In this document: piece after piece, positions 1-63,727 of the stretch
Position numbering within the stretch: the stretch's first letter is position 1
How the letters are laid out: each line of letters begins with the position of its first letter
From: Sneathiella sp.
Lineage (GTDB): Bacteria > Pseudomonadota > Alphaproteobacteria > Sneathiellales > Sneathiellaceae
DNA length: 63,727 nt
Assembly (NCBI RefSeq): GCF_002694385.1
Contig: NZ_NZMB01000010.1
Coordinates: 191,342-255,068, forward strand
Reading direction: 5' to 3'
Translations under genes and position numbers: made by a program
The notes under the pieces: generated by a model
Seen by the model: the letters and a program-made list of their open reading frames with translations, nothing else
What the model was told of the DNA's origin: nothing
Database searches by the model: none

Positions 1-1098
1 ATGTCAGATGATATCATACCCATCCCCAAAGAACAGCGCCGGGGCCGCGGAGCGACAAAAAACCCCGAAGGGCGGTTCGAGATCGCCGCACGGGACTTTA
101 TTGATGACGGCTGGCATCACATGGCGCAGGGAGAAGAGACAGAAAGCCCCGTCACCACCATCACAACCGAGTTTCCAAAAACGATCATCAGCCGGAACAG
201 CTCGCCCGATCTGCCATTTGACCGCTCCATCAACCCCTATCGCGGGTGTGAACATGGATGCATCTATTGTTATGCCCGCCCGTCCCATGCCTATATGAAT
301 CTCTCCGCCGGGCTTGATTTCGAAAGGCTGCTGTTCGCCAAGCCTAATGCGCCGGAGTTGCTGGCACGGGAGATTGCGCGGCCCAGCTATAAATGTGCCC
401 CCATCGCCCTTGGGACCAATACGGACCCGTATCAGCCGATTGAGCGCCGCCTTGCCATCACGCGTCAGGTTATCGAACTGCTTGGCCAAGCCCGGCATCC
501 TTTCACAATCACGACCAAGTCAAACCTGGTGCTGCGGGATATTGATCTGCTCGCGAAGCTGGCAAAGGACGATCTCGTCGCTGTCGGCATTTCCGTTACG
601 ACTCTGGATCGGCGTCTCGCCCGGCTGATGGAGCCGCGGGCAACTGCCCCCCACAAACGGCTGGCCGCCATCGAGGCCTTGGCCGCGGCCGGGGTTCGGA
701 CATTCGTTCAGGCTTCGCCGATGATCCCCGGCCTCAACGATCAGGAGCTGGAGGAGATATTGACGGCCGCCCGTGAAAAAGGAGCAACGAATGCGAGCTG
801 CATTCTGCTCCGCCTGCCTTGGGATGTAGCTGAACTGTTTGAAAGCTGGCTGCAGGAGCACTTCCCCGACCGCGCCGCCCGGGTGATGAGCCTTGTTCGC
901 TCCACACGGGAGGGAAAGAATTATGACGCCGCATTCAGCCAGCGTATGGTTGGCAGCGGGCCTTACGCAAAACTTATTGGCAACCGTTTTCAACTTGCCT
1001 GCAAACGGCTCGGTTTTGAAAGGCACGGCAAATATAATCTCCGATCCGATCTTTTTATCCCGCCGGGGCGGGACTGGCGACAAATGGATTTATTTTAA
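1..1098 (+). CDS. PA0069-family radical SAM protein
   Basis: The 365-residue product carries the radical SAM cluster motif CxxxCxxC at C83, C87 and C90 in the context RGCEHGCIYCYARPSHAY, which matches the PA0069 / SplB-like Rv2578c family. Such proteins bind a [4Fe-4S] cluster and S-adenosylmethionine. The substrate of this subfamily is not known, although relatives include spore photoproduct lyase. The N-terminal 60 residues are basic and polar with no signal peptide, so it is cytoplasmic. The ATG at base 1 gives the expected length, but a start just outside the window cannot be excluded. rnhB follows after 25 bp on the same strand. Family call is firm; function is unknown. Confidence 0.9.
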   Translation: MSDDIIPIPKEQRRGRGATKNPEGRFEIAARDFIDDGWHHMAQGEETESPVTTITTEFPKTIISRNSSPDLPFDRSINPYRGCEHGCIYCYARPSHAYMNLSAGLDFERLLFAKPNAPELLAREIARPSYKCAPIALGTNTDPYQPIERRLAITRQVIELLGQARHPFTITTKSNLVLRDIDLLAKLAKDDLVAVGISVTTLDRRLARLMEPRATAPHKRLAAIEALAAAGVRTFVQASPMIPGLNDQELEEILTAAREKGATNASCILLRLPWDVAELFESWLQEHFPDRAARVMSLVRSTREGKNYDAAFSQRMVGSGPYAKLIGNRFQLACKRLGFERHGKYNLRSDLFIPPGRDWRQMDLF

Positions 1099-1123
1099 GT
1101 TGCGCGCCTGTTAATCAGAAGGG

Positions 1124-1741
1124 ATGCAATATGTCATTCCGCCGATGCCGGACTTCTCTCTTGAAAATGCTGAAACGGGTCTTGTCGTCGGCATTGACGA
1201 GGTGGGGCGCGGCCCCTTTGCCGGTCCCGTTGTTGCCGCGGCGGTTATACTGGATCGCGGCAACATTCCGCTCGGGATTATGGACAGCAAGAAAATCCCC
1301 CGCGCGAAAAGGGAACAGCTTTTCAATCGTATTCTTGAGACCGCCCAGGTCGGGATCGGCGAAGCTTCGGTTCAGGAAATCGACAGCCTCAATATCCTTC
1401 AGGCCAGCCTGCTCGCCATGCGACGGGCATTTACCGCCCTGCCACACCGCCCCGATATCGCCCTGATCGACGGAAACCGGGACCCAAATCTGGGCATTCC
1501 GAGCCGCCTGATCGTGAAAGGGGATGCCTGTTCCCTCTCCATTGCGGCGGCTTCCATTGTGGCAAAAGTGACACGCGACCGGAAAATGTGCGCCCTCGCC
1601 GAGGAATTCCCGCATTACGGATGGGAGAGAAATGCCGGATATGGAACCGCCGAACACCGCAAGGGGTTGCGGCAGTTTGGCGTGACGCCACAACATAGGC
1701 GAAGTTTCGCCCCAATCCGCGCTCTCCTCTCTACGGATTAG
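1124..1741 (+). CDS. rnhB: Ribonuclease HII
   Basis: This 205-residue protein is RNase HII, which removes ribonucleotides misincorporated in DNA and RNA of RNA-DNA hybrids. The family signature DEVGRG is present with D25 and E26, and a further metal-binding aspartate sits in LIDGN at D116. The tail motif GYGTAEH typical of RnhB is near residue 168. Length is normal. The ATG at 1124 has its purine-rich leader very close, and an alternative ATG at 1145 (MPDFSLE) is possible. It lies between the radical SAM gene and ccrM, all on the plus strand. Confidence 0.95.
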   Translation: MQYVIPPMPDFSLENAETGLVVGIDEVGRGPFAGPVVAAAVILDRGNIPLGIMDSKKIPRAKREQLFNRILETAQVGIGEASVQEIDSLNILQASLLAMRRAFTALPHRPDIALIDGNRDPNLGIPSRLIVKGDACSLSIAAASIVAKVTRDRKMCALAEEFPHYGWERNAGYGTAEHRKGLRQFGVTPQHRRSFAPIRALLSTD

Positions 1742-1753
1742 GAACTGCATAAG

Positions 1754-2934
<1,181 letters not shown>

Positions 2935-2974
2935 GGGCCATCCACTGCCCCGTATGACTGAAAAAGGGGACGTG

Positions 2975-3391
2975 ATGAGAAAATATTGCATGACACTTCT
3001 CGTTTGCGGCGGCCTGCTGTCCGCCGCAATACAGCCTGCCCATTCCTTTGCGGAGAGCCGCTTCCTCGGCATGGATCGGGATGCGGATAATTTCATCTCT
3101 CTTGAGGAGGCGGAAGCCTATCGCATCCGGTTGTTCAAGGAATATGACCTCAATAGCGATGGAAAGGTGGAATTTGAGGAATATGTTGAGGCAAAACGCC
3201 TGCGACCGGCAACTGCCGCGCCCCATTCCAAAGTAGACGTTCCGGATGAATATCGGGAAATGGACGCAGATGGCGACAGCATTCTGACCCTCGAAGAAGT
3301 CAAGTCGGTCGGCGTCAAACGGTTTCAGGCCCTCGACAAGAACGGCGATGGAAAGATCTCGAAGGAAGAGTTCGTCAGCCCCGGCCTCTGA
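2975..3391 (+). CDS. Exported four-EF-hand calcium-binding protein
   Basis: A 138-residue protein starts at ATG 2975 behind a good AGGGGA ribosome site; an upstream in-frame ATG at 2954 has none. The N-terminus is a signal peptide (hydrophobic TLLVCGGLLSAAIQ, likely cleaved after PAHS or FA). Four 12-residue EF-hand loops follow: D34-E45, D58-E69, D97-E108 and D121-E132, the last three with near-canonical D-x-[DN]-x-D spacing. They form two pairs joined by an Ala/Pro-rich linker. It probably binds calcium in the periplasm. Its partner is unknown. It lies convergent to mutY. Confidence 0.85.
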   Translation: MRKYCMTLLVCGGLLSAAIQPAHSFAESRFLGMDRDADNFISLEEAEAYRIRLFKEYDLNSDGKVEFEEYVEAKRLRPATAAPHSKVDVPDEYREMDADGDSILTLEEVKSVGVKRFQALDKNGDGKISKEEFVSPGL

Positions 3392-3410
3392 TCAGGGGGC
3401 GGCAGGACAA

Positions 3411-4505
3411 TTATTTCCGGTCCGTTCCCAGAACTGACCGGGCAACTTTTGTCATCAGTGTCGGCAACGCATACTCACCAAATTCATGTGGGCTGGCCCA
3501 GACAACTTCCTCAAGAGGAAGGAGATCCGGGCGGCTCACCCCGAGAATAACGGGTTGCAGCGTCAGATGAAAATGAGTGAAGGTATGGCGAACTGGGCCT
3601 GTCAGAGTCACTTCCGTAAATTCCCCCCGCCCTTCAATTTTAAAGAAATTATTTATCGCCGCCTCGGGTGTGACCGCCTCTTCCTGCCAGTCGGTTGACG
3701 GAAACTCCATCATCCCGCCGAGCAGTCCTGTCTCAGCCCGACGACGGAGGAGGATCCGCCCATCCGGCTGCTGCAGCCAGAATATGACCGCCTGACGTGT
3801 CGGCTTTTGTTTCTTGGGCGCCTTGACCGGATATTCCGTCATATTTCCGGCGGCGCTGGCCGCACATAACTTGCGGGCCGGGCAAAGACCACAAGCCGGA
3901 TTGCGGGGCGTACAGATGGTTGCGCCCAGATCCATCAGCGCCTGCGCATAATCCCCGGCCCTTTCCCGGGGCGTGAGCAACGCGGCCCGTTCGGTGATTT
4001 CCTTCTTGGCGGCCGGCAGGGGTGTCGCAATTCTGTAAAGGCGGCTGATCACCCTCTCGATATTTCCATCCACCACCGTTTCGGGCCGATCGAATGCAAT
4101 TGCCGATATTGCCGCCGCCGTATAGGGGCCTATGCCGGGCAGGGCGAGCAGCGCCGCCGGATCATCGGGAAAGCGGCCATTATGATTCTCCGTCACCGCA
4201 ATCGCGCATTTATGGAGATTACGCGCACGAGCATAATAACCAAGCCCCGCCCAGGCTGTCAGGATATCATCAAGGGGCGCCGCCGCCATATCTCCAACCG
4301 TCGGCCAGGCATCCAGGAATTTGTGGAAATAGGGTCCCACCGTCACAACCGTTGTCTGTTGCAGCATGATCTCGCTCAGCCAGACGTGATAGGGATCGGA
4401 CTGCTTGCCAGGCGGGCTGCGCCAGGGCAGTTTGCGGGCGTGCCGGTCATACCATTGCAGTATCTGGCGGGAAAAAGTCTTTTTATCGGGCGCTGTATAG
4501 ATCAT
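3411..4505 (-). CDS. mutY: A/G-specific adenine DNA glycosylase
   Basis: MutY removes adenine mispaired with 8-oxoguanine. The 364-residue product has the N-terminal LPWR motif, catalytic E45 in LSEIMLQQT, the helix-hairpin-helix LPGIGPYTA near 122-130 and catalytic D146 in VVDGNIERV. The [4Fe-4S] cluster ligands C198, C205, C208 and C214 have the exact C-x6-C-x2-C-x5-C spacing. The C-terminal third resembles the NUDIX-like domain that recognises 8-oxoG. It is divergent from the DUF721 gene with 72 bp between starts, so the two probably share a promoter region. Confidence 0.96.
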   Translation of the reverse strand: MIYTAPDKKTFSRQILQWYDRHARKLPWRSPPGKQSDPYHVWLSEIMLQQTTVVTVGPYFHKFLDAWPTVGDMAAAPLDDILTAWAGLGYYARARNLHKCAIAVTENHNGRFPDDPAALLALPGIGPYTAAAISAIAFDRPETVVDGNIERVISRLYRIATPLPAAKKEITERAALLTPRERAGDYAQALMDLGATICTPRNPACGLCPARKLCAASAAGNMTEYPVKAPKKQKPTRQAVIFWLQQPDGRILLRRRAETGLLGGMMEFPSTDWQEEAVTPEAAINNFFKIEGRGEFTEVTLTGPVRHTFTHFHLTLQPVILGVSRPDLLPLEEVVWASPHEFGEYALPTLMTKVARSVLGTDRK

Positions 4506-4577
4506 ATTAACTGGCAGTTATGATCAATTACAGTCCTCCGGGTCAATGAGAGTTTCGATTTCCAACAAAGGATCAGG

Positions 4578-5060
4578 ATGAGACAGTCCCGAACGCAGCA
4601 GGGTCCGAAAGCGATTGCCGCGCTTGTCGGCAAGTCATCCCGCGCGGCGCTGGTCCGGCGCGGCTTCGCAGAGGCCGACATTCTCAATCAATGGGGCTCG
4701 ATCGTCGGTCCGAATCTCGCGGAAGTGTCGAGCCCGGAAAAGCTTGGCTACACCCGACAGAGCAACCGGGAAGCCACGCTCCGTATTCGTGTCGCACCGG
4801 GCTGGGCCCCTGAATTCCAGCATTTCGAACCGCTGATTATCGAGCGTGTCAACAGTTTCTTCGGTTACAAGGCCGTCGCGCGCCTCCAGCTTATACAGGC
4901 GCCGGTCAAAAAAAATACTCCCCCGAAACGGATCCCCCCCACCCCGCTGACAGACGCGGAAAAACAATGGATAGAAGCCTCAGTTGCAAAGGTGACCGAT
5001 GAAGAATTAAAGCAACGACTCATTGCCGTCGGAACGGCCCTGCTACAGGCCCGGCGATAA
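4578..5060 (+). CDS. DUF721 (DciA-like) protein
   Basis: This 160-residue cytoplasmic protein has a DUF721 domain over residues about 15-100, recognised from RRGFAEADILNQWGSIVG and the later RVAPGWAPEFQHFEPLIIERVN segment. DUF721 includes DciA, the loader or partner of the replicative helicase DnaB in bacteria lacking DnaC/DnaI. The last 50 residues are Pro/Lys-rich and then helical. Gene order mutY (divergent), DUF721, DsbA-like, smc is common in alphaproteobacteria. The helicase role is family knowledge and is not shown by this sequence. Confidence 0.8.
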   Translation: MRQSRTQQGPKAIAALVGKSSRAALVRRGFAEADILNQWGSIVGPNLAEVSSPEKLGYTRQSNREATLRIRVAPGWAPEFQHFEPLIIERVNSFFGYKAVARLQLIQAPVKKNTPPKRIPPTPLTDAEKQWIEASVAKVTDEELKQRLIAVGTALLQARR

Positions 5061-5167
5061 GACAAAATCTCGTGATGATCCTTTCTTCGCATTTGTTTAC
5101 CGGTTTTAAATGACGTATTTCCCGCTGATCTGTAGGTGGACTGCAGGAATCATTTGAGGATTGAGAA

Positions 5168-5839
5168 ATGAGCAGCTATACTGACACCATATATAGTAGG
5201 AAAGATAAAATTTTGGCTATTTCCAGGCGACATTTTGTAGCGGCAGCCGCCGCACTTCCCGCGGTCTCGCTGGCGGGCGGCATGCTGATGCCTTCCACGG
5301 CGCACGCGGCAAAACCGCAGATCCTGCAAAGCGATCATGTTCTCGGCATGCCTACGGCGCCGATCACTATCATCGAATATGCCTCGCTGACCTGTGGCCA
5401 TTGCGGCAATTTTCACAAATTCACCTATGGGGAACTCAAGAAAAATTACGTCGATACCGGCAAGGTGAAATTTGTCTATCGTCACTTTCCTCTGGATCGG
5501 TATGCGTTCATTGGCGCCATTCTTGCCGAGTGTGCAGGCGAAAAAGGCGACTTCTTCGGCATGATTGATGCCATTTTCCAGCAGCAGGAAGCCTGGACAC
5601 GACAATCCGACCCGGCTCTCGCCCTGATCGAACTTGGCCAGCAGAATGGCGTAGCGCTTGAGGAATTCGTGACCTGCCTGACCAATCAGGAGCTTGTGGG
5701 TGCCATCGCGTCGGAAAGCCTGATCGGCTCGTCCCAGTATGGCGTCAACTCCACACCGACAATTTTCATTCAGGGCGAAAAATATGAACGCAGCCGGGAT
5801 TTTCAGGTGATGGACGATTATCTCAAAACCCTTATGTAG
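5168..5839 (+). CDS. DsbA-family thioredoxin-fold protein
   Basis: A 223-residue exported thiol-disulfide protein with the active-site C76-G-H-C79 and the cis-proline segment STPTIF near the C-terminus. The leader contains SRRHFVAAAAALPAVSLAGG, a twin-arginine-like signal, with cleavage probably after AHA at about residue 47. The 224-residue family shape (DsbA with helical insert) is intact. It ends 21 bp before smc, so the pair may be cotranscribed, as in other alphaproteobacteria. It may oxidise periplasmic proteins or act as a reductase in cytochrome assembly; the sequence alone does not decide. Confidence 0.88.
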   Translation: MSSYTDTIYSRKDKILAISRRHFVAAAAALPAVSLAGGMLMPSTAHAAKPQILQSDHVLGMPTAPITIIEYASLTCGHCGNFHKFTYGELKKNYVDTGKVKFVYRHFPLDRYAFIGAILAECAGEKGDFFGMIDAIFQQQEAWTRQSDPALALIELGQQNGVALEEFVTCLTNQELVGAIASESLIGSSQYGVNSTPTIFIQGEKYERSRDFQVMDDYLKTLM

Positions 5840-5860
5840 CTTACGTGTAATGGTGAGGCA

Positions 5861-8800
5861 GTGAAATTTGCGCATTTGAAACTGTCGGGCTTCAAGTCAT
5901 TCGTTGAACCGACAGAACTTCTGATCAAAGACGGGCTGACCGGCATCGTCGGCCCGAATGGATGCGGCAAATCCAACCTTGTGGAAGCCCTCACCTGGGT
6001 CATGGGAGAAACATCGGCCCGGAACTTACGCGGCGGGGCAATGGATGATGTGATCTTTGCAGGCACGACATCCCGCCCGTCCCGCAATGCGGCCGAGGTG
6101 ACCCTCGGCCTCGACAATCGGGAGCGCAAGGCCCCTCCGCTCTATAATGAATCGCCGGAACTTGATGTCACCCGCCGCATCCGGCGTGACACGGGATCCG
6201 ATTACCGGATCAACGGCAAGGTTGCCCGCGCCCGTGATGTGCAGCTGTTATTTGCCGATCTGGCGACCGGCGCTCATTCCACCGCAATTGTCAGCCAGGG
6301 CCGCGTCGGGGCACTGATCAACGCCAAGCCGAAGGAACGACGGCATCTTCTGGAAGAGGCCGCCGGGATTTCCGGGCTGCACTCCCGGCGACATGAAGCC
6401 GAGCTCCGGCTCAATTCGGCCGAAAACAATCTGGAGCGGGTGGACGATGTGATCGAGCAGCTCGAAGCGCAGCTCGGCAATCTCAAACGGCAGGCACGGC
6501 AGGCGAACCGGTACCGCAATATCTCCGGGCATATCCGCAAGACGGAAGCCATGCTGCTGTATCGCAAATATCAGCAGGCACAGCAGAAAGCGGCGCAAGC
6601 GCGCGAAAAATATGAACAGGCGGTTCTTGCCGTCAATGAGCTCACCCGTCAGGCCGCGGCGGCAGAATCGGCCAGCCTCAGAGCAAACGAAGCGTTAAAG
6701 CCGCTGCGGGAGGCCGAAGCAAGCGCCGCCGCCGCCGCACATCGCCTCACCCTTGCCCGCGAGAATCTCGACGCCGAGGAAGAGCGGGCCAAGCGGCTGA
6801 AACAGCAGCTTGAAGACCGGCGCAAGCAAATTGCCGGGGACATGATCCGTGAAAAGGATCTGGAAAAGGATGCCGCAGAAGCAATGGAGCGGCTGGAAGC
6901 AGAAAAAATCACCCTTGCCGAAGCGGAAGAAACCGCCGGACCGCGCGCCGATTCACTCCTTTCCAATGTCAATGAAAAGGCCGCCGCGCTCGAGGAATTA
7001 CAGTCCGCTTATGACCTCAAAACCGAAATCGTCGCCACCCAGTCGGCGGAACGAAACAGCCTCAGCCAGCAGATTGATACCGCAACTTTGCAACTTGAAA
7101 AGCTGACGACGCGTCTTGGCGACCTTGCGCAAGAGAAAGCAAGACTTGAGCAGCAGCTTGGCGCAGGCGGATCGGAACCGGCCTCATCTGCGGCCCTTAA
7201 GAATGCTGCCGCCGCCTTTGCCGAACTTAATACCGCCTGCGACGAAGCGGAGCTGTCACGTCAGGCCGCCGATGGCGCGGAGCGGGAAGCGCGCGAGAAA
7301 GTCAAACATGCGGAACGGGATGTCACGGCACTTGAGGCTGAAGAAAAAGCCCTGTCCCGCCTGCTGGAAAATGCCGAGCGGGGCGAATGGCCTGGGATCA
7401 TTGAAGGGCTGAAGGTTAGCAAAGGCTATGAAGTGGCCCTTGGCGCCGCCCTTGGCGATGATCTGGAGGCCCCGGCCAACGAAGCGGCATCCGCCTACTG
7501 GCCCGCCACTGGCGGCAAGCAACCGGATCAGGGGTTTGCAGATAATCTTGCAACCCTCGATCAATTCGTGACCGGCCATGATGCCCTCAAGGCCCGGCTC
7601 TACCAGATCGCTATTGTCGAGGCAAAAGATGGCCCGGCCCTTCAGGAAACACTCAAACCCGGACAGCGACTGGTCAGCCGGGAAGGCGATCTCTGGCGTT
7701 GGGACGGATTTGTCTGCCGCGCCGGGGCCAAAACAGCCGCCGCCGCACGGCTGGAACAGCGCAATCGACTTGCCGAGATTGAAAAGGAACTGACGGGCAA
7801 GCGTAATCACCTTAACAACGTGTCAAATGATCTCAAGGGGTGCGCCGCTCGCCTCTCTGAGGCAACGAACACCCTCAAGGATCTGCGGCGCAAACAACGC
7901 GAGCAGGAACAGGAGCTCAGCAAGCTCAGGGCTGTCAATGCCAATGAAATCCGCGAAAATGCGGCGCGCCAGTCACGACTCTCCTCTCTTGACGAATCCA
8001 TGGCCGATCTTGCCGGGGAGAAAAGTGAGCTTGCGTCCAGCCTTGAGGCAAAACAAAAACTGCTGTCTGAGCTGCCCGACATGACGGAAAGCCGCACTGA
8101 AGTTGATAATCTGCGCGGTCAACTCCATGAGAAGCGCGATGAACTGGCCGTTTTGAGGAGCGAATCGGATCAGCTAACCCGTGAGGCCGCAAGCCGCCGA
8201 GATCGAAACGCCGCCATCGACAAGGAAATCACCGGTTGGATCGACCGGAACCGCAATATGGCAGAGCATTTCACACAGCTTGAAATGCGCTTCCGGGATA
8301 CTGCCGCGGAGCTGGAAGAGATTGACGGAAAGCCGGAAGAGATTGCGCAGAAACGCAACAACCTGATGGACGAAATTGCCCTTGCCGAAGGTCGGCGCAG
8401 CAACGCCCGCGACCGTCTCGCGGAAGCCGAATCGGTTCTGGCAGAATGCGATGCGGCCCTGAAAAAATGTCAGGATTCACTTACCCAATGTCGTGAAGAA
8501 CGGGTCCGCCATCAGTCTGACGTCGAGCATATGACAGAGGTCCTGAAAGGCCTTGCCGAACAAATTCGCGAAAAATTGAAATGCGCGCCCGAACAGATAA
8601 AGACGGCGGGCGGCATTGAGGAAGGTGAGGAAATTCCGCCGACTGAGGAAAGCGAACGCAAACTTGAAAGGCTGAAACGCGAACGGGACAGCATGGGTCC
8701 GGTCAACCTGCGCGCCGAAATCGAAGCGGATGAAGTGCAGGAGCAGCTCACCACACTGATCAATGAACGCGAGGATTTGCTGGCGGCCATAGCACGGCTC

Positions 8801-9322
8801 CGGCAGGGAATTTCCGCCCTCAACCGCGAAGGTCGGGAGCGGCTGCTGGCAGCTTTCACCAAAGTTGACGAACATTTCCAGCAGCTCTTCCGTCAGGTGT
8901 TCGGTGGCGGCCAGGCACATCTGACGCTGACCGAATCCGATGATCCGCTGGCCGCCGGCATTGAAATCATGGCCAGCCCGCCCGGCAAGAAATTGCAGCT
9001 CATGTCCCTTTTATCGGGCGGCGAACAGGCATTGACGGCCGTCGCCCTGCTGTTTGCAGTCTTTCTGACGAACCCGGCGCCGATCTGCGTTCTCGATGAA
9101 GTGGACGCCCCGCTTGATGATGTGAATGTGGAACGGCTTTGTCATCTGCTGGACAATATTGCCCGCAATTCCGACACCCGTTTCCTTGTGGTGACCCACC
9201 ATCCCATCACCATGGCCCGCATGGACAGGCTGTTCGGGGTAACGATGGCGGAACGCGGCGTATCGCAGCTTGTTTCCGTTGATCTCGCAAAAGCGAAAGA
9301 GATTACGGAGAGCGCCGCCTGA
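5861..9322 (+). CDS. smc: Chromosome segregation ATPase SMC
   Basis: The 1153-residue SMC protein organises and segregates the chromosome as a homodimer with ScpA and ScpB. Walker A GPNGCGKSN lies at residues 31-39. Two long Glu/Lys/Arg/Ala-rich coiled-coil arms (about 170-500 and 640-990) flank the hinge region at about 510-635. The ABC signature LLSGGEQ is near residue 1048 and Walker B ICVLDEVDAP near 1076. The start is a GTG at 5861 preceded by a GGTGAGG-type ribosome site. Length is usual for alphaproteobacterial SMC. Confidence 0.97.
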   Translation: MKFAHLKLSGFKSFVEPTELLIKDGLTGIVGPNGCGKSNLVEALTWVMGETSARNLRGGAMDDVIFAGTTSRPSRNAAEVTLGLDNRERKAPPLYNESPELDVTRRIRRDTGSDYRINGKVARARDVQLLFADLATGAHSTAIVSQGRVGALINAKPKERRHLLEEAAGISGLHSRRHEAELRLNSAENNLERVDDVIEQLEAQLGNLKRQARQANRYRNISGHIRKTEAMLLYRKYQQAQQKAAQAREKYEQAVLAVNELTRQAAAAESASLRANEALKPLREAEASAAAAAHRLTLARENLDAEEERAKRLKQQLEDRRKQIAGDMIREKDLEKDAAEAMERLEAEKITLAEAEETAGPRADSLLSNVNEKAAALEELQSAYDLKTEIVATQSAERNSLSQQIDTATLQLEKLTTRLGDLAQEKARLEQQLGAGGSEPASSAALKNAAAAFAELNTACDEAELSRQAADGAEREAREKVKHAERDVTALEAEEKALSRLLENAERGEWPGIIEGLKVSKGYEVALGAALGDDLEAPANEAASAYWPATGGKQPDQGFADNLATLDQFVTGHDALKARLYQIAIVEAKDGPALQETLKPGQRLVSREGDLWRWDGFVCRAGAKTAAAARLEQRNRLAEIEKELTGKRNHLNNVSNDLKGCAARLSEATNTLKDLRRKQREQEQELSKLRAVNANEIRENAARQSRLSSLDESMADLAGEKSELASSLEAKQKLLSELPDMTESRTEVDNLRGQLHEKRDELAVLRSESDQLTREAASRRDRNAAIDKEITGWIDRNRNMAEHFTQLEMRFRDTAAELEEIDGKPEEIAQKRNNLMDEIALAEGRRSNARDRLAEAESVLAECDAALKKCQDSLTQCREERVRHQSDVEHMTEVLKGLAEQIREKLKCAPEQIKTAGGIEEGEEIPPTEESERKLERLKRERDSMGPVNLRAEIEADEVQEQLTTLINEREDLLAAIARLRQGISALNREGRERLLAAFTKVDEHFQQLFRQVFGGGQAHLTLTESDDPLAAGIEIMASPPGKKLQLMSLLSGGEQALTAVALLFAVFLTNPAPICVLDEVDAPLDDVNVERLCHLLDNIARNSDTRFLVVTHHPITMARMDRLFGVTMAERGVSQLVSVDLAKAKEITESAA

Positions 9323-9394
9323 GCCTGATTTGCACTGCAACAAAAAAATCCGGACAGCAATAACCAATGAGGCGAAAAAGCGGCGTGTAAGGGC

Positions 9395-9423
9395 TTGACA
9401 CCCAAGGGGGCAGACCGTATGTT
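9395..9423 (+). promoter_or_regulatory. Sigma-70-type promoter of the ATP synthase F0 operon
   Basis: A perfect -35 TTGACA (9395-9400) is separated by exactly 17 bp from TATGTT (9418-9423), about 57 bp before the atpI start. It lies in the 157-bp gap after smc and is the best-looking vegetative promoter in the window. It fits constitutive high expression of the ATP synthase F0 genes. Confidence 0.7.
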
Positions 9424-9479
9424 TCCCGCGCTTTCTATGGGGGTGAATGGACGGCAGCGTTTGCTGTCAAAGGACGACA

Positions 9480-9797
9480 ATGGGCGCATCTGAACCTCCC
9501 TCGAAAGAAGATTTCAAGGCTCGGCTTGAAAAGGCGCAGCAAAAACGGGAGGAAGCCTCCTGGGAACGCAGCGACTTGAAGATCGAGCAGTCCGGCGCAG
9601 CCGGCAAGGCATGGCGACTGTCCGTCGAGATGGTGGCTGCATTGCTGGTGTGCGGCGGTTTTGGCTGGCTGCTCGACAAATGGTTGGACACGAAGCCATG
9701 GTGGATGCTGGTATTTTTGGTTGTCGGCGGCATTGTTGGCATATACAACGTGTTCAAGGTTGCCCGGCGCATGAATAACGGCGGAATTGAGGAATAG
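9480..9797 (+). CDS. atpI: ATP synthase protein I (AtpI-like)
   Basis: The chosen ATG at 9480 follows an AGGACG ribosome site and gives 105 residues; the longer reading from 9447 lacks one. The first half is charged and helical. Two transmembrane helices follow (VEMVAALLVCGGFGWLLD and WWMLVFLVVGGIVGIYNVF) with the conserved GWLLDKW between them, as in the AtpI/Mg2+ channel-like family. AtpI assists c-ring assembly. It is the first gene of the F0 operon, in the usual alphaproteobacterial position. Confidence 0.88.
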   Translation: MGASEPPSKEDFKARLEKAQQKREEASWERSDLKIEQSGAAGKAWRLSVEMVAALLVCGGFGWLLDKWLDTKPWWMLVFLVVGGIVGIYNVFKVARRMNNGGIEE

Positions 9798-9860
9798 GCG
9801 GCGATCTTCGGATTTGGCGCCTTATTACTGGTTGATACAGGTAAAGACAGGAAGAGCATC

Positions 9861-10598
9861 GTGGCGTCAGATCATAGCCCTCTTGCACAATTCGAGATTA
9901 AGCGTCTGGTTCCGATGGAAATAGGCGGCCTCGACGTTTCTTTCACCAATTCTTCTCTGTTTATGGTCATTGCCATTGCGGCGATTACCCTTTTCCTGAC
10001 CTGGAGCATGCGGAGCCGTTCACTGGTTCCCGGCCGGATGCAGTCAATGGCCGAGCTCAGCTATGAGTTCATCGCCAATATGATCAAGGACAATGTGGGC
10101 TCGGAAGGGCGGAAGTATTTCCCCTTCATCTTCTCGATCTTCATGTTTGTTCTGTTTTGCAACCTGCTCGGCATGATCCCCTATAGCTTCACGGTGACGA
10201 GCCATATCATCGTCACTTTTGCCCTGGCGGCGCTGGTTTTCCTTGTTGTGACAATCGTTGCAATTGTCCGCCATGGTTTCAAATTCCTCGGCTTTTTCAT
10301 TCCGAGCGGCGTTCCGGCGATCCTGCTGGTTCTGCTGGTGCCGATCGAAATTATCTCTTATTTTGTACGCCCCGTCAGCCTGTCGGTCCGACTGTTCGCC
10401 AACATGCTGGCCGGCCATACGCTGATGAAAGTTTTTGGCGGGTTCGTGATTGCCCTCGGAATTTTCCTGGGCTGGCTGCCGCTCGCCTTTATCGTTGCCT
10501 TGACGGGCCTTGAATTCCTGGTCGCATTCCTGCAGGCCTATGTGTTCGCGATCCTGTCATGCCTCTATCTTAACGATGCACTTCACCTGCATCATTGA
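9861..10598 (+). CDS. atpB: ATP synthase F0 subunit a
   Basis: Subunit a forms the proton half-channels against the c-ring. The 245-residue protein has the expected five to six membrane helices and the diagnostic SVRLFANMLAGH with the essential arginine R177. The C-terminal ALTGLEFLVAFLQAYVFAIL segment is also typical. Start is a GTG at 9861 with AGGAAGAG upstream. It lies between atpI and atpE. Confidence 0.97.
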   Translation: MASDHSPLAQFEIKRLVPMEIGGLDVSFTNSSLFMVIAIAAITLFLTWSMRSRSLVPGRMQSMAELSYEFIANMIKDNVGSEGRKYFPFIFSIFMFVLFCNLLGMIPYSFTVTSHIIVTFALAALVFLVVTIVAIVRHGFKFLGFFIPSGVPAILLVLLVPIEIISYFVRPVSLSVRLFANMLAGHTLMKVFGGFVIALGIFLGWLPLAFIVALTGLEFLVAFLQAYVFAILSCLYLNDALHLHH

Positions 10599-10651
10599 GT
10601 TTAACCTAGACATCAAACATTGGTTGTTCTTGTTTTAGAAGGAAGAATATT

Positions 10652-10876
10652 ATGGAAGCAGAAGCCGCAAAGTATATTGGCGCAGGCCTTGCAACTATCG
10701 CTCTGACGGGTGTTGGTTTGGGTATCGGAAACATCTTCGGTTCCTACATCTCCGGCTCCCTGCGTAACCCTGCTGCAGCTCCGAAGGTTTTCGGTAACGT
10801 GCTGCTCGGCTTTGCGCTGACGGAAGCTGTTGCTCTGTTCGCACTGGTTATCGCCTTCCTGATCTTGTTCAGCTAA
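10652..10876 (+). CDS. atpE: ATP synthase F0 subunit c
   Basis: A 74-residue proteolipid with two hydrophobic helices and the polar RNP loop (R38-N39-P40). The proton-binding carboxylate is E58 in [10 protein letters not shown] glycine-rich first helix ([11 protein letters not shown]) packs the c-ring. A strong hairpin starts at the last base of the stop codon. The b' gene follows after 53 bp. This subunit must be made in many copies per complex. Confidence 0.97.
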
Positions 10877-10900
10877 TCAGAAATTCGCTTAATTTCTGAT
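10876..10900 (+). other. Perfect hairpin between atpE and the b' gene
   Basis: ATCAGAAATT at 10876-10885 pairs perfectly with AATTTCTGAT at 10891-10900 across a 5-base loop (CGCTT). There is no T-run, so it is unlikely to be a simple terminator. Its place directly after atpE suggests mRNA stabilisation or processing that raises c-subunit output over the downstream b subunits. That role is inferred. Confidence 0.6.
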
Positions 10901-10929
10901 AACTGACCCTACAGGATTAAGGAGCCGGT

Positions 10930-11421
10930 ATGCCGCAACTTAATATTGCTGATTTCCCGCCCCAGCTTATATGGCTCGCGATAACTTTCGTTGTCCTCTA
11001 TTTTCTGATGGCGAAAGTCGCGGTACCCGGTATTTCCGACGTTCTGGAAAACCGGCAGAACCGTATTACGTCGGATCTGGAAGAGGCAAAACGGCTGAGT
11101 GAAGAAGCGGAAAAGGCAAGAGCCGATTATGAAGAGGCCCTTGCCGAAGCCCGCAGCCAGGCCCATGGCATCGTTTCCGAACTGAAAGCCCAGGTGGCGA
11201 AAGAGCAGGAAACGAGCAAGGCGGAGCTGGATGCAGCCCTTGCCAAGAAGACAAAGGCCGCAGAAACAAGCATCCGCGAAGCCAAGGAAACAGCGCTTAG
11301 CCATGTGCGTGAGATTGCGGCGGATACCGCAAAATCGGCTGTCGCCAAGCTTGTCGCCCTTGATATATCCGACAAGGATGTCGATGCCGCCGTGGCTGCC
11401 AGCATGAAAGGAGAGGCGTGA
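10930..11421 (+). CDS. atpF2: ATP synthase F0 subunit b'
   Basis: A 163-residue peripheral-stalk subunit with one N-terminal membrane helix (PQLIWLAITFVVLYFLMAKV) followed by PGISDVLENRQNRI and a long charged coiled coil. The segment PQLIWLAITF is typical of the b' type found in alphaproteobacteria and photosynthetic bacteria, where b and b' form a heterodimeric stalk. Its stop overlaps the next start (TGATG at 11419-11423), so translation is coupled with atpF. Confidence 0.93.
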   Translation: MPQLNIADFPPQLIWLAITFVVLYFLMAKVAVPGISDVLENRQNRITSDLEEAKRLSEEAEKARADYEEALAEARSQAHGIVSELKAQVAKEQETSKAELDAALAKKTKAAETSIREAKETALSHVREIAADTAKSAVAKLVALDISDKDVDAAVAASMKGEA

Positions 11422-11906
11422 TGCTGCAAGATCCCTCATTCTGGGTCGCCGTTGCTTTCTTTGCGTTTCTAGCGGTTCTTGTGTATTACAAGGTTCCGCC
11501 GCTGATTGTCCGTCAGCTGGACGCCCGGGCAGACAAGATCCGCGCCGAGCTTGATGAAGCCAAGCGGCTTCGCGAAGAAGCGCAGGTTCTTTTTGCTGAT
11601 TACCAGCGCCGCCAGCATGAAGCCATGCAAACGGCAGAGGATATTGTTGCCAAGGCCAAGGAAGATGCTGAAATTCTTCGCGCACAAAGCGTGAAAGAGT
11701 TGGAGATCGCTCTGGCGCGGCGTCAGGAAATGGCCGAAGCGAAGATTCGTCAGGCTGAAGAAAAAGCCGTCGCCGAAGTTCAGGGCATTGCCGTTGATGT
11801 CGCGATTGCCGCTGCCTCCAAGCTGATGCAGGACGGCATGAAAGCCGACAAGGCCAATGCACTCATTGATCAGTCCATCAAGGACCTTCAGACACATCTG
11901 AACTGA
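11421..11906 (+). CDS. atpF: ATP synthase F0 subunit b
   Basis: A 161-residue subunit b with an N-terminal membrane helix (FWVAVAFFAFLAVLVYYKV) and an Ala/Glu/Lys-rich coiled-coil stalk beginning LDARADKIRAELDEAKRLREEA. It partners the adjacent b' subunit to hold F1 against F0. An in-frame GTG at 11418 is an alternative start, but ATG 11421 gives the one-base coupling overlap. This is the last gene of the operon. The F1 genes are not in the window, as expected for alphaproteobacteria, where F0 and F1 operons are separate. Confidence 0.95.
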   Translation: MLQDPSFWVAVAFFAFLAVLVYYKVPPLIVRQLDARADKIRAELDEAKRLREEAQVLFADYQRRQHEAMQTAEDIVAKAKEDAEILRAQSVKELEIALARRQEMAEAKIRQAEEKAVAEVQGIAVDVAIAAASKLMQDGMKADKANALIDQSIKDLQTHLN

Positions 11907-11928
11907 TCGAGAGCCATTACCAATATAA

Positions 11929-11957
11929 AAAAGCCCCGTCTTAAACGGGGCTTTTTT
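11929..11957 (+). terminator. Rho-independent terminator after the F0 operon
   Basis: AAGCCCCGT (11931-11939) pairs with ACGGGGCTT (11945-11953) and is followed by a run of T. A-rich bases upstream make it usable in both directions. It sits 24 bp after the atpF stop. Confidence 0.85.
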
Positions 11958-11990
11958 TGTTGTCCGCCCTAACTTGCTGTAATCACAGAA

Positions 11991-12014
11991 AACCCCGCCA
12001 AATGGCGGGGCTTT
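11991..12014 (-). terminator. Terminator of the gcv operon
   Basis: CCCCGCCA (11993-12000) pairs with TGGCGGGG (12003-12010). On the minus strand it is followed by TTTTCT. It lies 18 bp beyond the gcvPB stop, back to back with the atp terminator. Confidence 0.75.
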
Positions 12015-12027
12015 CATTTCCGCTATA

Positions 12028-13599
12028 TCAGGAGGCTGCTGTCCCCTTCTCCTCTTCCGTCGAGGGCGAATAGCGCAGCACCGGATTACGTGCCGCGCCG
12101 GTTTCATCAAGCCGCCTGCGAGGGGCGAAATGCGGCGCTCCTTGAAAATACGCCACGTCCCCCGACTTCGCCCGTTCCAGCAGATGCCGCATCGCGCCAA
12201 TGAACTGATCCAACGTCTCCCGACTCTCACTTTCCGTTGGCTCAATCAGCATCGCCCCATGCACAACCAGCGGGAAATACATGGTCATAGGGTGGTAACC
12301 CTCATCAATCATTGCCTTGGCAATATCCAGTGTGGTGACACCGGTGCCCTTGAGCGTGCTGTCATCGAACAGCGCCTCATGCATGCAGATTCCGTCAAAC
12401 GGTGAGTTCAGCATGTCATTAAGCCCGACCCTAACATAATTGGCATTCAGAACCGCATCTTCGGCAATCTGGCGAAGACCGTCCGCCCCATGGCTCTGCA
12501 TATAGGCAAGGGCGCGGATAAACATGCCCATCTGGCCGTGAAACCCCTTCATGCGACCGAAGCTGTCCTTCGCAAGGCCATGACGTGTCTCCAGAAGCTC
12601 AAAACCTGCCTCTCCCTGCACGACATAGGGCAAGGGCGCGAAGGGCGCCAGCGCCTCCGACAGGACGACAGGCCCTGCGCCGGGCCCTCCTCCCCCATGG
12701 GGAGTGGAGAAGGTTTTATGCAGATTGATATGCATGGCATCCACGCCGAGATCGCCGGGACGCACCCGCCCCAGAATGGCGTTGAGGTTGGCCCCGTCAC
12801 AATAGAAGTAACCGCCGACCTCATGGATCATATCGGCAATCTGTTTCACTTCGGTTTCAAACAGCCCACAGGTGTTCGGGTTTGTCAGCATCACCCCGGC
12901 AACATCAGGGCCCAGCTTTGCCGCGAATGCCTCCAGATCCATCCGGCCATCTTTCCGTGCCGGAACTGCGTCAACCTTATATCCACAAAGCGCCGCTGTT
13001 GCCGGATTGGTGCCATGCGCCGATTCCGGGACCAGAATGCGCAGCCGTGTTTCACCTTTCGCTTCATGCGCCGCCCGGATCGCCATCACACCGCACAGCT
13101 CCCCATGAGCGCCCGCCGCGGGCGACATGGCCACTGCCGGCATACCGGTAATCGTTTTCAGCCAGTGCGCCAGACTGTCGATCAGCTCCAACGCCCCCTG
13201 TACCGTGCTGGCCGGTTGAAGCGGATGCAGATCGCCAAGACCTGAAAACCGCGCCACCTTCTCATTGATCCGCGGGTTATGCTTCATCGTACAGGAGCCA
13301 AGCGGGTAAAAACCCGCATCAATGGCGTAATTCTGACGGCTGAGACGCACAAAATGACGCAGCACCTGCGGCTCGGACAAATCGGGAAGACCAATTTCGC
13401 CTTTGCGCGCCAGATTGCCAAGGCGGCTTTTCACGGGCGCAGGTTCTTCCATATCGACGCCGACACGGCCGGGCACGCCCTGCTCGAATATAAGCGGGGT
13501 TTCAAGCGCAAGGCCATGATTCCCGGTGAAAGTTTCCACCGTTACCATATTGTCATCCGTTTCCATTGGCTGTGTCGGGCGCCCTACATTATTCAACAT
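12028..13599 (-). CDS. gcvPB: Glycine dehydrogenase (decarboxylating) subunit 2
   Basis: The C-terminal half of split P-protein (523 residues), which decarboxylates glycine with pyridoxal phosphate and passes the aminomethyl group to lipoyl-GcvH. The PLP-binding lysine is K295 in NLHKTFSTPHGGGGPG, and FYPLGSCTMK near residue 97 is the conserved N-terminal motif. It overlaps the gcvPA stop as ATGA at 13599, so translation is coupled. It is the last gene of gcvT-H-PA-PB. A terminator follows. Confidence 0.97.
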   Translation of the reverse strand: MLNNVGRPTQPMETDDNMVTVETFTGNHGLALETPLIFEQGVPGRVGVDMEEPAPVKSRLGNLARKGEIGLPDLSEPQVLRHFVRLSRQNYAIDAGFYPLGSCTMKHNPRINEKVARFSGLGDLHPLQPASTVQGALELIDSLAHWLKTITGMPAVAMSPAAGAHGELCGVMAIRAAHEAKGETRLRILVPESAHGTNPATAALCGYKVDAVPARKDGRMDLEAFAAKLGPDVAGVMLTNPNTCGLFETEVKQIADMIHEVGGYFYCDGANLNAILGRVRPGDLGVDAMHINLHKTFSTPHGGGGPGAGPVVLSEALAPFAPLPYVVQGEAGFELLETRHGLAKDSFGRMKGFHGQMGMFIRALAYMQSHGADGLRQIAEDAVLNANYVRVGLNDMLNSPFDGICMHEALFDDSTLKGTGVTTLDIAKAMIDEGYHPMTMYFPLVVHGAMLIEPTESESRETLDQFIGAMRHLLERAKSGDVAYFQGAPHFAPRRRLDETGAARNPVLRYSPSTEEEKGTAAS

Positions 13600-14942
13600 C
13601 AGAGCACCTCTCTCAGCGCTGCGGCAAAAGCATTCATATCCGTCTCCGTGCAGGTTTCCGTTGCGGCGACAAGCAGCAGATTGGCCAGTTCCGGCTGTTC
13701 GGGGATCAGGCGGGAGACGGGAACACCGCCCAAAATACGCCGCGCTGCCAGCTTCTCAACCACGGTGGCCGCCTCTGTTGGCAGCTTGACGGTGAACTCA
13801 TTGAAAAAGCTGTCATTGAGAATTTCAACGCCATCAATTTTTTCCAGCCTGTCCGCCAGCGTGGCGGCCTTGGAATGATTGAGCGCCGCCAGTTCGGTAA
13901 AACCGGTCTCGCCGAGCAGGCTCATATGAATGGTGAAGGCGAGCGAACACAGCCCCGCGTTGGTGCAGATGTTACTGGTCGCCTTTTCGCGGCGGATATG
14001 CTGCTCTCGCGTTGAAAGGGTCAGGACAAAACCCCTCTTGCCATTCTGATCAACCGTCTGGCCGCAGAGCCTTCCCGGCATTTGGCGGACAAATTTCTGG
14101 CGGGTGGCCAGAAGGCCGACATGCGGCCCTCCAAAGGAAAGTGGCACACCGATTGACTGACCTTCCCCTGCAACAATATCCGCGCCCATCTCACCGGGTG
14201 ATTTGACAGCACCGAGGGAGATGACCTCATTCACCACAACGACCAGCAGCGCCCCCGCCTCATGGCATTTCTCTGCCAGTGCGGAAAAATCCTGCAACCG
14301 CCCGAAAAAGTCCGGATTCTGCACAACGACACAGGCGATATCCGGCCCGATCAGGGAGGTGAAGTCCTCCACATCCGTAGCCCTCGCCGGAAGCGTAGCC
14401 GTCTCAAACTCGGTGTATTGCAGCGTTGTCGAGGTGACATCACGATAATGGGGATGCAGGTTTCCCGACAGCAGGGCTTTTTTGCGCCGCGTCACCCGGC
14501 AGGCCATCAGCACCGCCTCGGCGCAGGAGGTCGCACCGTCATACATGGAGGCATTGGCCACCTCCATCCCGGTGATCAGCGCGACCTGGGTCTGAAATTC
14601 AAACAGGGCCTGCAATGTGCCCTGGCTGATTTCCGGCTGATAGGGGGTGTAGGATGTCAGAAACTCCGATCGCTGGATCAGATGGTCGGCGACAGACGGA
14701 ATATGATGCTGATAAGCCCCCGCCCCAAGAAAAGAGGGCACATCACCGGGGGAGAGATTCTTGGCCGCCAATGTCCGGAAGTTCTTCTCAACCGCCATTT
14801 CGCTTTGGTGCAGCGGCAGATCAAGCAGGCCATCGAGACGCGCCTCTTCCGGGATATCGGTGAACAGATCGTCTACCGATCCGACCCCGATTTTCGCCAG
14901 CATTTCCTTCCGCTCATTGGCGGTATGAGGCATATATCTCAT
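13599..14942 (-). CDS. gcvPA: Glycine dehydrogenase (decarboxylating) subunit 1
   Basis: The N-terminal half of split P-protein (447 residues), recognised from [12 protein letters not shown] at the start, [17 protein letters not shown] and the [21 protein letters not shown] motif. It forms the heterotetrameric P-protein with GcvPB. It carries no PLP lysine, as expected for this half. Its start overlaps the gcvH stop as ATGA (14939-14942) and its own stop overlaps gcvPB, so three genes are translationally coupled. Confidence 0.97.
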
Positions 14943-15316
14943 TCGTCGAGGCCTTCAACAAAACTCTTGTATGCGGTTTCATCCATGAGCTCTTCAATCT
15001 CCGATGCATCCTTGATGCGGATTTTGGCGAACCACCCAGTATCCATGGCGTCTTCATTGACGAGGGTCGGCGCGCCTTCCAACTCGCCATTCACCTCGAC
15101 AACCTCACCGCTGACGGGGGAATAGACTTCGGAAGCGGCCTTGACACTCTCGACAACTGCCAGTTCATCCCCCTTGCTTACATCACCACCGACAGACGGC
15201 AGTTCCACATAGACCACATCGCCAAGCTGACCTTGCGCATAATCGCTGATCCCTATTGTTGCGATATTGCCTTCCACCAGCACCCACTCATGATCTTCCG
15301 TGAACCTATAGGACAT
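14939..15316 (-). CDS. gcvH: Glycine cleavage system H protein
   Basis: A 125-residue lipoyl carrier that shuttles the aminomethyl intermediate between P, T and L proteins. The lipoylated lysine is K59 in [19 protein letters not shown]. The C-terminal GWFAKIRI segment is typical. Length is standard. It follows gcvT by 20 bp. The L-protein (Lpd) is not encoded here and is presumably shared with the pyruvate or oxoglutarate dehydrogenases elsewhere. Confidence 0.97.
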
Positions 15317-15336
15317 TCAATGCCTCCACTTGATGA

Positions 15337-16446
15337 TTAACCCCGATAATAACGCTGTTCGACGAAGGGCATTTTCGCGACCATGGCCGGTCGCGGCTTC
15401 CCCCTGACAAGAAGATTTATTTTCGTTCCCACATCTGAAAATGCAAGCGGGACATAACCCATGGCGATGGGTATTTCGAGACTGGGAGAGAATCCGCCCG
15501 ATGTGATCTCGCCGATGACATTGCCTGCCTCATCGGTAATTTCTGTATGTTCCCGCGCAGGCGCCCGCCCTTCGGGCAGGATCCCGACACGCCTCATCGC
15601 TGGTTTGTTGGCAATTTCCGCCTGAATGGCTGCCGCGCCGGGAAAGCCGCCTTCCGTCCGGCGCCGCTTTGAAATGGCCCAGAGAAGCCCGGCGGCAACC
15701 GGTGTCGTTTCCTCTGTCAGGTCATGTCCGTAAAGGCAAAGCCCCGCCTCCAGGCGCAGCGAATCACGCGCCCCGAGACCAATCGGCTTCACTTCCGCTT
15801 CGCCCAGTAGCTTACGGCAGAGCGTAACCGCCTGATCCAAGGGGATTGAGAGTTCAAATCCATCCTCCCCGGTGTAGCCGGACCGGGTCACAAAACAGGG
15901 AACCCCCGCAATTGTCATCTCGCGATAGGTCATGAACGGCATGGTGGCCACGTCTTTTGCGAATCGCGCCAGAACCTCCGCCGCTTTCGGTCCCTGCAAC
16001 GCGACCAGCGCCCGATCGGCAAGCTCCGTCACCTCAGCCTGCCCGCGAAGGCCGTCCCTCAACAGGGCCGTATCCTGTTCCTTGCAGGCCGCATTGACGA
16101 CGACAAACAGATCCGCCCCCCGACGGGTAACGATCAAATCATCCAGAATGCCCCCCTTGTCATTGGTGAGAAAGCTATAGCGCATTTCTCCGGGTGCAAG
16201 GGACTGGATATCGCCGGGAATCAGGCTTTCGATGGCCTTCGCGGGGTCTGCACCGCTGATAACAAGCTGTCCCATATGCGACACGTCGAAAAGGCCGGCT
16301 GCACTGCGGGTATGAAGATGCTCCTTAAGGATGCCATCCGGATACTGGACAGGCATGTCATAACCGGCGAAGGGCACCATTTTGGCGCCCAGCTCGACAT
16401 GCAAATCAAAGAGAACGGTCTTTTTTATCGACGGATTTTCACTCAT
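15337..16446 (-). CDS. gcvT: Aminomethyltransferase (glycine cleavage T protein)
   Basis: GcvT transfers the methylene group from aminomethyl-lipoyl-GcvH to tetrahydrofolate and releases ammonia. The 369-residue reading from ATG 16446 starts MSENPSIKKTVLFDLHVELG; a longer TTG reading from 16476 runs into the riboswitch leader and is less likely. Motifs LFDVSHMGQ, YTGEDGFE and GLGARDSLRLEAGL are present. It is the first gene of the operon and stands directly behind the tandem glycine riboswitch. Confidence 0.96.
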   Translation of the reverse strand: MSENPSIKKTVLFDLHVELGAKMVPFAGYDMPVQYPDGILKEHLHTRSAAGLFDVSHMGQLVISGADPAKAIESLIPGDIQSLAPGEMRYSFLTNDKGGILDDLIVTRRGADLFVVVNAACKEQDTALLRDGLRGQAEVTELADRALVALQGPKAAEVLARFAKDVATMPFMTYREMTIAGVPCFVTRSGYTGEDGFELSIPLDQAVTLCRKLLGEAEVKPIGLGARDSLRLEAGLCLYGHDLTEETTPVAAGLLWAISKRRRTEGGFPGAAAIQAEIANKPAMRRVGILPEGRAPAREHTEITDEAGNVIGEITSGGFSPSLEIPIAMGYVPLAFSDVGTKINLLVRGKPRPAMVAKMPFVEQRYYRG

Positions 16447-16504
16447 GGTTCGATCCCGGTTAATGACAAAGGACAAGCAACCCCGGCACGCAGCGCCGTG
16501 GCTT

Positions 16505-16703
16505 ACCCCCTCTGTCTTATAACCTGAGAGATTTGACGTTACCGGCCCCTGTTGACAGAACCAGTAGCGCTTACCCCTTCGGTGAAATTACCAAGGTAAT
16601 TTACTTTCCAGAGTTTCATCCCCCTGCGGTCCGTTTGCCTGAGAGTTTCCGGGGCGGTTGCTCCTTCGGCGATAGCCCCTTACGGCCATCTCTCCCGCCG
16701 GGA
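16505..16703 (-). promoter_or_regulatory. Tandem glycine riboswitch
   Basis: Read on the minus strand, aptamer 1 (about 16703-16621) has GGGAGAG, the core CGCCGAAGGAGCAA and the closing AAACTCTCAGGCAAACGGAC. Aptamer 2 (about 16615-16505) has the parallel core CACCGAAGGGGTAAGC and CTCTCAGGTTATAAGACAGAGG. Two aptamers in series with a short linker are the classical glycine-sensing arrangement upstream of gcv operons. Glycine binding is expected to switch on gcvT-H-PA-PB. Confidence 0.93.
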
Positions 16704-16720
16704 TCGACTGAATGGGCGGA

Positions 16721-16748
16721 ATAATATAGGCCGAAGCGGAATAGTCAA
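16721..16748 (-). promoter_or_regulatory. Promoter of the gcv operon
   Basis: On the minus strand TTGACT (16748-16743) and TATTAT (16726-16721) are spaced by 16 bp. Transcription would start near 16714, just upstream of aptamer 1, which is the right geometry for the riboswitch leader. Confidence 0.7.
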
Positions 16749-16772
16749 ACGCTATTGAATCAAAGCACGAAA

Positions 16773-17339
16773 TTAGCTTTGCAGACCCATCTGCTCTTTC
16801 GTCAGTTGAAATCCGATGATGATGACATAGTCATATCCGGTCTTAATACCGGTCAGCGGGATACGCTGTTCGATCTCTTCCTGAACGGCACCGCGCCGAC
16901 GCCCTTCCGCAATTTCAACCGGGCTCGAAAAAACCTTTTTCGCCAGAATTTTACCATCCCTCTGGGCAATCGCGACGAAGAAGGGAAAATCCTCGCTCTG
17001 GCTGGTGGCGGCGGGACCTTTCGTTGCATCAATGCGCAGGATCAGATTTGCAACAACTGCCGTTTCATCGTCCACATACTGGCATTCCCCGCTGACCGGG
17101 GTAATGACCCCTTCAAAGCGGACATCAACGAGATCACGTCCCACTCCTTCGCGAAAGATCGTAATGGCGTCCGCGCCCGGCAACACTTCCACCTGCGGGC
17201 AGGGCAACGGCGCCTTCGGCCCGCTGAAAATGCTCATCACATCTGTATCGAAACTGCCGCTACAGGCCGAAACAGCAAAAAGCGAGCCCGCAAGCATCAT
17301 CCCGCGTGACATATTTCTGAAGCAATCAACGAAAGACAT
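16773..17339 (-). CDS. Hypothetical lipoprotein
   Basis: A 188-residue protein with a lipoprotein signal: a short basic region, hydrophobic GMMLAGSLFAVS and a lipobox ending at C26 in AVSACSGS. The mature part is a soluble, beta-rich sequence without a motif that I recognise with certainty; it contains two further cysteines (PCPQVEVLPG and GECQYVDD). It is probably anchored to the outer membrane or inner membrane periplasmic face. An internal ATG at 17312 is an alternative start. It is divergent from ispH and ends 25 bp before the gcv promoter. Function unknown. Confidence 0.75.
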   Translation of the reverse strand: MSFVDCFRNMSRGMMLAGSLFAVSACSGSFDTDVMSIFSGPKAPLPCPQVEVLPGADAITIFREGVGRDLVDVRFEGVITPVSGECQYVDDETAVVANLILRIDATKGPAATSQSEDFPFFVAIAQRDGKILAKKVFSSPVEIAEGRRRGAVQEEIEQRIPLTGIKTGYDYVIIIGFQLTKEQMGLQS

Positions 17340-17644
17340 TATGTACCAGCATTTTGAAATTCAATCAGTTTGCAAGCTCTGCAATGCACAGGCCTTGCTC
17401 CGGGTTCTGCCATGAAATCCGCCGCCGCGCCACGCGAAATTGACGGATTTTCCGATATGGCGGGATTATGGTCGAAAGTTCCTGCTTTGTGGCCCATTTT
17501 CCCGCCCTCACCACAATTTACGTTGCCTTGAACTGGCATTCCCCTTGAAACTGTTGTATGAGTTCCGCAAATCTAGAATGGACGGCCGGAAATGGCAAGC
17601 ATTCACGAGACATCGGGCGGCTCAGGCCCGGGCCAGGATTGATC
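17340..17644. other. Divergent intergenic region, lipoprotein / ispH
   Basis: About 305 bp separate the two divergent starts. I see no hairpin or RNA gene in it and no convincing promoter, only a weak TTGAAC at 17528. An upstream in-frame ATG for ispH at 17558 exists but lacks a ribosome site. Confidence 0.4.
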
Positions 17645-18604
17645 ATGGAAAGAGAAAAGCGGACATTGCGGCTCGCCGCACCGCGGGGGTTCTGCGCCGG
17701 GGTGGACCGGGCAATACAGATTGTCGAGCGGACGCTCGAAAAATATGGCGCGCCGGTCTATGTACGCCATGAAATTGTTCACAACCGTTTTGTCGTCGAA
17801 AGCCTGGAGCAGAAGGGCGCTGTTTTTGTTGATGAACTGGCCGACATCCCAAAAGGCTATCCTGTAATTTTTTCGGCGCACGGGGTCGCAAAATCCGTCC
17901 CCGCCGAAGCGGAAAACCGGCAGATGTTCTATATTGACGCCACCTGTCCGCTGGTCAGCAAGGTGCACCGGGAGGCGGAACGCCATGAACGGGACAATCA
18001 TGAAATCATCCTGATCGGTCATCGTGGTCACCCGGAAGTGATCGGCACCATGGGCCAGCTCGCCGAAGGGGAAATTACGCTGATCGAAACAGCGGAGGAA
18101 GCGCGCAACTTCCGCCAGAAACAGCCCGGTAAAAACCTTGCCTATCTGACGCAGACCACTCTCTCCGTTGATGAAACCCGGGATATTGTCGATATTCTGC
18201 GCGAACGCTTTCCCGGTATCGAAGCGCCAAAGAAGGAAGATATCTGCTACGCAACGACAAACCGACAGGCCGCCGTCAAAATCCTTGCCGACCGGTGCGA
18301 TGGCCTGCTGGTTATCGGCGCGCCCAATTCGTCCAACTCCATGCGGCTGGTCGAGGTCGCGGAAAAGGCCGGCTGCCCCAATGTCGCCCTGGTCCAGCGG
18401 GCGAGCGATATCCCCTGGGATTGCCTGAAATCTGCAAAGACGGTTGGCATCACGGCGGGCGCGTCCGCCCCCGAAACGCTGGTCGAAGAGGTTGTTGCCG
18501 CCTTTTCAGAACGCTACGACGTTACGGTTGAGGAAATCGTCACGAACGAAGAGCAGGTCGTTTTCAAAATGCCAAAAATTCTTGCCTCCGAAGCGGCAGA
18601 ATAA
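17645..18604 (+). CDS. ispH: 4-hydroxy-3-methylbut-2-enyl diphosphate reductase
   Basis: IspH catalyses the last step of the MEP isoprenoid pathway, giving IPP and DMAPP. From ATG 17645, which has AGGA six bases upstream, the protein has 319 residues with the three [4Fe-4S] cysteines C17 ([10 protein letters not shown]), C101 ([11 protein letters not shown]) and C201 ([11 protein letters not shown]). SxN-type motif GAPNSSNS is present. A longer reading from 17558 adds a non-conserved stretch. thrB follows after 2 bp, a typical alphaproteobacterial pair. Confidence 0.96.
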
Positions 18605-18606
18605 GG

Positions 18607-19572
18607 ATGGCCGTTTATACAGAGATTTCCGATGACGAGCTGGATGCCCTGCTGGATCAGTATGATCTCGGACAGGCGCTGTCGTGCAAAGGTATTGCCG
18701 AAGGGGTCGAAAACTCCAACTTTCTGCTGCATACGGAAGGCGGATATTTCATCCTCACCCTGTATGAAAAACGCGTGAATGCGGAGGATTTGCCATTTTT
18801 CCTCGGCCTGATGGAGCATCTGGCAGCGGGCGGTTTCATGTCCCCCACGCCGGTCACCACCAGGGATGGCCGCAACCTCACCGAAGTTGCCGGACGCCCT
18901 GCCGCCATAATCGAATTTCTTGACGGACGGTCCGTCCGGCGGACCACGCCCGCTCACTGCGCCCTGCTTGGACAAACACTGGCAAAACTCCATACCATCG
19001 GCAGTGATTTCACACTGAAACGGCCCAATACATTGTCATTGGCAAGCTGGCGCCCCCTGTATGAGGCCTGTGCACGCAGCTGCGCGACCAGTCTGGAGCC
19101 GGGCCTGCTTTCCGAAATTGAGGCGGAGATCACCTTTCTGGAGGGCCATTGGCCGTCAGACCTTCCCTCCGGCGTGATCCATGCGGATCTATTCCCGGAC
19201 AATATTTTCTTCCTTAAAGAGGAAGTCAGCGGCGTTATCGACTATTATTTCGCCTGTAACGACTTTTTCGCCTATGACCTTGCCATATGCCTGAACGCCT
19301 GGTGCTTTGAAAGCGACGGCAGTTTTAATATTACCAAGGCGCGCAAGCTGCTGAATGGATATCGGGAAATCAGGCCCTTTTCACAGGAAGAGCTGGCGTT
19401 TCTGCCCCTGCTGTGCCGCGGGGCAGCGATCCGGTTTCTGCTGACACGCCTTTACGACTGGCTTAACCAGGTTGAAGGAGCCCTCGTCAAGCCAAAAGAC
19501 CCGATGGAGTATTTCCGGAAATTACAATTTCATCAGGCGGTGAGCAGTGTCGCCGCCTATGGTCTGGACTGA
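18607..19572 (+). CDS. thrB: Homoserine kinase (ThrB, APH-fold type)
   Basis: The 321-residue enzyme belongs to the choline-kinase/APH-fold homoserine kinases of alphaproteobacteria, which make O-phosphohomoserine for threonine. It starts MAVYTEISDDELDALL and has GVENSNFLL in the nucleotide loop, the catalytic motif VIHADLFPDNIFF and the metal-binding GVIDYYFA. It starts 2 bp after the ispH stop behind AAGG. The partner enzyme ThrC is encoded 5.5 kb away on the other strand. Confidence 0.95.
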   Translation: MAVYTEISDDELDALLDQYDLGQALSCKGIAEGVENSNFLLHTEGGYFILTLYEKRVNAEDLPFFLGLMEHLAAGGFMSPTPVTTRDGRNLTEVAGRPAAIIEFLDGRSVRRTTPAHCALLGQTLAKLHTIGSDFTLKRPNTLSLASWRPLYEACARSCATSLEPGLLSEIEAEITFLEGHWPSDLPSGVIHADLFPDNIFFLKEEVSGVIDYYFACNDFFAYDLAICLNAWCFESDGSFNITKARKLLNGYREIRPFSQEELAFLPLLCRGAAIRFLLTRLYDWLNQVEGALVKPKDPMEYFRKLQFHQAVSSVAAYGLD

Positions 19573-19583
19573 CAGGCCGGGGA

Positions 19584-20315
19584 TCAGCCAAACAGGGAAT
19601 CAATCTCATCCTGTGATATTTCATGCCCTTCGGGGCGCGGACCGCTGAGTTCGACATCTTCATCAAACTGCGGGACGAATGGAACCACCTCCATATCCTT
19701 GAATTCATCTTCCCCACCCAGAATATCAACCATCTTGGTGATGCGTTCATCAACGAAGCCAAGAGTGGCAACAACCTTTGAAATTCTCTGTCCCGTTACA
19801 TCCTGAAAATTACAGGCTTCATAAATCTGCATGACGGATTTGCTGATCGCTTCAATGCATTCCGTCTCTTCGGGAGACCCGGCGTTAAGCTCAAGGCTTT
19901 CATTCTTGTCCTCGATAATCTCCACCGCTTCCAGAATGGAATTAGTCGCGGCTTCTGTATCGCCAACAACCGCGCCGAGCTGATCGGTGACGGAGTTCAG
20001 CTTCTGCCCATGTCTGGAGGAGTTGAGCGATGCAATTTCCCGCCGCGTTTCATGAATGACATCCGATAGTTCCTGCAATTCCTGATGCAGCCGGGCCAGT
20101 TCCGCAACCGCCTTTGATTCCACGTCATCGACCGGCGATGCAGGACGGGAGCTGTCATCAATCCCGAGCCCGGCCTTGATTTCGACCAGGGCGTCCATAA
20201 TTTCCTTGTATTGCGCGGAGTTGATCGTGGAGACTTCCGATCCAATAGCCTCGTATTCGGCTCCGCCAAGCTTCCGGATTTCCGCCGAGAATAGTTTTTT
20301 CTGCATATTGTCCAC
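19584..20315 (-). CDS. cheZ: CheZ-like CheY-P phosphatase
   Basis: A 243-residue, mostly helical, acidic protein matching the CheZ family, which dephosphorylates CheY-P. The catalytic motif FQDVTGQRI holds D172 and Q176, equivalent to the D-x-x-x-Q pair of CheZ. The long helices at 60-140 fit the four-helix bundle. After a Pro/Asp/Glu-rich linker, the C-terminus ends SQDEIDSLFG, like the CheY-binding peptide of CheZ and also like the N-terminal peptide of FliM. No other chemotaxis gene is nearby. It sits on the opposite strand between thrB and rnhA. Confidence 0.85.
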   Translation of the reverse strand: MDNMQKKLFSAEIRKLGGAEYEAIGSEVSTINSAQYKEIMDALVEIKAGLGIDDSSRPASPVDDVESKAVAELARLHQELQELSDVIHETRREIASLNSSRHGQKLNSVTDQLGAVVGDTEAATNSILEAVEIIEDKNESLELNAGSPEETECIEAISKSVMQIYEACNFQDVTGQRISKVVATLGFVDERITKMVDILGGEDEFKDMEVVPFVPQFDEDVELSGPRPEGHEISQDEIDSLFG

Positions 20316-20381
20316 TCCACTTCATCGCGGGAAAGAGTAAGGGTTCCCGCCTTGACCCTGGAGCAGCATAGGTAAAAGCCG

Positions 20382-20436
20382 CTAATTTTAGGTTAAAGAA
20401 ATACCGCCGCAGGATTTGCCGTCCCCCTTTAACCAT
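20382..20436. promoter_or_regulatory. CtrA-like boxes between cheZ and rnhA
   Basis: CTAA-N7-TTAA at 20382-20396 is one mismatch from the full CtrA box TTAA-N7-TTAA and lies 67 bp upstream of the cheZ start. A half-site TTAACCAT lies at 20429-20436. CtrA controls motility genes in many alphaproteobacteria, so regulation of cheZ is plausible, but there is no direct proof here. Confidence 0.45.
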
Positions 20437-20491
20437 GCTAAGAGCCGAAACGCCGGACCAGTGTCATATATCGCGTATCGGGAGTTCCAGT

Positions 20492-20941
20492 ATGTCGGAA
20501 AATATTGTTGTGATTTATACGGATGGCGCCTGCTCCGGAAATCCCGGTCCGGGAGGATGGGGCGCCCTCCTGCACTATAAAGAGCAGACAAAGGAACTTT
20601 GCGGCGGCGAGATGGAAACCACTAACAACCGCATGGAACTGACCGCCGCAATAAAGGCAATCAGCGCGCTGAAACGCCGTTCCGTGGTGGAGCTTCACAC
20701 CGACAGCACCTATGTCAAGGACGGCATTACCAAATGGATGGAAGGCTGGAAACGCAACGGCTGGAAGACAGCGGCCAAAAAGCCGGTAAAAAATCAGGAT
20801 CTCTGGCTGGCGCTAGATGAGGCGATTTCCCAACATCAGATTCGCTGGAAATGGGTCAAAGGCCATGCGGGCGATCCGGGGAACGAGAAGGCGGATGAGC
20901 TCGCGAACAAGGGGATGGAAAAGTTCAAAAAGAAACGTTGA
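20492..20941 (+). CDS. rnhA: Ribonuclease HI
   Basis: A 149-residue RNase HI that degrades the RNA strand of RNA-DNA hybrids. Catalytic residues are visible as D11 in [12 protein letters not shown]49 in NNRMELTA and D71 in HTDSTYV, followed by [16 protein letters not shown] with the histidine loop and last aspartate. ATG 20492 has GGAG at 20481. The window also holds the type 2 enzyme rnhB. Confidence 0.96.
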
Positions 20942-20961
20942 GAATTCCCGATAAAGGCAAA

Positions 20962-20984
20962 AGGGGAAAGCATCGCCTTCCCCT
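20962..20984 (-). terminator. Possible terminator of the peroxiredoxin gene
   Basis: AGGGGAA (20962-20968) pairs with TTCCCCT (20978-20984), and the minus strand continues with TTTT. It lies between the convergent rnhA and peroxiredoxin genes. The stem is short. Confidence 0.45.
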
Positions 20985-21014
20985 CACCGCCGTTAGAGCT
21001 CGGAGTGACCTGCG

Positions 21015-21494
21015 TCAGAGCTGCCCGAGCAGCGTATCCGCATCAGACACTTCGAAGCCGCCCGTCTCTTCAAGGTTGAGTTGCTTGACCACGCCATCAT
21101 CTACCAGCATCGAATAACGGCGGGACCGCACGCCAAGCCCCGCGCCCGAGGCATCAAATTCCACGCCCATTGCCTTGGTGAAGGCCGCATCGGGATCAGC
21201 AACCATCTTGATGTGGCCCGCATTGTGATCCTTGCCCCAGGCCGCCATGACAAAAGGATCATTCACCGAAAGGCAAACAATCTCATTGACGCCTTTTGCC
21301 GACAATTTTGCCGAATTATCAACGAACCCCGGCAAATGCTTTGCCGAACAGGTCGGGGTATAGGCCCCGGGAACCGCAAATAACGCGACTTTCTTGCCAC
21401 CGAACAGATCCGCCGTTGACATTTTCGTCGGTCCCTTCTCGGTCATCATCATCAAATCTGCATTCGGAAGTTTGTCACCAACTTTTATCGTCAT
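21015..21494 (-). CDS. Peroxiredoxin (Prx5 type)
   Basis: The 159-residue protein reduces peroxides through the peroxidatic cysteine C49 in VPGAYTPTCSAKHLPGF. The GVEFDASGAGLGVRSRRYSMLVDDG stretch is typical of the Prx5/AhpE-like redoxin subgroup. Three ATGs stand in a row (21500, 21497, 21494); the last is best spaced from GGGAA. It is cytoplasmic, without a signal peptide. Electron donor (glutaredoxin or thioredoxin) cannot be told from the sequence. Confidence 0.93.
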   Translation of the reverse strand: MTIKVGDKLPNADLMMMTEKGPTKMSTADLFGGKKVALFAVPGAYTPTCSAKHLPGFVDNSAKLSAKGVNEIVCLSVNDPFVMAAWGKDHNAGHIKMVADPDAAFTKAMGVEFDASGAGLGVRSRRYSMLVDDGVVKQLNLEETGGFEVSDADTLLGQL

Positions 21495-21596
21495 CATCAT
21501 TTCCCATTTCAAAGTTGCGGCGTATCGCCCCTGATAACCTTAACATATATTGGCAGATGAAAATGAAAAGCTTTTGATATTTAGGGCTGCGGTTTT

Positions 21597-22442
21597 TTAC
21601 TCTACCGCGACTCTTTTTTGCGTGGCGCGCTCCCCGTCAATAATCGTCACCATGAGGTGCTGATCCGCGAGCCGGTCAGCTTTTGACGGCAAATCCGCCC
21701 TCATGAAAAAGCGGGCTTCCTGTCCCGCCGACATAAATTTCCGGGAAATCTCCTCGAAATAGCTGCCCGCCTTGCCCTCAACAATAACCTGCGGCGCGGC
21801 AAGCGGCTGCGTACTCAGAACGATCAGGGTAAACTTCCCCTCCTCCGTCGCCTGCACGGCAACATCCGTAGCGATGGCGCCGACTGCGCCTGCCTCAGCC
21901 GGAACGCGGCGGGCGAAGGTTTCTATCAGGTCCGCCTCGCGGGAGCGTACAGCCGCGCCTGCGGCCAGTGACAACTCCAATTCCTGTTCATAGGGGATGC
22001 AGATCTTTTCGCATAGTCCGAGTTGCAGACGCAGCTTCAGATCGAGCGGTGCGCCTTTTTCTTCGAGAACCACATCTATGGGAAAAACAACTTCGTCTTC
22101 ATATCCCCAGCTGCCGATGCCGTAGGATTCGAAATATTCCGGGACCGGCCAGTGAATATGCGCTGCATCCAGATTGCGTGATCCGCTCCAGTCGAATGTT
22201 GGCGGGATGCCAGCCTCTCCCGGGCTGCGCCAATAGGTTTTCCATCCGGGCGCCAGGCGAATTTGCACACCGATCCGCACCGCCTCCTGTCCCTTTGTTC
22301 CTTCTACGGCGGAAACCAGTTGAAGGTGCGCCTGCTCAAGAACCGGTGGGCCATCGGCTGTCGCAACCAGCGGATTACCGGGCAGGCACACAAAAAATAC
22401 GGAAAAAAACAGGCCGATTGTGGCGATTTGAGGATTTTTCAT
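21597..22442 (-). CDS. DsbD N-terminal-domain-like exported protein
   Basis: A 281-residue protein with a signal peptide (IATIGLFFSVFFVCLPGNPLVATA) and a domain like the N-terminal DsbD-alpha region: APGWKTYWRSPGEAGIPPTFDWSGS, then the cysteine pair in LGLCEKICIPYEQEL. There are no DsbD membrane helices and no C-terminal thioredoxin domain. It would therefore be a free periplasmic thiol protein that relies on a separate electron source. It lies on the minus strand ahead of the peroxiredoxin gene and diverges from the yqgE gene. Confidence 0.83.
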   Translation of the reverse strand: MKNPQIATIGLFFSVFFVCLPGNPLVATADGPPVLEQAHLQLVSAVEGTKGQEAVRIGVQIRLAPGWKTYWRSPGEAGIPPTFDWSGSRNLDAAHIHWPVPEYFESYGIGSWGYEDEVVFPIDVVLEEKGAPLDLKLRLQLGLCEKICIPYEQELELSLAAGAAVRSREADLIETFARRVPAEAGAVGAIATDVAVQATEEGKFTLIVLSTQPLAAPQVIVEGKAGSYFEEISRKFMSAGQEARFFMRADLPSKADRLADQHLMVTIIDGERATQKRVAVE

Positions 22443-22577
22443 TGCCGATGTACTTCCATCTTACAATGGGATTTCAACCGCTTATATAAAAGATTATTAA
22501 GGGTTGGTGTGTCACAATCGCGTCATGAATATCACCACGCTCTGGGCTGCTCTATAACAGATACATATATTCATACT

Positions 22578-23153
22578 ATGACGATACATAAAATCGAAGG
22601 CGGATATCTCGACGGTAAGTTGCTGGTTGCCATGCCAAACATGAGCGATCCGCGATTTCAGAAGGCCGTTATTTTGCTCTGCGCCCATTCGGATACCGGC
22701 GCTATGGGTATCCTGCTCAACCGGTCGCTCGACGCCCTCAGCTTTGATGACCTGCTGGAACAGCTCGATATTCCCAAAACGGATAAGGACAGCCATATCA
22801 ATATCCATTTCGGCGGTCCAGTTGATACCGAACGCGGTTTCGTTGTCCATTCCACGGACATCCTGTATGAAACAACACTCAAAATCGGGCAGGATATGGC
22901 CCTGACCGCCACCGTTGACATGCTGAAAACCATCGCAGGCGGCAGCGGTCCGGAAAGCAGCTTTCTCGCTCTCGGATATTCCGGCTGGGGCCCGGGGCAG
23001 CTTGAACAGGAAATACAGGAAAATGGCTGGCTTGTCGTCGATCCGGATCTTGATATCGTCTTCGGACCGGAACTCGATTTGAAATGGGAAGTCGCCATTC
23101 ACAAACTCGGGATTGACCCTCGTCTGCTTTCAGGTGACGTGGGGCACGCATAG
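22578..23153 (+). CDS. YqgE/AlgH family protein (DUF179)
   Basis: A 191-residue YqgE/AlgH protein starting MTIHKIEGGYLDGKLLVAMPNM. The conserved motifs are SDPRFQKAVILLCAHS, GAMGILLNR, HFGGPVDTERGFVVHS and GYSGWGPGQLEQEI. The fold is known; the function is poorly defined, with AlgH once linked to alginate regulation. Much longer in-frame upstream sequence is not conserved, so ATG 22578 is preferred. Divergent from the DsbD-like gene with 135 bp between. Confidence 0.93.
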   Translation: MTIHKIEGGYLDGKLLVAMPNMSDPRFQKAVILLCAHSDTGAMGILLNRSLDALSFDDLLEQLDIPKTDKDSHINIHFGGPVDTERGFVVHSTDILYETTLKIGQDMALTATVDMLKTIAGGSGPESSFLALGYSGWGPGQLEQEIQENGWLVVDPDLDIVFGPELDLKWEVAIHKLGIDPRLLSGDVGHA

Positions 23154-23163
23154 GCAGACCGTC

Positions 23164-23751
23164 CTAACGCGGGGCAACAGGGTCTTTGTCCAGCAGCGCA
23201 TAAAGCAGATGGTCGTGCCAGACGCCGTTGATGCACAGATATTCCCGCGCCCGCCCCTCCCGGGAAAAACCTACTTTTTCAAGCAGCTTCGAACTTGGAA
23301 TATTGGATGGCAGGCAGGCCGCCTCGATCCGGCGTAAACTGAATTCATAAAACAGGAAAGGCATCAGGCCGCACAGCGCCTCAAACATATATCCTTTGCG
23401 GGCATGCGGTGCCCCCGTCCAATAGCCGATGGTGCCGGTCTGGGCAACGCCGCGGCGGATATTGCCAAGCGTGATACCGCCGACAAGATCGTCGCTATCG
23501 CGGCGGAAGAGAAAAAAGCCTTGCCCCTGATCGTCTCTCACATCCCTTGAAATCCGGCGGAGCCGGGCGCGGAAACTTGCTTTCGACAGGGAATCCGGAC
23601 CCCATAACGGCTCCCACGGGACAAGGAAAGAACGACTTTCCCTCCGCAATTCCGCCCATTGCTCCCAGTCTGACATTTTCGGGGGCCGCAGGATGAGACG
23701 TTCGGTTATCACCTGCGGCGCGCGTCCCATCAGTGACAACTTTTCAAGCAT
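23164..23751 (-). CDS. GNAT acetyltransferase, RimJ/RimL type
   Basis: A 195-residue N-acetyltransferase with the ITERLILRPPKMSDWEQWAELRRES opening typical of RimJ/RimL-like enzymes that acetylate protein N-termini. The acetyl-CoA-binding region is TIGYWTGAPHARKGYMFEAL and the C-terminal signature RRIEAACLPSNIPSSKLLEKVGF follows. It is the last gene of the long minus-strand run, 23 bp after the M16 peptidase. The substrate is not known; RimJ-like ribosomal protein modification is a guess from the family. Confidence 0.88.
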   Translation of the reverse strand: MLEKLSLMGRAPQVITERLILRPPKMSDWEQWAELRRESRSFLVPWEPLWGPDSLSKASFRARLRRISRDVRDDQGQGFFLFRRDSDDLVGGITLGNIRRGVAQTGTIGYWTGAPHARKGYMFEALCGLMPFLFYEFSLRRIEAACLPSNIPSSKLLEKVGFSREGRAREYLCINGVWHDHLLYALLDKDPVAPR

Positions 23752-23774
23752 CCCCCCGCCCCCGTCATTCGGAC

Positions 23775-25034
23775 CTAGTTGAATCTGGCGGCAATCCGCT
23801 CATAGGGATCAAGGTTTTTGAGCGGTCCCAAAGCGGCAATCGTCGGCGTTACACCATAAAACAGCCTGCCCGCCAGATTTTTTACCTCCTCCAGGCTGAC
23901 CGCATCAATGCTTTCAGTAATTTCCGCGGCGGGCAACACCCGGCCATAGATTTGCAACTGACGGGCATGCACTTCGGCCCGCGCCGCCGGCCCTTCCATG
24001 CCCATCAGCAGGGACGCTTTCAATTGCGCCTTCGCACGTTCGACCTCCGACGTCGATAGATCATCGCTGACCCGTCGCAATTCATCCGTCAGGACATGGC
24101 TGAGCTCATTGATGTGCTCTTCGCCTGTTCCGGCATAGACCGTGAACGTGCCCGAATCCATGAAGGAGGAGGCAAAGCTGAAAACCGAATAACACAGCCC
24201 GCGTCGCTCCCTGATTTCCTGGAAAAGTCGCGAGGACATTCCCCCGCCCAGCAGACCGGACAGAATTTGCAGCGCGTAATAGTCATCATCCATATAGGAC
24301 GCGCCCGGTACGGAAAGCGCATAATGCACCTGTTCCAGCTTCCTCGCTTCCCGATAGTCGCCGCCCCGGTAAACGGCGGGCTCCATTTCATATCCCCCGC
24401 TCGCGGAAAGATCTCCAAAGGCCTCCTCCGCCAGCCGGACGAGGGCATCATGATCCACCGCCCCTGATGCGCTCAACACCATGCCGGGGGCCAGATAATG
24501 CCGGTTCATGTAATCGGCGATCATCCCTCTCTCAAATCCGCGCACCTGCGAAACCGTCCCCAGGATGGAACGGCCGATCGGTTGATCGGGATAGGAGGTT
24601 TCCTGAAGATAATCGAAAATGATATCATCCGGTGTGTCGAACGTTTGACCGATTTCCTGAACTATCACTTCTTTTTCACGAGCGATTTCCTGCTCGTCAA
24701 ACACGGAATGTTGCAGTATATCGCTGAGGATATCAACGGCGAGGGGCACGTCATCTTTAAGCACCCGCGCATAATAGGCGGTCTGATCCCGACTGGTATA
24801 GGCATTGAGATGCCCGCCAACCGACTCAATTACCTCGGCAATCTGCAGGGCCGAACGTTTCGACGTGCCCTTGAACGCCATATGTTCCAGCACGTGGGAA
24901 ATACCGTTTTCCGCCGCCGTTTCATGTCGCGCGCCGGTATCGACCCAGACTCCCACGGCTGAGGTTTCAAGACCCGGCATCGGATCCGAGATCACCCGTA
25001 AACCATTCTTCAACGTGGTGACTTTAACATCCAT
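23775..25034 (-). CDS. M16 family zinc peptidase (processing-peptidase-like)
   Basis: A 419-residue cytoplasmic M16 metallopeptidase with the inverted zinc motif H47-V-L-E50-H51 in ISHVLEHMAFKGT, close to mitochondrial processing peptidase beta and bacterial YmxG/PqqL-like proteins. The downstream glutamate region (AREKEVIVQEI) is present. ATG 25034 is preferred because GAGGTG stands nine bases upstream; a GTG at 25046 is the other option. No signal peptide. It starts 13 bp after thrC, a pairing seen in many alphaproteobacteria. Confidence 0.94.
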   Translation of the reverse strand: MDVKVTTLKNGLRVISDPMPGLETSAVGVWVDTGARHETAAENGISHVLEHMAFKGTSKRSALQIAEVIESVGGHLNAYTSRDQTAYYARVLKDDVPLAVDILSDILQHSVFDEQEIAREKEVIVQEIGQTFDTPDDIIFDYLQETSYPDQPIGRSILGTVSQVRGFERGMIADYMNRHYLAPGMVLSASGAVDHDALVRLAEEAFGDLSASGGYEMEPAVYRGGDYREARKLEQVHYALSVPGASYMDDDYYALQILSGLLGGGMSSRLFQEIRERRGLCYSVFSFASSFMDSGTFTVYAGTGEEHINELSHVLTDELRRVSDDLSTSEVERAKAQLKASLLMGMEGPAARAEVHARQLQIYGRVLPAAEITESIDAVSLEEVKNLAGRLFYGVTPTIAALGPLKNLDPYERIAARFN

Positions 25035-25047
25035 CAATTCATTCACC

Positions 25048-26448
25048 TCAATGCGGCGCCAAAATACGCGCCCGTTCCCTTATATAGGATTTTACCGTTT
25101 CAATATCATTAGGCAATTGCGCAAACCGCTCCTCGCGCGCGAAAAGGTCAGACATATGTTTAGGCAGGGCGGGGCGTTCACCCGTCGCCTTTTCCACCGC
25201 GTCCGGAAATTTCGCCGGATGCGCCGTTGACAGGGTAACCAGCGGGATATGGCTGTCTTTACGGCAGTTTTGGCCCGCGAACAGACCAACCGCAGTATGC
25301 GGATCGACCAATGTCCCCGTCTCCTCGAAAGTTCGGCGAATGGTTTCAATCGTCTCCGCTTCCCCGCACTTTCCGGCAGCGAAGAGACTATCATTCAGAC
25401 GCAGCCGATCAATGACGAACCCGCCATCGCTGTCCAGTCGGGCCATCAACTCCGAGACTGCCGCCCCGTCACGACCATATAGATCGGCAAGGTAACGCTC
25501 AAAATTGCTGGAGACCTGGATATCCATGCTCGGGCTGATGGTGGGATCCACACCCGCCTTGCGGTATTCGCCGCTGTTGAAGAAACGGGACAGGATATCG
25601 TTGCGATTTGTGGCGACGATAAGCTGCTCGACCGGCAGCCCCATTCGGCTGGCGGCATAGCCTGCATAGACATCGCCGAAATTGCCACTCGGCACCGAGA
25701 AGGAAACAGGCCGGGCCGGGCCACCAAGACTGACCGCCGCCGTGAAATAATAGACGATCTGCGCCATCACCCGCGCCCAGTTGATGGAATTAACGGCGGA
25801 GACGGCAAGGCTGTCGCGGAAGTCGTGATCGTTGAACATGGCCTTGACCATGGCCTGACAATCATCAAAATCCCCCTCCACGGCGATATTATGGACATTC
25901 GCATCCAGCACGGTGGTCATCTGCCGCCGCTGCACTTCGGACACGCGCCCCTTCGGATGCAGAATGAAGATATCCACCGCTTCTCGGCCGCGGCAGGCTT
26001 CAATCGCGGCAGACCCTGTATCGCCAGAGGTCGCGCCAATAATGGTCACGCGCTTTCCCTGCCGGGCCAGCAGATGGTCATAAAGCAGGCCGAGAAGCTG
26101 AAGCGCCACATCCTTGAAGGCGAGCGTCGGGCCGTGATACAGCTCCATCAGGAAGTCATTTGCGCCCATCTGCCGGATCGGCACCACCGCCTCGTGGGAG
26201 AAGGCGGTATAGGCCTTCTCGGTCATGGCGTGGAAGTCCGCCGCCTCTATGCTGTCCCCGAGGAACGGTTGCAACAGAAACGCCGCCGCTTCTGCATAGC
26301 GCATTCCGGCAAGGGATTGGATATCGTCATGCGAAAACTGCGGCCAGCTTTCCGGCAGGTAAAGGCCGCCATCGCGCGCGAGACCCGTCAGGACCACTTC
26401 TTCAAAATTCAGTACCGGCGCTTTGCCGCGCGTGCTGATATAACGCAC
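25048..26448 (-). CDS. thrC: Threonine synthase
   Basis: ThrC converts O-phosphohomoserine to threonine with pyridoxal phosphate. The 466-residue protein starts MRYISTRGKAPVLNFEEVVL and binds PLP through K112 in HGPTLAFKDVALQ. The phosphate-binding IIGATSGDTGSAAIEA and SVPSGNFGDVYAGYAA motifs are clear. It completes the pathway with ThrB encoded at 18.6 kb. It follows the M32 peptidase gene's far side in a minus-strand run and is coupled to the M16 gene. Confidence 0.97.
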   Translation of the reverse strand: MRYISTRGKAPVLNFEEVVLTGLARDGGLYLPESWPQFSHDDIQSLAGMRYAEAAAFLLQPFLGDSIEAADFHAMTEKAYTAFSHEAVVPIRQMGANDFLMELYHGPTLAFKDVALQLLGLLYDHLLARQGKRVTIIGATSGDTGSAAIEACRGREAVDIFILHPKGRVSEVQRRQMTTVLDANVHNIAVEGDFDDCQAMVKAMFNDHDFRDSLAVSAVNSINWARVMAQIVYYFTAAVSLGGPARPVSFSVPSGNFGDVYAGYAASRMGLPVEQLIVATNRNDILSRFFNSGEYRKAGVDPTISPSMDIQVSSNFERYLADLYGRDGAAVSELMARLDSDGGFVIDRLRLNDSLFAAGKCGEAETIETIRRTFEETGTLVDPHTAVGLFAGQNCRKDSHIPLVTLSTAHPAKFPDAVEKATGERPALPKHMSDLFAREERFAQLPNDIETVKSYIRERARILAPH

Positions 26449-26558
26449 TGTCTAACTCCTTACACGGAACAAAAGGCGGCTGAGAGTAACCATATGCCGC
26501 CGCATCACGCAAGGGGGGATATCTCCAAAAGGCGTGCAAACTCCCGGCTATTAACGCC

Positions 26559-28067
26559 CTAAAGATACCGTTCCTGCAAATGCGCCTTGAATGCGGCAGC
26601 GGTGAGCGGTGCGCCCGTCGCCGACTTCAGGATATCATCCGTCGAGCGAGAACTGCCAAGCGCATGGACATTGTCACGCAGCCATTGCAGCAGGGGGGCA
26701 AACTCTCCTTTTTGCACCTGCGCTTTCAGAGCCGGGATAGTCTCCTTCGCCGCCTGGAATATCTGCGCCGCCGCCATAGCGCCGAGGGTATAGGTCGGGA
26801 AATAGCCGATCGCCCCGCCCGGCCAGTGAATATCCTGCAAACAGCCAAGCCGGTCATTGGGCGGCGTGATGCCAAGAGCCTTGCGCATCCCATTGTTCCA
26901 GGCCGCCGGAAGATCGGCGACGGGCAGGTCACCGGACAGCAGCGCCGTTTCCAGTTGATAGCGCAGGATGACATGCAACGGATAGGTGACCTCATCCGCA
27001 TCGACCCGGATAAAGCCCGGCGCCACCTGCTGATAGAGGCGCAGGATATTGTCCATCTCCCACGCCGGCCCCGATCCGTTAAAGGCCGCCCTGATCCGCG
27101 GCAGCGCATAGACCATGAAGTCCGCACTGCGGGAAAGCTGCATCTCAATCAGCAGCGACTGGCTTTCATGCAACGCCATACCGCGCGCCAGCCCGACAGG
27201 CTGGGACCGCCAGGCTTTCGGCAGGCCCTGCTCGTAAAGGGCATGGCCGGTTTCATGCAGGGTCCCCATCAGGCTCTGCGTGAAATCATCCGCTTCATAG
27301 CGGGTGGTCAGCCGGACGTCATCAGGGACACCCCCCGTAAAAGGATGATGGCTGATATCAAGGCGTCCGTGATCAAAATTGAAACCCAGGGCCGTCATGA
27401 ATTCAAGACCGAGGCTTCGCTGCACGGCTTCATCAAACGGGCCATCGGGCCGCAGACCCATGCCATAGCTTTTTTGCCTGTCCAGCACCGCCGCCAGAAA
27501 ATCCGGGAGGAATCCTTCCAGATCGGCAAACAGCGGATCAATCATGGCCTGACGGCAGCCCGGTTCATACTCATCCAGCAAGGCATCATAGGGCGACAGA
27601 TCAAATGCCGCTGACTTGGCGGCGGCAATCCGCTGCGTCAGTAAAACCACTTCCTCCAGATGCGGGCGAAGCGTGGCAAAATCATTATCCAGCCGGGCCG
27701 TGCGCCAAACCATTTCGCATCGCGACGTCGACCGCGAATGGGCTTCCACCAGATCCGGGTCCACTGCCGTCGCATGGCGCCAGCGATGGCGCATTTCCCT
27801 GAGATTGGAGCGCTGCCACTCGTCAAGGCTTGCGGTTGCGTCTTCCGCTTCCGTCAACAGATCCGCAATCTCTGGCCGGGTCAATGTTTCATGTGAAACA
27901 AGGCTGAGGGCGGCGAGCTGTTCGGCGCGCGCATCGGCGCCGCCCGTCGGCATCATCGCCGCACTGTCCCAATGCAGCATGGCCGCCGCCCCCGAAAGGG
28001 CCGAGAGCCGCGCAAATTTCTGCTCAAGCTGTTGATAGGCCGTAATTGGCTCAGGCATTTTTCTCAT
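26559..28067 (-). CDS. M32 family carboxypeptidase (Taq type)
   Basis: A 502-residue cytosolic zinc metallocarboxypeptidase. The HExxH motif is H271-E272-x-x-H275 in GTLHETGHALYEQ. Conserved M32 motifs LHWD near the N-terminus, DEYEPG, HPFTGG, DDVRLTTRY and HESQSL-type GMALHESQSLLIE are present. It overlaps the SURF1 gene: ATG 28067 or 28058 both lie within or at the end of SURF1, so the two are translationally linked. Its role is general peptide degradation; its place behind the cox genes is not functionally explained. Confidence 0.93.
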   Translation of the reverse strand: MRKMPEPITAYQQLEQKFARLSALSGAAAMLHWDSAAMMPTGGADARAEQLAALSLVSHETLTRPEIADLLTEAEDATASLDEWQRSNLREMRHRWRHATAVDPDLVEAHSRSTSRCEMVWRTARLDNDFATLRPHLEEVVLLTQRIAAAKSAAFDLSPYDALLDEYEPGCRQAMIDPLFADLEGFLPDFLAAVLDRQKSYGMGLRPDGPFDEAVQRSLGLEFMTALGFNFDHGRLDISHHPFTGGVPDDVRLTTRYEADDFTQSLMGTLHETGHALYEQGLPKAWRSQPVGLARGMALHESQSLLIEMQLSRSADFMVYALPRIRAAFNGSGPAWEMDNILRLYQQVAPGFIRVDADEVTYPLHVILRYQLETALLSGDLPVADLPAAWNNGMRKALGITPPNDRLGCLQDIHWPGGAIGYFPTYTLGAMAAAQIFQAAKETIPALKAQVQKGEFAPLLQWLRDNVHALGSSRSTDDILKSATGAPLTAAAFKAHLQERYL

Positions 28068-28776
28068 TCAGCGCCCGGCCGCGTTTCAGACCATAGAGCA
28101 GATAGATAATCACCATCGCCCCCGCCAGCCCCAGCCATGTGAAGGCATATTGAATATGGTTATTGGGCAGCGTGATGCGTGTCTGCCCGCCAATCGGCAG
28201 ACCGCCCGGCACATTCGCCTTATCAAGCTCGACAAACACCGGCTCAACCGGAACCCCGAGATGTTCCGCCATCTCGTCAAGCTCCCCATACAGCCAGACA
28301 TTATCTTCCCAGTTGTTATCCGGCATGAAAGACCAGGCCTTGCTCCAGGGTTTACGGACAATGCCGGTGACCGTGACCAGACCTTCAATCTGCCCTTCGG
28401 GGCGTGTGGCAGGCTCCTTGTTTGCCTCCGGCACCCAGCCGCGATTGACGAGAACAAGATCCCCTTCAACTGTGCGACGGAAGGGCGTGATAATCTGAAA
28501 TCCCGCCCGTCCCTTGTCCGCATGGGCGAACAGGTGAATTTCCTTATCATGCTCAAATTCGCCGGTCAGGCGGACCCGTCGATATTGCCATTCTTTGGGA
28601 TCAATATTTCCAGGAGGAAGCGTAACCGGAGCCTCCGCCAGCTGGCTGTTGATCGTGGCGACCAGATCGGTTTTCCAGTCATACCGGTTAATCTGCCACA
28701 CCGTCAGCGCCAGCAGGATAAGAACGCATGGAATTGTCACCAGCGTCGGCACAAGCCCGGGGGAAAAATTTTTCAT
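28051..28776 (-). CDS. SURF1 family cytochrome oxidase assembly protein
   Basis: A 241-residue inner-membrane protein with a helix at each end (TLVTIPCVLILLALTVWQI and FTWLGLAGAMVIIYLLYGL) enclosing a periplasmic domain with RRVRLTGEF and VNRGWVP, the SURF1 hallmarks. SURF1 assists haem a insertion into CtaD. ATG 28776 lies one base after the DUF983 stop; the TTG at 28791 is less likely. It is part of the cox operon. Confidence 0.94.
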   Translation of the reverse strand: MKNFSPGLVPTLVTIPCVLILLALTVWQINRYDWKTDLVATINSQLAEAPVTLPPGNIDPKEWQYRRVRLTGEFEHDKEIHLFAHADKGRAGFQIITPFRRTVEGDLVLVNRGWVPEANKEPATRPEGQIEGLVTVTGIVRKPWSKAWSFMPDNNWEDNVWLYGELDEMAEHLGVPVEPVFVELDKANVPGGLPIGGQTRITLPNNHIQYAFTWLGLAGAMVIIYLLYGLKRGRALNEKNA

Positions 28777-28777
28777 A

Positions 28778-29152
28778 TCAATAACGCTCAATCTCTGAGC
28801 TGGCCTTATGCTTGATTTGCAGGGCGATCAGATAGGCCTTCGCGGGCCGCAACAGACCAACACTCAGAATAAATATGACCGGCAGCCAGATCGCGAGCTG
28901 CACCCAGTAAGGCGGGTGATAGATCAATTCCGCCATGACGGCAAGCCCGCAGACCAGAAAACCAACAATAAGTATAATGAAAACAGCCGGGCCGTCACCG
29001 CTGTTGACGGCGCTGAAATCCTGCCCGCAGGTATCACAGCAATCGGTAACATCCAGGAAACCGGAAAAAAGTTTCCCCTTTCCACAGGACGGGCATTTGC
29101 AGGTAAGCCCGGCGCGCAAAGGGGAAACTGGCATGCCATAGGAATATGCCAT
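28778..29152 (-). CDS. DUF983 zinc-ribbon membrane protein
   Basis: A 124-residue protein with a zinc-ribbon-like head, CKCPSCGKGKLF and CCDTCGQDF, and two membrane helices (AVFIILIVGFLVCGLAVMA and VQLAIWLPVIFILSVGLL). This is the DUF983 architecture, found between ctaE and SURF1 in alphaproteobacterial cox operons. A role in oxidase assembly or copper handling is suspected from context only. Confidence 0.92.
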   Translation of the reverse strand: MAYSYGMPVSPLRAGLTCKCPSCGKGKLFSGFLDVTDCCDTCGQDFSAVNSGDGPAVFIILIVGFLVCGLAVMAELIYHPPYWVQLAIWLPVIFILSVGLLRPAKAYLIALQIKHKASSEIERY

Positions 29153-29163
29153 TACTTAACAGG

Positions 29164-29973
29164 TCAACTCCATGCAGGACCCGCGCCCCACCAGTAAATG
29201 GCGAAGAACAGGAACAGCCAGACCACGTCAACGAAATGCCAATACCATGCCGCCGCTTCAAAGCCGAAATGGTGGGTCGGCGTGAAATGGCCCTTCATCG
29301 CCCGGATCAGACAGACCAGCAGGAAGACCGTGCCGATGAACACATGGAAACCATGGAATCCGGTCGCCATATAAAAGGTGGACGGGTAAATGCCATCAGA
29401 GAAGGCGAACTGCGCATGGCTGTATTCATAAATCTGAACGCAGGTGAACGCGACACCCAGAATGACCGTCAGTGTCAGCCCTTGCACAAGCCCTTTGCGA
29501 TCCCCATGCTGAAGCGCATGATGCGCCCAGGTGACAGTTGTTCCGGACAGCAGCAGGATAATCGTGTTCAGAAGCGGGATATGCCACGGATCAAACGTTT
29601 GAATGCCTTCCGGAGGCCAGACGCCGCCGGTGACTTCCGTCGGGAACAGACCCGCATTGAAATAGGCCCAGAACCAGGCGACGAAAAACATCACCTCGGA
29701 CGCGATGAACATGATCATGCCATAGCGGAGACCTAGCTGGACAACCGGCGTATGGTGACCTTCATGCTCCCCCTCCCGGACAACATCACGCCACCAGGCG
29801 AAAGCCGTATACAAAAGGACAACCATGCCGACGGCGAAGACGGCATATCCTTTGTCATGCATCCACATAACGGCACCGATTGCCGTGACAAATGCCGCAA
29901 TCGACGATAACGCGGGCCAGGGGCTCGGATCCACCAGATGGTAGTCATGCTGCTTGGCGTGAGAATCTGCCAT
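29164..29973 (-). CDS. ctaE: Cytochrome c oxidase subunit III
   Basis: A 269-residue integral membrane subunit of the aa3-type oxidase with seven predicted helices. Start ATG 29973 has AGGAG at ideal distance. Subunit III motifs are [13 protein letters not shown] at the N-terminus, [23 protein letters not shown] with the conserved glutamate, and [12 protein letters not shown] and [11 protein letters not shown] near the C-terminus. It lies 64 bp after ctaG. Confidence 0.97.
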
Positions 29974-30037
29974 TCTAAACTCCTGCAATTCGTCCGGATT
30001 TCATCCGGTCCTACTGATTATCAATATTTCCCGTTGG

Positions 30038-30625
30038 TCAATTTACATCAACCGATTTTTTATCGACTGTTGCCGACACATCCGTTTCTTCCTCTTCATC
30101 ACTGACAAAGAAGGTATAAGAAAGCGTAATAACCTTGACATCCTTCGCGTTCGGGTCCTGATCAATGGCCGGATCGACAAAGAAAGTGACCGGCATTTCC
30201 ACCCGTTCACCGGGCTTCAATACCTGTTCTGTAAAGCAGAAGCATTCGATCTTGGTAAAATACTGACCGACCTTTTGCGGCGTCACATTGAATGCCGCAG
30301 TTCCCGTCACCGTCTTGTCAGACGGGTTATAGGCTTCATAAAAGGCAAGGGCGGATTCCCCGACTTTCAACGTCATTTTATGCTGAACCGGTTTAAACGC
30401 CCAGGGCATGTCCCGCGCCGTGTTGGCGTCGAACTCAACCACGACCTCCCTGTCCAGCACCGTATCCGGGGCAAGGCTCGCCTGCTGTGTTGTTCCGCCA
30501 TATCCGGTCACCCGGCAGAAAAGATCATAGAGCGGAACCGATGCATAGGCGAGGCCGACCATACCGGCCGCAACCGACGCCAGAATAAGTGCAAGACGTT
30601 TGGATTTTCCCTGTGTCTTTTTCAT
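30038..30625 (-). CDS. ctaG: Cytochrome c oxidase assembly protein CtaG/Cox11
   Basis: A 195-residue, N-terminally anchored copper chaperone that builds CuB in subunit I. One helix (LALILASVAAGMVGLAYASVPLYDLFC) leads to a periplasmic domain with the copper-binding IECFCFTEQVL. The motif VPLYDLFCRVTGYGGT is diagnostic. Its start overlaps the stop of the 43-residue protein gene by one base (TGATG). Confidence 0.96.
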   Translation of the reverse strand: MKKTQGKSKRLALILASVAAGMVGLAYASVPLYDLFCRVTGYGGTTQQASLAPDTVLDREVVVEFDANTARDMPWAFKPVQHKMTLKVGESALAFYEAYNPSDKTVTGTAAFNVTPQKVGQYFTKIECFCFTEQVLKPGERVEMPVTFFVDPAIDQDPNAKDVKVITLSYTFFVSDEEEETDVSATVDKKSVDVN

Positions 30626-30756
30626 CAGCCTGTCGCTCCACCCGTCATCTTTACAATCGTGATAAGATAGAACAGAACCACCAGCGCCGCGAGAACGCCG
30701 CCAACGACAATGTTGCGAATGCGCCGCCGCCGGATAAAGTCATCATCCTTTGCCAT
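30625..30756 (-). CDS. 43-residue membrane protein in the cox operon (CoxF-like)
   Basis: A very short gene between ctaB and ctaG. Translation gives a basic cytoplasmic head MAKDDDFIRRRRIRNIVV, one hydrophobic helix (GGVLAALVVLFYLITIV) and a short tail KMTGGATG. It is tightly packed: its ATG follows the ctaB stop by one base and its stop overlaps the ctaG start. Similar tiny proteins occur at this operon position in other alphaproteobacteria and are sometimes called CoxF. Likely a single-pass oxidase assembly factor or small subunit; function inferred from place only. Confidence 0.8.
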   Translation of the reverse strand: MAKDDDFIRRRRIRNIVVGGVLAALVVLFYLITIVKMTGGATG

Positions 30757-30757
30757 A

Positions 30758-31678
30758 TCAGATCACCGTGCGAGCCAAGCTTTCGCCGAGCAATATGGCG
30801 AATAGCAGAAACAGATAGAGCAGGGAAAAGGCAAAAAGCTGCTTGGCGCTTTTCTCATCCTTGCCTTGCCATACCTTCAACGCCAGCACAAGAAACAGGC
30901 CGCTCAAAACAGCGGAACCCGCCCCGTAAACCACGCCTGCATAGCCAAGAAAATACGGCATAACGGCAATCGGGAACAACAACACACTGTATAGAACAAC
31001 ATAGCGGCGGGTCACGTCACGCCCGGCAACAACCGGCAGCATCGGCACCCCGGCCTTGGCGTAATCAATATCGCGCCACAGGGACAAAGCCCAGAAATGC
31101 GGGGGCGTCCACATGAAAATAATGGCAAACAGCACCAGCGATTCAACGCTGACATCCCCGGTCACCGCCGCCCAGCCGATCATCGGCGGAAAGGCCCCTG
31201 CGGCACCGCCGATCACGATATTCTGCGGCGTCCGGCGTTTCAGCCACATCGTATAGACAAAAACATAAAAAGCGATGGTGAGGGCGAGCAGCGCCGCCGC
31301 CACATAATTGATCGCAAGCCCCATCAAAACGACCGACGCAACAGAGAGCACCGTCCCGAAGGCGAGGGCTTCATTCGCACTCACCCGACCGGCCGGGATG
31401 GGACGCTCTTTCGTGCGTTCCATCACCGTGTCGATATCCGCATCATACCACATATTAATCGCGCCGGACGCGCCTGCGCCGACCGCAATGCAGAGAAGCG
31501 CCGTAAACGCCAGCACCGGGTGCAGACTGCCAGGCGCAACCACCAGACCAACAAGGCCGGTAAAAACGACAAGCGACATGACCCGCGGCTTCAGCAGGGC
31601 GAAATAGTCGCTGACCCGCGTCAAATCCGTATTGACGCGGGCCTCGATCGTTTCTTTTACAACGCTTGTGTCAGACAC
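30758..31678 (-). CDS. ctaB: Protohaem IX farnesyltransferase (haem O synthase)
   Basis: A 306-residue UbiA-superfamily membrane enzyme that farnesylates haem b to haem o for the oxidase. The prenyl-diphosphate motif is [21 protein letters not shown], and the start region [17 protein letters not shown] is typical. About eight to nine membrane helices are visible. It lies 17 bp after ctaD. Haem A synthase (CtaA) is not in the window. Confidence 0.97.
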
Positions 31679-31695
31679 AAGAAACTCCTCAGGCC

Positions 31696-34178
<2,483 letters not shown>

Positions 34179-34241
34179 CTTTGCTTCCCGTCTGTGGTAA
34201 CGTGACTATTTCTTATGGCTTTGCCTGTGAACCAGTATACC

Positions 34242-34283
34242 CCGGCCCGGCCTTATTTTGGACAGTTTTTTGATCCGGGCCGG
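34242..34283. promoter_or_regulatory. GC-rich inverted repeat in the ctaC leader
   Basis: CCGGCCCGG (34242-34250) is perfectly complementary to CCGGGCCGG (34275-34283), with a 24-base loop containing a T-run. It lies 64 bp upstream of the ctaC start in a 479-bp divergent gap. It could be a leader RNA structure or a protein-binding site for cox expression. The remainder of the gap (34284-34657) is AT-rich, with one further palindrome at 34510. Confidence 0.45.
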
Positions 34284-34509
34284 CCCCTTGGCGGCAAATC
34301 AAAAAAAGCGATCCACTCGATTGCGCCGGAAACTACACCACCGATATGCTCCATAACAAGCCTGAGGTTGCATTTAATCGATTGAGCGGGTGAATTTTTT
34401 TTCAGCACGCTTTCGGAAAAAATGCAGTATCTTGTTATTTTTCAATATGTTAAAGCATATCTTCCTAACCTCCATTCGATAGCCTACACCCCCTTGATTT
34501 CAAAGGAAT

Positions 34510-34526
34510 TGTGACATTTTGTCACA
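34510..34526. promoter_or_regulatory. Palindromic operator-like site upstream of tldD
   Basis: TGTGACATTTTGTCACA is a perfect inverted repeat of TGTGAC around a 5-base centre. It resembles CRP/FNR-family half-sites but with one extra central base. It lies 132 bp upstream of tldD and 332 bp upstream of ctaC. The regulator is unknown. Confidence 0.5.
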
Positions 34527-34657
34527 GCATATTGGCGCAAAATACTTGTCTCCTTTTAGAATCTTTCAAATCACTTTCAGCCTTGCCTCGACAATCCCCT
34601 TCAAAAGTCACATATTCCCTTAAACGGAATGATTTATGAAACGGCCGGAGCCATTTG

Positions 34658-36088
34658 ATGACTGATATAACAACCGCCAACAACCTGTTCTTCACGCCGA
34701 TGGGGATGGACCGGGGAAAGGTGGAAAAACAGGTCACGCAAGCCTTGGAAAATGCCGACGATGGCGAATTATACCTTGAATACCGCCAGTCGGAGGGATT
34801 TTCCTTCGATGATGGACGGCTGCAAAGCGCAAGTTTCGATACGACACAGGGCTTTGGTCTGCGCGCCGTCATTGGAGAGGCAACAGGCTTCGCCCACGCC
34901 TCAGAACTTAGTGAACAGGCGATCCGCAACGCGGCGAGTACCGTACAGGCCGTCCAGTCTGGCAAAAGCGGCGTGATGTCCCTGCCCGCCGCCGGATCAA
35001 ACCGGTCACTTTATCGCGATGACAACCCGCTCAGCGAAATTCCGTTTGACGCCAAGGTCAAAGCCCTTGCGGAAATCGACGCCTACGCCCGGTCAAAGGA
35101 CAGCCGCGTTGTACAGGTCTCCGCCTCTCTGGCTGGATCCTGGCAGGCCATCGAGATTATCCGCGCGGGCGGCGAACGGGCGGGCGATATCCGGCCTCTT
35201 GTCCGTCTCAATGTGACCGTGATCGTCGAGCAGAATGGACGGCGCGAAGCGGGTTCCTTCGGCACCGGTGGCCGTACCGGCTACGGCTTCTACCTGGAGG
35301 AGGCAACCTGGAAACGCGCCGTTGACGAGGCCTATCGCCAGGCTGTCATCAATCTTGACTCCGTCGATGCCCCGGCAGGCGAGATGGATGTGGTGGTCGG
35401 CCCTGGCTGGCCGGGCATCATCCTGCATGAAGCCGTCGGGCACGGGCTGGAAGGAGACTTTAACCGCAAGAAAACATCCGTTTTCTCCGGACTTATGGGC
35501 GAACGGGTGGCGGCACCCGGCGTGACCGTTGTGGATGACGGAACCATCCCGGATCGCCGCGGATCCCTCAGCATTGACGATGAAGGCACGGCGACAAGCT
35601 GTACCCCCCTGATCGAGGATGGCATTCTCGTCGGCTATATGCAGGATCGGCAGAATGCCCGCCTGATGGGCGTGGAACCCACCGGCAACGGCCGCCGGGA
35701 AAGCTACGCCCACCTGCCCATGCCGCGCATGACCAATACCTATATGCTGGCGGGTGACCGCGATCCTGAAGAAATTGTCAAGTCGGTCAAAAAAGGTCTG
35801 TACACCGTCAATTTTGGCGGCGGACAGGTGGACATTACCTCTGGCAAATTTGTCTTTACCTGCACCGAAGCCTATCTGATCGAGGACGGCAAGCTGACCG
35901 CGCCCGTCAAGGGGGCGACCCTTATCGGAACGGGAAGTGAGGCTCTCAAGAAAGTTCGCGCGATTGGCAATGATATGGCGCTGGACAGCGGTATCGGCAC
36001 CTGCGGCAAGGCCGGACAGAGTGTGCCGGTCGGAGTCGGGCAACCCACGATGCTGATTGAGGGGCTGACCGTTGGCGGCACCGCATAA
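34658..36088 (+). CDS. tldD: Metalloprotease TldD
   Basis: A 476-residue TldD, the zinc-bearing partner of the TldD/TldE (PmbA) protease that processes modified peptides and degrades unfolded peptides. The zinc motif HEAVGH is in GWPGIILHEAVGHGLEGD. The C-terminal [26 protein letters not shown] is diagnostic. ATG 34658 has GGAG eight bases upstream. PmbA is encoded 6.6 kb downstream. Its 3' end overlaps the cytochrome gene. Confidence 0.96.
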   Translation: MTDITTANNLFFTPMGMDRGKVEKQVTQALENADDGELYLEYRQSEGFSFDDGRLQSASFDTTQGFGLRAVIGEATGFAHASELSEQAIRNAASTVQAVQSGKSGVMSLPAAGSNRSLYRDDNPLSEIPFDAKVKALAEIDAYARSKDSRVVQVSASLAGSWQAIEIIRAGGERAGDIRPLVRLNVTVIVEQNGRREAGSFGTGGRTGYGFYLEEATWKRAVDEAYRQAVINLDSVDAPAGEMDVVVGPGWPGIILHEAVGHGLEGDFNRKKTSVFSGLMGERVAAPGVTVVDDGTIPDRRGSLSIDDEGTATSCTPLIEDGILVGYMQDRQNARLMGVEPTGNGRRESYAHLPMPRMTNTYMLAGDRDPEEIVKSVKKGLYTVNFGGGQVDITSGKFVFTCTEAYLIEDGKLTAPVKGATLIGTGSEALKKVRAIGNDMALDSGIGTCGKAGQSVPVGVGQPTMLIEGLTVGGTA

Positions 36089-36926
36089 CAGAACGGAATG
36101 GCGCGCATCAGGGCCTCTTATATGCCTGCTGTCACCACTCCTGATGTTTTGCATGATCTTGCCGCTGCGGGCGGACGAGCGAAACTGGCTGCCCCCCGGC
36201 AGCATGACAGACATAACCCGGGACCCACCCGCCGAATTGATACGGCAGGATACCGTTCGTGATAAGCAATGGCTTTATGGTCGGCTGCTGTTTCACAGCC
36301 CCGCCCTTCTCGGGGAAAGGGCCGTCCGGATCGGCCTCTCCTGCAATAGCTGCCATACGAACGGCCATATCAATGCCGATTTTTATATAGAGGGGCTGTC
36401 CGACCGACCCGGCCGCGTCGATGTGACCCATCGCTTCTGGCAAGCGGGGTTTGATGACGGAAAGGACAATCCCCTTGATATCCCTACTTTGCGTGGCATT
36501 CGGGATAGCGCTCCTTATGGAACAGCCGTGCGTCTCCCGGACCTTCCATCCTTCACCCGGCATGTGATCGTCACCGAATTCGCGGGGCCTGAACCGAATA
36601 GCGGCGATCTTGATGCGCTCATCCACTATCTCGCCTCACTAATGGACACTCCTCCCGCTCATGCGGATGAAGCGCAGCAATCCGGACCGGAAACATCCTA
36701 TCTGACGCTTCTTGCGGGTCCGGTCGAGACAGAAAATTTTCACGAAGTTGACCGGCTTTACGAGCTGATCCGCAGTGATTACGGCCGCCGCATTGCGAAA
36801 ATGGACACTATCCCCGCCAGTCTGCGCAATGAGGTCACCCTGCTCAAATCGCTGCATGAAAAAGCCGCCGCAGATGATTTTGCGGCGGCGCGGGTTTCCT
36901 ATCAGGCGCTTATCGCCCGTCAGTAG
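36072..36926 (+). CDS. Mono-haem c-type cytochrome, peroxidase-like
   Basis: A 284-residue exported protein with one haem c site, CNSCH near residue 90, followed by [18 protein letters not shown]. The later [20 protein letters not shown] resembles the second domain of cytochrome c peroxidase/MauG proteins, but the second CxxCH is missing. The signal peptide is [17 protein letters not shown]. The start is a TTG at 36072 inside the tldD end, preceded by GAGGGG eight bases upstream; ATG 36144 would destroy the signal peptide. It overlaps the convergent gshA by 7 bp. Function unknown. Confidence 0.78.
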
Positions 36927-38287
36927 GCATATTCCCTGAAAACCGGGTCGATATTCTCTTTCCATTCGCCATTAAACCGCTCCAGCATTTCTTCCGCGGG
37001 TGTACGGCCCTGCTTGACGATGGTCTTGAGAGCATTCAGAAAATGACTTTCATCTTCCCCGAAGCTGTCCAGCCGTTTACGCGCCTTGAGACCCGCCGCA
37101 GCGATATCCAGCACTTCAACTGCCAGTTCCTGCATGCGGCGTCCATCGGGCATGGGAGTTTTAAGGGCCATCGTATAGACGTCATTGCGGATGCGCTGGC
37201 GATCTTCCGCGGTCCAGCCTTTGACCAGATCCCAGGCCGCATCCAGCGCATCATCATCGTAAAGTAACCCGACCCAAAGCGCGGGAAGCGCACAGAGCCG
37301 CCGCCAGGGGCCTCCGTCCGCACCGCGCATTTCGAGGAAGCGTTTCATGCGCACTTCGGGAAAAAGCGTTGTCAGATGATTGTCCCAGTCAACAAGTGTC
37401 GGCTTCTCTCCCGGCAGGGCGGGCAGCTTTCCGGCAAGAAAATCCCGGAAAGACTGACCGGACGCATCCAGATAATCGCCATCGCGATAGACGAAATACA
37501 TCGGCACATCCAGCGCATAATCGACATATTGTTCAAATGAAAACCCGTCTTCAAAAACAAACGGGATCATGCCGGTGCGGTCGGGGTCCGTATCGGTCCA
37601 GATGAAGCTGCGATGACTGAGGTGGCCGTTCGGCCGCCCTTCGGTAAAGGGCGAATTGGCGAACAGAGCCGTGGCCAGCGGTTGCAGGGCAAGGCTGGTG
37701 CGGAACTTTTTCACCATGTCGGCTTCGGAGCCATAGTCAAGATTGACCTGTACGGTGCAGGAGCGGAACATCATATCCAGCCCATGCTGTCCGCGCGTTG
37801 GCATATATCTTTTCATGATCTGGTAACGCCCCTTCGGCATGATCGGCGTTTCCTTCAGGGTCCATTTGGGGCTGAAGCCAAGCCCCAGGAAGCCCACCCC
37901 CATTTCATCGCCGACCTCACGCACCTGGGCAAGATGAGTATGCACCTCAGCGCAGGTTTCATGCAGGGTTTCTACGGCGGCGCCGGAAAGCTCAAGCTGG
38001 CCGCCCGGTTCCAGGCTGACCGAGCAGCCTTCCTTGGACAGGGCGATGATATTGTCGCCTTCATACTCCGGATGCCAGCCGAACCGCTGCAACCCCTCCA
38101 GCATGGCGCGAATGCCTTTCGGCCCTTCGTAGCTTAAAGGTTCATGAGTATCGAGAGTGAAACCGAATTTTTCATGCTCTGTGCCGATGCGCCATTTATC
38201 GCTCGGTTTACACCCGCTCGCCGCAAATTCGACGAGTTGCGCCTTGTCATTGATTTCAACGGCATTGCCTTTGGAAGGTCCGGACAT
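36920..38287 (-). CDS. gshA: Glutamate-cysteine ligase
   Basis: A 455-residue class 3 (plant/alphaproteobacterial type) GshA, the first step of glutathione synthesis. Motifs [36 protein letters not shown] and [24 protein letters not shown] are characteristic. ATG 38287 has AAGGGGA upstream; the reading from 38320 lacks a site. It lies 140 bp behind rsmE on the same strand. Confidence 0.96.
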
Positions 38288-38427
38288 GTGATCCCCTTGT
38301 TTATTCTCATGGCCGGGCAATGCGCCCTTAAGTCCGGCCTTGCATCCGAATTAAAGAATTGCGATGGCCGCATCAAGACAAAATTACATATTTTGTCTAA
38401 CGGTCACATTTTCAGCGGTCTTCAGCG

Positions 38428-39171
38428 TCAGGAGGTCCAGTCGCCATGAAAGGCCTGAAGCAGGGCAAGGGCCGCAATCACTGCCGTTTCCGCCCGCAAA
38501 ATTCTGGGGCCAAGTGAGATGGCATGGGTATTCGGTCGGGCCGCTATCATGGCAATTTCCTCATCCGCAAATCCCCCTTCTGGTCCGGTGACAATGGCCC
38601 ATTTTTGCGCAGCCGCAAGAGCAGGGATAACGTCTCCGGCGCCATTGCCGGTCAGTCGTTCGTTACAGAACAACAGCACCCGCTCCGGCTCCAGCGCCTC
38701 AAGCGCCTGCTGCAGGGGCATCAGCTCGCCAACTATAGGGATATTAAGGCGCTCACATTGTTCAGATGCTTCCAGCACCTGCAATTCCATCTTGTCCTCG
38801 CGCAGCCTTTCCGCATTGGTGCGCGCCGTCTGCACCGGTTGCAGGTTCGCCACCCCGAGCTCCGTTGCCTTCTGAACGATGAGAGCCGTCTGAATTTTTT
38901 TGACCGGCGCAAACAAAAGGGAAATGTCCGGTTCATCAATCTGTGGCCGCAATTGCTCCGTCACATGGACAAGACAATGGTTCTTATGTACCTCTTGCAG
39001 GGTACCAATCCACTCCCCGTCCCGCCCGTTGAAAAGCGCGATCCGCTCCCCCGCCGACTTGCGCATGACATTCGCCACATAATGCGACTGGCTTTTGTCC
39101 AGCACCACGCCGACATCCCGGCCAAGATCACTCGGAACGAACAGACGAAGCGAATATGGTTTTGGAAACAT
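38428..39171 (-). CDS. rsmE: 16S rRNA (uracil1498-N3)-methyltransferase
   Basis: A 247-residue RsmE-family SPOUT methyltransferase that methylates U1498 in 16S rRNA. The N-terminal PUA-like part SLRLFVP, HYVANVMRKSAGE is followed by KKIQTALIVQKATELGV, QTARTNAERL and the SAM-knot IVTGPEGGFADEEI and SLGPRILRAETA. ATG 39171 (MFPKPYSLRLF) matches the family start; the frame extends to 39264. It is divergent from ubiA. Confidence 0.94.
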   Translation of the reverse strand: MFPKPYSLRLFVPSDLGRDVGVVLDKSQSHYVANVMRKSAGERIALFNGRDGEWIGTLQEVHKNHCLVHVTEQLRPQIDEPDISLLFAPVKKIQTALIVQKATELGVANLQPVQTARTNAERLREDKMELQVLEASEQCERLNIPIVGELMPLQQALEALEPERVLLFCNERLTGNGAGDVIPALAAAQKWAIVTGPEGGFADEEIAMIAARPNTHAISLGPRILRAETAVIAALALLQAFHGDWTS

Positions 39172-39264
39172 GTATCTGAAAACCCGCGGCTGGATTGATG
39201 TGTTATATTGCGATACATAGCAATGAATATCATCTGCGTCATCTGTTGAGAGATCAGGAAACAA

Positions 39265-40200
39265 GTGAATATGCGACGAGCCGACCGGATTATAGCCGAT
39301 GCCAGCAAGCAGAACTGGGTGGATTTATACGCGCCCGATGGCCTGCAGCCCTATATGAAGCTGTCCCGGCTGGACCGCCCCATCGGCACCTGGCTGCTAT
39401 TGCTGCCCTGCCTCTGGTCCATCGCCCTTGCCGCCCCCGCAGGGGAATTTCCCGATTTGTGGCTGTTCATCCTGTTCGGGATCGGCGCACTGGTCATGCG
39501 CGGTGCGGGCTGCACCCTCAACGATATTGCCGACCGCAATTTCGACGGTCAGGTTGAACGCACCAAAAAGCGCCCCATCCCGAGCGGCCAGATCACTCTC
39601 ATCCAGGCCTTCCTCTGGCTGGGTCTGCAATGTCTGATCGGCCTGATGATCCTGTTGCAGTTCAATCTCTTCGCCATCCTTCTGGGCACCGCCAGCCTGA
39701 TTCTTGTCGCCATCTATCCCTTTGCCAAACGCTTTACCTACTGGCCGCAATTCTTTCTCGGCCTCGCCTTCAACTATGGCGCGATGCTGGGTTGGGCGGC
39801 AGTCAAGGGAGACCTCATCCTCGTCCCTGTCATCCTGTATCTCGGCGGCATCGCCTGGACACTCGGCTATGACACCATTTACGCCCATCAGGACAAGGAG
39901 GATGATATCCTTATCGGCGTCAAATCAACGGCTCTGAAACTGGGCGAGCAGACAAGACCCTGGCTCGCCGGATTTTATGCCGTGCTTTTCGCCTGCCTGC
40001 TGCTGAGCGGGTATCTCGCCGGCCTCACCCTCCCTTTTTATATCCTCATGGCGGGCGCGGGCGCTCATCTTTTCTGGCAGGTCAAATCGCTGAGAATTGA
40101 CGATTCCGATCTCTGTTTGCTGCTGTTCAAGTCCAACAAGATATTCGGCCTGATTGTGCTGGCAGCCATCATCGCCGGGAAATTCGCGCTGCCCTTTTAA
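39265..40200 (+). CDS. ubiA: 4-hydroxybenzoate octaprenyltransferase
   Basis: A 311-residue membrane prenyltransferase that joins the polyprenyl tail to 4-hydroxybenzoate in ubiquinone synthesis. The two Asp-rich motifs are [23 protein letters not shown] and [12 protein letters not shown]. Start is GTG 39265 behind AGGAA; ATG 39271 is possible. ubiD follows after 73 bp, so two consecutive steps of one pathway lie side by side. Confidence 0.96.
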
Positions 40201-40273
40201 ACCATGCTTTTGCTTTACCAAAGCAGCCCTCCTCGGGCATAGTCACGACGAATGCGAGTTTGAGGGAAAAAGA

Positions 40274-41782
40274 ATGGCGTACGGATCACTACGGGACTTC
40301 ATGGCGCAGCTGGAGCGGGACGGGAAACTCGTTCGGGTGAGCGAGCCGGTCTCAACCGATCTGGAGATGACGGAAATCCAGACCCGGCTGCTAGCCGAAG
40401 GCGGCCCGGCTGTCCTGTTTGAAAATCCGGTGAATGAGAAGGGTGAGAAGAGCGACATGCCTGTTCTCGTCAATCTGTTCGGTACTGTGGATCGTGTCGC
40501 CATGGGCATGAACCGCAAACCGGAAGAACTGCGCGAGGTCGGTGAAACCCTTGCCTTCCTGCGCCAGCCGGAACCCCCGGAGGGCGTCCGCGAAGCCATG
40601 GGAATGCTGCCGGTTCTTAAAACCGTGATGAGCATGCGGCCGAAAACGGTGAAATCCGCTGCGTGTCAGGAAGTGGTCCTGACCGGAGAGGATATTGACC
40701 TCGATCTGCTGCCGATCCAGACCTGCTGGCCGGGAGAGCCTGCCCCGCTGATCACCTGGCCACTGGTGGTGACAAAAGGCCCCGGTAAAGACAAGACGGA
40801 CGATTACAACCTCGGTATCTACCGGATGCAGAAACTGGGGAAGAACCGAACCCTGATGCGCTGGCTGAAACATCGCGGCGGGGCACAACATCATGCGCGA
40901 TGGGGCAAGGAAAAGCGGGAGCCGCTGCCCGTCGCTGTCGTGATTGGCGCTGACCCCGGCACCATCCTTGCCGCCGTCACGCCCATCCCCGATAATCTGT
41001 CGGAATATCAGTTTGCCGGGCTGCTGCGCGGGCAGAAGCTGGAACTGGTGGATTGCAAAACAGTCCCGTTGAAAGTGCCCGCCAGCGCCGAAATTATTCT
41101 GGAGGGGCATGTTTCTCTCGATGATTATGGCGATGAAGGGCCCTATGGCGACCATACGGGTTACTATAATTCGGTGGAAAGCTTCCCCGTCTTTACCATT
41201 TCGGCCATCACCATGCGGAAAAAGCCGATCTATCTGTCCACCTTTACCGGTCGGCCACCGGATGAGCCGAGCGTCCTTGGCGAAGCCCTGAATGAATTGT
41301 TCATCCCGCTGATCCAGCAGCAATTTCCCGAAATCACCGATTTCTGGCTGCCGCCGGAGGGGTGCAGCTACCGCATTGCCGTCATCTCCATGAAAAAAGC
41401 CTATCCCGGCCATGCCAAGCGGGTGATGATGGGCGCCTGGTCCTACCTCCGGCAGTTCATGTACACGAAATTCCTGATCATTGTGGATGACGATATTAAT
41501 GCGCGCGACTGGAAGGATGTCATGTGGGCCGTCTCAACGCGGATGGACCCGGTGCGCGATATTACAACTGTCGAGAACACACCGATCGACTACCTTGATT
41601 TTGCCTCCCCGGAATCCGGGCTCGGTGGCAAGCTTTGCCTTGATGCCACCAACAAGCTACCGCCAGAAACCCATCGGGAATGGGGACGCCAGATCCGTAT
41701 GGATCAGGAGATTATCGAAAAGGTTGACGATCTCTGGGACAGGCTCGGACTCCCGGGAAGCGGAAAAGCCATCTGGAAATAA
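40274..41782 (+). CDS. ubiD: UbiD-family decarboxylase
   Basis: A 502-residue prenylated-FMN-dependent decarboxylase, most likely 3-polyprenyl-4-hydroxybenzoate carboxy-lyase of ubiquinone synthesis given its neighbour ubiA. It starts [22 protein letters not shown] at ATG 40274 behind GAGGGA. Motifs [34 protein letters not shown] and the [24 protein letters not shown] region fit the family. UbiX, which makes the cofactor, is not in the window. Confidence 0.95.
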
Positions 41783-41844
41783 TACTGTTGCAGATCAGAC
41801 AATAATTCTGACATTGCCGTCAGAGATAATAATGGAAGCGTCAT

Positions 41845-42615
41845 ATGACAATCATCCCGGATCCAGCCTTCTATCTGCTCGCCATACCTGTCGTCCTGAT
41901 GATTGGCATATCCAAGGGGGGCTTTTCCGGCGCGCTCGGTATTCTGGCCGTCCCGCTTCTCACCCTGATCATGTCCCCGATGCAGGCCGCGGCGATCATT
42001 CTGCCTATCCTTTGTGTCATGGATATTTTCGGGCTGCTCGCCTATCGGCAAACGGCGCACTGGCAAAATCTGTTCTATATGCTGCCAGGGGCAATAATCG
42101 GCATTACGGTCGGATATCTCCTGTTCAATTATTTGAGTGCGGACATCATCAAAGTCCTGCTTGGCGTGATGTGCGTGGCGTTCACGCTCAATCACTATCT
42201 GCGCCGCGATCCGGCAGGCAAAGTGATGCAGGCAAGTCTGTGGCGCGGTTCTTTCTGGGGATCTATCGCTGGTTTTACCAGCTTTGTTGCCCATGCGGGC
42301 GGACCGCCGGTGCAGTTCTACATGCTGCCGCAAAAACTTAACAAAACACTGTATGTCGGGACATCCGTCTGGTTCTTTTTCGCCATCAATTATGTGAAGC
42401 TGATCCCATATGCCATGCTGGATCAGTTTTCGACGGAAAATCTCGGCACATCCCTCGTTCTGCTGCCCCTCGCCCCCATCGGCATATGGCTTGGCGTCAA
42501 GGCGCACAAAATGATCCCGGAAGTCATTTTCTACCGCATCGCCTATATCCTTGTGCTTGTGACGGGGGCAAAGCTGCTGTGGGACGGACTTCGGGGAATG
42601 GGAGTATTTTTCTGA
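41845..42615 (+). CDS. TauE/SafE (DUF81) family permease
   Basis: A 256-residue membrane protein with about eight helices, SKGGFSGALGILAVPLLTL and GFTSFVAHAGGPPVQFYMLP, the paired repeats of the TauE/SafE sulfite or anion exporter family. The substrate cannot be predicted. It lies 62 bp after ubiD and 61 bp before pmbA on the same strand. Confidence 0.92.
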   Translation: MTIIPDPAFYLLAIPVVLMIGISKGGFSGALGILAVPLLTLIMSPMQAAAIILPILCVMDIFGLLAYRQTAHWQNLFYMLPGAIIGITVGYLLFNYLSADIIKVLLGVMCVAFTLNHYLRRDPAGKVMQASLWRGSFWGSIAGFTSFVAHAGGPPVQFYMLPQKLNKTLYVGTSVWFFFAINYVKLIPYAMLDQFSTENLGTSLVLLPLAPIGIWLGVKAHKMIPEVIFYRIAYILVLVTGAKLLWDGLRGMGVFF

Positions 42616-42676
42616 TTCCCATTTGCCGGAAGACTGCCTATGTATGAAGGGTTGTTACGTCAAGATCAGGAAATCC

Positions 42677-44032
42677 ATGTCCGACCAAACCGCAGAAATG
42701 CAAAACTCGCTCGATATTCTCGCAGATCTGATCAAGATCGCCCGGCGCAAGGGAGCCGAGACCGCCGACGCCGTGCGCCTTCAGGGCTCCTCCGTTCAGG
42801 TATCGGTGAGGCAGGGAGAAACCGAGGAAGTCGAACGTTCGGAAGCGCATGATCTCGGGCTGCGCGTATTGATTGGCAAGAAACAGGCTTTCGTTTCCTC
42901 CAACGATGCGCGCCCCGTTGTCCTTGAAGAACTTGCAGATCGCGCCATCGCCATGGCCCGCAACATGCCGGAGGACAAATACTGCGGCCTAGCCGATCCG
43001 GCGAAACTCGCGCGTGATATCCCGGACCTTGACCTCTTTGACAAGACCAGTCTCACGGCGGACGATCTCGTTATCTCCGCCAACGAGGCTGAGGCGGCCG
43101 CCCTCGCTGTCAAAGGCGTCACAAACTCTGAAGGGGCCAGCGCCTCCAGTGGGCGCGTTTCCGTCGCCCTCGCCACATCGGACGGCTTCAGCGGCGCCTA
43201 TTCGTCCAGCAACTTTTCGGTGGTTGCTTCCGTCATCGCGGGAGAAGGGCTTGGCATGGAGCGGGATTACGATTTCGACAGCCGTCATTATCACGCCGAC
43301 ATGATGCCTGCCGCCGATATCGGCAGAAGCGCCGGGGAGCGGGCCGTGAAACGGCTTTCCCCTCGCAAGATGCCAAGCGGCAAGGTCCCGGTTGTTTTCA
43401 GCAAGCGGGTTTCCGCCTCCCTGCTCGGGCATCTGGCCAGCGCCATATCCGGCGGCGCCATTGCCCGCGGCAGCAGCTTCTTACAAGACAGCCTGGACAA
43501 GAGAATTTTTGCCAAGGGGATCCGCGTCATTGATGATCCGCATCGCAAACGCGGAGCAGCGTCCAAGCCCTTTGACGGCGAAGGCGTCGCCAACGGCCGC
43601 CTTGATCTGGTGGACGACGGCATTCTTCGTTCCTGGATTCTGAATACGGCCACGGCCAAGCAGCTCGGCCTTGAAACGAATGGGCGGGCAACGCGCGGTA
43701 CGGCTTCTCCGCCCGGCGCCAGCACGACCAATCTCTATATGGAAGCTGGGACGACTACTCTGAAAGAGCTGATCAGCGATATCAAATCAGGCTTTTACGT
43801 CACCGACCTGATCGGCTTCGGCGTCAACGAGATAACCGGGGATTACAGCCGGGGGGCGTCCGGTTTCTGGATTGAAAATGGCGAGATTGCCCACCCGGTT
43901 TCGGAACTTACCATTGCCGGAAACCTCAGAGGCATGTTCGAAAACCTGACACCGGCCGATGATCTGGAATTCCGCCGCGGCACAAACGCACCCAGTCTGC
44001 GTATCGAAGGGATGACGGTAGCCGGTACATGA
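42677..44032 (+). CDS. pmbA: Metalloprotease subunit PmbA (TldE)
   Basis: A 451-residue TldE/PmbA protein, the non-zinc partner of TldD. It starts MSDQTAEMQNSLDILADLIKIARRKGAE at ATG 42677 with AGGAA upstream. The C-terminal GASGFWIENGEIAHPVSELTIAGNL and GMTVAG tail are diagnostic. It lacks HExxxH, as expected. Its stop overlaps the next start (ATGA at 44029). Confidence 0.96.
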   Translation: MSDQTAEMQNSLDILADLIKIARRKGAETADAVRLQGSSVQVSVRQGETEEVERSEAHDLGLRVLIGKKQAFVSSNDARPVVLEELADRAIAMARNMPEDKYCGLADPAKLARDIPDLDLFDKTSLTADDLVISANEAEAAALAVKGVTNSEGASASSGRVSVALATSDGFSGAYSSSNFSVVASVIAGEGLGMERDYDFDSRHYHADMMPAADIGRSAGERAVKRLSPRKMPSGKVPVVFSKRVSASLLGHLASAISGGAIARGSSFLQDSLDKRIFAKGIRVIDDPHRKRGAASKPFDGEGVANGRLDLVDDGILRSWILNTATAKQLGLETNGRATRGTASPPGASTTNLYMEAGTTTLKELISDIKSGFYVTDLIGFGVNEITGDYSRGASGFWIENGEIAHPVSELTIAGNLRGMFENLTPADDLEFRRGTNAPSLRIEGMTVAGT

Positions 44033-44832
44033 CAGAAAATCTTGATACAGATTTTGCCCTGCTCGATCACGCCATGCAGGAAGCCGGAGATATCGCCCGG
44101 CGATATTTTAACGGCACCGTCAAAAGCTGGGAAAAGAAGCCCGGCGATCCGGTGAGTGAGGCGGATCTGGCTCTTGACGCCCATTTCCGCGACAGCTTGC
44201 TCGCGGCGCGGCCTGATTATGGCTGGCTGTCAGAGGAAACCGCCGACAATCACGTCCGCCTCGGTAAATCCAGGGTGTGGGTCATTGACCCGATCGACGG
44301 CACACGCTCCTTCATTGCGGGCAAGCCGGAATTCACCATTGCCGCCGCGCTGGTGGAAAACGGGCGGCCGGTCATCGGCATCGTCTATAACCCGGTACTG
44401 GAAGAATATTATGAAGCGATCAAGGGGCGCGGCGCGAAGCTGAACGGCCGTCTGATCACCTGCAGCCCGAAAAGTGATCTTGCCAATACGCGCCTTATCG
44501 CCAGCCGCAATTCCTTCGATTGGCATGGCTGGCTGGAGGATGTGAAAGGCGCCAGTTTCAGCCATGTCAATTCCATCGCCTATCGTATGGTCAAGGTTGC
44601 CTCCCGCCATGCGGATGCCTCCCTTTCCCTCACCGAGAAAAGCGACTGGGACATCGCCGCGGCGGACATCATCCTTTCCGAAGCGGGCGGCATTACGACA
44701 ACTACCGGCGGCGACTCTCTTATATATAACAGAAAATCCATCCATCAAAAGAACGTCATTTCCTCAGGCGAGGCGCTGCATCCGCAACTCATGAAGTTGC
44801 TGGAAAGTTTCGGACGCGCGAAATCCGGCTGA
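44029..44832 (+). CDS. Inositol monophosphatase family phosphatase
   Basis: A 267-residue magnesium-dependent phosphatase of the IMPase/CysQ superfamily. Metal ligands are visible in WLSEET (E69/E70), DPIDGT (D87-T92) and WDIAAADIILSEAGG near the C-terminus. Substrate may be inositol phosphate, 3'-phosphoadenosine 5'-phosphate or histidinol phosphate; motifs do not decide. It is translationally coupled to pmbA. Confidence 0.92.
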   Translation: MTENLDTDFALLDHAMQEAGDIARRYFNGTVKSWEKKPGDPVSEADLALDAHFRDSLLAARPDYGWLSEETADNHVRLGKSRVWVIDPIDGTRSFIAGKPEFTIAAALVENGRPVIGIVYNPVLEEYYEAIKGRGAKLNGRLITCSPKSDLANTRLIASRNSFDWHGWLEDVKGASFSHVNSIAYRMVKVASRHADASLSLTEKSDWDIAAADIILSEAGGITTTTGGDSLIYNRKSIHQKNVISSGEALHPQLMKLLESFGRAKSG

Positions 44833-44929
44833 CGAAGTGCCCGCGCTTCCCTCACTGCGCAAACAGTTGTAAATGCCGAATTCTTCACCTAAATTGTTTG
44901 CAGTGTATAATGAGGCGGAGGGCGCCAGA

Positions 44930-45097
44930 ATGAAATCCATTGCCAAAGCAGTCTTAACCGTATCTTTTCTGTCCGTTGCCTTGCTGACTGCCGGATGCAG
45001 CAATACCTGGCAAGGCGTGAAATCGGACACCAGCAAGAATATGGACAAGGCAGGTGATACCGTCATCAAGGCGGGCGAGAAAATGAAATCCGACTAA
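44930..45097 (+). CDS. Entericidin-like small lipoprotein
   Basis: A 55-residue lipoprotein starting MKSIAKAVLTVSF, with lipobox LLTAGC (C23) and a mature part rich in Lys, Asp and Ser (WQGVKSDTSKNMDKAGDTVIKAGEKMKSD). This matches the entericidin A/B family of cell-envelope lipoproteins. GGAGGG precedes the chosen ATG; a longer reading from 44873 is unlikely. There is a terminator about 80 bp downstream. No antidote partner gene is visible. Confidence 0.85.
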   Translation: MKSIAKAVLTVSFLSVALLTAGCSNTWQGVKSDTSKNMDKAGDTVIKAGEKMKSD

Positions 45098-45174
45098 CCG
45101 TCACCGGACGAAGGGGGCTTCTCTTTCGATCCCGCGATCATGTCGCAGGCCTTTTTGGAAGGCCATGTCTCAAA

Positions 45175-45208
45175 GCGCCGGAAATCCCGTTTTCCGGCGC
45201 AAATTTTT
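45175..45208 (+). terminator. Rho-independent terminator
   Basis: GCGCCGGAAA (45175-45184) pairs with TTTCCGGCGC (45191-45200) and is followed by AAATTTTT. It follows the entericidin-like gene and probably ends the pmbA run. Confidence 0.8.
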
Positions 45209-45343
45209 CGGCTTTTCTTCCCTGCCTGATGGCTTAAACGGCATCGCCTGACCGGTAAATGGCAAGTTGTTGTGAATAAAGCGATTCGCCCTGCAACAGG
45301 CCCGTATGCTGATTATCGCAGCGAGATATATTTTTCACAAAAA

Positions 45344-45379
45344 TTAACCATTTTCATTAACCATATAACATTCCGAATC
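45344..45379 (+). promoter_or_regulatory. Tandem TTAACCAT half-sites and GANTC site
   Basis: TTAACCAT occurs at 45344-45351 and again at 45357-45364, a direct repeat with a 13-bp period, followed by GAATC at 45375-45379. TTAACCAT resembles a CtrA half-site. The 550-bp gap between 45098 and 45650 otherwise holds the terminator, AT-rich sequence and no further gene that I can support. Confidence 0.4.
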
Positions 45380-45650
45380 CGTCAATATTTTTTGACATTT
45401 CCGTGATAGAAGCAAAACTTCAATCCGCACATAAAAAATACAACACTATGTAATGATTATATTTTTAGACGTATTTTATGCATATGAAGACGCTTTTCCA
45501 TCTAAGTCTGCGTCCGCGGCCCGATTGACGGCTCCCCCTATGCTCCCGTAAAATTCCGTTTATGCCAGAGCTTTAACAGCCTGATCGCACATTAGCTTCA
45601 AAAGTAACTGTATTGATCTTCCGGAAAGAACTTCCCGGAACGGGGCCCAT

Positions 45651-46127
45651 ATGAGATCTTGGTCATACGCAATTTGCTGCTTGTTATTAACGGCGTTCTG
45701 GACGGCAGCCAAAGCCGCGCCGGTTCATGAAACTGAACGTCTTGCTCAGAATTTTGTAAATCAGGGCTGGATCACCGAGCTCTATCAAACCACAGCAGAG
45801 ACATCCGTCGCCTATCTTGCGCATGAACAGTTCAGAAGCTTCCCGCAAGGCAAAACCATCCCGCTTGATTTCGGCAATGCCGGCAAAGACCGCCTTGATT
45901 TGCCATTTCGGGATCAGGGAACGGGAATTGCCCGGTTCCAATATGGCTGGATCAGCCAGCTGTTCGGGCAGCACTCATGGATTTTTGGGAATGACAGCAA
46001 TGATATCTCCATTTCGGTGCATTCCACCTCTGCCATACCGCTGCCTGCCGCCCTGCCCCTGTTCATGGGTGCCTTTGCCTTATTCTGCGCAGGACTTGCT
46101 TTTGCGCGGCGGCGCAAAAGCTGTTAA
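45651..46127 (+). CDS. VPLPA-CTERM-like sorted surface protein
   Basis: A 158-residue exported protein. There is a signal peptide (ICCLLLTAFWTAAKAA) and a C-terminal sorting-like tail: IPLPA at 129-133, a hydrophobic helix LPLFMGAFALFCAGLAF and RRRKSC. This is the tripartite VPLPA-CTERM variant of PEP-CTERM sorting signals, recognised by an exosortase. The middle domain has no family I recognise. No exosortase gene is in the window. Its end overlaps the convergent M23 gene by four bases. Confidence 0.72.
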   Translation: MRSWSYAICCLLLTAFWTAAKAAPVHETERLAQNFVNQGWITELYQTTAETSVAYLAHEQFRSFPQGKTIPLDFGNAGKDRLDLPFRDQGTGIARFQYGWISQLFGQHSWIFGNDSNDISISVHSTSAIPLPAALPLFMGAFALFCAGLAFARRRKSC

Positions 46128-46936
46128 TCACCCGGCATTCCCTCAAGCAGAAGCTGTGGATCAAGGCGTGTATCGAACCAGTTGAGGCGCCAGTCAAGAT
46201 GCGCCCCCGTTGATCGTCCGGTTGATCCGACTTCACCGATCTTCTCGCCCTTCTGTACAAACTGCCCCTCCTTGACCGTCAGCGCGCTGAGGTGCGAATA
46301 AACCGATATCAGGCCGTACCCATGGTCGATCATTACGGTACCACCGGTATAGTAGAGATCCGCCTCGGCCATCCGGACAGTTCCATCGGTGGAAGCCAGA
46401 ACTTCCGTGCCTTCCGATGCAGCAATATCCAGACCGAAATGCGGCCGCTTCGGAATGCCGTTCAGAACCCGCTGGCTCCCATATACACCGCTGACACGGC
46501 CTTTCGCTGGCCATTGCCAGCCGGAAAGATACCACTCCTCTCCGGTCTCTATAGATCGGATGCGAGCGATCTCGGCATTTTCCGCATTGATCCGGGCAAG
46601 AGCTTCGGGGCTCGGCGTTACCTTGTCCGTCGCCAAACCATCAACCCGTTCGATCGGATACTCCCGTTGCGATACTTCAAGCAGCCTGTCCTCGGTCTCT
46701 CCATTCTTATAAAGAATTTTCAGAATGGCTGTCGGCTTGGAATCCCGGCCGAAACCAAACACAAAACGTCCTGATGGCGCCACGGTCAGAAGCTTGCCAT
46801 CCAGATACAATGTTGCTTCGGGGTCGGTTGTGCCCACAACAAGCCCGCCTTGCGTCATATCACCGGATAGGCTGGTCCGGTCCGCGAATGCGGGCGTCGA
46901 GATGAATAAAAAAATGAGTAGAAGACAAAATCGCAT
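46124..46936 (-). CDS. M23 family metallopeptidase (LytM-like)
   Basis: A 270-residue exported protein with signal peptide [18 protein letters not shown], a beta-rich N-domain and a C-terminal peptidase M23 domain. H166 and D170 lie in RPHFGLDIA and YSHLSALTV follows. The last motif is H246-L-D248 in GAHLDWR rather than the usual HLH, so one zinc-ligand histidine is an aspartate. It is a peptidoglycan hydrolase or a regulatory LytM homologue. Its start is coupled to the xseA stop at 46936. Confidence 0.9.
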   Translation of the reverse strand: MRFCLLLIFLFISTPAFADRTSLSGDMTQGGLVVGTTDPEATLYLDGKLLTVAPSGRFVFGFGRDSKPTAILKILYKNGETEDRLLEVSQREYPIERVDGLATDKVTPSPEALARINAENAEIARIRSIETGEEWYLSGWQWPAKGRVSGVYGSQRVLNGIPKRPHFGLDIAASEGTEVLASTDGTVRMAEADLYYTGGTVMIDHGYGLISVYSHLSALTVKEGQFVQKGEKIGEVGSTGRSTGAHLDWRLNWFDTRLDPQLLLEGMPGD

Positions 46937-48378
46937 TAAAAAAGAGTTTCCTGTTTTGGTTTCGAAGGCGATTTTCGTGGTTTTTTGGCTGCTGGTGATG
47001 CCTTCACGTCACCCGGTGCAGCACCAGAGAATATAGCGGCGGCCCGGCCATCGGCAAATTCCACTGCCACCTGACTCCCGGATGTCGCCCCACTCACGGA
47101 AGAGATCGGACGGCCGTCTTCATCCCAGACAATGCTGTATCCGCGCTTCAGCACCCGCCGGAACGACAGGCTTTCCAGAAGGCGTGCCGTCGCCGCCAGA
47201 CGATCTGTTGCCCGTTCGCGGCGGCTTTCCACGCCACGCGTCATCTGCCTGTCAAATTGCTGCAGGCGTTCACTGTACTGCGCGAGTGTCCGTTCCAGAA
47301 GTTGCGGCCTGAGATTTGAGGCAGTAGCCGTAAATTGCTGGCCTTTGATATTCAGGTTGCCGACCACCGATTGCCTGAGCCTGCTCTCGAGATGATCGAG
47401 ATGCTGCGTTTTTTCTGCAATCATTGAGGCGGGATCACGAAGGCCACGCGTCAACCCGGCAAGACGGTCCCGCCTGTCAGCAATGGCACGGGTCAGGTTG
47501 CGCCGAATACGCCGTTCCTGGTCTTCCACATAGGCAAGAAGCTCACTACGGACGGGCACCGCAATTTCCGCCGCCGCCGTCGGCGTTGGCGCCCGCTGGT
47601 CCGACGCGAAGTCAATCAGGGTCGTATCCGTTTCATGACCAACGGCAGATATCAGCGGAATCGCACTTTCTGCGGCGGCACGCACCACCTCTTCCTCATT
47701 GAACGCCCACAGATCTTCAAGACTGCCACCGCCGCGCGCCACAATCACAAGATCAGGACGCGGGATTTCCCCATCTGGTGGCAGGGCATTAAATCCACGA
47801 ATGGCCTCCGCAATCTGTCCGGCTGCCGTTTCCCCCTGCACCAGAACGGGCCAGAGAAGCACATGCACCGGGAACCGATCCCGCAGGCGATGCAGGATAT
47901 CACGGATCACCGCCCCGGTCGGTGATGTCACAACACCAATGACGGACGGCAAATAGGGTAATGGCCGCTTGCGCGCCGGATCAAAGAGCCCCTCGGCGGC
48001 GAGTTTCTTTTTACGCTCCTCCAGCAGCGCCATAAGAGCGCCGACGCCCGCCGGTTCCATCGCCTCGATCACAATCTGATATTTGGACCGGCCGGGATAA
48101 GTCGTCAACTTACCCGTACAGACCACTTCCAGCCCATCTTCGGGACGAAAGCCAAGCCGGTCGGCCGTCCCACGCCACATGACGCCGTCTATCACCGCCC
48201 GGTCATCTTTGAGCGTCAGATAGACATGACCCGATGCCGCCCGTTTGAGGCCGGAAATTTCGGCCCGGACCCGGACGTGACCGAAAACATCCTCCACCGT
48301 TCTTTTGAGGGCGCCACTCAGTTCGGAGACGGTATATTCATGAATATTTGAAGAGCCGGAATGATGATTATCTGACAC
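46936..48378 (-). CDS. xseA: Exodeoxyribonuclease VII large subunit
   Basis: A 480-residue XseA. The N-terminal OB-fold has [28 protein letters not shown] and [22 protein letters not shown], and the nuclease core follows with [38 protein letters not shown] and [15 protein letters not shown]. The C-terminus is Lys/Pro/Ala-rich. It degrades single-stranded DNA with XseB, which is not in the window. Divergent from purD. Confidence 0.96.
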
Positions 48379-48463
48379 GTTTTTCCTTCAACCTGTTTGG
48401 CCTGTCGCCACAGTATGCTACAAAACCTGCACTGTCCTTCAAGGGAAAATAAAGATTAAGAAT

Positions 48464-49744
48464 ATGAATATACTTGTGATTGGCTCTGGCGGCCGCGAAC
48501 ATGCTCTGTGCTGGGCGCTGAAAAAATCCCCCCTCGTCACACAGCTTTTCTGTGCGCCCGGGAATGGCGGCATTGCCGAAGTAGCGGAATGTGTCGCCAT
48601 CAGTGCCGAAGATATTGAGGCTATTATCAAATTCTGCAAGAGCAAAGCCATTGACTTTGTCGTCATCGGCCCGGAAGTTCCCCTCGTCATCGGGCTGGTG
48701 GATGATCTGGAAGCGGCCGGAATCCGGAGCTTTGGACCCCGCGCGGCCGCGGCCGCCCTCGAAGGTTCGAAAGGCTTTATGAAAGATCTCTGCCGCGAGC
48801 ATGGCATTCCGACCGCCGCCTATCGCCGCTTTGCCGATGCGGCAGCAGCAAAAGCCTATGTCGCAACACAGGATTTGCCAATCGTCGTGAAGGCGGACGG
48901 TCTTGCTGCCGGAAAGGGCGTGATCATCGTCCAGACACGTGATGAAGCCAACGAAACCATTGATGACATTTTCGATGGCATGTTCGGCGGCGCGGGCGCT
49001 GAAATCGTCATCGAACAGTTCCTGGCGGGAGAGGAGGCAAGCTTCTTTGTGCTGACGGACGGTGAAACCATTCTGCCGCTGGCCACCGCGCAAGACCATA
49101 AAGCCGTCGGTGATGGTGATACAGGCCCCAATACGGGCGGGATGGGCGCCTATTCCCCGGCCCCGGTGATGACGGACGAGATGATCAATGCCACGATTGA
49201 GCGGATTATCAAACCGACCGTCAAGGCTATGAAAGAACGCGGCACCCCCTTCACCGGTGTTCTTTACGCCGGTCTCATGATCACCGATGAGGGACCGCAA
49301 CTGATTGAATATAATGTACGGTTCGGTGATCCGGAATGTCAGGTGCTGTGCGCCCGAATGGCGAGCGACCTGCTGCCTGCCCTGATGGCCACGGCCAATG
49401 GCAGCCTTGCCGATATCCGTCTGGAATGGCGGGAGGAAACCGCTCTTGTTGTCGTGATGGCGGCCAATGGCTATCCCGGCAATTACGAGAAAAACACGGT
49501 CATCGAGGGTCTTGATGAGGCCGCTAGAATCAAGGATGTCATCATCTTTCACGCCGGGACAAAACAGCAGGAGGGAAAGATACTGGCGACAGGCGGGCGA
49601 GTGCTTGGCGTCACCGCAATAGGAAAAACCGTTAAACAAGCGCAGAAAAATGCGTATAGTGGTGTCCACGCGATTCGCTGGCCGGATGGATTTTGCCGAT
49701 CCGATATTGGCTGGCGGGCTATCAATCGCGGCGGGGAAGAGTAG
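48464..49744 (+). CDS. purD: Phosphoribosylamine-glycine ligase
   Basis: A 426-residue ATP-grasp enzyme of de novo purine synthesis that joins glycine to phosphoribosylamine. Motifs [65 protein letters not shown] and [14 protein letters not shown] are all clear. Length is normal. The APH-fold kinase genes follow on the same strand, after 29 bp. Confidence 0.97.
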
Positions 49745-49773
49745 AGGTAGACATATAACAAGAAAGGGCATCA

Positions 49774-50844
49774 ATGTCCGACGAATCAACACAGTTTTCC
49801 GGAACGATGGAAGTGCGCGAGCGCCACCGCTTCGATGTTGCCGCACTGGAAGAATATCTCAAGAAAAACATAGTCGGCTTTAAAGGACCGCTTGACGTGG
49901 CCCAGTTCAAGGGCGGACAGTCAAACCCGAGCTATATGCTGAAAACGCCCGAGAAACAATATGTCCTGCGGCGCAAACCTCCGGGGAAACTCCTGCCCTC
50001 CGCCCATGCGGTGGACCGCGAATACCGGGTTCTGACGGCGCTTGCAAGAACGGATGTGCCGGTTCCGAAAACCTACTGCCTGTGCGAAGATGAAAATGTC
50101 ATCGGGACGATTTTTTATGTCATGGAGTTCCTGAACGGCGATATCGAGTGGGATCCGTCCCTGCCCGGCTATTCGAAGGCCGGTCGCGTTGCCGCCTTTG
50201 ACAGCATGAATGCCTCTCTCGCCGCGCTGCATATGGTGGACTACAAGGCCGCCGGGCTGGAAGATTTTGGCAAGCCGACAGATTATATCGCCCGGCAGGT
50301 GAACCGCTGGACGAAACAGTACCGGGCTTCCGAAACCGAGAAAATCGAAGCAATGGAAAATCTGATGGCATGGCTGCCCGACAATATTCCGGCAGCCGAT
50401 GAGACTTCCATTGTGCATGGGGATTACCGCCTGGACAATACGGTTCTCGACAAGGAAAGTCATCGGGTGATCGGCATTCTCGACTGGGAGCTGGCAACGC
50501 TCGGCCATCCGCTCGCCGATTTTTCCTATCATTGCATGACCTGGCGCCTCGAGCCGGAACTGTTCCGTGGCCTCAAGGGGCTGGATTTGCCCGCACTCGG
50601 CATCCCGACTGAAGAGCAATATGTGAAAATGTATTGCGAGCGCACCGGCCGGGACGGCATCGAGAATTGGGACTTCTATTTTGCCTACAACATGTTCCGT
50701 CTGGCGGCCATCCTGCAAGGGATCGTCGGCCGCGTGAAAGAGGGAACGGCTTCCAACAAGAATGCCGCGGATGTCGCCGAGCGGGTCAAACCACTTGCCA
50801 TGCGCGGATGGGAACAGGCGGAAAAAGTCATCAGGGGGAGCTGA
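49774..50844 (+). CDS. APH-fold kinase-like protein, first copy
   Basis: A 356-residue phosphotransferase-family protein with GGQSNPSYML in the nucleotide loop, RRKPPG, catalytic HGDYRLDN (H215, D217, N222) and the metal aspartate ILDWELATLGHP (D237). This is the APH subgroup usually found with acyl-CoA dehydrogenases, like the kinase domain of ACAD10/ACAD11 and LvaA, not an antibiotic-resistance enzyme. Those relatives phosphorylate 4-hydroxyacyl-CoA. A paralogue follows 50 bp downstream and an acyl-CoA dehydrogenase lies 1.5 kb away on the minus strand. Confidence 0.88.
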   Translation: MSDESTQFSGTMEVRERHRFDVAALEEYLKKNIVGFKGPLDVAQFKGGQSNPSYMLKTPEKQYVLRRKPPGKLLPSAHAVDREYRVLTALARTDVPVPKTYCLCEDENVIGTIFYVMEFLNGDIEWDPSLPGYSKAGRVAAFDSMNASLAALHMVDYKAAGLEDFGKPTDYIARQVNRWTKQYRASETEKIEAMENLMAWLPDNIPAADETSIVHGDYRLDNTVLDKESHRVIGILDWELATLGHPLADFSYHCMTWRLEPELFRGLKGLDLPALGIPTEEQYVKMYCERTGRDGIENWDFYFAYNMFRLAAILQGIVGRVKEGTASNKNAADVAERVKPLAMRGWEQAEKVIRGS

Positions 50845-50894
50845 GCTCCCCCTCACTTCCCTATAAAATCAAAAGTATATAAAGGAGGGACCCC

Positions 50895-51944
50895 ATGTCT
50901 GATGGGACCATAATCATCCCGGTTCGGGAAGCGCACCAGTTCGACGAAGGGGCTTTATACGAATATCTCAAAGCCAATATCGATGGATTCAAAGGACCCC
51001 TGAAAGTCAGGCAGTTTCAGGGCGGGCAATCCAATCCAACTTTTCTGCTGGAAACCCCGGAGCGCGACTATGTCATGCGGAAAAAACCTCCCGGGGTTCT
51101 GCTTCCTTCCGCGCATGCCGTCGATCGGGAATATCGGGTCATCTCCGCCCTTCAGAACACCAATGTCCCCGTCCCCCGGACATATTGCCTGTGCGAAGAT
51201 CCGGAGATTATCGGCACTGCTTTCTATGTCATGGAAAGAATTAACGGACGCGTGATCACGATCCCCTCAATTCCAAAAATGGCGCCGGAGCAGCGTTCTG
51301 CCATTTACGATTCCATGAATGATGCATTGGCCAAAATGCATAATGTCGATGTTGATGCGGTAGGCCTGTCCGATTTCGGCAAAAAAGGCGGCTATCTAGC
51401 CCGCCAGGTCAACCGCTGGAGCAAACAGTATCGCGCCTCCCAGACCCATGAGCTGGAAGGAATGGAAAATCTCATCAAATGGCTGCCAGACAACATCCCG
51501 GCGGATGATGAAAGCACCATTGTGCACGGTGACTTTCGCCTCGGTAATTTGATCCTGCATCCGACGGAGCCCCGGGTTCTCGCCATTCTCGACTGGGAAC
51601 TGGCAACAATCGGGCATCCGCTTTCCGATCTCGCCTATAACTGCATGGCCTACCATTTCGTGCACCCTATCAACGGTGGGCTGGTTGATTTCAACCTGAA
51701 AGAAATGGGCATCCCATCGGAACAGGAATATATTGACGCCTATTGCAAACGCACCGGGCGCGATGGCATTGATAATTGGGAATATTACATTGCCTTTTCC
51801 CTGTTCCGCGTGACAGCGATTGTTCAGGGTGTTTACAAACGCGGCCTGGATGGCAACGCCAGTTCCGAAGTCGGTGAAGAATATACGAAATACGCAAAGA
51901 TGGTGGCCGATCTCGGCTGGCAGTATATCGAGAAACGGGGCTGA
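50895..51944 (+). CDS. APH-fold kinase-like protein, second copy
   Basis: A 349-residue paralogue of the preceding gene, alike along its whole length by eye (shared PSAHAVDREYRV, TYCLCED, LARQVNRW, KRTGRDGI). Kinase residues H211, D213 and N218 (HGDFRLGN) and D233 (ILDWELATIG) are intact. It starts at ATG 50895 behind a strong AGGAGGG. The two copies could act on different hydroxyacyl-CoA substrates or as a heterodimer; neither is shown. Confidence 0.88.
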   Translation: MSDGTIIIPVREAHQFDEGALYEYLKANIDGFKGPLKVRQFQGGQSNPTFLLETPERDYVMRKKPPGVLLPSAHAVDREYRVISALQNTNVPVPRTYCLCEDPEIIGTAFYVMERINGRVITIPSIPKMAPEQRSAIYDSMNDALAKMHNVDVDAVGLSDFGKKGGYLARQVNRWSKQYRASQTHELEGMENLIKWLPDNIPADDESTIVHGDFRLGNLILHPTEPRVLAILDWELATIGHPLSDLAYNCMAYHFVHPINGGLVDFNLKEMGIPSEQEYIDAYCKRTGRDGIDNWEYYIAFSLFRVTAIVQGVYKRGLDGNASSEVGEEYTKYAKMVADLGWQYIEKRG

Positions 51945-51978
51945 AACTTTCCGCACGCACGAACAGGCCCTAATAAGC

Positions 51979-52007
51979 CGGGGCGGCACTCTCACCAGGC
52001 CGTCCCG
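51979..52007 (+). terminator. Possible terminator after the kinase pair
   Basis: CGGGGCGGC (51979-51987) can pair with GCCGTCCCG (51999-52007) with one G-U wobble. Only a weak T-tract follows. Confidence 0.4.
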
Positions 52008-52018
52008 CTTGCATCAGT

Positions 52019-52249
52019 TCAGTGACTTTCTGCATCCTCGACGCGCAAATCGGCCCAGCGCTGCACGCATTCCATTGGCTCCATCACAATACCGGCCGCC
52101 TCTCCTAAACCCTGAACCGGTTGCAATCCGGCATGCGCCGCCAGATCCTGTGTCAACCATTCGCAAGGATTAAGGCTTTCATATCGATAGAGAAAGCCCG
52201 CGACGACGACAATCACGCCAAGCATTATCCAGCCCAGGAGTTTGATCAT
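52019..52249 (-). CDS. Small single-helix membrane protein, unknown
   Basis: A 76-residue protein with an N-terminal hydrophobic helix (LLGWIMLGVIVVVAGFLYRYE) and a 50-residue soluble tail containing two cysteines (NPCEWLTQDL and MECVQRWADL) that may pair in the periplasm. I do not recognise the family. It lies between the kinase pair and the acyl-CoA dehydrogenase terminator. Coding capacity is supported by the sensible hydrophobic profile but not by a known homologue. Confidence 0.6.
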   Translation of the reverse strand: MIKLLGWIMLGVIVVVAGFLYRYESLNPCEWLTQDLAAHAGLQPVQGLGEAAGIVMEPMECVQRWADLRVEDAESH

Positions 52250-52344
52250 TATTTCATTCCGTGAAAAGGCGGCAAAACGGAGATATGCGCCTGTATATAG
52301 GAAAGGCGGATCACCATGCTAACAAAAAATCAATCGTCAAAAAG

Positions 52345-52370
52345 AAAAGCCCTTCCGAAGAAGGGCTTTT
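52345..52370 (-). terminator. Terminator of the acyl-CoA dehydrogenase gene
   Basis: AAAAGCCCTTC (52345-52355) pairs perfectly with GAAGGGCTTTT (52360-52370) with a CGAA loop. The minus strand then reads CTTTTT. It stands 26 bp beyond the dehydrogenase stop. Confidence 0.85.
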
Positions 52371-52395
52371 CGCCATGTCGTCAATCAATAGCCGC

Positions 52396-53598
52396 TCAGT
52401 CGTACTTTTTAAGTTCCAACCGGCCGATCTGGTTACGATGCACCTCATCCGGCCCGTCGGCGAGGCGCAATGTCCGTGAGCGCGCATAGGCATAGGCGAG
52501 ACCGAAGTCTTCGCTGACACCCCCAGCGCCATGTGCCTGGATCGCCCAATCAATGATTTTGCCGCACATATTGGGCGCGATAACCTTGATCATGGCGATT
52601 TCCGCCTTGGCAGCCTTGTTCCCGACGGTGTCCATCATATAAGCGGCTTTCAGCGTCAGCAGACGAGCCTGCTCGATCATCGCGCGGGATTCAGCGATAC
52701 GCTCAAGGGTAACGGTCTGCTCCCCGATCGTTTTACCAAAGGCAACGCGATGCTTGACGCGTTTGCACAGCTTCTCCAACGCCCGCTCGGCAACGCCGAT
52801 CTGGCGCATGCAATGGTGAATACGGCCCGGGCCAAGCCGTCCTTGCGCAATTTCAAAACCGCGTCCTTCACCGAGCAGCATATGGTCCGCCGGAACGCGG
52901 ACATTTTTGAACTCCACTTCCGCATGGCCATGCGGCGCATCATCATACCCGAACACAGGCAGGAACCGCTTGATGTGAATGCCGGGTGTATCCATCGGCA
53001 CGACAATCATCGACTGCTGTGTATAAAGCGATGCGGTTTTGTCAGTCTTGCCCATGAAGATCAACACTTTACAGCGCGGATCGTTTGCACCGGATGTCCA
53101 CCACTTGGTGCCGTTGATGACATATTCATCCCCGTCACGCGTGATTTCAGATTCGATATTCGTTGCATCCGAAGAGGCCACCGCCGGTTCCGTCATCGCG
53201 AAGGCGGAGCGGATTTCCCCTTCCAGAAGCGGTTTCAGCCAGCGCTCTTTCAGCTCCGGGCTGGCATAACGCTCGAACACCTCCATATTGCCTGTATCCG
53301 GAGCAGAACAGTTGAAAACTTCGGGCGCGAAGCTGACCCGACCCATGATTTCACAAAGCGGAGCATATTCAAGGTTAGTCAATCCTGCGCCGAGATCACT
53401 TTCCGGCAGGAACAGATTCCACAAACCCGCCGCCTTCGCTTTGGCCTTGAGTTCATCAAGGATGGCCGTTGGCTGCCACCGGTCTCCTTCAGCGATCTGG
53501 TCGTAATAGACCTGCTCATTAGGATAGACATGCTCATCCATGAAGGCCTGCAATCTTTCCTGCAGTTCCTTCACCTTGTCAGAATATTCGAAAATCAT
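52396..53598 (-). CDS. Acyl-CoA dehydrogenase (ACAD10/11-like)
   Basis: A 400-residue flavoprotein with the ACAD signatures [44 protein letters not shown] and [41 protein letters not shown]. The DGPDEVH ending is typical of the ACAD10/ACAD11 group, whose members act on phosphorylated 4-hydroxyacyl-CoA together with an APH-fold kinase. Two such kinases lie next to it, convergent. Role in hydroxy-fatty-acid or levulinate-like degradation is inferred from this pairing. Confidence 0.9.
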
Positions 53599-53652
53599 CC
53601 GCTGTTTCCTTTTTCATTTTGTTCTTTTCATCGAGTCTGCATCTTTCAATAT

Positions 53653-54111
53653 TTAGCGCCGGGTTTCAAAGAATTTCTTTAAAAGCCCTGCTGATTTACT
53701 CTCCTGTAAACCGCCGTAAATCTCGGGACGATGATGGCAGCTCGACTGATCGAAGATGCGGGCGCCATATTCGACGCCACCGCCTTTGGGATCATAAGCG
53801 CCAAAATAAAGACGCCGGATGCGCGCCAGCGAGATGGCCGCCGCGCACATGGGGCAAGGTTCCAGCGTCACATATAGATCGCAATCCACCAGCCGCGAAC
53901 TGCCCAGCATATTTCCCGCCGCCCGGATCGCCAGCATTTCCGCATGCGCTGTCGGATCATGACGTCCGATCATCTGATTACCGCAATTAGCGACGACACG
54001 GCCGGTCCGCGTATCGACGATAACGGCGCCCACCGGCACTTCGTTACGATGCCCGGCAATTTCAGCCGTGGCCAGCGCCATATCCATATAATCAACGATT
54101 TCACGATCCAT
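53653..54111 (-). CDS. tadA: tRNA-specific adenosine deaminase
   Basis: A 152-residue TadA that converts A34 to inosine in tRNA-Arg. Zinc motif H56-A-E58 in PTAHAEML and C86-P-M-C89 in LEPCPMC are intact. The start ATG 54111 is preferred over a TTG at 54126. Length is normal. Confidence 0.95.
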   Translation of the reverse strand: MDREIVDYMDMALATAEIAGHRNEVPVGAVIVDTRTGRVVANCGNQMIGRHDPTAHAEMLAIRAAGNMLGSSRLVDCDLYVTLEPCPMCAAAISLARIRRLYFGAYDPKGGGVEYGARIFDQSSCHHRPEIYGGLQESKSAGLLKKFFETRR

Positions 54112-54224
54112 GCCGCACAGTCGCAATTAGAACCACGGCCGTCAAGAGACAGAAAAGCACGTAAATATATCTGCCCGTCAAAGAGGCCGGTTGAGTTACG
54201 ATCAAGACAGGATTAAAAGGAGCT

Positions 54225-54938
54225 ATGAAAACTCCTGTTATTGGCATCACCCTCGATTCAGAGGAAGCTGGCGGTTATTCCAAAATGCCGTGGTACGCGC
54301 TGCGGCAGAATTATGCTGATGTGGTGACGGCGAGCGGCGGTCTCCCATTCGCTTTGCCTCATGAACCGGACTTTGCCGCGGAATATGCCCGCCTGCTGGA
54401 TGGCCTTGTCGTCACTGGCGGAGCCTTTGATGTGGACCCGGGGATGTTCGGCGCAACAACACGTCACGATACCGTGATCACCAAGGATCGCCGCACCCTG
54501 TTCGAGAGACGCATCACCGAAGCGATGCTGGCCGCGGACAAGCCCGTTCTTGGCATTTGCGGCGGGCAGCAGCTTCTGCATGTCATTCTGGGGGGTACGC
54601 TGATCCAGCATATCCCCGATGAAGTGGATAACCCGCTCGCCCACGAACAACCCAACCCCCGCACCGAGGCGGGCCATGACGTAAAAATTGTTCCGGGCAC
54701 ACTCCTGCATCGGATTGTCGGGAGCGACCGCCTGCCCGTCAATAGCGCCCATCATCAGGCCGCAAAAGATATCAGCGACAATATAACGATCAATGCCATT
54801 GCCGAAGATGGCGTGATTGAAGGGATCGAAGACAGCCGCTATCGCTTCTGCCTCGGGGTGCAGTGGCACCCTGAATATATGATCTCAACGGGCGATCGCC
54901 TTATCCTTGATGCCTTTATCAATGCCGCTGCGACGTAA
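54225..54938 (+). CDS. Gamma-glutamyl-gamma-aminobutyrate hydrolase family (C26) protein
   Basis: A 237-residue class I glutamine-amidotransferase-like hydrolase. The nucleophile C112 lies in LGICGGQQLLHV, and H215 and E217 in GVQWHPEYM complete the triad. VVTGGAFDVDP marks the PuuD-like subgroup that hydrolyses gamma-glutamyl amides. AAAAGGAGC precedes the ATG. No polyamine catabolism gene is beside it, so the substrate is open. Confidence 0.9.
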   Translation: MKTPVIGITLDSEEAGGYSKMPWYALRQNYADVVTASGGLPFALPHEPDFAAEYARLLDGLVVTGGAFDVDPGMFGATTRHDTVITKDRRTLFERRITEAMLAADKPVLGICGGQQLLHVILGGTLIQHIPDEVDNPLAHEQPNPRTEAGHDVKIVPGTLLHRIVGSDRLPVNSAHHQAAKDISDNITINAIAEDGVIEGIEDSRYRFCLGVQWHPEYMISTGDRLILDAFINAAAT

Positions 54939-54942
54939 AATC

Positions 54943-55881
54943 ATGACAACAGAAACGGAACAGACAGAACGGATTGCCAAGCGGATGGCACGCGCGGGGC
55001 TTTGTTCCCGGCGGGAGGCGGAACGCTGGATCGAGGCCGGACGGGTCGCTGTAAATGGCAGAACCCTGGAAAGCGCGGCTGTCAATGTGACGCCTAATGA
55101 TCAGATCACGGTAGATGGCAAGGAGCTTCCAGCCATCGAACGTCCCCGTCTCTGGCGTTATCACAAGCCCGCCGGTCTGGTGACAAGTCACCGCGATGAA
55201 AAGGGGCGGGAAACCGTCTTCGAAAAGCTGCCCGAGGAATTGCCCCGCGTCATTTCAGTCGGCCGACTTGACCTTAATTCGGAAGGGCTGCTGCTGCTCA
55301 CCAACGACGGGGAACTGGCGCGCAAGCTGGAACTGCCTGCCACCGGATGGAAGCGGAAGTACCGTGTCCGCGTTCACGGTCACCCGAAGGACGCCGACAT
55401 GCAGAAGCTGGCCAAGGGGCTGACAATCGATGGCATTAAATATGGCTCTATCGACGGCACAATTGACAGCACGAAAGGCGCCAACAGCTGGCTGACCCTT
55501 TCCTTCCGGGAAGGTAAAAACCGCGAAGTCAGAAAGGTAATGGAACATCTCGGCTATCAGGTCACGCGGCTGATCCGCGTTTCCTACGGCCCGCTCCAGC
55601 TTGGCGATCTACCGGCGGGCGCCGTGGATGAAGTAAAATCCAAGATCCTCCGCGATCAGATGGGTGTCGCCAAATTCGAGGAAGATGAGGCCGAGCCGCC
55701 GGTGAAAGGCCAGCGGCCGCCCCGTGGCATCCGTAGCAAAGGCCGTCCCGCTGCGTCAAGGCAGACAACAGGTGGCAGAAAAGCGTCGCCCGCCCCTTCC
55801 GGGAAAACGGCCCGATCGACCGGTCCGTCCAGCAAGCGGCCAACCTTGCGTGCCCGTCCCGCAAGAAGTAATAAAAGCTGA
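54943..55881 (+). CDS. rluB: Pseudouridine synthase, RluB/RsuA family
   Basis: A 312-residue protein with an N-terminal S4 RNA-binding domain (ERIAKRMARAGLCSRREAERWI) and the catalytic aspartate D110 in GRLDLNSEGLLLLTNDG. Downstream KYRVRVHG, GKNREVRKVMEHLG and LIRVSYGPLQL match RluB of 23S rRNA. The last 65 residues are a basic, Pro/Ser/Arg-rich tail. Start is ATG 54943; TTG 54907 is possible. Its stop overlaps rsmD (TGATG). Confidence 0.9.
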   Translation: MTTETEQTERIAKRMARAGLCSRREAERWIEAGRVAVNGRTLESAAVNVTPNDQITVDGKELPAIERPRLWRYHKPAGLVTSHRDEKGRETVFEKLPEELPRVISVGRLDLNSEGLLLLTNDGELARKLELPATGWKRKYRVRVHGHPKDADMQKLAKGLTIDGIKYGSIDGTIDSTKGANSWLTLSFREGKNREVRKVMEHLGYQVTRLIRVSYGPLQLGDLPAGAVDEVKSKILRDQMGVAKFEEDEAEPPVKGQRPPRGIRSKGRPAASRQTTGGRKASPAPSGKTARSTGPSSKRPTLRARPARSNKS

Positions 55882-56486
55882 TGCGCATTGTCGGCGGCAG
55901 CAAAAGGGGCAAGAAACTCCTGCTGCCCCAAGACAAACGCATTCGACCTACCGCGGATCGCACCCGCGAAGCCCTGTTCAACATTCTCGCCCATGACAGT
56001 GATATGAGATCGGATCACGGTCCCTTGCCGCAAGGTGCACGCGTTCTCGACGTATACGCCGGAACCGGTGCGCTGGGGCTTGAGGCGCTCTCGCGCGGGG
56101 CGGCACATGTCACTTTCATGGATAATCACCCCGACAGCCTCAATATCATCCGCGCAAATATCAGAGAGATGGGATTTCTGCGCAGCAGTGATGTGCTGAA
56201 CCGGACGGCTCTCACCCCCGGGAAGCCGGGCGGGCCCTATGACCTGGTTCTCATGGACCCGCCTTATGGGGAAGGCCTGGCACTGCCGACCTTGCAGGCG
56301 CTTCAGGAAAATGGCTGGCTCGGGCAAAGAACCGTCATTGTGATGGAATTAGCGAAAAAGAGTGCCTTTGAAGCACCTGCCCGGTTTGACATTCTGAAAG
56401 ACAGGCATTACGGCGCCGCGCGGCTGATTTTCCTCAGGCAAGTGCCGGATCAATATGACGATACTTCGCAAACTGCGCCTGAATAA
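55881..56486 (+). CDS. rsmD: 16S rRNA (guanine966-N2)-methyltransferase
   Basis: A 201-residue RsmD with the N-terminal MRIVGGSKRGKKLLLP, the RPTADRTREALFNIL motif, the SAM-binding VLDVYAGTGALGLEALSRGA and the catalytic D126-P-P-Y129. It overlaps the previous stop by one base. Its last 53 bases lie within the opposite-strand phytanoyl-CoA-dioxygenase-like gene. Confidence 0.95.
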   Translation: MRIVGGSKRGKKLLLPQDKRIRPTADRTREALFNILAHDSDMRSDHGPLPQGARVLDVYAGTGALGLEALSRGAAHVTFMDNHPDSLNIIRANIREMGFLRSSDVLNRTALTPGKPGGPYDLVLMDPPYGEGLALPTLQALQENGWLGQRTVIVMELAKKSAFEAPARFDILKDRHYGAARLIFLRQVPDQYDDTSQTAPE

Positions 56487-57198
56487 TATTGAGACGCTGC
56501 AGAAAATCCGGAAGACGGCGCGGGTCAATCAGCGGTTCCGCCAGCGGATCAAACGCGCAGTTTTGAAATTCGAATGACAGGCTCATCCGTGGATTGCGGG
56601 CATTATCGCCATATGTTCCGCCCCGGTGATACAGGTCCTGCCGCCAGCCGAGGACGCTTCCGGCTTTTGCGGGCAACGGCGTCTCTGTCCGCTCATTCTT
56701 CGGCTGCACATACATACAGCCGTTACTCTCATCCACATCGGTGAGCGGCAGCCATAGGGAAAGACTCATCAGAATGGCATCCTCCCCCTCACCAAAGACT
56801 GTCTCCGCATTGCAGTCGCGGTGCAGGGGCCATCCCGTCTCTCCTGCCTTTGACAAGTGCCAGGCCCAGAGATTTGGAAGGATGGCGTACTCCTCCCCAA
56901 GAAAATGCCGCAGCATTTCACCCAGCCGCGCAAATAACTGCCATGGCTGGTCATACAGATAAATATAGACGGGAGGAATGGTCGCTTCGGACAAACGCAG
57001 CATCCCCTGCCGCAGCGGTCTCAGTTCATCTTCGGAAAAGACGGGAGGAACGGCAATATATCCTTTTTCCCACAGGGAGCGGGAAAGAGGTGAGAGCTGA
57101 TCCGGATCGAACGGGATTTCCTTCACCTCTCCTCCTGCGCCGATCGAAAGCTCCGGCAGCAATGCGCACCAGTCATCTTCTGTCATTCGCTCAGGCAT
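56434..57198 (-). CDS. Phytanoyl-CoA-dioxygenase-like Fe(II)/2-oxoglutarate enzyme
   Basis: A 254-residue protein with a jelly-roll 2OG-oxygenase signature: H126-R-D128 in WPLHRDCN, distal H191 in DLYHRGG and R204 in NPRMSLSFEF, the two-His-one-carboxylate set plus the co-substrate arginine. ATG 57198 overlaps the end of the flavoprotein gene by 8 bases. The frame extends upstream to 57354, but that part lies inside the flavoprotein gene. Substrate unknown. Its 3' end overlaps rsmD on the other strand. Confidence 0.8.
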   Translation of the reverse strand: MPERMTEDDWCALLPELSIGAGGEVKEIPFDPDQLSPLSRSLWEKGYIAVPPVFSEDELRPLRQGMLRLSEATIPPVYIYLYDQPWQLFARLGEMLRHFLGEEYAILPNLWAWHLSKAGETGWPLHRDCNAETVFGEGEDAILMSLSLWLPLTDVDESNGCMYVQPKNERTETPLPAKAGSVLGWRQDLYHRGGTYGDNARNPRMSLSFEFQNCAFDPLAEPLIDPRRLPDFLQRLNIIQAQFAKYRHIDPALA

Positions 57199-58369
57199 AC
57201 TGCCCCGCCACATAACCTGATGACCAAGCCCACTGGAAATTATACCCGCCAAGAAAGCCCGTGACATCAACCGCTTCCCCGATAAAGAAAAGCCCGGGCA
57301 CATTCCGGCATTCCATGCTTTTGGAATTAAGCGCGGCCGTGCCGATCCCGCCAACCGTTACCTCTGCCTTGGCATAACCTTCTGTTCCCGTTGGATATAT
57401 TTTAACCAGTTTAATATTATTTATAAGTTTCGATATCAGCCGATCGGAACAGTTACCAACTTCTGGCAGGTCATTAAAACCTGCCAGCAATGCTTCCACC
57501 AGCCGGTTCGCCAGATGCTCTTTCAGAAGCGTCGCAACCTTCAGCCGCGGCTGCGTTCGGCGGGCATCTTTCAACAGGCTTTCAAGATTGAGATCGGGCA
57601 GGAAGTCAATTTCAATGGCCTCCCCCGCCTGCCAGTAAGATGAAATCTGCAAGATGGCGGGACCGCTCAACCCGCGATGGGTAAACAGCAGATTCTCACG
57701 GAACACCCGCTTGTGAAAGCGAATATCAACATCCGCGGAGACACCGGACAGATTGGCAAAACGCCGCTTGTCCTCCTCCCCGAAGGTGAGCGGGACAAGC
57801 CCCGGGCGAGGGGACGATAGGGGCAGGTTAAAATGCTTCGCCACCCGATAGGCAAAATCATTGGCGCCAAGCTTCGGAATGGAGAGCCCGCCGGTGGCAA
57901 TCACCACACTCTCCGCCCTCATCTGCCGTTCGCCCGCCATAACGAGAAAGCCCGTCGCCTCCTCGACTATTCTGTCCGCGCCGGTGCTCCGCCAGATGAC
58001 AACGCCCTGCTGTTCACACTCCGTCTCCAACAGGGCTACGATATCGCGCGCACTCTTATCACAGAAAAGCTGCCCCAGCTTTTTTTCATGCCAGGCAATC
58101 CCGTGCCGCTCGACCAGGGCGATGAAGTCCTGCTGCGTATATTGTCGAAGCGCCGATTTGCAATAATGGGCATTATCGGAGATGAAGCGGTCAGGCCCGG
58201 CATGAAGGTTTGTGAAGTTGCAGCGTCCCCCGCCGGAGATAAGAATTTTCTGCCCGCATTTATCCGCCTTTTCAAGAAGCAGAACCTGTCGGCCGCGTTT
58301 GCCTGCCTCAATCGCACACATCAACCCGGCCGCCCCGCCGCCCACAATCACCACATCAAATTTATGCAT
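57191..58369 (-). CDS. HI0933/YhiN-type FAD-dependent oxidoreductase
   Basis: A 392-residue flavoprotein of the HI0933 (BaiN-like) family. It has the FAD dinucleotide-binding DVVIVGGGAAGLMCAIEAGKRG, KILISGGGRCNFTN, ATGGLSIPKLG and a C-terminal GGYNFQWAWSSGYVAG. ATG 58369 is preferred; GTG 58381 is an alternative. The reaction of the family is uncertain. It is coupled to the dioxygenase-like gene downstream. Confidence 0.92.
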   Translation of the reverse strand: MHKFDVVIVGGGAAGLMCAIEAGKRGRQVLLLEKADKCGQKILISGGGRCNFTNLHAGPDRFISDNAHYCKSALRQYTQQDFIALVERHGIAWHEKKLGQLFCDKSARDIVALLETECEQQGVVIWRSTGADRIVEEATGFLVMAGERQMRAESVVIATGGLSIPKLGANDFAYRVAKHFNLPLSSPRPGLVPLTFGEEDKRRFANLSGVSADVDIRFHKRVFRENLLFTHRGLSGPAILQISSYWQAGEAIEIDFLPDLNLESLLKDARRTQPRLKVATLLKEHLANRLVEALLAGFNDLPEVGNCSDRLISKLINNIKLVKIYPTGTEGYAKAEVTVGGIGTAALNSKSMECRNVPGLFFIGEAVDVTGFLGGYNFQWAWSSGYVAGQYA

Positions 58370-58419
58370 ATCCCGTGGCACCCAGGCGTCATCCGGCTGA
58401 AAAACTATGGAGGTTGCTT

Positions 58420-60261
58420 TTACCGGCGTCCGAAGAGTTTTTCAATATCGCCGAGTTGCAGTTCAACATAAGTCGGGCGGCCATGATTGCACTGCCCGCT
58501 ATGGGGGGTGGCTTCCATTTCACGCAAGAGGGCATTCATCTCTTCGATGCTGAGCCGTCGCCCGGCCCGGACGGAACCATGACAGGCCATGGTCGCGCAG
58601 ACATCGTCAAGGCGATCCTTGAGGGAGAGCGCGGTATCCAGTTCCGCCAGATCGTCGGCAAGGTCCTGCACCAACCCCCTGACATTGCAATCCCCCAGCA
58701 TCGCCGGCGTCTCCCGGATGACAATGGCGCCCACGCCAAACGCCTCCAGCACCAGTCCCATCTCGGCCAGCTCTTCCGCCCGTTCGGCAAGGCGGCTGGC
58801 GGAAAGCTCATCCAGTTCCACCACCTCCGGCAACAGCAGCATCTGACGTGCCACGCTCTTTTCCGCAAGCTGGCGCTTCATCCGCTCCATGACCAGCCGT
58901 TCATGCGCCGCATGCTGATCTACCAGCACCATGCCGCGGTCCGTCTGCGCCACGATATAGGTTTCGTGAAGCTGGCTGCGGGCGGCGCCAAGCGGGAATT
59001 GTTCGAGGGGGTGCCCCTGCGCCTCCGGGGTTTGTGTCGGCTGTGTATCATACCCGCGTGCCATGGGAGCGGATTGCTGATGCAGGGGAGACTGAAATTC
59101 TGCCGCCTGCTCTGCAAGGCCGGGAGAAGGTCGCGGATTTTCAACTTCTGCCCATCGGCTCCAGCTTGTTGCCGCGCGCGGCTGCGATTGCAGGGGGAGG
59201 GTGTTCATATCGGCGCGAAACGCCCCGAGTGCCTGCCCCGAAATGGTCGAGGAGGCGCGATGCCCATGTTCGGCGAGCGCATTGCGAAGGGCGCCAACAA
59301 TCAGCCCCCGCACACCGCCGGAATCCCGAAACCGTACCTCCGCCTTTGCCGGATGCACGTTTACATCGACCTCATCAGGCGGCACTTCCAAGAACAACGC
59401 CAGCAGCGGGTGACGGTTACGCGCCAGCAGGTCCATATAGGCGCCCCGCACCGCACCGGTAAACAGCTTGTCACGCACCGGCCGACCATTCACAAACATG
59501 AACTGCATTTCGGCATTACCGCGGTTGAAGGTCGGCACTCCGGCAAAACCGGCGAGCTTCACCCCGTCCCGTTCCGCTTCGATCCGCATGGCGTTTTCTG
59601 AGAAATCGCGCCCCATAATAGCGCCAAGACGATTGAGCCAGCCATCGAAAAGATCCCCCTCCGCCCCGTTTACCCGGAGGGCCACGCGATTATCATCTGC
59701 GAAGGTAAAGGAAATGGATGGAAACGCCATGGCAAGACGCCGCACCACATCAAGGGCCGCGCCAAACTCCGATCGTTCCGTCTTCAGAAATTTGAGCCGC
59801 GCAGGGGTTGCAAAGAAAATATCGCGCACCTCAACCCGCGTCCCGCGCGCGCCGCTATCCGGTTCCACCTCGCCCCGCCGCCCCCCTTCAACGGAAAGGG
59901 CCCAGGCATTTTCCGCCCCTTCCTGCCGGGTTGTGATACGCATCCGGCTGACCGAGGCGATGGACGGGATTGCCTCCCCCCTGAAACCGAGGTTGCGGAT
60001 AAACACCAGATCGTCATCAGGGAGTTTTGACGTCGCATGCCGCTCGAAACAGAGCTCCAGCTCTTCCCGACTCATACCGGTGCCGTTATCGGTCACCGTG
60101 ATGAGGGAGCGGCCACCCTCGCGCATCACCACATCAATGCGGCTCGCTCCGGCATCAATGGCATTCTCCACCAGTTCCTTGACGGCGGAGGCCGGTCTTT
60201 CGACCACTTCACCCGCGGCAATCTGGTTGACGATATTTTCTGGCAGGCGTCTTAAAGTCAT
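58420..60261 (-). CDS. mutL: DNA mismatch repair protein MutL
   Basis: A 613-residue MutL with the GHKL ATPase motifs ELVENAIDAGASRIDV, VTDNGTGM and NLGFRGEAIPSIASV. The C-terminal domain keeps the endonuclease metal motif DQHAAHERLVME near residue 446, and ACHGSVRAG and QCNHGRPT near the end, so it is the nicking type rather than the E. coli type. The linker at about 340-420 is Pro/Gln-rich and variable. MutS is not in the window. Confidence 0.97.
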   Translation of the reverse strand: MTLRRLPENIVNQIAAGEVVERPASAVKELVENAIDAGASRIDVVMREGGRSLITVTDNGTGMSREELELCFERHATSKLPDDDLVFIRNLGFRGEAIPSIASVSRMRITTRQEGAENAWALSVEGGRRGEVEPDSGARGTRVEVRDIFFATPARLKFLKTERSEFGAALDVVRRLAMAFPSISFTFADDNRVALRVNGAEGDLFDGWLNRLGAIMGRDFSENAMRIEAERDGVKLAGFAGVPTFNRGNAEMQFMFVNGRPVRDKLFTGAVRGAYMDLLARNRHPLLALFLEVPPDEVDVNVHPAKAEVRFRDSGGVRGLIVGALRNALAEHGHRASSTISGQALGAFRADMNTLPLQSQPRAATSWSRWAEVENPRPSPGLAEQAAEFQSPLHQQSAPMARGYDTQPTQTPEAQGHPLEQFPLGAARSQLHETYIVAQTDRGMVLVDQHAAHERLVMERMKRQLAEKSVARQMLLLPEVVELDELSASRLAERAEELAEMGLVLEAFGVGAIVIRETPAMLGDCNVRGLVQDLADDLAELDTALSLKDRLDDVCATMACHGSVRAGRRLSIEEMNALLREMEATPHSGQCNHGRPTYVELQLGDIEKLFGRR

Positions 60262-60328
60262 GATGACCCCGATGGAACTCGTTCCGCCGACCTTAACAAA
60301 AACCCCTTCCCGGGCCTAGGGTCAGCGA

Positions 60329-61678
60329 TCAATTCTTTTGAATACCCGCGCCGACCGGCTCCAGTTTGTCGGGTTTACCCGCAACAACCACGATCAGCTT
60401 GTCAGGGTCCAGCAACCGATTGGCCACACGTTTTATATCATCCGCCGTCACGGCATTGATCAGGGCCGCGCGCTCCTCCAGATAACTCACTGGCAGGTTG
60501 CTGTATTGCATGGCCACAAGGATATCGGCGATACGGTCATTGGTTGCAAGTCCCAGCGGGAAGGAACCGTTGATATAGGTCTTGGCCGCGCTCAGTTCAT
60601 CTTCGCTGACATTTTCACTGCGTATACGGCGAATTTCCTGTTGCACCAGATCCAGCGCCTCTTTTACCGATGCATTGCTGGTTGCCAGCCGCCCCATCAT
60701 CAGTCCGGCGGACTGCATGGGATAGAGATAGCTGTAGACGCCGTAGACAAGGCCGCGCTTTTCCCGGATTTCTTCGGTCAGGCGCGATTCAAACGTCCCT
60801 CCACCGAAGATATAATTGAACACATAAGCCGCGTAGTAATCGGGATCATCCCGCTTTACGCCTTCCCCGCCAAAGATAACGACACTTTGCGGGATATCTT
60901 CGGGAACGATTTCAATGGCGGCTTCCGGCAGCGGCTGCGTCTCGGGAACCGCCTTTGCCGATACCGTATCGGGAAGACCGCCGAAAGTGCTGTCGAGGAG
61001 CGGCGCAAGTTCCGCCGCCGTAATGTCCCCCACCACCCCGATCAGCATGTTATCCCGGCCGAGATGCGTGCGGGCAAACTCACCAAGATCGGCCCGCGTA
61101 ATCTCGCTCATGGTTTCAATCGTTCCCTCAACCGGCTGGCTGTAGGGATGATCCCCGAACGCCAGATGGAACCAGGCGCGACTTGCGAGACTGCCGGGGT
61201 CGGAAAGTTTGCGATTGAGGGACGCAAGGATTTGCCCGCGAATACGTTCGACCGGCTCTTCATCGAAGCGTGGCTCACTAATGGCAAGGCCGAACAGGCG
61301 AAAAGCCTCCTCTGTATTTTCGCTCAGCGTTTTGAGTTCGCCGGAAAAGCTGTCCCGGCTCGCATCAAATCCAAGCTGGATGGCAAGATCGGAAAGTCGC
61401 TCCTGAAACGCCTTGCCGACAAGATCCCCTGCCCCTTCATCCATGGTCGAGGCCGCCAGATAGGCAAGTCCCGCCTTGTCGGCCGGATCGCGGCTCGCCC
61501 CGCCCCGCCAGGCGACATTCAGGCTGACAATGGGGATGGAGGGTTCCTCCACCAGCCATGCCTTTATCCCGCCGGGGCTGACCACCTCCTTGATCTCTAC
61601 TGCTTTTGCGGAGAAGGCAAAGAATATGAGGATAAGCGAAAAGGACAGGATGGAAACCGAACGACTGACACTGGACAT
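60329..61678 (-). CDS. Secreted M16 family protein, inactive subunit
   Basis: A 449-residue protein with a signal peptide (SILSFSLILIFFAFSAKA) and M16 fold, but the HxxEH zinc motif is absent: GLAYLAASTMDEG stands at that place. The C-half keeps FGGGTFESRLTEEIREKRGLVYGVYSYL. ATG 61678 has AGGGA eight bases upstream. It is the non-catalytic partner to the gene just upstream, as in heterodimeric M16 pairs. Confidence 0.9.
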   Translation of the reverse strand: MSSVSRSVSILSFSLILIFFAFSAKAVEIKEVVSPGGIKAWLVEEPSIPIVSLNVAWRGGASRDPADKAGLAYLAASTMDEGAGDLVGKAFQERLSDLAIQLGFDASRDSFSGELKTLSENTEEAFRLFGLAISEPRFDEEPVERIRGQILASLNRKLSDPGSLASRAWFHLAFGDHPYSQPVEGTIETMSEITRADLGEFARTHLGRDNMLIGVVGDITAAELAPLLDSTFGGLPDTVSAKAVPETQPLPEAAIEIVPEDIPQSVVIFGGEGVKRDDPDYYAAYVFNYIFGGGTFESRLTEEIREKRGLVYGVYSYLYPMQSAGLMMGRLATSNASVKEALDLVQQEIRRIRSENVSEDELSAAKTYINGSFPLGLATNDRIADILVAMQYSNLPVSYLEERAALINAVTADDIKRVANRLLDPDKLIVVVAGKPDKLEPVGAGIQKN

Positions 61679-61688
61679 GGCTTTTTCC

Positions 61689-63056
61689 CTATTCATTCGG
61701 CTGTTCCGGCAGTAATCGACCGACGACAGACTGACGCTCATCAAAAATCATGTTCGCCGCCGCCTTGACATCTTCCGCCGTCACATCCGAAATCTGCTGC
61801 GGCCAGTTGACGATATTCTCAATGCTCTCCCCGTTGGCCAGCGCCGCCCCGAAAATATTTGCCGCGCCCTGCATGCTGTCACGGGCATAAATGGCGTCGG
61901 CCAGCATCTGCTTTTTCGCGCGGGCAAGTTCTTTTTCCGTAATGCCATTCGTCATCACATCGCGAATGATCGTCTTAACGGCCGCCTCCACATCCTCAAT
62001 GCTGTGGTCGGGCGTCGGACTGCCGTAGAGCAGGAAGCTGGTATTGTCATAGGCGCCGGAATTGAAATAGGCCCCGGCATTTGTTGCAATTTTTCCATCA
62101 ACGACAAGGTCATTGTAAAGACGGCTGGTAACGCCACCACCGAGAATCCGGCCCAGCACCTCAAGCGCCCGAAGCTCCGCCGGGTCCGTCTGTCGACTTA
62201 CGGGACCAAGATAGCTTTGCCGCCAGCTTGGCTGACGCACCCGGCTGTCGGACATTTCAACAACCCGTTTCGCAAGCTGCGGCGGCTCCTGCACCCGTTC
62301 ACGCTCTGGGATTTCCTTGGCTGGAATGGGGCCGTAATATTTCTCCGCCAGAGTAAAAACATCCTCCGCCTTCACATCCCCCGCCACAATCAGAATGGCA
62401 TTATTCGGCGCATAATATGTATTGTACCAGTCCAGTGCATCTTGTGTGGTCAGCCCCTCAATCTCGTGTCGCCAGCCAATGATCGGGGTACCATAGGGAT
62501 GCGCCATATATTGCGCGGCATTGAACTGTTCAGAAAACTGTCCGCCCGGTGTATTGTCCGTCCGCTGGGAGCGTTCTTCCAGCACGACCTTCAGCTCCGG
62601 TGCAACGACATCATCCGTCAGTTGCAGATTCTGCATCCGGTCCGCCTCCATCTTCATGAAGAGCGGCAGCTTGTCCACGCTGACATTCTGGAAATAGGCC
62701 GTATAGTCATAGGAGGTGAAGGCATTCTCCTGCCCGCCATTTTTCGCGACGATGGCGGAAAATTCGCCCGGCGCCAGCGATTTGGTGCCTTTGAACATCA
62801 GATGTTCAAGAAAATGCGCAATGCCGGATTTGAGAGGTTTTTCATCCGCCGCCCCGATTTTATACCAGACCATATGAGTCACTATGGGCGCGCGGTGATC
62901 TTCAAGAACGACCACTTCAAGCCCGTTATCCAGTGTCGTCGCCTTCGGATTGAACAGAGTGGGAATATCATCCGCAGCCTGCACATTTGCGACAAACCCG
63001 GTCAGGAGCAGGCAGAAAGCCAGGGCAATAACATAAGATGATCGTAACGGGCCCAT
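61689..63056 (-). CDS. Secreted M16 family zinc peptidase, active subunit
   Basis: A 455-residue exported peptidase with signal peptide (YVIALAFCLLLTGFVANVQA) and intact zinc motif H81-F-L-E84-H85 in IAHFLEHLMFKGT. GGAGG precedes ATG 63056. It is followed closely by the inactive M16 subunit. Together they are expected to form a periplasmic heterodimer. Confidence 0.94.
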   Translation of the reverse strand: MGPLRSSYVIALAFCLLLTGFVANVQAADDIPTLFNPKATTLDNGLEVVVLEDHRAPIVTHMVWYKIGAADEKPLKSGIAHFLEHLMFKGTKSLAPGEFSAIVAKNGGQENAFTSYDYTAYFQNVSVDKLPLFMKMEADRMQNLQLTDDVVAPELKVVLEERSQRTDNTPGGQFSEQFNAAQYMAHPYGTPIIGWRHEIEGLTTQDALDWYNTYYAPNNAILIVAGDVKAEDVFTLAEKYYGPIPAKEIPERERVQEPPQLAKRVVEMSDSRVRQPSWRQSYLGPVSRQTDPAELRALEVLGRILGGGVTSRLYNDLVVDGKIATNAGAYFNSGAYDNTSFLLYGSPTPDHSIEDVEAAVKTIIRDVMTNGITEKELARAKKQMLADAIYARDSMQGAANIFGAALANGESIENIVNWPQQISDVTAEDVKAAANMIFDERQSVVGRLLPEQPNE

Positions 63057-63187
63057 CGGCGACCTCCGGTCCTAATCAACGGTTCTATACAATAAAAGGC
63101 CGATACCGGCACATTACAAGGTTGGAGCCGGACAATTTTATGTCATGTGGAAAGTGAGCAGAAGCTTCTGACCGGCATGGCGGGCTG

Positions 63188-63727
63188 TCAGTTGAACAGC
63201 CCTTGCAGAAGGGCGCGCTTCTTTCGCTCAATTGTTGGGGTTTCCCCTCCCGCACCCGGTGTTTCGCCAAGCGCGGCATTTTCCTGCAGCCGTTTCTTTT
63301 CCTGAGCGGGATCAACGACCGTGCCAAATGGCGGCTGTTCCTGCCAGAACATGATTTTCTCCAGGAGCGTCGCGTCATTTTCGGCAAGGACCGCGGTTTC
63401 CGTATTGACGATCTCCCGAATGGCCGGGTCCGCATTTTCCGCCCCGGCCTGACGGAGCAGGGCAAGTTCGCCAGTGGAAACGCCTGCGGCAACGGCTTCC
63501 GAATGGGTGACCGGCGTCGTATTCTGCCCACCGCCAAGCAGCGCCGCCTTTGCGCTGTTTTCAGCGAGAATGTCCTGCGGTCCCTTCTGGCCGGGAGCGG
63601 GCGGACGTAGTGAGAAGTCCGGCGGAATGATCAGCGGCGCTTTGGTGATGACTGTAAATTCATCCGGCGCTTTCTTGCCGCCGATACCCAACGCCTGCTT
63701 CGTCCCTTCGCATCCTGTCAATGCAAA
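63188..63727 (-). CDS. DUF3035 lipoprotein (BamF-like), 5' end cut
   Basis: The frame stays open to the window edge and reads FALTGCEGTK at the edge, so the true start lies outside and the lipobox LTGC is seen; the first in-window start (TTG 63721) is not real. The mature part PDEFTVITKAPLIIPPDFSLRPPAPG is the DUF3035 signature, a family named BamF for an alphaproteobacterial outer-membrane assembly lipoprotein. Position upstream of the M16 pair is conserved in related bacteria. Confidence 0.82.
   Translation of the reverse strand, partial: FALTGCEGTKQALGIGGKKAPDEFTVITKAPLIIPPDFSLRPPAPGQKGPQDILAENSAKAALLGGGQNTTPVTHSEAVAAGVSTGELALLRQAGAENADPAIREIVNTETAVLAENDATLLEKIMFWQEQPPFGTVVDPAQEKKRLQENAALGETPGAGGETPTIERKKRALLQGLFN

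Follow-up and report, generated by a model that had tools for sequence, protein, structure and literature searches.

A probable split ACAD10/11-type 4-hydroxy-acid system in Sneathiella with two tandem kinases, the second likely serving a different substrate set

Known kinase-dehydrogenase systems and the Sneathiella locus

Lipid peroxidation, gamma-lactones, and levulinate are all sources of 4-hydroxy acids; to our knowledge, the substrate range of the bacterial kinase/dehydrogenase family considered here has barely been mapped. The animal enzymes ACAD10 and ACAD11, which combine kinase and dehydrogenase in one bifunctional chain, were first described in 2024-2025 (PMC11342911 and PMC12440821, both drawn on here as excerpts). 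The lvaABCDE system of Pseudomonas putida shares the two-step logic of a kinase followed by a phosphate-eliminating dehydrogenase, and LvaA is 29% identical to the kinases of ACAD10/11 (excerpt of PMC11342911). According to the same excerpt, Burkholderia pseudomallei possesses LvaA/LvaC orthologues, a separate kinase and dehydrogenase as in the DNA analyzed here, which substitute for the respective halves of ACAD10 on 4-hydroxyhexanoyl-CoA. The literature searched yielded no assayed enzyme of this kind from the genus Sneathiella.

The window, i.e., the whole stretch of 63,727 nucleotides from a Sneathiella sp. contig, contains two tandem paralogous kinases, K1 and K2, and a dehydrogenase on the opposite strand, their open reading frames confirming the arrangement described in a first-pass annotation. 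The elements of the locus are as follows.

46936..48378, minus strand: xseA, exonuclease VII large subunit, in the outer flank (Pfam PF02601)
48464..49744, plus strand: purD, 30 bp upstream of K1 (NCBIfam TIGR00877, 554 bits)
49774-50844, plus strand: K1, ACAD10/11-type kinase, 356 aa, loop HGDYRLDN (Pfam APH, PF01636, 181 bits)
50833..50853, no strand assigned: GC-rich hairpin at the K1/K2 junction, without a T-run on the plus strand
50881..50889, plus strand: probable ribosome-binding site of K2, AAAGGAGGG ahead of the K2 ATG, as read from the sequence
50895-51944, plus strand: K2, ACAD10/11-type kinase, 349 aa, loop HGDFRLGN (Pfam APH, PF01636, 186 bits)
52344..52371, minus strand: probable intrinsic terminator directly 3' of the dehydrogenase gene, 12 pairs followed by TTTTT (called by a consensus scan that gave 11 such sites in the region versus 6.8 expected)
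52396-53598, minus strand: dehydrogenase of the ACAD10/11/LvaC type, 400 aa, matched by four acyl-CoA dehydrogenase Pfam models
53653..54126, minus strand: tadA-like deaminase gene, upstream of the dehydrogenase on the same strand (Pfam PF00383/PF14437)

Unlike the single chains of ACAD10 and ACAD11, the locus thus comprises three separate genes on two strands, two of them kinases, and the window proteins lack the HAD domain found in ACAD10. By Pfam, the ten flanking proteins scanned are those of purD, xseA, and the tadA-like gene, a peptidase C26, a pseudouridine synthase, a methyltransferase (Cons_hypoth95), PhyH, an HI0933-like protein, a peptidase M23, and one protein without a match; none of the ten is an acyl-CoA synthetase, an SDR, or a product of an lvaR-, lvaB-, lvaD-, or lvaE-like gene. 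Because the neighbors are instead purD, xseA, and a tadA-like gene, the idea of a levulinate (lva) operon in the window was rejected. In the neighborhood tables, purD lies next to the kinase locus in many alphaproteobacterial loci and the tadA-like gene is an often conserved neighbor; these surroundings offer no metabolic clue. A search for a reference lva operon in one family (59 genomes of one genus) recovered the dehydrogenase in 57 genomes and a second copy in two, and both second-copy neighborhoods, one judged by Pfam scan (L198) and the other by its ORF list (L199), were unlike lva.

Family identity, signature residues, and co-occurrence

Against PDB sequences, K1 matched 3dxp at 461 bits and mouse ACAD11 at 284 bits, and K2 matched the same two at 400 and 286 bits. 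The dehydrogenase matched 4hr3 at 482 bits and human and mouse ACAD11 at 469 and 466 bits, with the next match, an ordinary dehydrogenase, at 128 bits. As measures of sequence similarity, these scores exceed chance by far. The nearest solved relatives of the kinases and of the dehydrogenase, 3dxp and 4hr3, respectively, are single proteins, each deposited under “putative acyl-CoA dehydrogenase”; in the kinase tree, 3dxp is closest to rows from Cupriavidus/Ralstonia.

In K1 as in K2, the catalytic Asp, the metal-binding Asn, and DWE are intact; the two also share a counterpart of ACAD11 R176 and an Arg preceding the helix-C Glu (DRE), which may correspond to the R86 described in the literature. 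The R176 equivalent, an Arg that contacts CoA, is present in all 108 rows of the K1 group and all 30 rows of the K2 group. The window dehydrogenase has the equivalents of mouse ACAD11 R626, R631, H634, C635, M636, R637, and D753, whose roles are taken from an excerpt of PMC12440821, where non-conservative changes of the phosphate contacts disrupt the dehydrogenase step of ACAD10/11 most. The corresponding signature, R-R-H-(C/S)-M-R-D, recurs in 144 of the 145 dehydrogenase rows of the ACAD11 type (which include some genes fetched twice), the last row being gapped there. The dehydrogenase adjoining a distant fourth kinase of the same genome reads F-R-Q-A-A-S-E at these positions, and the R626/H634/R637 (HCMR)/D753 set is missing, for example, from the dehydrogenase of L052. 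Judged by the scores and these residues, both kinases and the dehydrogenase are closely related to the corresponding halves of animal ACAD11, to which they are homologous and with which they share the catalytic and phosphate-binding residues. The earlier assignment to the ACAD10/11 relatives is thereby borne out, resting now on the PDB scores and the diagnostic Arg/His/Arg/Asp set, as is the earlier reading of both window kinases as catalytically intact.

The Pfam label APH and the weak matches to NCBIfam APH models might suggest ordinary aminoglycoside kinases lying beside an ordinary beta-oxidation dehydrogenase. We consider this highly improbable, given NCBIfam scores for K1 and K2 of 33.6 and 44.2 bits against a cut-off of 205 for APH(3') aminoglycoside resistance kinases, the ACAD11-type residues, and the co-occurrence of kinase and dehydrogenase. 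Of 219 Pseudomonadota genomes, 77 encode a kinase of this family and 75 the ACAD11-type dehydrogenase; both are present in 75, the kinase only in 2, the dehydrogenase only in 0, and neither in 142, these counts ignoring shared ancestry. Chance pairing of kinase and dehydrogenase is ruled out by this co-occurrence. In a set of 60 relatives, 36 have both, and a dehydrogenase without a kinase match occurs in three (G008, G016, and G052).

The first-pass suggestion of a split 4-hydroxyacyl-CoA system gains from the homology, the signature residues, and the co-occurrence in 75/75 genomes; such a system is very likely encoded here, but it is of an already known kind (LvaA/LvaC, ACAD10/11) and no lva operon accompanies it. 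We propose that an acyl-CoA synthetase encoded elsewhere would supply the 4-hydroxyacyl-CoA, on which K1 or K2 would phosphorylate the 4-hydroxyl at the expense of ATP. The flavin dehydrogenase would then strip the phosphate by a transient FAD-dependent oxidation followed by re-reduction, for a net redox change of zero, and the resulting 2-enoyl-CoA would pass into beta-oxidation. This chemistry is known from papers on homologues; the substrates of K1, K2, and the dehydrogenase, and the division of labor among them, we infer.

K1 and K2 as kinase subfamilies

The kinase tree started from 207 rows, reduced to 167 after dropping rows more than 95% identical, with ORFs below 300 aa excluded. It was complemented by a careful tree of 50 chosen rows and a wider tree of 130/268 rows (ORFs below 290 aa excluded). 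Kinase rows at or below 140 bits were kept out as well; these limits on length and score leave out the K2 of one genome of the genus (G009), whose frame is broken. A within-genus duplication giving rise to K1 and K2 is opposed by the AU test (p = 0.00016), and a recent local derivation of K2 from K1 was rejected on this basis. The upstream copies fall into the K1 group (26/26) and the downstream copies into the K2 group (26/26), and the order K1-K2 is the same in every tandem seen, downstream of purD, across several alphaproteobacterial lineages. K2 is moderately supported as one group (SH-aLRT 85). The K2 rows of the genus lie closer to the K1 group in the careful tree than the remaining downstream copies do (95/85), and a single clade of downstream copies gives an AU p of 0.0116 alone and 0.27 with three further rows added. 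As these trees indicate, K1 and K2 are two old subfamilies and no recent duplicate, a distinction that is new here.

K1 is the more widespread subfamily, grouping with 3dxp and with Burkholderia kinases (L146, L159, and L169); the assayed Burkholderia pseudomallei kinase, Q63VL0, is probably of the same type. In Burkholderia/Paraburkholderia, a K1-group kinase adjoins the dehydrogenase at three loci (L146, L159, and L174); unlike the window, the Burkholderia loci have one kinase, on the same strand as the dehydrogenase, and no adjoining K2 was seen. At L169 (Burkholderia stagnalis), an ACAD11-type dehydrogenase is absent within the fetched stretch. A separate group of kinases with an HND loop, at about 29-34% to mouse ACAD11, may be LvaA-like, the trees themselves holding no LvaA or LvaC sequence. 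In L227, L236, and L237, long open frames suggesting kinase fusions to other domains had the appearance of high-GC DNA being overread and were set aside.

The two subfamilies differ at the residue preceding the catalytic-loop Asn and at nine other columns. In every K1-K2 pair this residue is Asp in K1 and Glu or Gly in K2; of 108 K1 rows, 107 have Asp here, and none of the 30 K2 rows does (21 Glu, 8 Gly, 1 Ala). L236, one of the K2-like rows, retains Asp, and a small number of divergent kinases that do not belong to the K2 group also carry Glu or Gly (L266, L267, L252, L255, and L147). The catalytic Asp is kept in 29/30 K2 rows. The K2 of a Ferrovibrio tandem, with the loop HGNFRLES, has lost both this Asp and the metal-binding Asn. 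Both kinases are under purifying selection, with dN/dS of 0.02-0.05 in close pairs, and K2 is less conserved than K1 in 169 of 210 genus pairs. That K2 is a redundant dosage copy with no function of its own would agree with the 57% identity between K1 and K2, the broken frame in G009, and the seemingly decayed Ferrovibrio K2; set against the age of the split, the separately fixed residues, and the purifying selection, this appears a poor prospect.

The role of the second kinase

We regard as likely a split ACAD10/11-type 4-hydroxy-acid system with two kinases, in which K2 most probably serves another substrate set, distinct substrates for K1 and K2 being the favored reading of the sequences. 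K1 would be the family's standard kinase. K2, as an old sister subfamily distinguished by an altered catalytic-loop residue and other fixed changes, would most likely take other 4-hydroxyacyl-CoAs, differing in the length or branching of the chain or in R/S form, and feed the same dehydrogenase.

The first-pass annotation had also suggested a heterodimer. As an obligate pair in which one chain is catalytic and the partner structural or regulatory, it could account for the invariant gene order, and an excerpt of PMC12440821 describes dimers of the ACAD11 kinase domain formed via helix C. The Ferrovibrio K2 looks as a non-catalytic partner might, and its loss of the catalytic Asp and the Asn makes such a role possible in that lineage. 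However, the catalytic Asp persists in 29 of the 30 K2 rows, and K1-type kinases occur without an adjoining K2 in the 75 named single-kinase loci. In one genome (G089), the sole kinase-family match is of the K2 type, together with a dehydrogenase at 77%, and at three loci outside the class Alphaproteobacteria (G125, G188, and G224) a K2-like kinase lies near the dehydrogenase with no K1 alongside. G089 alone is thin evidence for K2 working by itself; with the three loci it weakens the heterodimer, which we judge improbable, the Ferrovibrio loss leaving some room for it.

K2 might instead phosphorylate another class of compound and have only its location in common with the system. The changed loop residue and nine further columns, together with the lower conservation of K2, would fit this, and one genome in which no ACAD11-type dehydrogenase was found (G071) encodes a K2-like kinase, so that K2 could act on something else. 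Against this stand the invariant CoA-contacting Arg and the ACAD11 match score of K2, its persistence, in different lineages, next to K1 and close to the dehydrogenase, and the pairing of a K2-type kinase with the dehydrogenase without K1 in G089; we hold this reading to be unlikely.

Returning to distinct 4-hydroxyacyl-CoA substrates, a second, slightly different old kinase may broaden the range of molecules handled. A more specific version, which we offer tentatively and with some doubt, is that K2 represents a second, previously undescribed subfamily of 4-hydroxyacyl-CoA kinases, marked by the loop change from Asp to Glu/Gly, that handles substrates K1 cannot (e.g., S-epimers or longer or branched forms). 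If so, K1, K2, and the dehydrogenase would constitute a complete 4-hydroxy-acid module at the purD site since early Alphaproteobacteria. Since the old paralogues differ at a catalytic-loop position and seemingly feed one dehydrogenase, three small soluble proteins would suffice to test what determines chain length or stereochemistry in this family.

Two kinases for one dehydrogenase, described in the first-pass annotation as unusual, is indeed so at the level of the locus: among 80 named loci, one kinase plus the dehydrogenase is the usual arrangement and tandem kinases occur in 5. Genome-wide the ratio does not hold: three dehydrogenases have the ACAD11 signature, two of them elsewhere (C16:134113, 62%; C18:246964, 42%), and the K1/K2 family has a third member (C7:100021, 43%).

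Predicted components of a 4-hydroxyacyl-CoA system

The first-pass annotation had proposed a split 4-hydroxyacyl-CoA system of two kinases and one dehydrogenase, and it placed the genes correctly, all three being ORFs with the following extents and domains:

49774-50844 (+): K1, upstream kinase, 356 aa, Pfam APH at 181 bits
50895-51944 (+): K2, downstream kinase, 349 aa, Pfam APH at 186 bits
52396-53598 (-): dehydrogenase, 400 aa, strand opposite to the kinases, matching four Pfam acyl-CoA dehydrogenase models

None of the NCBIfam matches listed for the three proteins is at cut-off, the APH(3') model scoring 33.6 and 44.2 bits against the two kinases (cut-off 205), which are 57% identical to each other. 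Among solved structures, K1 matches 3dxp at 461 bits and mouse ACAD11 at 284 and K2 the same two at 400 and 286, while the dehydrogenase matches 4hr3 at 482, human ACAD11 at 469 and mouse ACAD11 at 466, with the next-best, ordinary dehydrogenase structure at 128. These scores place all three in ACAD10/11-related families. In such homologs, according to two papers (PMC11342911; PMC12440821), ATP phosphorylates the 4-hydroxyl of the CoA ester, and elimination, which needs redox-active FAD with no net redox change, yields the 2-trans-enoyl-CoA.

PMC12440821 gives R626, H634 and R637 as the phosphate contacts of ACAD11, R631 as conserved family-wide and D753 as the catalytic base, alanine or leucine swaps at the three contacts being the most disruptive. 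In an alignment of dehydrogenases from the fetched loci with human ACAD11, some rows of which are the same gene fetched twice, the set R, R, H, C/S, M, R, D is found in 144 of the 145 rows scoring above 250 bits against the window gene (the remaining one is gapped there), and is complete in the window gene itself. The commonest patterns listed for the 47 lower-scoring rows are one RRHCMR with S at D753 and others lacking the set or gapped. Both K1 and K2 keep the catalytic Asp, the metal Asn, the DWE motif and the R176 equivalent, as well as the Arg preceding the helix-C Glu; R86 of ACAD11, taken by its number in the paper, falls on a Tyr/Phe column of the kinase alignment and so has no assigned equivalent. 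The three-gene set is real and conserved, and very probably constitutes a 4-hydroxyacyl-CoA system. Homologs of lvaABCD occur in Alpha-, Beta- and Gammaproteobacteria (Rand et al. 2017, as cited in PMC6692424), and the relevant papers found in an open-access library are two on the animal enzymes (PMC11342911, PMC12440821) and those on levulinate; in their accessible text, supplementary figures aside, we found neither a tandem kinase pair nor a K1/K2 division. The basic system is already known, and what is new is the pairing, at a recurring locus, of two kinases that diverged long ago.

Co-occurrence and gene neighborhoods

In an evenly drawn sample of 219 Pseudomonadota genomes, with E-value limits of 1e-25 for the kinase and 1e-85 for the dehydrogenase, a K1-like kinase is present in 77 and an ACAD11-type dehydrogenase in 75; all 75 have both, two have the kinase only (G071 and G246) and 142 have neither (Fisher p 4e-57, a value that ignores shared ancestry). 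Ordinary dehydrogenase candidates can be many in genomes without the pair, e.g., 14 in G067. The two exceptions among the 77 kinase genomes correspond to loci L255 (G071), whose kinase has a K2-like loop, HGDYRVGN, and L253 (G246). Among 60 relatives, the kinase is found in 36 and the dehydrogenase in 39, the latter lacking a kinase match in G008 (580 contigs), G016 (56% complete) and G052 (dehydrogenase match of 38% identity). One genus in family f63 (L178-L181, L184 and others) has the ACAD11-type dehydrogenase in 57 of 59 genomes, with the main copy at 66-72% identity; no family kinase adjoins the single or main copy in the five neighborhoods read, and the kinases located elsewhere in the family have the HND catalytic loop of a separate kinase group where read.

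Eighty named loci were the best matches to K1 and hence are not an even sample. A single kinase lies with a same-strand dehydrogenase no more than 300 bp away at 37 of these, at a greater distance at 6, and with an opposite-strand dehydrogenase at 5; a kinase tandem with an opposite-strand dehydrogenase occurs at 5, and at 27 such a dehydrogenase is absent from the fetched flank. In many alphaproteobacterial loci xseA and purD form one flank and a tadA-like gene lies close to the dehydrogenase, and purD, kinase and dehydrogenase occur together in families f1, f2, f4, f5, f10, f19, f26, f28 and f30 and at several named loci. Gene order and strand vary: purD and the kinase flank the dehydrogenase at L056, and at L060, L111 and L126 the dehydrogenase shares the kinase's strand. 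Wherever the fetched flank of a tandem reaches purD, the tandem is downstream of that gene, at no more than about 160 bp (744 bp at L123); these tandems are from genus members, G024, G033, Ferrovibrio (L102), L123, Rhodobiaceae L128 and L132. No tadA-like gene was seen in the fetched L128 stretch.

The K1-K2 pair is present in 22 of the 24 genomes of the genus, the window's included, G008 and G016 showing neither kinase; the window's own is the only tandem seen in the 219-genome sample. Of the relatives with a name, Sneathiella sp. NORP162 (L098) is the nearest, with a K1 identity of 83%, which makes Sneathiella or a close neighbor the probable source of the window. An additional gene, absent from the window, separates K2 from the dehydrogenase at L098 5604-6896, where it is an M24 metallopeptidase, and at L068 9597-10925. 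In the otherwise good genome G009 (L067 7639-8695), K2 consists of two overlapping frames, which would reflect either a disrupted gene or an error in sequencing. A strong GC hairpin (50833-50853) lies at the junction of K1 and K2 in the window and may tune K2 expression.

Divergence and possible roles of the two kinases

In a tree of 167 kinases, all 26 upstream tandem members fall in the K1 group, which also takes in 3dxp and Burkholderia, gammaproteobacterial and single alphaproteobacterial kinases, and all 26 downstream members fall in a K2 group of 30 (SH-aLRT 85). A careful 50-row tree supports the K1 group at 95/89 (29 rows) or 99/90 (three more rows), with every tandem K2 row outside it and the genus K2 rows closer to it than other downstream copies are (95/85). 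Forcing genus K1 and K2 together was rejected (84 log units worse, AU p = 0.00016). These trees and this test indicate that the K1/K2 split is old. The downstream copies by themselves as a single clade give p = 0.0116, and with their non-tandem relatives L062, L194 and L044 p = 0.27; K2 as a single clade or as a basal grade would both be compatible with the trees, in which the long branches (mouse ACAD11, 9o56 and the Ferrovibrio K2) are insecurely placed.

Just before the Asn of the catalytic loop, 107 of 108 K1 rows have Asp, as do all 11 HND-loop rows and ACAD11; the remaining K1 row, with His, is K3, a third family kinase of this genome. At this position 21 of the 30 K2 rows have Glu, 8 have Gly and 1 has Ala; in the 26 tandem pairs the residue is always Asp upstream and Glu (19) or Gly (7) downstream, the window K2 having Gly. 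Nine more columns differ consistently, including F250/H253/W257 of K1 versus L246/N249/Y253 of K2. Since the matching loop residue of protein kinases (Glu170 of PKA) contacts the peptide substrate, we infer that K2 might be altered on its substrate side. The Glu/Gly mark is not exclusive to K2, being found in the divergent rows L266, L267, L252 and L255 and in Rokubacteria L147, outside the main K2 group; L236, among the K2-like rows of the wider tree, retains Asp. Both kinases are under purifying selection in the genus, with dN/dS of 0.02-0.05 wherever one of the 8 closest pairs gave a value (dS 0.6 to 2.7, partly saturated). In 169 of 210 genus pairs K2 is the less conserved of the two (mean identity 74% vs 78% for K1).

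One alternative is that K1 and K2 form a heterodimer. The K2 of the Ferrovibrio tandem (L102 9072-10136), a long branch, has a loop reading HGNFRLES, in which both the catalytic Asp and the metal Asn are missing, and may be an inactive kinase retained beside K1. Conversely, G089 (100% complete) has a single kinase match at E up to 1e-25, of the K2 type (HGDYRLEN) and 56 bp from purD, the site expected for K1, its single dehydrogenase being on a different contig. Three genomes from outside the class, G125, G188 and G224, have a K2-like kinase (GN loop) on the dehydrogenase's strand 0.7-1.1 kb off with no K1 alongside; these rows are marginal to the K2 group, their placement unsettled. In G125 and G188 another dehydrogenase has an HND-loop kinase 1.2 kb away. 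These four genomes, though few, argue that a K2-type kinase could serve a dehydrogenase alone. The Ferrovibrio loss raises the heterodimer somewhat, to a still unlikely alternative, and correspondingly tempers our preference for a split ACAD10/11-type system with two kinases, which we nevertheless regard as the probable explanation.

Within such a two-kinase system, the kinases in one cell may divide chain length or stereochemistry. PMC11342911 reports that the ACAD10 kinase gives about fourfold more product from R-4-hydroxyhexanoyl-CoA than from the S form, that in cells ACAD10 serves shorter chains and ACAD11 longer ones, and that a kinase and a dehydrogenase of B. pseudomallei can stand in for the ACAD10 halves. 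The ACAD10/ACAD11 parallel suggests that K1 and K2 might be divided in one of these ways.

Related genes elsewhere in the genome and window

The genome has three dehydrogenases with the signature, the window's and two others, which are given here with the further kinases.

Further signature-bearing dehydrogenases and kinases of the genome, by contig
C16:134113: dehydrogenase, 62%, between a MaoC-like gene and a LysR gene
C18:246964: dehydrogenase, 42%, Ser replacing Cys, adjoining a CoA-transferase III gene
C7:100021-101007: K3 (loci L049, L003), loop HGDYKLHN with His, near a TetR regulator
C18:205787: distant fourth kinase, 31%, APH-like, loop HNDFRNGN, after a dehydrogenase without the signature

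K3 also lies near genes that by appearance only resemble transporters, and has relatives in G013 and G021. The fourth kinase and the acyl-CoA dehydrogenase preceding it (C18:204612-206491, L052) are possibly another kinase-dehydrogenase pair with a different chemistry. In the window, a further APH-family gene at 18607-19572 (+) matches the homoserine kinase ThrB at 403 bits in NCBIfam and was ruled out as part of the K1/K2 system. Two glycine riboswitch aptamers in tandem (67 and 41 bits) at 16510-16707 (-) directly precede gcvT, beyond which lies the gene for the glycine-cleavage P-protein, an ordinary arrangement.
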